Source: an uncultured Lachnospiraceae bacterium (GTDB taxonomy: Bacteria; Bacillota; Clostridia; Lachnospirales; Lachnospiraceae). Taken from it: a stretch of DNA of 10,926 nt. The notes under the pieces were generated by a model. The model was not told the origin of the DNA. It saw nothing but the letters and a program-made list of their open reading frames with translations, and did not search any database. The translations under genes were made by a program, and so were the position numbers. The stretch spans positions 1 to 10,926 of the forward strand of contig CAJOQO010000337.1 of the NCBI GenBank assembly GCA_905236545.1, in the 5' to 3' direction. Within the stretch, counting starts at the first letter, position 1. The number at the start of each line of letters is the position of its first letter. Positions 1 to 10,926 of the stretch are shown in pieces.

Positions 1-12
1 ACAAATCGCCGG

Positions 13-510
13 TTACAGGTACCTGACATCATCAGAACCTCTGGAAAGGCCTGTAATACCGGTCCTCGCCAGTTCCAGAATCTCATATCCTTCCAGAAGA
101 CGGATGAAGGCATCCAGCTTGTCCTGCTTTCCGGTTACCTCGATGATCAGCGAGTCCGTTCCGACGTCCACGATATTCCCGCGGAATACATTCGCCATGG
201 AGATCACGCCCTGGCGCTGTTCTTCCTCCACGCGGACTTTTACCAGAATCAGCTCCCTCGTAACACTCGTCGCGTCGTCCAGAATCTTGATATCAATCAC
301 GTCAACCAGCTTCCGCAGCTGTTTGACGATCTGTTCAATGATATCATCGTCTCCCTCCGTTACGATCGTGATCCGGGTATATGCAGGATCCGTCGTCACT
401 CCGGCCGTAATACTTACAATGTTATAGCCCCGCCGGGTAAACAGCCCTGATACACGGCTCAGAAGCCCGGGTGTATTGTCAACCAGAAGAGATAAGGTTC
501 TCTTGTTCAC
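13..510 (-). CDS. ilvN: Acetolactate synthase small (regulatory) subunit
   Basis: The 165-residue product is the regulatory subunit of acetolactate (acetohydroxyacid) synthase. It pairs with the catalytic subunit IlvB/IlvI at the first common step of valine, leucine and isoleucine synthesis and mediates valine feedback inhibition. The N-terminal ACT domain (about residues 3-78) has the family's LSLLVDNTPGLLSRVSGLF and RGYNIVSITAG segments. A second ACT-like domain (about 83-160) includes the RELILVKV strand and the IVDVGTDSLIIEVTG segment. Length is typical. The start is GTG at 510, with GGAGGA 6 nt upstream; no better start precedes it. It lies 28 nt after the amidase stop with no terminator between, so it is probably co-transcribed with that gene. 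No ilvB lies upstream; any catalytic-subunit gene or ilvC would have to lie downstream (left of the window) or elsewhere. Family assignment is very secure; the operon link is inference. Confidence 0.96.
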   Translation of the reverse strand: MNKRTLSLLVDNTPGLLSRVSGLFTRRGYNIVSITAGVTTDPAYTRITIVTEGDDDIIEQIVKQLRKLVDVIDIKILDDATSVTRELILVKVRVEEEQRQGVISMANVFRGNIVDVGTDSLIIEVTGKQDKLDAFIRLLEGYEILELARTGITGLSRGSDDVRYL

Positions 511-538
511 GATCTTCCTCCGTTATCCGTATTGATCA

Positions 539-2110
539 TCACCGAAAATACTTCGAGATTGCTCCTGCGACCGCACTGGCCATCGCATCACGCTTCTTCA
601 GGTAAAACTTCATATCGTCCCTGTCGTCTATGAAGCAGGTTTCCAGCAGCGTATAATTAACGCCGATCTCCGTAAAGATCCTTGCGTTCAGAAGGCCGGA
701 AGAGCCGTACACACCGCTTCCCCATGTATTCAGCCCAAGGCCGTTCAAAGCAGAGATAATCTTGCGGTCAATCTTGCGGTTCGAAGATTTTTTGTGGACA
801 TTGACATAGGTTCCGGTACCCTTCTTTTTACCGTCCCCGCCCGGATCCTTTGCGCTGTACGCCGTCGCGTTAAAATGAACCTCAAGAGCATAATCATACG
901 AGGTCAGGTCGGGGATCCTGGAATTGCGCCTGATCGCCTTCAGCACCTTCTTTTTTTTGCTGCCCGATCCCGTAACGCCGGACGAATTGACCGTCGCCCT
1001 CATCTGCTGGAACATATCGTACTTCGTATTGAACAGATCAGCTTCCACGTTGTCTGTCTCCTGAAGCGCCTCATAGATTCTCTTTCCGAAGTCTCTCGTG
1101 TAGAAGGACTCCACATACTTTCCTCCCAGGCCAACGGCGCCGGAGTCTCCCTGGCCATGGCCGCACATGATGAGAACCTTTACCGAACCCGGAGTCTCCT
1201 GCTCTTCCTCTTCCTTTTCCTTCTCGCTTCTCTCCCCCTCCAGCTGTCCTTCGCTGTTAAAGGTATAGAGAACCCCGCCGATCTTCTTCTGGCCTGTGAC
1301 CGCCTCTCCCTCCGGCAGGAAATAGTAGTCATGATCCTTCCAGTTGATCCATCCGCTCTGTCGGACGCCGTTCTTATCGACGTAATAGTGTTCCCCTTTA
1401 TAAGCGAAAACCTTGTTTTTCAGAAGGCCTTTGTCTTTCTTATAAAAATAGTACTTTCCGCTGAGTTTGAAAAATGCGCTGGAGGTCAGCTGTTCTTTCA
1501 CCGTTCCATCCTCTTTCAGGACAGATCCGTCCGGCGTTACGGTGGACCGGGCCATATTTCCGTTTCCGTCGATATAGTATTTGTGCTTTTTTACCCACTT
1601 GTCAAAAACCATACGCCCGGTCTCATCAAAGTAAGCTCTGCGTCCGTCAGGAAGATCCTTAAACTTGTTTCTGGCAGCCATCCCTCTTTCTCCCAGAACC
1701 TTGGACTTGCTGAAGAAATAACTGTCTTTGGAAAGCTCCTGAAAGCCCGTCATGACGATGCCGTTTTCATCGAACCCGAACCACTCTTCCCCCAGCTGGA
1801 AGATCCCGTCCGCATACATGGCGCCAAGCCCGGAGCCGGGCTTTCCCTGCCGGGAGAAATACCGGAAGCCGTCCTCTGTGGACTTCCATCCGGTCTGGAG
1901 GAAACCATCCTTGTCGAAATAATACCCATCCTTCTTAATCATCCGGAATCCGGTCACAGCCGTTCCGGTTTCATCCGTATAAGTAACCTTCTTACCGTTG
2001 TCCGTTGTGTTCCAGCCCGCAAAGGCAGCAACCGCAAAAAGAAGTGTCACAGCTGTAACCATTCCCAGAAACAAAACTGCTTTTTTTCCGAAACCCTTAC
2101 TATGATTCAT
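539..2110 (-). CDS. Secreted N-acetylmuramoyl-L-alanine amidase (Amidase_3) with cell-wall-binding repeats
   Basis: The 523-residue product is predicted to cut the amide bond between N-acetylmuramic acid and the stem peptide of peptidoglycan outside the cell. A signal peptide (basic start, hydrophobic residues 11-31, cleavage near AFA|GWN) is followed by degenerate aromatic cell-wall-binding repeats over about 45-290, such as GWINWKDHDYYF and GYYFDKDGFLQTGW. An acidic linker rich in E and K (about 292-307) precedes the Amidase_3 domain (311-523). The expected zinc ligands are visible: H318 in MCGHG, E334 in YVESF and H412 in EVHFNA; E490 in LLETCF is the expected catalytic glutamate. The ATG at 2110 was chosen because GGGAG lies just upstream; the frame extends 6 codons to a TTG at 2128, but that reads through the ribosome binding site. 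The gene has its own promoter and a WalR-like site in its leader. The repeats suggest surface retention; the exact ligand cannot be told. Confidence 0.95.
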   Translation of the reverse strand: MNHSKGFGKKAVLFLGMVTAVTLLFAVAAFAGWNTTDNGKKVTYTDETGTAVTGFRMIKKDGYYFDKDGFLQTGWKSTEDGFRYFSRQGKPGSGLGAMYADGIFQLGEEWFGFDENGIVMTGFQELSKDSYFFSKSKVLGERGMAARNKFKDLPDGRRAYFDETGRMVFDKWVKKHKYYIDGNGNMARSTVTPDGSVLKEDGTVKEQLTSSAFFKLSGKYYFYKKDKGLLKNKVFAYKGEHYYVDKNGVRQSGWINWKDHDYYFLPEGEAVTGQKKIGGVLYTFNSEGQLEGERSEKEKEEEEQETPGSVKVLIMCGHGQGDSGAVGLGGKYVESFYTRDFGKRIYEALQETDNVEADLFNTKYDMFQQMRATVNSSGVTGSGSKKKKVLKAIRRNSRIPDLTSYDYALEVHFNATAYSAKDPGGDGKKKGTGTYVNVHKKSSNRKIDRKIISALNGLGLNTWGSGVYGSSGLLNARIFTEIGVNYTLLETCFIDDRDDMKFYLKKRDAMASAVAGAISKYFR

Positions 2111-2121
2111 CCTGATCTCCC

Positions 2122-2138
2122 GTAACAATATTGTAACA
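2122..2138 (-). promoter_or_regulatory. WalR (YycF)-type direct repeat in the amidase leader
   Basis: Reading the minus strand, TGTTAC-AATAT-TGTTAC is seen. It matches the published WalR/YycF consensus TGT(A/T)A(A/T/C)-N5-TGT(A/T)A(A/T/C) at every position. The repeat period is 11 bp, one helical turn, as expected for an OmpR-family dimer. It sits between the -10 element and the ribosome binding site, where binding would be expected to block transcription. Whether WalR binds here is inference. Confidence 0.55.
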
Positions 2139-2154
2139 ATTATCGGCCCGGTAC

Positions 2155-2183
2155 ATTATAAACTTGCCTATGGCATACGTCAA
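2155..2183 (-). promoter_or_regulatory. Near-consensus sigma-A promoter for the amidase (and probably ilvN)
   Basis: On the minus strand TTGACG (2178-2183) and TATAAT (2155-2160) are separated by exactly 17 bp. The TGA inside the -35 hexamer is the stop codon of the DUF362 gene, so the promoter is packed against the upstream coding region. Transcription would start near 2148, giving a leader of about 38 nt that contains the WalR-like box and the GGGAG ribosome binding site. This is one of the two best promoter matches in the window. Confidence 0.8.
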
Positions 2184-3334
2184 GCACGGCAGGACTTTGC
2201 CAGATCCCGCAGATATTGTCCGATCGCCTCCTGCGAGGGCGGGCAGCCGGGAAGGGACGACGTAAAACCAGCCGTGCAGCTGCCGATCCCGTAAGCTCCC
2301 TTTTTTCCTCTCCATCCCTGACCGATGCACAGCTTATGGGGAACATCCTTCAGCACGCCTTCCTGTTCCAGCGCATGGAGCACGGGAACAAGCGTCCCAT
2401 AACACGCGGAGCAGGAATCCACATCCTGCACATATTCCTTTACATTCAATACCTGTCTTCCGCTCTGTCCCCATGTACCGGGGGGCCGGTCCTGTGTCAG
2501 ATAGAATACCTCTCCATCCTTCGCCTTCTCCAGAACAGACACGATCCTCGCTGAGGCAAGATCCCCCTCTCCCGCTCCGCACTCCTGCGCGATCCGGATG
2601 TAGGGAACCTCCTCCGGATCGATTCCCATGACAGAGCAGACATAGGTATCCAGCAAGACAGGATCCGCAGCGCACAGCAGCCTGTCCAGACACACGGGAT
2701 TCCCGCCGTCTTCGAAGGTCAGATCCGGACAGATGGCGTCCGCAAGGATAAAACCTGCCTTTATGCCGGCCGACAGATGACCGATCGGCTTATGAAGCCC
2801 CATCCGGTGGAATCTTCTTTTTTCCGCTCCCGGGATACAGCCCTTCATATTCTTCAGCGCGCAGGTCATACCCGTCTGGCAGTGGCCTTTCATGACAGGA
2901 AGGCTGATCAGATAGTCCGCTTCAAGAGCCCTGCGGCATATTTTCAGTGTCATTCCGGCACAATCTGCGGAAACCGCGCTGTCTGTCTGCAGGTCAATAA
3001 ACGGAAGCGAAAGCTTTTCGCACAGGGCACCGAAACCGGTTACAAGCAGGGCGTCCGATGTCTTATCTCCGACCCAGGAGCTCTCCATCATCACCAGATT
3101 GGAATATCCGCTGTCCCTAAGATACGCTGTCACTCCCGTCACAATCTCCGGATGGGTGGTTGCGCCCTGAGACGCAGGAACCGGACCCACCAGATTCGGC
3201 TTCAGGGCGATCAGCGGATCTTCCTTTTTGCAGGAGGAGCGGATCATCCCGGCAAGATCAGCCCTGACGCACAGTTCGTATGCCATCTGCGTGATCTGCC
3301 GGCCCCAGATGACGAAGATACTCTTTTTGTCCAT
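2180..3334 (-). CDS. DUF362 domain protein with C-terminal cysteine cluster
   Basis: The 384-residue protein belongs to the DUF362 family, whose biochemical role is not established. Family landmarks are the KPNLVG segment (45-50), PVMKGHCQTGMTCALKNMKGCIPG (146-169), and the FEDGGNP and AADPVLLDTYVCSVMG segments (207-236). A C-terminal extension (about 300-384) carries C308-x2-C311, C336, C353 and C364, ending in the GCPP motif typical of clostridial members. These cysteines could bind a metal or an iron-sulfur cluster, but that is inference. No signal peptide or membrane segment is visible, so it should be cytoplasmic. The ATG at 3334 lies 3 nt after the glycosidase stop. Its ribosome binding site (AGGAA) is inside the last codons of that gene, so the two are probably translationally coupled. 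The 3' end overlaps the -35 of the amidase promoter. Family call is secure; function is unknown. Confidence 0.88.
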   Translation of the reverse strand: MDKKSIFVIWGRQITQMAYELCVRADLAGMIRSSCKKEDPLIALKPNLVGPVPASQGATTHPEIVTGVTAYLRDSGYSNLVMMESSWVGDKTSDALLVTGFGALCEKLSLPFIDLQTDSAVSADCAGMTLKICRRALEADYLISLPVMKGHCQTGMTCALKNMKGCIPGAEKRRFHRMGLHKPIGHLSAGIKAGFILADAICPDLTFEDGGNPVCLDRLLCAADPVLLDTYVCSVMGIDPEEVPYIRIAQECGAGEGDLASARIVSVLEKAKDGEVFYLTQDRPPGTWGQSGRQVLNVKEYVQDVDSCSACYGTLVPVLHALEQEGVLKDVPHKLCIGQGWRGKKGAYGIGSCTAGFTSSLPGCPPSQEAIGQYLRDLAKSCRA

Positions 3335-3337
3335 CGC

Positions 3338-5128
3338 TTATTTCCTGATTCCTATGGAATGAATCTGCGCTGCCGTCTCTCCTGTCCAGCCGGAGCCGGA
3401 AGGACGGATATAGATCTCGACCTTTGTGATCTTGCCGCGCTTTTTCCATTTTTTCAGATCCACGTACAGGGAATGCGGTACAGCGCACGGGATGGTGGCA
3501 GAAGCATCGAAATAATGCTTCGATCCGGACCACAGTCTCAGATAAACGACCGCTGACCCGCTGACCGAGCTGTTTACATAGATCCCAAAGCCGAACTTCG
3601 AACAGGTCTTGCAGTTGATCTTTCCCTTGCGGATGATCCCCCATGGCACATTCGCGTTTCTCGCATAATCGTGCGTCAGGGTATAAACCCCCTTCTCATA
3701 CTGGAAGCCGCTCAGCGCCCCGTATGCCTTGAAGCCTCCTGTATACGTCTTCTTCCAGGAAAGGTTCCTGATGGGGCTCAGTTTCCCGTTCGATACCGTA
3801 AAGAGCTTCTTTACACTCTTTCCGGAAAGCGTTTTCGCCTTTTTCGCGGCGTAGGTTGTGTAAGAATTCGTTTTCGTGGTGTCCGCATACTTGTAAGCTG
3901 TCCAGGAAGGCTTCTTATAAGCGGCGTTCTCCAGACCCCAGCTGGTGTACAGCCCGTATTTTTCCCCTTCTCCCGTATGGTCCACCTGGCGGTGCAGGAT
4001 CAGGGCATCCACCATGCTGTTCTGCTGGGCGATGTAATACGCCAGCGCAATGTTCCTTGCCTGCTCCTTTGAAGTATCCCGCCCTGCGGTAACCGATGAA
4101 TATCCCTGTTCGCTCAGGATAACCCTGCACTTTTTGGTATATTTTTTCTTTACATAATCCGTGAGCACCTTCAGATTCTTCATGGTGATGATGCGTGTGT
4201 CCGCCTTGTTGGTCACCGCGGCGCTGTTGCTGATGATGTTCGGCTCATACTGGCTGATATTGTATGGATGATAGGCAATGCACCAGGTTCCGTTTCCAAG
4301 GCCTCTGGCGGACATCCGTTTCGCGAAACGGGTCAGGATCTCTTTTCCCGGATACCAGTAGCTTCCGTTGGCTGCTGTCCAGTAGTGATCCAGACACATA
4401 TAGATCCGCGCATACTTGTAGACCTGGCGCGCTGCCCGGTACACCTGGGCAGCCTGCTCCGCATAAACGTCCACATAAGTATCGATGCCGACTTCTCCCG
4501 CCCAGTTCCATACGCCGGAGTTATTCACCTCATTTCCGACGATCCACCCGACGATGCGCGCTCCGGAAGGTCCGGCATATCTTCGCTGGAAAAAGGTAAC
4601 GATTGCCCTGAGCGCACGCACGGCGTTTTCATCGGTCATATTCCACTGGTAATAATTTGCGCTCTTTCCTAACGCCGGCGGGTAGATCAGGTACTGCATA
4701 TCATCGCTCCGGTAAGGAAGAAGCAGGATCGCCGTGACAAGGACCTTATTCTGGGCGAGCCGCAGCAGCTCCTCATCATATCGGCCCACCGCATCCTTTG
4801 CAAACCAGTAGGTCGTACCCTCATACTCAAAGGGGATACTGTACGTCTCGCTGCGGTAAGCTTCTGCGGGCATGAAATCGTTGACGCTGAGATTAATCGT
4901 CGCATGCTGTATCCCAAGGTCAACCGCGTCCTCCTCCATCCCCGGACAGACATACAGTCCCTTTTTGGTTATGGCTGCCGGATAAGCATGATTGTACTCA
5001 GCGGCACAGGCCGGAACCTGCATCAAAAGCAGAATTGCCGCAATCACCGCTGCCGCGGGAAAAAACCTGCTCCTTCCGAACCCTCTGTTCAATCTCTTTC
5101 CCCTTTCCTGCTCCGGATAATCCCTCAT
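3338..5128 (-). CDS. Secreted glycoside-hydrolase-like protein (DUF5722 type)
   Basis: The 596-residue protein has a basic N-terminus and a hydrophobic signal segment (about 22-42, ending PACAA|EYN). A TIM-barrel-like domain (about 50-415) follows, then a C-terminal beta-rich region (about 450-596) with repeated aromatic strands that resembles a carbohydrate-binding module. Two glutamates sit where clan GH-A glycosidases keep acid/base and nucleophile: E200 in WIVGNEVNN (end of strand 4) and E340 in VILSEQGYSS (end of strand 7). I recall this architecture as DUF5722; the substrate is unknown. C41 preceded by VPA is a poor lipobox, so a lipoprotein is possible but less likely. The annotated ATG at 5128 lies inside a 31-bp tandem repeat copied from the end of the sigma-factor gene. 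A TTG at 5092 (residue 13), preceded by AGGGGA, is a credible alternative that still keeps the whole signal peptide. The gene is followed 3 nt later by the DUF362 gene. Confidence 0.8.
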   Translation of the reverse strand: MRDYPEQERGKRLNRGFGRSRFFPAAAVIAAILLLMQVPACAAEYNHAYPAAITKKGLYVCPGMEEDAVDLGIQHATINLSVNDFMPAEAYRSETYSIPFEYEGTTYWFAKDAVGRYDEELLRLAQNKVLVTAILLLPYRSDDMQYLIYPPALGKSANYYQWNMTDENAVRALRAIVTFFQRRYAGPSGARIVGWIVGNEVNNSGVWNWAGEVGIDTYVDVYAEQAAQVYRAARQVYKYARIYMCLDHYWTAANGSYWYPGKEILTRFAKRMSARGLGNGTWCIAYHPYNISQYEPNIISNSAAVTNKADTRIITMKNLKVLTDYVKKKYTKKCRVILSEQGYSSVTAGRDTSKEQARNIALAYYIAQQNSMVDALILHRQVDHTGEGEKYGLYTSWGLENAAYKKPSWTAYKYADTTKTNSYTTYAAKKAKTLSGKSVKKLFTVSNGKLSPIRNLSWKKTYTGGFKAYGALSGFQYEKGVYTLTHDYARNANVPWGIIRKGKINCKTCSKFGFGIYVNSSVSGSAVVYLRLWSGSKHYFDASATIPCAVPHSLYVDLKKWKKRGKITKVEIYIRPSGSGWTGETAAQIHSIGIRK

Positions 5129-5196
5129 GCGTACTTTCCTGCTCCGGATAATCCCTCATGCGTACTTTCCTACTCCAGATAATCTCTCATGCGTAT
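5104..5196 (-). repeat. Three tandem 31-bp copies of the sigma-factor gene 3' end
   Basis: Three head-to-tail 31-bp units lie at 5104-5134, 5135-5165 and 5166-5196. The first two are identical; the third, which encodes the last residues of the sigma factor (MRDYLE and stop), differs from them at four positions, all transitions. In the two leftward copies the TAG stop reads CAG, so the frame stays open. Each copy carries, on the minus strand, an ATG and, after it, a GGAG-AGGAAAG purine stretch that acts as ribosome binding site for the ATG of the next copy. The ATG at 5128 opens the glycosidase; the ATG at 5159 opens a roughly 58-codon out-of-frame decoy. Confidence 0.95.
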
Positions 5197-6306
5197 ATTC
5201 TTGCGCTTCAGTTTTCTGAGCGCTTTCGCCTCGATCTGCCGGATACGCTCCCGGGTCACATTGAGCTGCCTGCCGACTTCCTCCAGGGTTCTGGAACGGT
5301 CATCGTCCAGTCCATACCGAAGTCTGAGCACCTGCTGCTCCCTCTCGGTCAGATCGGAAAGAATCTCCCGGATCTGCTCGCGCAGCATCGTCCTCGCCGC
5401 TTCATCGGCCGGATGAGGCGTCGTATCATCCCTGATGAAATCTCCCAGGGAGCTGTCTTCTTCATCTCCTACCGGCGTCTCCATGGATACCGGCTCTCGG
5501 GAGATTCTCTGAATCTCCCGGATCCGTTCCACAGGCATGTGAGCCTCCTTCGCAATCTCATCCGGGGTAGGATCCCTCCCCAGTCTCTGGACCAGCTCCC
5601 TGGCGGACCGGTTCACCTTGTTGATGTTTTCCACCATATGCACCGGGATACGGATCGTCCTTCCCTGATCCGCGATCGCGCGCGTGATGGACTGCCTGAT
5701 CCACCATGTCGCATAGGTGGAAAAGCGGAACCCTTTTTTATAATCGTATTTTTCGACTGCGCGGATCAGTCCCAGGCTTCCCTCCTGGATCAGATCCATG
5801 AGGCTCATTCCATGCCCCGTATAATGCTTTGCGATGGAAACCACCAGCCGGAGATTCGCTTCCTCCAGCTGTCTTTTCGCATCCTTATCCCCCTGCTCAA
5901 CCCGCTTTGCCAGTTCGATCTCCTGGTCGGAAGTCAGCAGGGGAACCTGTCCGATCTCCTTCAGATACATATGAATCGGATCTGTTACATTCCCGGTATC
6001 GTGTTCCCGCTTCTCCTCCGCGGCAATTACATCATCATCAGGATTCTCTTCTTCCTCTTCAAGAAGAAGCCTGTCCTCGTCCTCATCGGGAGCAAGCTGA
6101 ATCTCGATTCCCTGGTTTGCTATCGTATCGATCGCCTGATCGAATTCCCGATCTGTCATTTCCAGATCATCACAGTAATCGGCGATCTCCTGAAAACGGA
6201 GGATCCCGTTCTCTTTTCTCGCCTCCTGTATCAGCGCATCGATGCGTTCTTTCAGATCTTTTTCCCGATCCGTCTTTTCAACGGAAGGAATTTCCTTCGT
6301 GTTCAT
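5170..6306 (-). CDS. rpoD: RNA polymerase sigma factor, RpoD (sigma-70) family
   Basis: The 378-residue protein directs RNA polymerase to promoters. A short region 1.1 (about 18-70) is followed by an acidic stretch (74-103), then region 1.2 starting [11 protein letters not shown] (109-119). Region 2 spans about 146-215, with [19 protein letters not shown] and [20 protein letters not shown]. Region 3 carries [11 protein letters not shown] and [10 protein letters not shown]. Region 4 (about 305-378) has the helix-turn-helix [27 protein letters not shown]. The extreme C-terminus is odd: the LRHPSRS segment nearly invariant in primary sigma factors is replaced by LKRKNIR, and the protein is about two residues shorter there. 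There is also no dnaG next door, the usual partner. It may be the housekeeping factor with a drifted tail or a group 2 paralogue. The ATG at 6306 follows AGAGG by 5 nt. Confidence 0.88.
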
Positions 6307-6315
6307 CCCTACCTC

Positions 6316-6405
6316 TTATCCATTCAGGAACGCCATCGGATCTCCTGGCGCCCGCTCCGGTTGATACAAACGTATGCCGTTCAGGGAGACGCTGAACCGA
6401 TTCAT
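6316..6405 (-). CDS. Possible 29-residue small ORF upstream of the sigma factor gene
   Basis: A 29-codon frame (ATG at 6405, TAA at 6316) fills most of the gap between the symporter and the sigma factor. It begins MNRFSVSLNGIRLYQ and ends DPMAFLNG. Roughly two thirds of its third positions are G or C, as in neighbouring genes, and AAGGA lies about 10 nt upstream, overlapping the symporter stop. It is in the same frame as the sigma factor, separated by TAA and three codons, and its stop abuts the sigma-factor ribosome binding site. No homology is recognised. It could be a coupled leader peptide, a relic of a longer N-terminus, or chance. Confidence 0.3.
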   Translation of the reverse strand: MNRFSVSLNGIRLYQPERAPGDPMAFLNG

Positions 6406-6418
6406 TCGCGGCGGATCC

Positions 6419-7846
6419 TTATTTCATCTGTTTCTCATTCGAACTCGATGACGGCGGAACCGTGCTGTCGTCGATTACCGGAATCGGCGTATCATCCCAT
6501 GCGTCCAGATCATTGATAAACCGCTTTGTATCCTTAACGATAACACCTGACAGGAACAGAACCGCGATCAGGTTCGGAATACTCATCAGTGCATTCAGAA
6601 TATCGGCAATCGTCCAGACCAGATTCAGCGCCGAAATCGGAGCAATGACAGCAACCGCGATATAGACACAGCGATACGCGACCAGAACCCTTTTTCCTCC
6701 GAGGTATTCCACGCATCGTTCCCCATAATAAGCCCATCCAAGCACTGTCGAAAACGCGAAGGTGATAATACCGATGGTAAGCAGGATCGGCCCGACATGC
6801 GGGATCTGTCCGAACGCCAGGCTGGTCAGCTTGCCGCCGTTATCGATCTGGCTGACATCAATCTGAGGGTTCTTCATAATGGATGTAACAAGAACAAGGC
6901 CTGTCATCAGGCAGACTACAACCGTATCCCAGAAGGTTCCTGTGGAAGCGATCAGCGCCTGACGAACCGGATTGCGGGACTGTGCCGCTGCGGCGGCGAT
7001 CGGCGCGGAGCCCATTCCGGATTCATTGGAAAACAGTCCGCGTGCGACGCCATACTGGATTGCCGCACGGATACCGCTGCCGACAAGACCGCCGGCCACA
7101 GCGCCCGGTGTAAATGCCAGACGTATGATCGCTCCGAACGCCGGAATAATAAAGTCATAATTGATGCACAGAATCACGATGCAGCCAATTACATAAAAGA
7201 CTGCCATAAAGGGAACCAGGCGCTCGCAGACACTTGCGATTGACTTGATTCCGCCGAAGATGACGATCGCCACCAGAACGCCTGTCACGACTCCGACCAC
7301 CCATGCCGGACAGTTAAAATTCTCATTTGCGACTGTGGCAATCGCGTTGACCTGTGTTGCGCAGCCGATTCCAAAAGAGGCAATCCCGCCAAAGATCGCA
7401 AACAGCACACCCAGCCACTTCATATTCAGGCCACGCTCCAGTGCGTACATCGCGCCGCCCTGCATACGTCCGTCCTTTGTCTTGACTCTGTACTTGACAG
7501 CGATCAGAGATTCCGCGTACTTGGTCGCGATCCCGAACACGCCGGTCAGCCAGCACCACAGCACGGCACCCGGTCCGCCAAGGGCAATCGCGGTTCCGAC
7601 GCCGATGATATTGCCGGTTCCGATCGTTGCCGCCAGAGCTGTAGTCAGTGCGCCGAAGGAAGAAACCTCTCCCTCTGCGTCAGGATCCTTTGAAACGGAC
7701 AGCCTGATCCCCTTGCTCAATGTTTTTCTCTGGATAAACCCGGTCCGGATCGTCATAAAAATATGAGTTCCGAGCAGCAGAATGATCATCCACCACCCCC
7801 AGACAAAGCTGTCCACTGAATCAATGAAAGCAACTACCTTCTCCAT
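6419..7846 (-). CDS. Sodium:alanine/glycine symporter, AGCS family
   Basis: The 475-residue membrane protein belongs to the AGCS family, which imports alanine or glycine with sodium or protons. About 10-11 hydrophobic helices are visible. Signature segments are ALAATIGTGNIIGVGTAIALGGPGAVLWCWLTGVFG (shown in part: ATIGTGNI at about 73-80, GGPGAVLW at 90-97), GGAMYALERGL (130-140), and RGLFSNESGMGSAPIAAAAA (269-288), all close to family consensus. Sequence length is normal. The C-terminal 30 residues are hydrophilic and rich in D, P and S and should be cytoplasmic. The ATG at 7846 was chosen because GGAGGAA lies 7 nt upstream; a TTG at 7861 would place the ribosome binding site inside the gene. 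It has its own promoter, and no terminator is seen before the sigma-factor gene, so read-through into it is possible. The exact amino acid carried cannot be decided. Confidence 0.95.
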   Translation of the reverse strand: MEKVVAFIDSVDSFVWGWWMIILLLGTHIFMTIRTGFIQRKTLSKGIRLSVSKDPDAEGEVSSFGALTTALAATIGTGNIIGVGTAIALGGPGAVLWCWLTGVFGIATKYAESLIAVKYRVKTKDGRMQGGAMYALERGLNMKWLGVLFAIFGGIASFGIGCATQVNAIATVANENFNCPAWVVGVVTGVLVAIVIFGGIKSIASVCERLVPFMAVFYVIGCIVILCINYDFIIPAFGAIIRLAFTPGAVAGGLVGSGIRAAIQYGVARGLFSNESGMGSAPIAAAAAQSRNPVRQALIASTGTFWDTVVVCLMTGLVLVTSIMKNPQIDVSQIDNGGKLTSLAFGQIPHVGPILLTIGIITFAFSTVLGWAYYGERCVEYLGGKRVLVAYRCVYIAVAVIAPISALNLVWTIADILNALMSIPNLIAVLFLSGVIVKDTKRFINDLDAWDDTPIPVIDDSTVPPSSSSNEKQMK

Positions 7847-7891
7847 ACTCCATTCCTCCAATCCTTATTTGGTGAAACGCCATTTCCGTTA

Positions 7892-7920
7892 ATAATAGTA
7901 TGACAGGGGCGCAATGTCCA
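7892..7920 (-). promoter_or_regulatory. Sigma-A-type promoter for the AGCS symporter
   Basis: On the minus strand TGGACA (7915-7920, one mismatch from consensus) and TATTAT (7892-7897, one mismatch) are 17 bp apart. Transcription would begin near 7885, giving a leader of about 40 nt that is too short for a riboswitch. A 10-bp palindrome, GGAAATTTCC (7950-7959), lies about 30 bp upstream of the -35 and could be an operator, though this is weakly supported. The rest of the roughly 300-bp gap between 7847 and 8145 holds the hairpin at 8016-8046 and nothing else recognisable. Confidence 0.6.
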
Positions 7921-8015
7921 ATATTTTTTGCATTTTCTTCTCCAGATCGGGAAATTTCCGAAATCATTAGGATCCTGACAATTTCCGGTGGAACTGTACA
8001 GATCCCGGAACAGAG

Positions 8016-8046
8016 AAACTGCCGCGGCACAAGGGCGCGGCAGTTT
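8016..8046. terminator. Hairpin terminator, possibly bidirectional
   Basis: An 11-bp perfect stem (AAACTGCCGCG with CGCGGCAGTTT) encloses a 9-nt loop. On the minus strand it follows the secreted-protein gene by about 100 nt and ends GCAGTTTCTC, a weak U-tract. On the plus strand the stem is followed by five T residues, a better terminator in that direction. The likeliest role is ending the 8146-9183 transcript, with protection against rightward transcription. Confidence 0.65.
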
Positions 8047-8145
8047 TTCCATCCTGCAGACAGCTGTTTTCCACTCCTGCCACAGCTTTGGTCACATCCT
8101 GTGATCCTTTGCGTCAGGGGGATGAAATACCGTTTTGTTAAGCGA

Positions 8146-9183
8146 TTACTCCGCAGCCGGTTCAGTGGAATCCGTCCCTGTCAGGTCAGAAACAGAAATC
8201 ATCGTCTCAACCTCCGTCATAAGCGCTTCCTCCGGAACAGTAATCTCTTCAGGCACTTCATAATAGCTGACGGTGCATTTGAGTGCATTGACTGCAACAT
8301 TCACCTGAGGCACCTGCGTGCTGTCTTCTGATCCTCCCATTCCCATCATTGATCCGACCATCTGTCCAATCGTATTGAAATCGCTTCCGGAAAGATCTAT
8401 CTCAGCATACATCGGAACAAAGTCCTCTACACTGCAGTCGGTAAAAACATCTGCCTTCAGGCCGCTGAAGAGTGTCTGAAACGCGGAAAGGGATGCTTCA
8501 TCAAGTCCTGCCTGCGGAATGGAGGAAGCAACCTGTGAAAGGATGCCGGACAAAGTTTCACCGTCAATTGACTTGGAGATCTCATAGCAGTCGACTCCGT
8601 CAACACTGACCGGCTCGGAAGAAAGAAGCATGTCTCCGGATATCTGCTCGATGATCCCGCTCAGATCGATTCCGGAAACATTGAGATCGGCCGGCGCCTC
8701 TCCCTTCATGGCCGCTGCCAGACCCTCCTTCATCTGCGAAAGATCCTCTGCCGTAATCGTGGCCGCATGCCACGCGTTATCGCCAGTGATCGGCATCCTG
8801 ATATAGGAGATTCCGGATCCGTCTTCCTGTTCAACGATATACGCATCCATCTCAATGCCGCCTGCCATTCCCATCGCGGGGGCGTCCCCGGATGCGTTCC
8901 CGCAAACAGACAATGCGAAGGGTTCCGCGATATACTGAACCTCGTAGTCAGCATTGCCCTTGATCGGAAGGGACTGTGTCGCTTCTCCGGCTACCACATC
9001 GATCGAAAGATCCGCATCAGCAACAACTGCTGCAGTAAAACCGCCCGCCTGCTCCCATGCCCCTCTTGACTTCTCAAGGACATCCTCCGCGGTCAGCGTG
9101 GAATCGAATCCGGAAAGAAGAAGGAATGAGGATACCGCAGCAGCAGTAACTGCAAACATCTTGTTTCTAAAAGAATTCTTCAT
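8146..9183 (-). CDS. Secreted LppX/LolA-like (DUF6612-like) protein with altered lipobox
   Basis: The 345-residue protein begins with a signal peptide (basic residues to K8, hydrophobic 9-23). The region LLLSGFDS (21-28) has the shape of a lipobox (LLSGC-D/S), but residue 26 is Phe (codon TTC) rather than Cys. The mature part opens with TAEDVLEKSRGAWEQAGGFTAAV, as in LppX/LolA-fold clostridial lipoproteins (DUF6612-like), and continues as alternating strands and serine/aspartate-rich linkers. Two cysteine pairs could form disulfides. It is probably extracytoplasmic and may bind lipid or other hydrophobic ligands; this is inference from the fold resemblance. The ATG at 9183 follows TAAGGAGA by about 9 nt. 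It is monocistronic: own promoter upstream, hairpin downstream. If residue 26 is truly Phe the protein would be released by signal peptidase I (LTA|ED is possible) or remain membrane-tethered. The family is a moderate-confidence call; gene reality is high. Confidence 0.72.
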   Translation of the reverse strand: MKNSFRNKMFAVTAAAVSSFLLLSGFDSTLTAEDVLEKSRGAWEQAGGFTAAVVADADLSIDVVAGEATQSLPIKGNADYEVQYIAEPFALSVCGNASGDAPAMGMAGGIEMDAYIVEQEDGSGISYIRMPITGDNAWHAATITAEDLSQMKEGLAAAMKGEAPADLNVSGIDLSGIIEQISGDMLLSSEPVSVDGVDCYEISKSIDGETLSGILSQVASSIPQAGLDEASLSAFQTLFSGLKADVFTDCSVEDFVPMYAEIDLSGSDFNTIGQMVGSMMGMGGSEDSTQVPQVNVAVNALKCTVSYYEVPEEITVPEEALMTEVETMISVSDLTGTDSTEPAAE

Positions 9184-9229
9184 AACCCTGTTCTCCTTAC
9201 ATGGTAAACCCTGTTTTCAGTTCCTTTCC

Positions 9230-9258
9230 ATTATAGCATATCCCGGGGAAGGCGTCGA
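9230..9258 (-). promoter_or_regulatory. Extended -10 promoter for the secreted LppX-like protein
   Basis: On the minus strand TGCTATAAT forms a perfect extended -10 (hexamer 9230-9235, TG at 9237-9238). A partial -35, TCGACG (9253-9258), lies 17 bp upstream with four of six matches. Transcription would start near 9223, about 40 nt before the ATG. Together with the rny terminator just upstream, this makes the gene an independent unit. Confidence 0.75.
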
Positions 9259-9303
9259 ATAAAAGAGTTCCGATTCACAGCTCCTTCCCCACAGACATTA
9301 ACC

Positions 9304-9349
9304 AATGAAAAAACTGCCGCGGCAATTTCGCCGCGGCAGTTTTTTCATT
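9304..9349 (-). terminator. Strong intrinsic terminator overlapping the rny stop codon
   Basis: A perfect 20-bp inverted repeat (9304-9323 with 9330-9349) has a 6-nt loop. On the minus strand the GC-rich core CTGCCGCGGC is followed by six T residues, a textbook intrinsic terminator. The outer arm contains the rny TGA stop (9345-9347) and part of the last lysine codon, so translation runs into the hairpin base. The repeat is symmetric and would also terminate rightward transcription. Its core is shared with the hairpin at 8016-8046. Confidence 0.92.
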
Positions 9350-10904
9350 TCGCGTAATCAACAACCCTTGACTCTCGGATCAGACTGACCTTCACCTGAC
9401 CCGGATATTCCAGTTCGGACTCGATCTGTCTGGCAACATCCCTTGCCAGGAACGTCATGTCTGCATCGCTGATCTGCTCCGGAACTACCATTACTCGAAT
9501 CTCTCTGCCTGCCTGAATGGCAAATGATTTGTCAACTCCCTTGAAGGAATTGGCGATATCTTCTAACTGTTTCAGTCTGTTGGTATATGTTTCCAGGGTC
9601 TCCCTTCTGGCTCCGGGACGCGCTGCAGATATGGTATCAGCAGCCTGTACCAGACACGCAATCAGGGATTCCGCCTCTACGTCGCCATGGTGAGACTCCA
9701 CGGCATTGACCACAATATTCGATTCCTTGTACTTTCGGCAAAGCTGCGCGCCGATCTGCACATGCGTTCCTTCCACCTCATGATCAATCGACTTTCCGAT
9801 ATCATGAAGCAGGCCGGCACGCTTCGCAGTGCGTACATCTACGCCGCACTCAGACGCAAGCAATCCCGCAAGATGCGCAACCTCTATCGAATGATTCAGC
9901 GCGTTCTGCCCATAACTGGTACGGAATTTCATCCTGCCCAGAAGTCTTACCAGCTCCGGATGGATGCCATGAACGCCAACCTGCATGCAGGCTTCGTCCC
10001 CGGCTTCCCGGATGCCGTTTTCCACTTCCTTCTTCGCCTTTTCAACCGTTTCTTCAATTCTCGCTGGATGAATCCGGCCATCCACAATCAGTTTTTCCAA
10101 CGCCACCCTTGCCACCTCACGGCGGATCGGATCAAAGCTGGACAAAACGACCGCTTCAGGTGTGTCATCAATGATGAGGTCCACTCCGGTCAGTGTCTCA
10201 ATTGCCCGGATATTGCGGCCCTCCCGGCCTATGATACGGCCTTTCATCTCATCGCCCGGCAGCTGAACCACAGAGATCGCCGCTTCCGCGATGTTGTCTG
10301 CTGCACAGCGCTGGATCGCTGTGACGACATACTCCTGGGCCTTCTTGGCCGCGGAATCCTTCGCCTCATTCTCCAGCTCCCTGTAGAGCTTTGCAGCATC
10401 GGTCTTTACTTCGTCTTCAACAGATTTTAAAAGATATTCCTTTGCCTGTTCGGAGGTTAAACCAGAGATTCGTTCCAGTTCCTGCTGACGCTGTCCGAGC
10501 AGTTTGTCTGCTGCGGACTGTTTCTTACGGAGTTCCTCATCCTTCTGCGCTGCACTTGCCTCCCGGCGTTCCAGAGCCTCAAGCTTCTTGTCAGCAGTTT
10601 CTTCCTTCTGCATGACACGCTTTTCCAGACGCGCCACCTCTGCCCGGCGTTCTTTGGCTTCTCTCTCCGACTCATTCTTGATCTTGAGAGCTTCCTCCTT
10701 CGCCTCCAGCAGAGCCTCACGCTTCCTTGTCTCTGCGCTTTTCAGTGCGTCATCAATGATCTGTCTGGCCTTCTCCTCCGCGCTGCCGATCTTCGCCTGA
10801 TCTTCTTTGACACGGCGATCGACTGCGACCTTGGATGTAACCGGGATCGCGATAACCAGTGCAGCAGCAACAGCAATCAGAACCGCAATTACTGTAGTAA
10901 CCAC
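9345..10904 (-). CDS. rny: Ribonuclease Y
   Basis: The 519-residue protein is RNase Y, the membrane-anchored endoribonuclease that starts bulk mRNA decay in many Firmicutes. The order is an N-terminal membrane helix (about 3-24), a long charged coiled coil (about 28-200, rich in A, E, K and R), a KH RNA-binding domain with [11 protein letters not shown] (222-232), and an HD hydrolase domain. Predicted metal ligands are H338 in [12 protein letters not shown]367 and D368 in [11 protein letters not shown], and D423 in [13 protein letters not shown]. Length matches the family's usual 510-530. The start is GTG at 10904, 8 nt after a full AAGGAGGTG Shine-Dalgarno; this gives the normal N-terminus. 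The promoter lies beyond the right edge. The gene ends in a strong terminator overlapping its stop, so it is the last gene of its transcript. Very secure. Confidence 0.98.
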
Positions 10905-10907
10905 AAC

Positions 10908-10920
10908 AGGAGCACCTCCT
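10908..10920 (-). promoter_or_regulatory. Shine-Dalgarno of rny inside a small inverted repeat
   Basis: On the minus strand AGGAG-GTG-CTCCT forms a 5-bp stem with a 3-nt loop, and its 5' arm is the core of the AAGGAGGTG ribosome binding site for the GTG start at 10904. Folding would mask the site. The stem is short, so a regulatory role is only a possibility. Confidence 0.35.
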
Positions 10921-10926
10921 TAAAAC

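Follow-up and report, generated by a model that had tools for sequence, protein, structure and literature searches.

In this stretch of DNA from an uncultured Lachnospiraceae bacterium (the window, 10,926 nucleotides), the end of a sigma factor gene is repeated in tandem just ahead of the next gene, which encodes a DUF5722 protein, and one of the repeats supplies an in-frame ATG. We asked whether the duplication has given the downstream gene a new start or whether the gene is still read from its old one. The features referred to below are as follows.

5170..6306, minus strand: sigma-70 (RpoD-like) gene, with Pfam Sigma70 r1.1, r1.2, r2, r3 and r4
5165..5195, minus strand: copy 1 of the 31-bp unit, holding the true end of the sigma gene, ATG AGA GAT TAT CTG GAG TAG
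5134..5164, minus strand: copy 2 of the 31-bp unit, carrying the Shine-Dalgarno (SD) sequence that precedes the ATG at 5128
5103..5133, minus strand: copy 3 of the 31-bp unit, whose ATG (5126-5128) opens a 596-aa frame
4998..5159, minus strand: out-of-frame ORF of 53 codons opened by the copy 2 ATG, overlapping the start of the DUF5722 gene
5098..5107, minus strand: SD-like GAAAGGGGAA for the TTG start, predicted at -8.1 kcal/mol with a spacer of 5
3338..5092, minus strand: DUF5722 gene from its putative TTG start, 584 aa, with a signal-peptide-like N-terminus and PF18989

A tandem duplication of the sigma gene tail

TRF placed the array at 5103-5195 on the minus strand, with a period of 31, 3.0 copies, a match of 95%, no indels, and a score of 165. 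The copies are adjacent, share one orientation, and keep a constant period, and the array is thus a tandem (head-to-tail) duplication. Across the three copies, 28 of the 31 columns are invariant. Copies 2 and 3 have the same sequence, which departs from that of copy 1 by three transitions, AGA to AGG, CTG to CCG, and TAG to CAG. The initial annotation had described three 31-bp units repeating the sigma tail and a TAG-to-CAG change in the two extra ones; the copy-by-copy comparison confirmed both points, with the coordinates (5104-5196) shifted by one base.

A chance origin was excluded by a shuffle control, since 200 first-order Markov copies of the window gave a maximum TRF score of 53 (rows of period at least 12) and thus never came near the observed 165. 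A dispersed element was ruled out as the source because the 26-base core of the unit, allowing up to three mismatches, is confined in the assembly to these three places. An Rfam RNA was rejected with no match in the window, and a sigma-70-type promoter was rejected with none detected in 4900-6500. No microhomology marking slippage was seen when the edges of the array were inspected by eye.

The sigma gene (5170-6306) passed the NCBIfam model RpoD_Cterm TIGR02393 (367 bits, cut-off 354) and fell below the cut-off of the full-length RpoD model PRK09210 (494.9 bits, cut-off 572). The same genome holds a second RpoD-like sigma gene (L074 1231-2418), and the gene adjoining it reads by eye like clpX.

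Reading frames opened by the array

Because 31 leaves a remainder of 1 when divided by 3, the ATG of each copy falls in a different frame. The ATG of copy 1 sits within the sigma gene. The ATG of copy 2 (5159), ten bases past the sigma stop, opens the 53-codon ORF, which terminates at 4998 within the DUF5722 gene and had been overlooked in the initial annotation. The ATG of copy 3 (5128) opens a 596-aa frame beginning MRDYPEQERGKRLNRGFG. The TTG at 5092, preceded by AGGAAAGGGG, lies in the same frame 12 codons downstream and yields 584 aa. The array therefore contains a new in-frame start codon with an SD sequence upstream of the ancestral start, and the ribosome binding site previously placed within the preceding copy was indeed found in copy 2. 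The old start has not been lost, as TTG 5092 persists as a legal start codon with a stronger predicted SD. The predicted SD energies were -5.9 (5159), -5.8 (5128), and -8.1 kcal/mol (5092), all being simple duplex estimates with an anti-SD sequence taken from general knowledge and not from the 16S of this genome.

Our gene caller chose 5128 as the start, and the same choice was made in P0001, a database protein that differs from that of the window by 3 residues and begins with the same MRDYPEQERGKRL. P0001 was seen as protein alone, not as DNA, and its longest contig is 3,286 bases; its independence is uncertain because it is listed without a source, as are the window's own proteins. The logic that makes 5128 a start would also make 5159 one, which is equally good and nearer the sigma stop but in the wrong frame.

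The start position in orthologous junctions

A sigma–DUF5722 pair with a readable junction was found in ten other genomes of the same genus (G012, whose contig ends just past the junction, and G013, whose contig starts inside the DUF5722 gene, were left out), and the array was present in none of them. The alignment of the copies and the absence of the array from the orthologous place in these relatives support the earlier proposal that the extra sequence arose locally by duplication of the sigma tail.

The spacers from the sigma gene to the presumed start ranged from 13 to 129 bases in the ten relatives. In nine of them, an ATG lies exactly 50 codons ahead of the conserved GMEEDA, and in the tenth (G007) it lies 46 codons ahead. 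Three of the nine also have an ATG further upstream (G002 at 52, G014 at 54, and G015 at 60), and two have an upstream TTG (G002 at 62 and G016 at 52). The corresponding distances in the window are 50 codons for TTG 5092 and 62 for the array ATG at 5128. Among 49 listed family proteins (48 homologues and P0001), 18 have the modal length of 584 aa, which is the length from the TTG; the distance of 50 to GMEEDA occurs in 21, and seven, P0001 included, are predicted at 596-613 aa. Given the ATG 50 codons before GMEEDA in relatives and the family length of 584, we place the ancestral start at 5092.

The codon at the presumed start is ATG in all ten orthologues and TTG in none, so the TTG of the window is most simply explained by a later change from ATG. 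The initial annotation had put the ancestral start at a TTG at 5092; the place stands, and the codon was probably ATG. Single-copy relatives lacking the TTG start, which it had named as counter-evidence, are literally what the ten loci are, and it is the codon that differs and not the place.

One relative, G007, has an independent-looking adjacent repeat of 13 bases of its sigma tail, placed directly behind the sigma stop (L055), with TAA changed to CAG in the second copy. Its sigma stop region reads TTATCTGGAGTAA and then TTATCTGGAGCAG, an exact match of 10 bases that none of 200 shuffles equalled in length. No repeat stood out in the sigma tails of the other relatives among the 28 sigma loci tested, the window's included.

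Which start the DUF5722 gene uses

We compared the n-regions that the two starts would give to the signal peptide. Starting at TTG 5092, the n-region reads MNRGFGRSRFF and contains no acidic residue ahead of the hydrophobic core. From ATG 5128, it comprises 23 residues, three of them acidic. An acid-free n-region was found in 37 of the 48 homologues. In the AlphaFold2 model the extension has a pLDDT of about 45, a value of little weight given that the extension is missing from most rows of the alignment. Position, family length, SD strength, and the make-up of the signal peptide all favour 5092, and it is quite likely to be the main start. The 12-residue extension MRDYPEQERGKR is most likely a prediction of the gene caller in the main, and at most a minor product. 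The earlier view of 5128 as the current start is therefore unsupported, as 5092 has the stronger SD, the modal length, and a normal signal peptide.

A different account, which is the view of the initial annotation with the codon history added, is that the start has been handed over. Initiation would now occur mainly at 5128, the former ATG at 5092 would have decayed to TTG under relaxed constraint, and sigma-derived DNA would have lengthened the n-region of the protein by 12 residues. Several observations are in line with this. ATG 5128 is in frame with its own SD (-5.8 kcal/mol), the stop is gone from both extra copies, the array and the ATG-to-TTG change belong to the same lineage (all ten orthologues have ATG), and the extension also occurs in a protein with three substitutions (P0001). 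TTG is normally much inferior to ATG as a start codon, and it accounts for 13 of 562 called starts in the sampled genome, where the caller penalises it. The change at 5092 on the array's own lineage might also be what is expected if constraint had been lifted. However, the stronger SD is still in place at the old site, together with a codon that can serve as a start. Of the nine possible single-base changes of ATG, only two produce GTG or TTG, and decay would thus more often have abolished the start. The extension would also bring three acidic residues into an n-region that is usually free of them, and arrays touching starts are few in this genome. We therefore consider a handover unlikely, and the claim that the locus records the origin of a start region is unproven, the takeover by 5128 being unsupported.

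It is also conceivable that the array acts as a leader and both starts are substantially used, 5159 serving as a decoy ahead of two productive starts, with two N-terminal forms or a tuned translation as the outcome. The three serial SD-start modules, with their energies of -5.9, -5.8, and -8.1 kcal/mol, would suit such an arrangement. All ten related junctions do without such a leader, though, and the signal peptide would presumably be cleaved from both forms, leaving the same mature protein. This use of both starts seems improbable.

Predicted fold of the DUF5722 protein

The match to DUF5722 (PF18989) was strong, at 350.8 bits against a gathering cut-off of 30.5 (E 1.2e-104), and no PDB sequence matched the protein at E <= 10. 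The AlphaFold2 model, with a mean pLDDT of 91.7, predicts a glycosidase-like barrel and a beta domain. Foldseek returned 489 matches to this model at E <= 0.001, the best at 1.3e-12; the 50 matches listed are nearly all glycosidases by name, with TM scores by query length of only 0.29-0.41. N199, E200, and E340 (numbered from 5128) are invariant in an alignment of 34 DUF5722 sequences. The pattern of clan GH-A is a TIM barrel in which Asn-Glu follows one strand and another Glu sits at a strand further on. The Foldseek matches and the three invariant residues support a glycosidase-like fold for the DUF5722 protein. The label "glycosidase" in the initial annotation was only a guess. The literature search found no paper that names DUF5722.

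Tandem arrays across the genome

Arrays were counted when TRF gave a period of at least 12, at least 1.9 copies, a match of at least 85%, and a score of at least 60. The sample of this genome comprised 120 of the 349 contigs (822,209 bp; C1-C119 and the window), with C7, C74, C79, and C93 covered for their first 20 kb only. Genes were called by a home-made codon-usage caller, which picks starts partly by codon score. We found 94 arrays, or 114 per Mb, compared with 15 in 293,003 bp of relatives (51 per Mb) and one in six 50-kb stretches (300 kb) of E. coli K-12 (3 per Mb). The counts for individual relatives were 12 arrays in 80,000 bp (G010), one in 40,343 bp (G002), and none in 20,000 bp (G005) or 15,441 bp (G009).

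Seventeen of the 94 arrays, the window's included, span a stop codon, against 4.5 expected by random placement, and none of 1000 placements had as many. With a cruder earlier caller that missed the sigma gene, the corresponding figures were 11 and 4.1. In the 293,003 bp of relatives, the excess was not significant (2 of 15 arrays against 0.8 expected, p 0.165). In G010, three arrays span a stop, one of them also covering a longest-ORF start, and two of the three are already counted in the relatives' total.

We also compared the 58 arrays not wholly inside genes with placements that likewise avoided gene interiors. Here, 15 arrays covered only a stop (9.2 expected; 11 of 300 placements had as many), two lay across a stop as well as a start (3.7 expected), and one covered only a start (9.6 expected; none of 300 placements had as few). 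Stop-only and stop-plus-start arrays together numbered 17 against about 12.9 expected. "Edge" arrays, which lie partly in a gene and cover neither its start nor its stop, numbered four against 0.5. The stop excess is thus modest under this null, and the depletion at starts is the stronger signal, which may be overstated because codon-scored starts can be pushed out of arrays that look non-coding.

The periods followed the location of the array. Of the 36 intragenic arrays, 35 had a period divisible by 3, compared with 5 of the 15 that covered only a stop; in G010, one of four intragenic arrays broke this rule. This pattern also bears on whether the window's array could be an assembly artefact, with the copy number or the copies themselves wrong. 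The assembly is fragmented (349 contigs, 72% complete), and copies 2 and 3 are identical, two points in line with an artefact. Yet artefacts would not respect the reading frame as nearly all intragenic arrays of this assembly do, copy 1 differs from copies 2 and 3, and the same extension is present in the database protein with three other residues, whose provenance is unclear. An artefact is thus very improbable.

The stop-spanning arrays have periods of 14-47 and 1.9-8.3 copies. In the 11 of 17 that were inspected, the window's among them, the array starts either within the final codons of the gene or at its stop and extends beyond, copy 1 being the real tail of the gene. The codon at the stop position of later copies remains a stop in several arrays (for example L101, L133, and L170) and is altered in others. 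As copied stops are not generally lost, the TAG-to-CAG change of the window needs no special cause.

A simple rule would account for these patterns. A stop-spanning unit would leave the gene whole, because copy 1 completes it; an intragenic unit would have to stay in frame; and a start-spanning unit would plant competing starts and so be removed. The tolerance at stops, the in-frame intragenic arrays, and the scarcity at starts fit this rule.

Arrays at apparent starts and other repeats

Three arrays seemed to include a start, namely those of the window, L169 (13602-13643), and L178. For the window, a start inside the array is contradicted by the start position of the orthologues. In L169, a unit of 22 bp is duplicated across a stop and the point at which the following gene seems to begin, and the second copy has CGA in place of TGA. 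A start within this array is contradicted by all five close orthologues that were readable by motif, among 10 other genomes matched, since each has an ATG further downstream, at MF(D/E/G)RNYYG; in two of the five, a stop immediately upstream leaves no alternative start. For L178 the relatives are distant, and the best aligns from residue 24, beyond the array-derived part.

Further duplications of gene tails were observed at L170 15704-15791, L159 2841-2945, L101 2797-2904, L140 5995-6109, and L099 7995-8054. Among the gene-tail duplications are a tail YRNPA-stop in three copies, in a gene that reads by eye like purA, and, behind another gene, eight copies of a 14-bp unit. Tandem-repeat units that look alike by eye occur at L082 5638-5801, L126 51-155, and L188 2737-2841, and a second such family at L174 5-96, L179 65-112, L111 72-104, and L175 1-149. 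Unlike the gene-tail arrays, these two families are possibly dispersed intergenic elements.

Discussion

We favour, with reasonable confidence, the reading that this locus is a tolerated duplication of a gene tail with an over-extended predicted start, and that the array belongs to a class of stop-spanning duplications found across the genome. A 31-bp stretch straddling the sigma stop would have been duplicated in tandem, presumably by replication slippage or unequal recombination. The extra copy would have drifted by three transitions, losing its stop, and the drifted copy would then have been duplicated again, an order suggested by the identity of copies 2 and 3. Such a duplication would be tolerated, since the sigma gene is still completed by copy 1. 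It would have displaced the DUF5722 gene by 62 bp and put two extra SD-ATG modules ahead of it, of which only the second is in frame. Translation of the DUF5722 protein most likely still begins at the ancestral position, now TTG 5092.

Short tandem units attributed to replication slippage are familiar in bacteria as VNTRs or minisatellites, and the stop-spanning arrays found here are likewise short tandem units. Over-extended annotation, in which the predicted start lies upstream of the conserved one, is also well known; in this case, unlike the usual one, it was the duplication that opened the upstream frame.

The sections of the Borg study on repeats describe scattered head-to-tail arrays, some beginning in gene ends, whose unit lengths are divisible by 3 within ORFs and mostly not in intergenic arrays, and discuss replication slippage for tandem repeats (PMC9879509). 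The arrays described here are similarly scattered, head-to-tail, and divisible by 3 inside genes, so arrays that begin in gene ends and follow the divisible-by-3 rule are of a kind already described (PMC9879509). Borg units are perfect and A-rich, and arrays were counted there with at least three units; in contrast, the stop-spanning arrays of the present genome are located on a bacterial chromosome, show matches of 87-97%, and in many cases comprise about two copies. The avoidance of starts relative to stops is not treated in those sections (PMC9879509), and no paper on it for short tandem arrays was found among the literature matches listed, which is weak evidence of absence. In the relevant parts of a study of Beggiatoaceae, TAACTGA direct repeats lie in the gaps between genes, in some cases running over the stop codon of the gene before, and repeat units of multiples of three are said, with reference to earlier work, to be likeliest inside coding regions (PMC4679880). 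Unlike the array of the window, TAACTGA is, as described there, one dispersed 7-base unit and no local copy of a gene tail (PMC4679880).

A bolder proposal is that the locus shows a handover caught midway, with the SD-ATG gained, the copied stop lost, and the ATG changed to TTG, and that stop-spanning duplications supply leaders and N-termini throughout the genome. We regard this as doubtful. If it were true, stop-spanning duplications, which also occur in at least one relative (G010), would feed downstream genes, and purifying selection would remove those covering working starts.

On the favoured reading of a tolerated gene-tail duplication, the locus is a warning that a duplicated gene tail can be called as the start of the next gene. 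The genome seems to hold many natural experiments on short tandem duplications at gene borders, and the pattern of stop-spanning, start-spanning, and intragenic arrays offers a way to measure how far gene borders tolerate duplication. If some of the array ATGs are used, such duplications would provide a simple and testable route to new bacterial N-termini and leaders.
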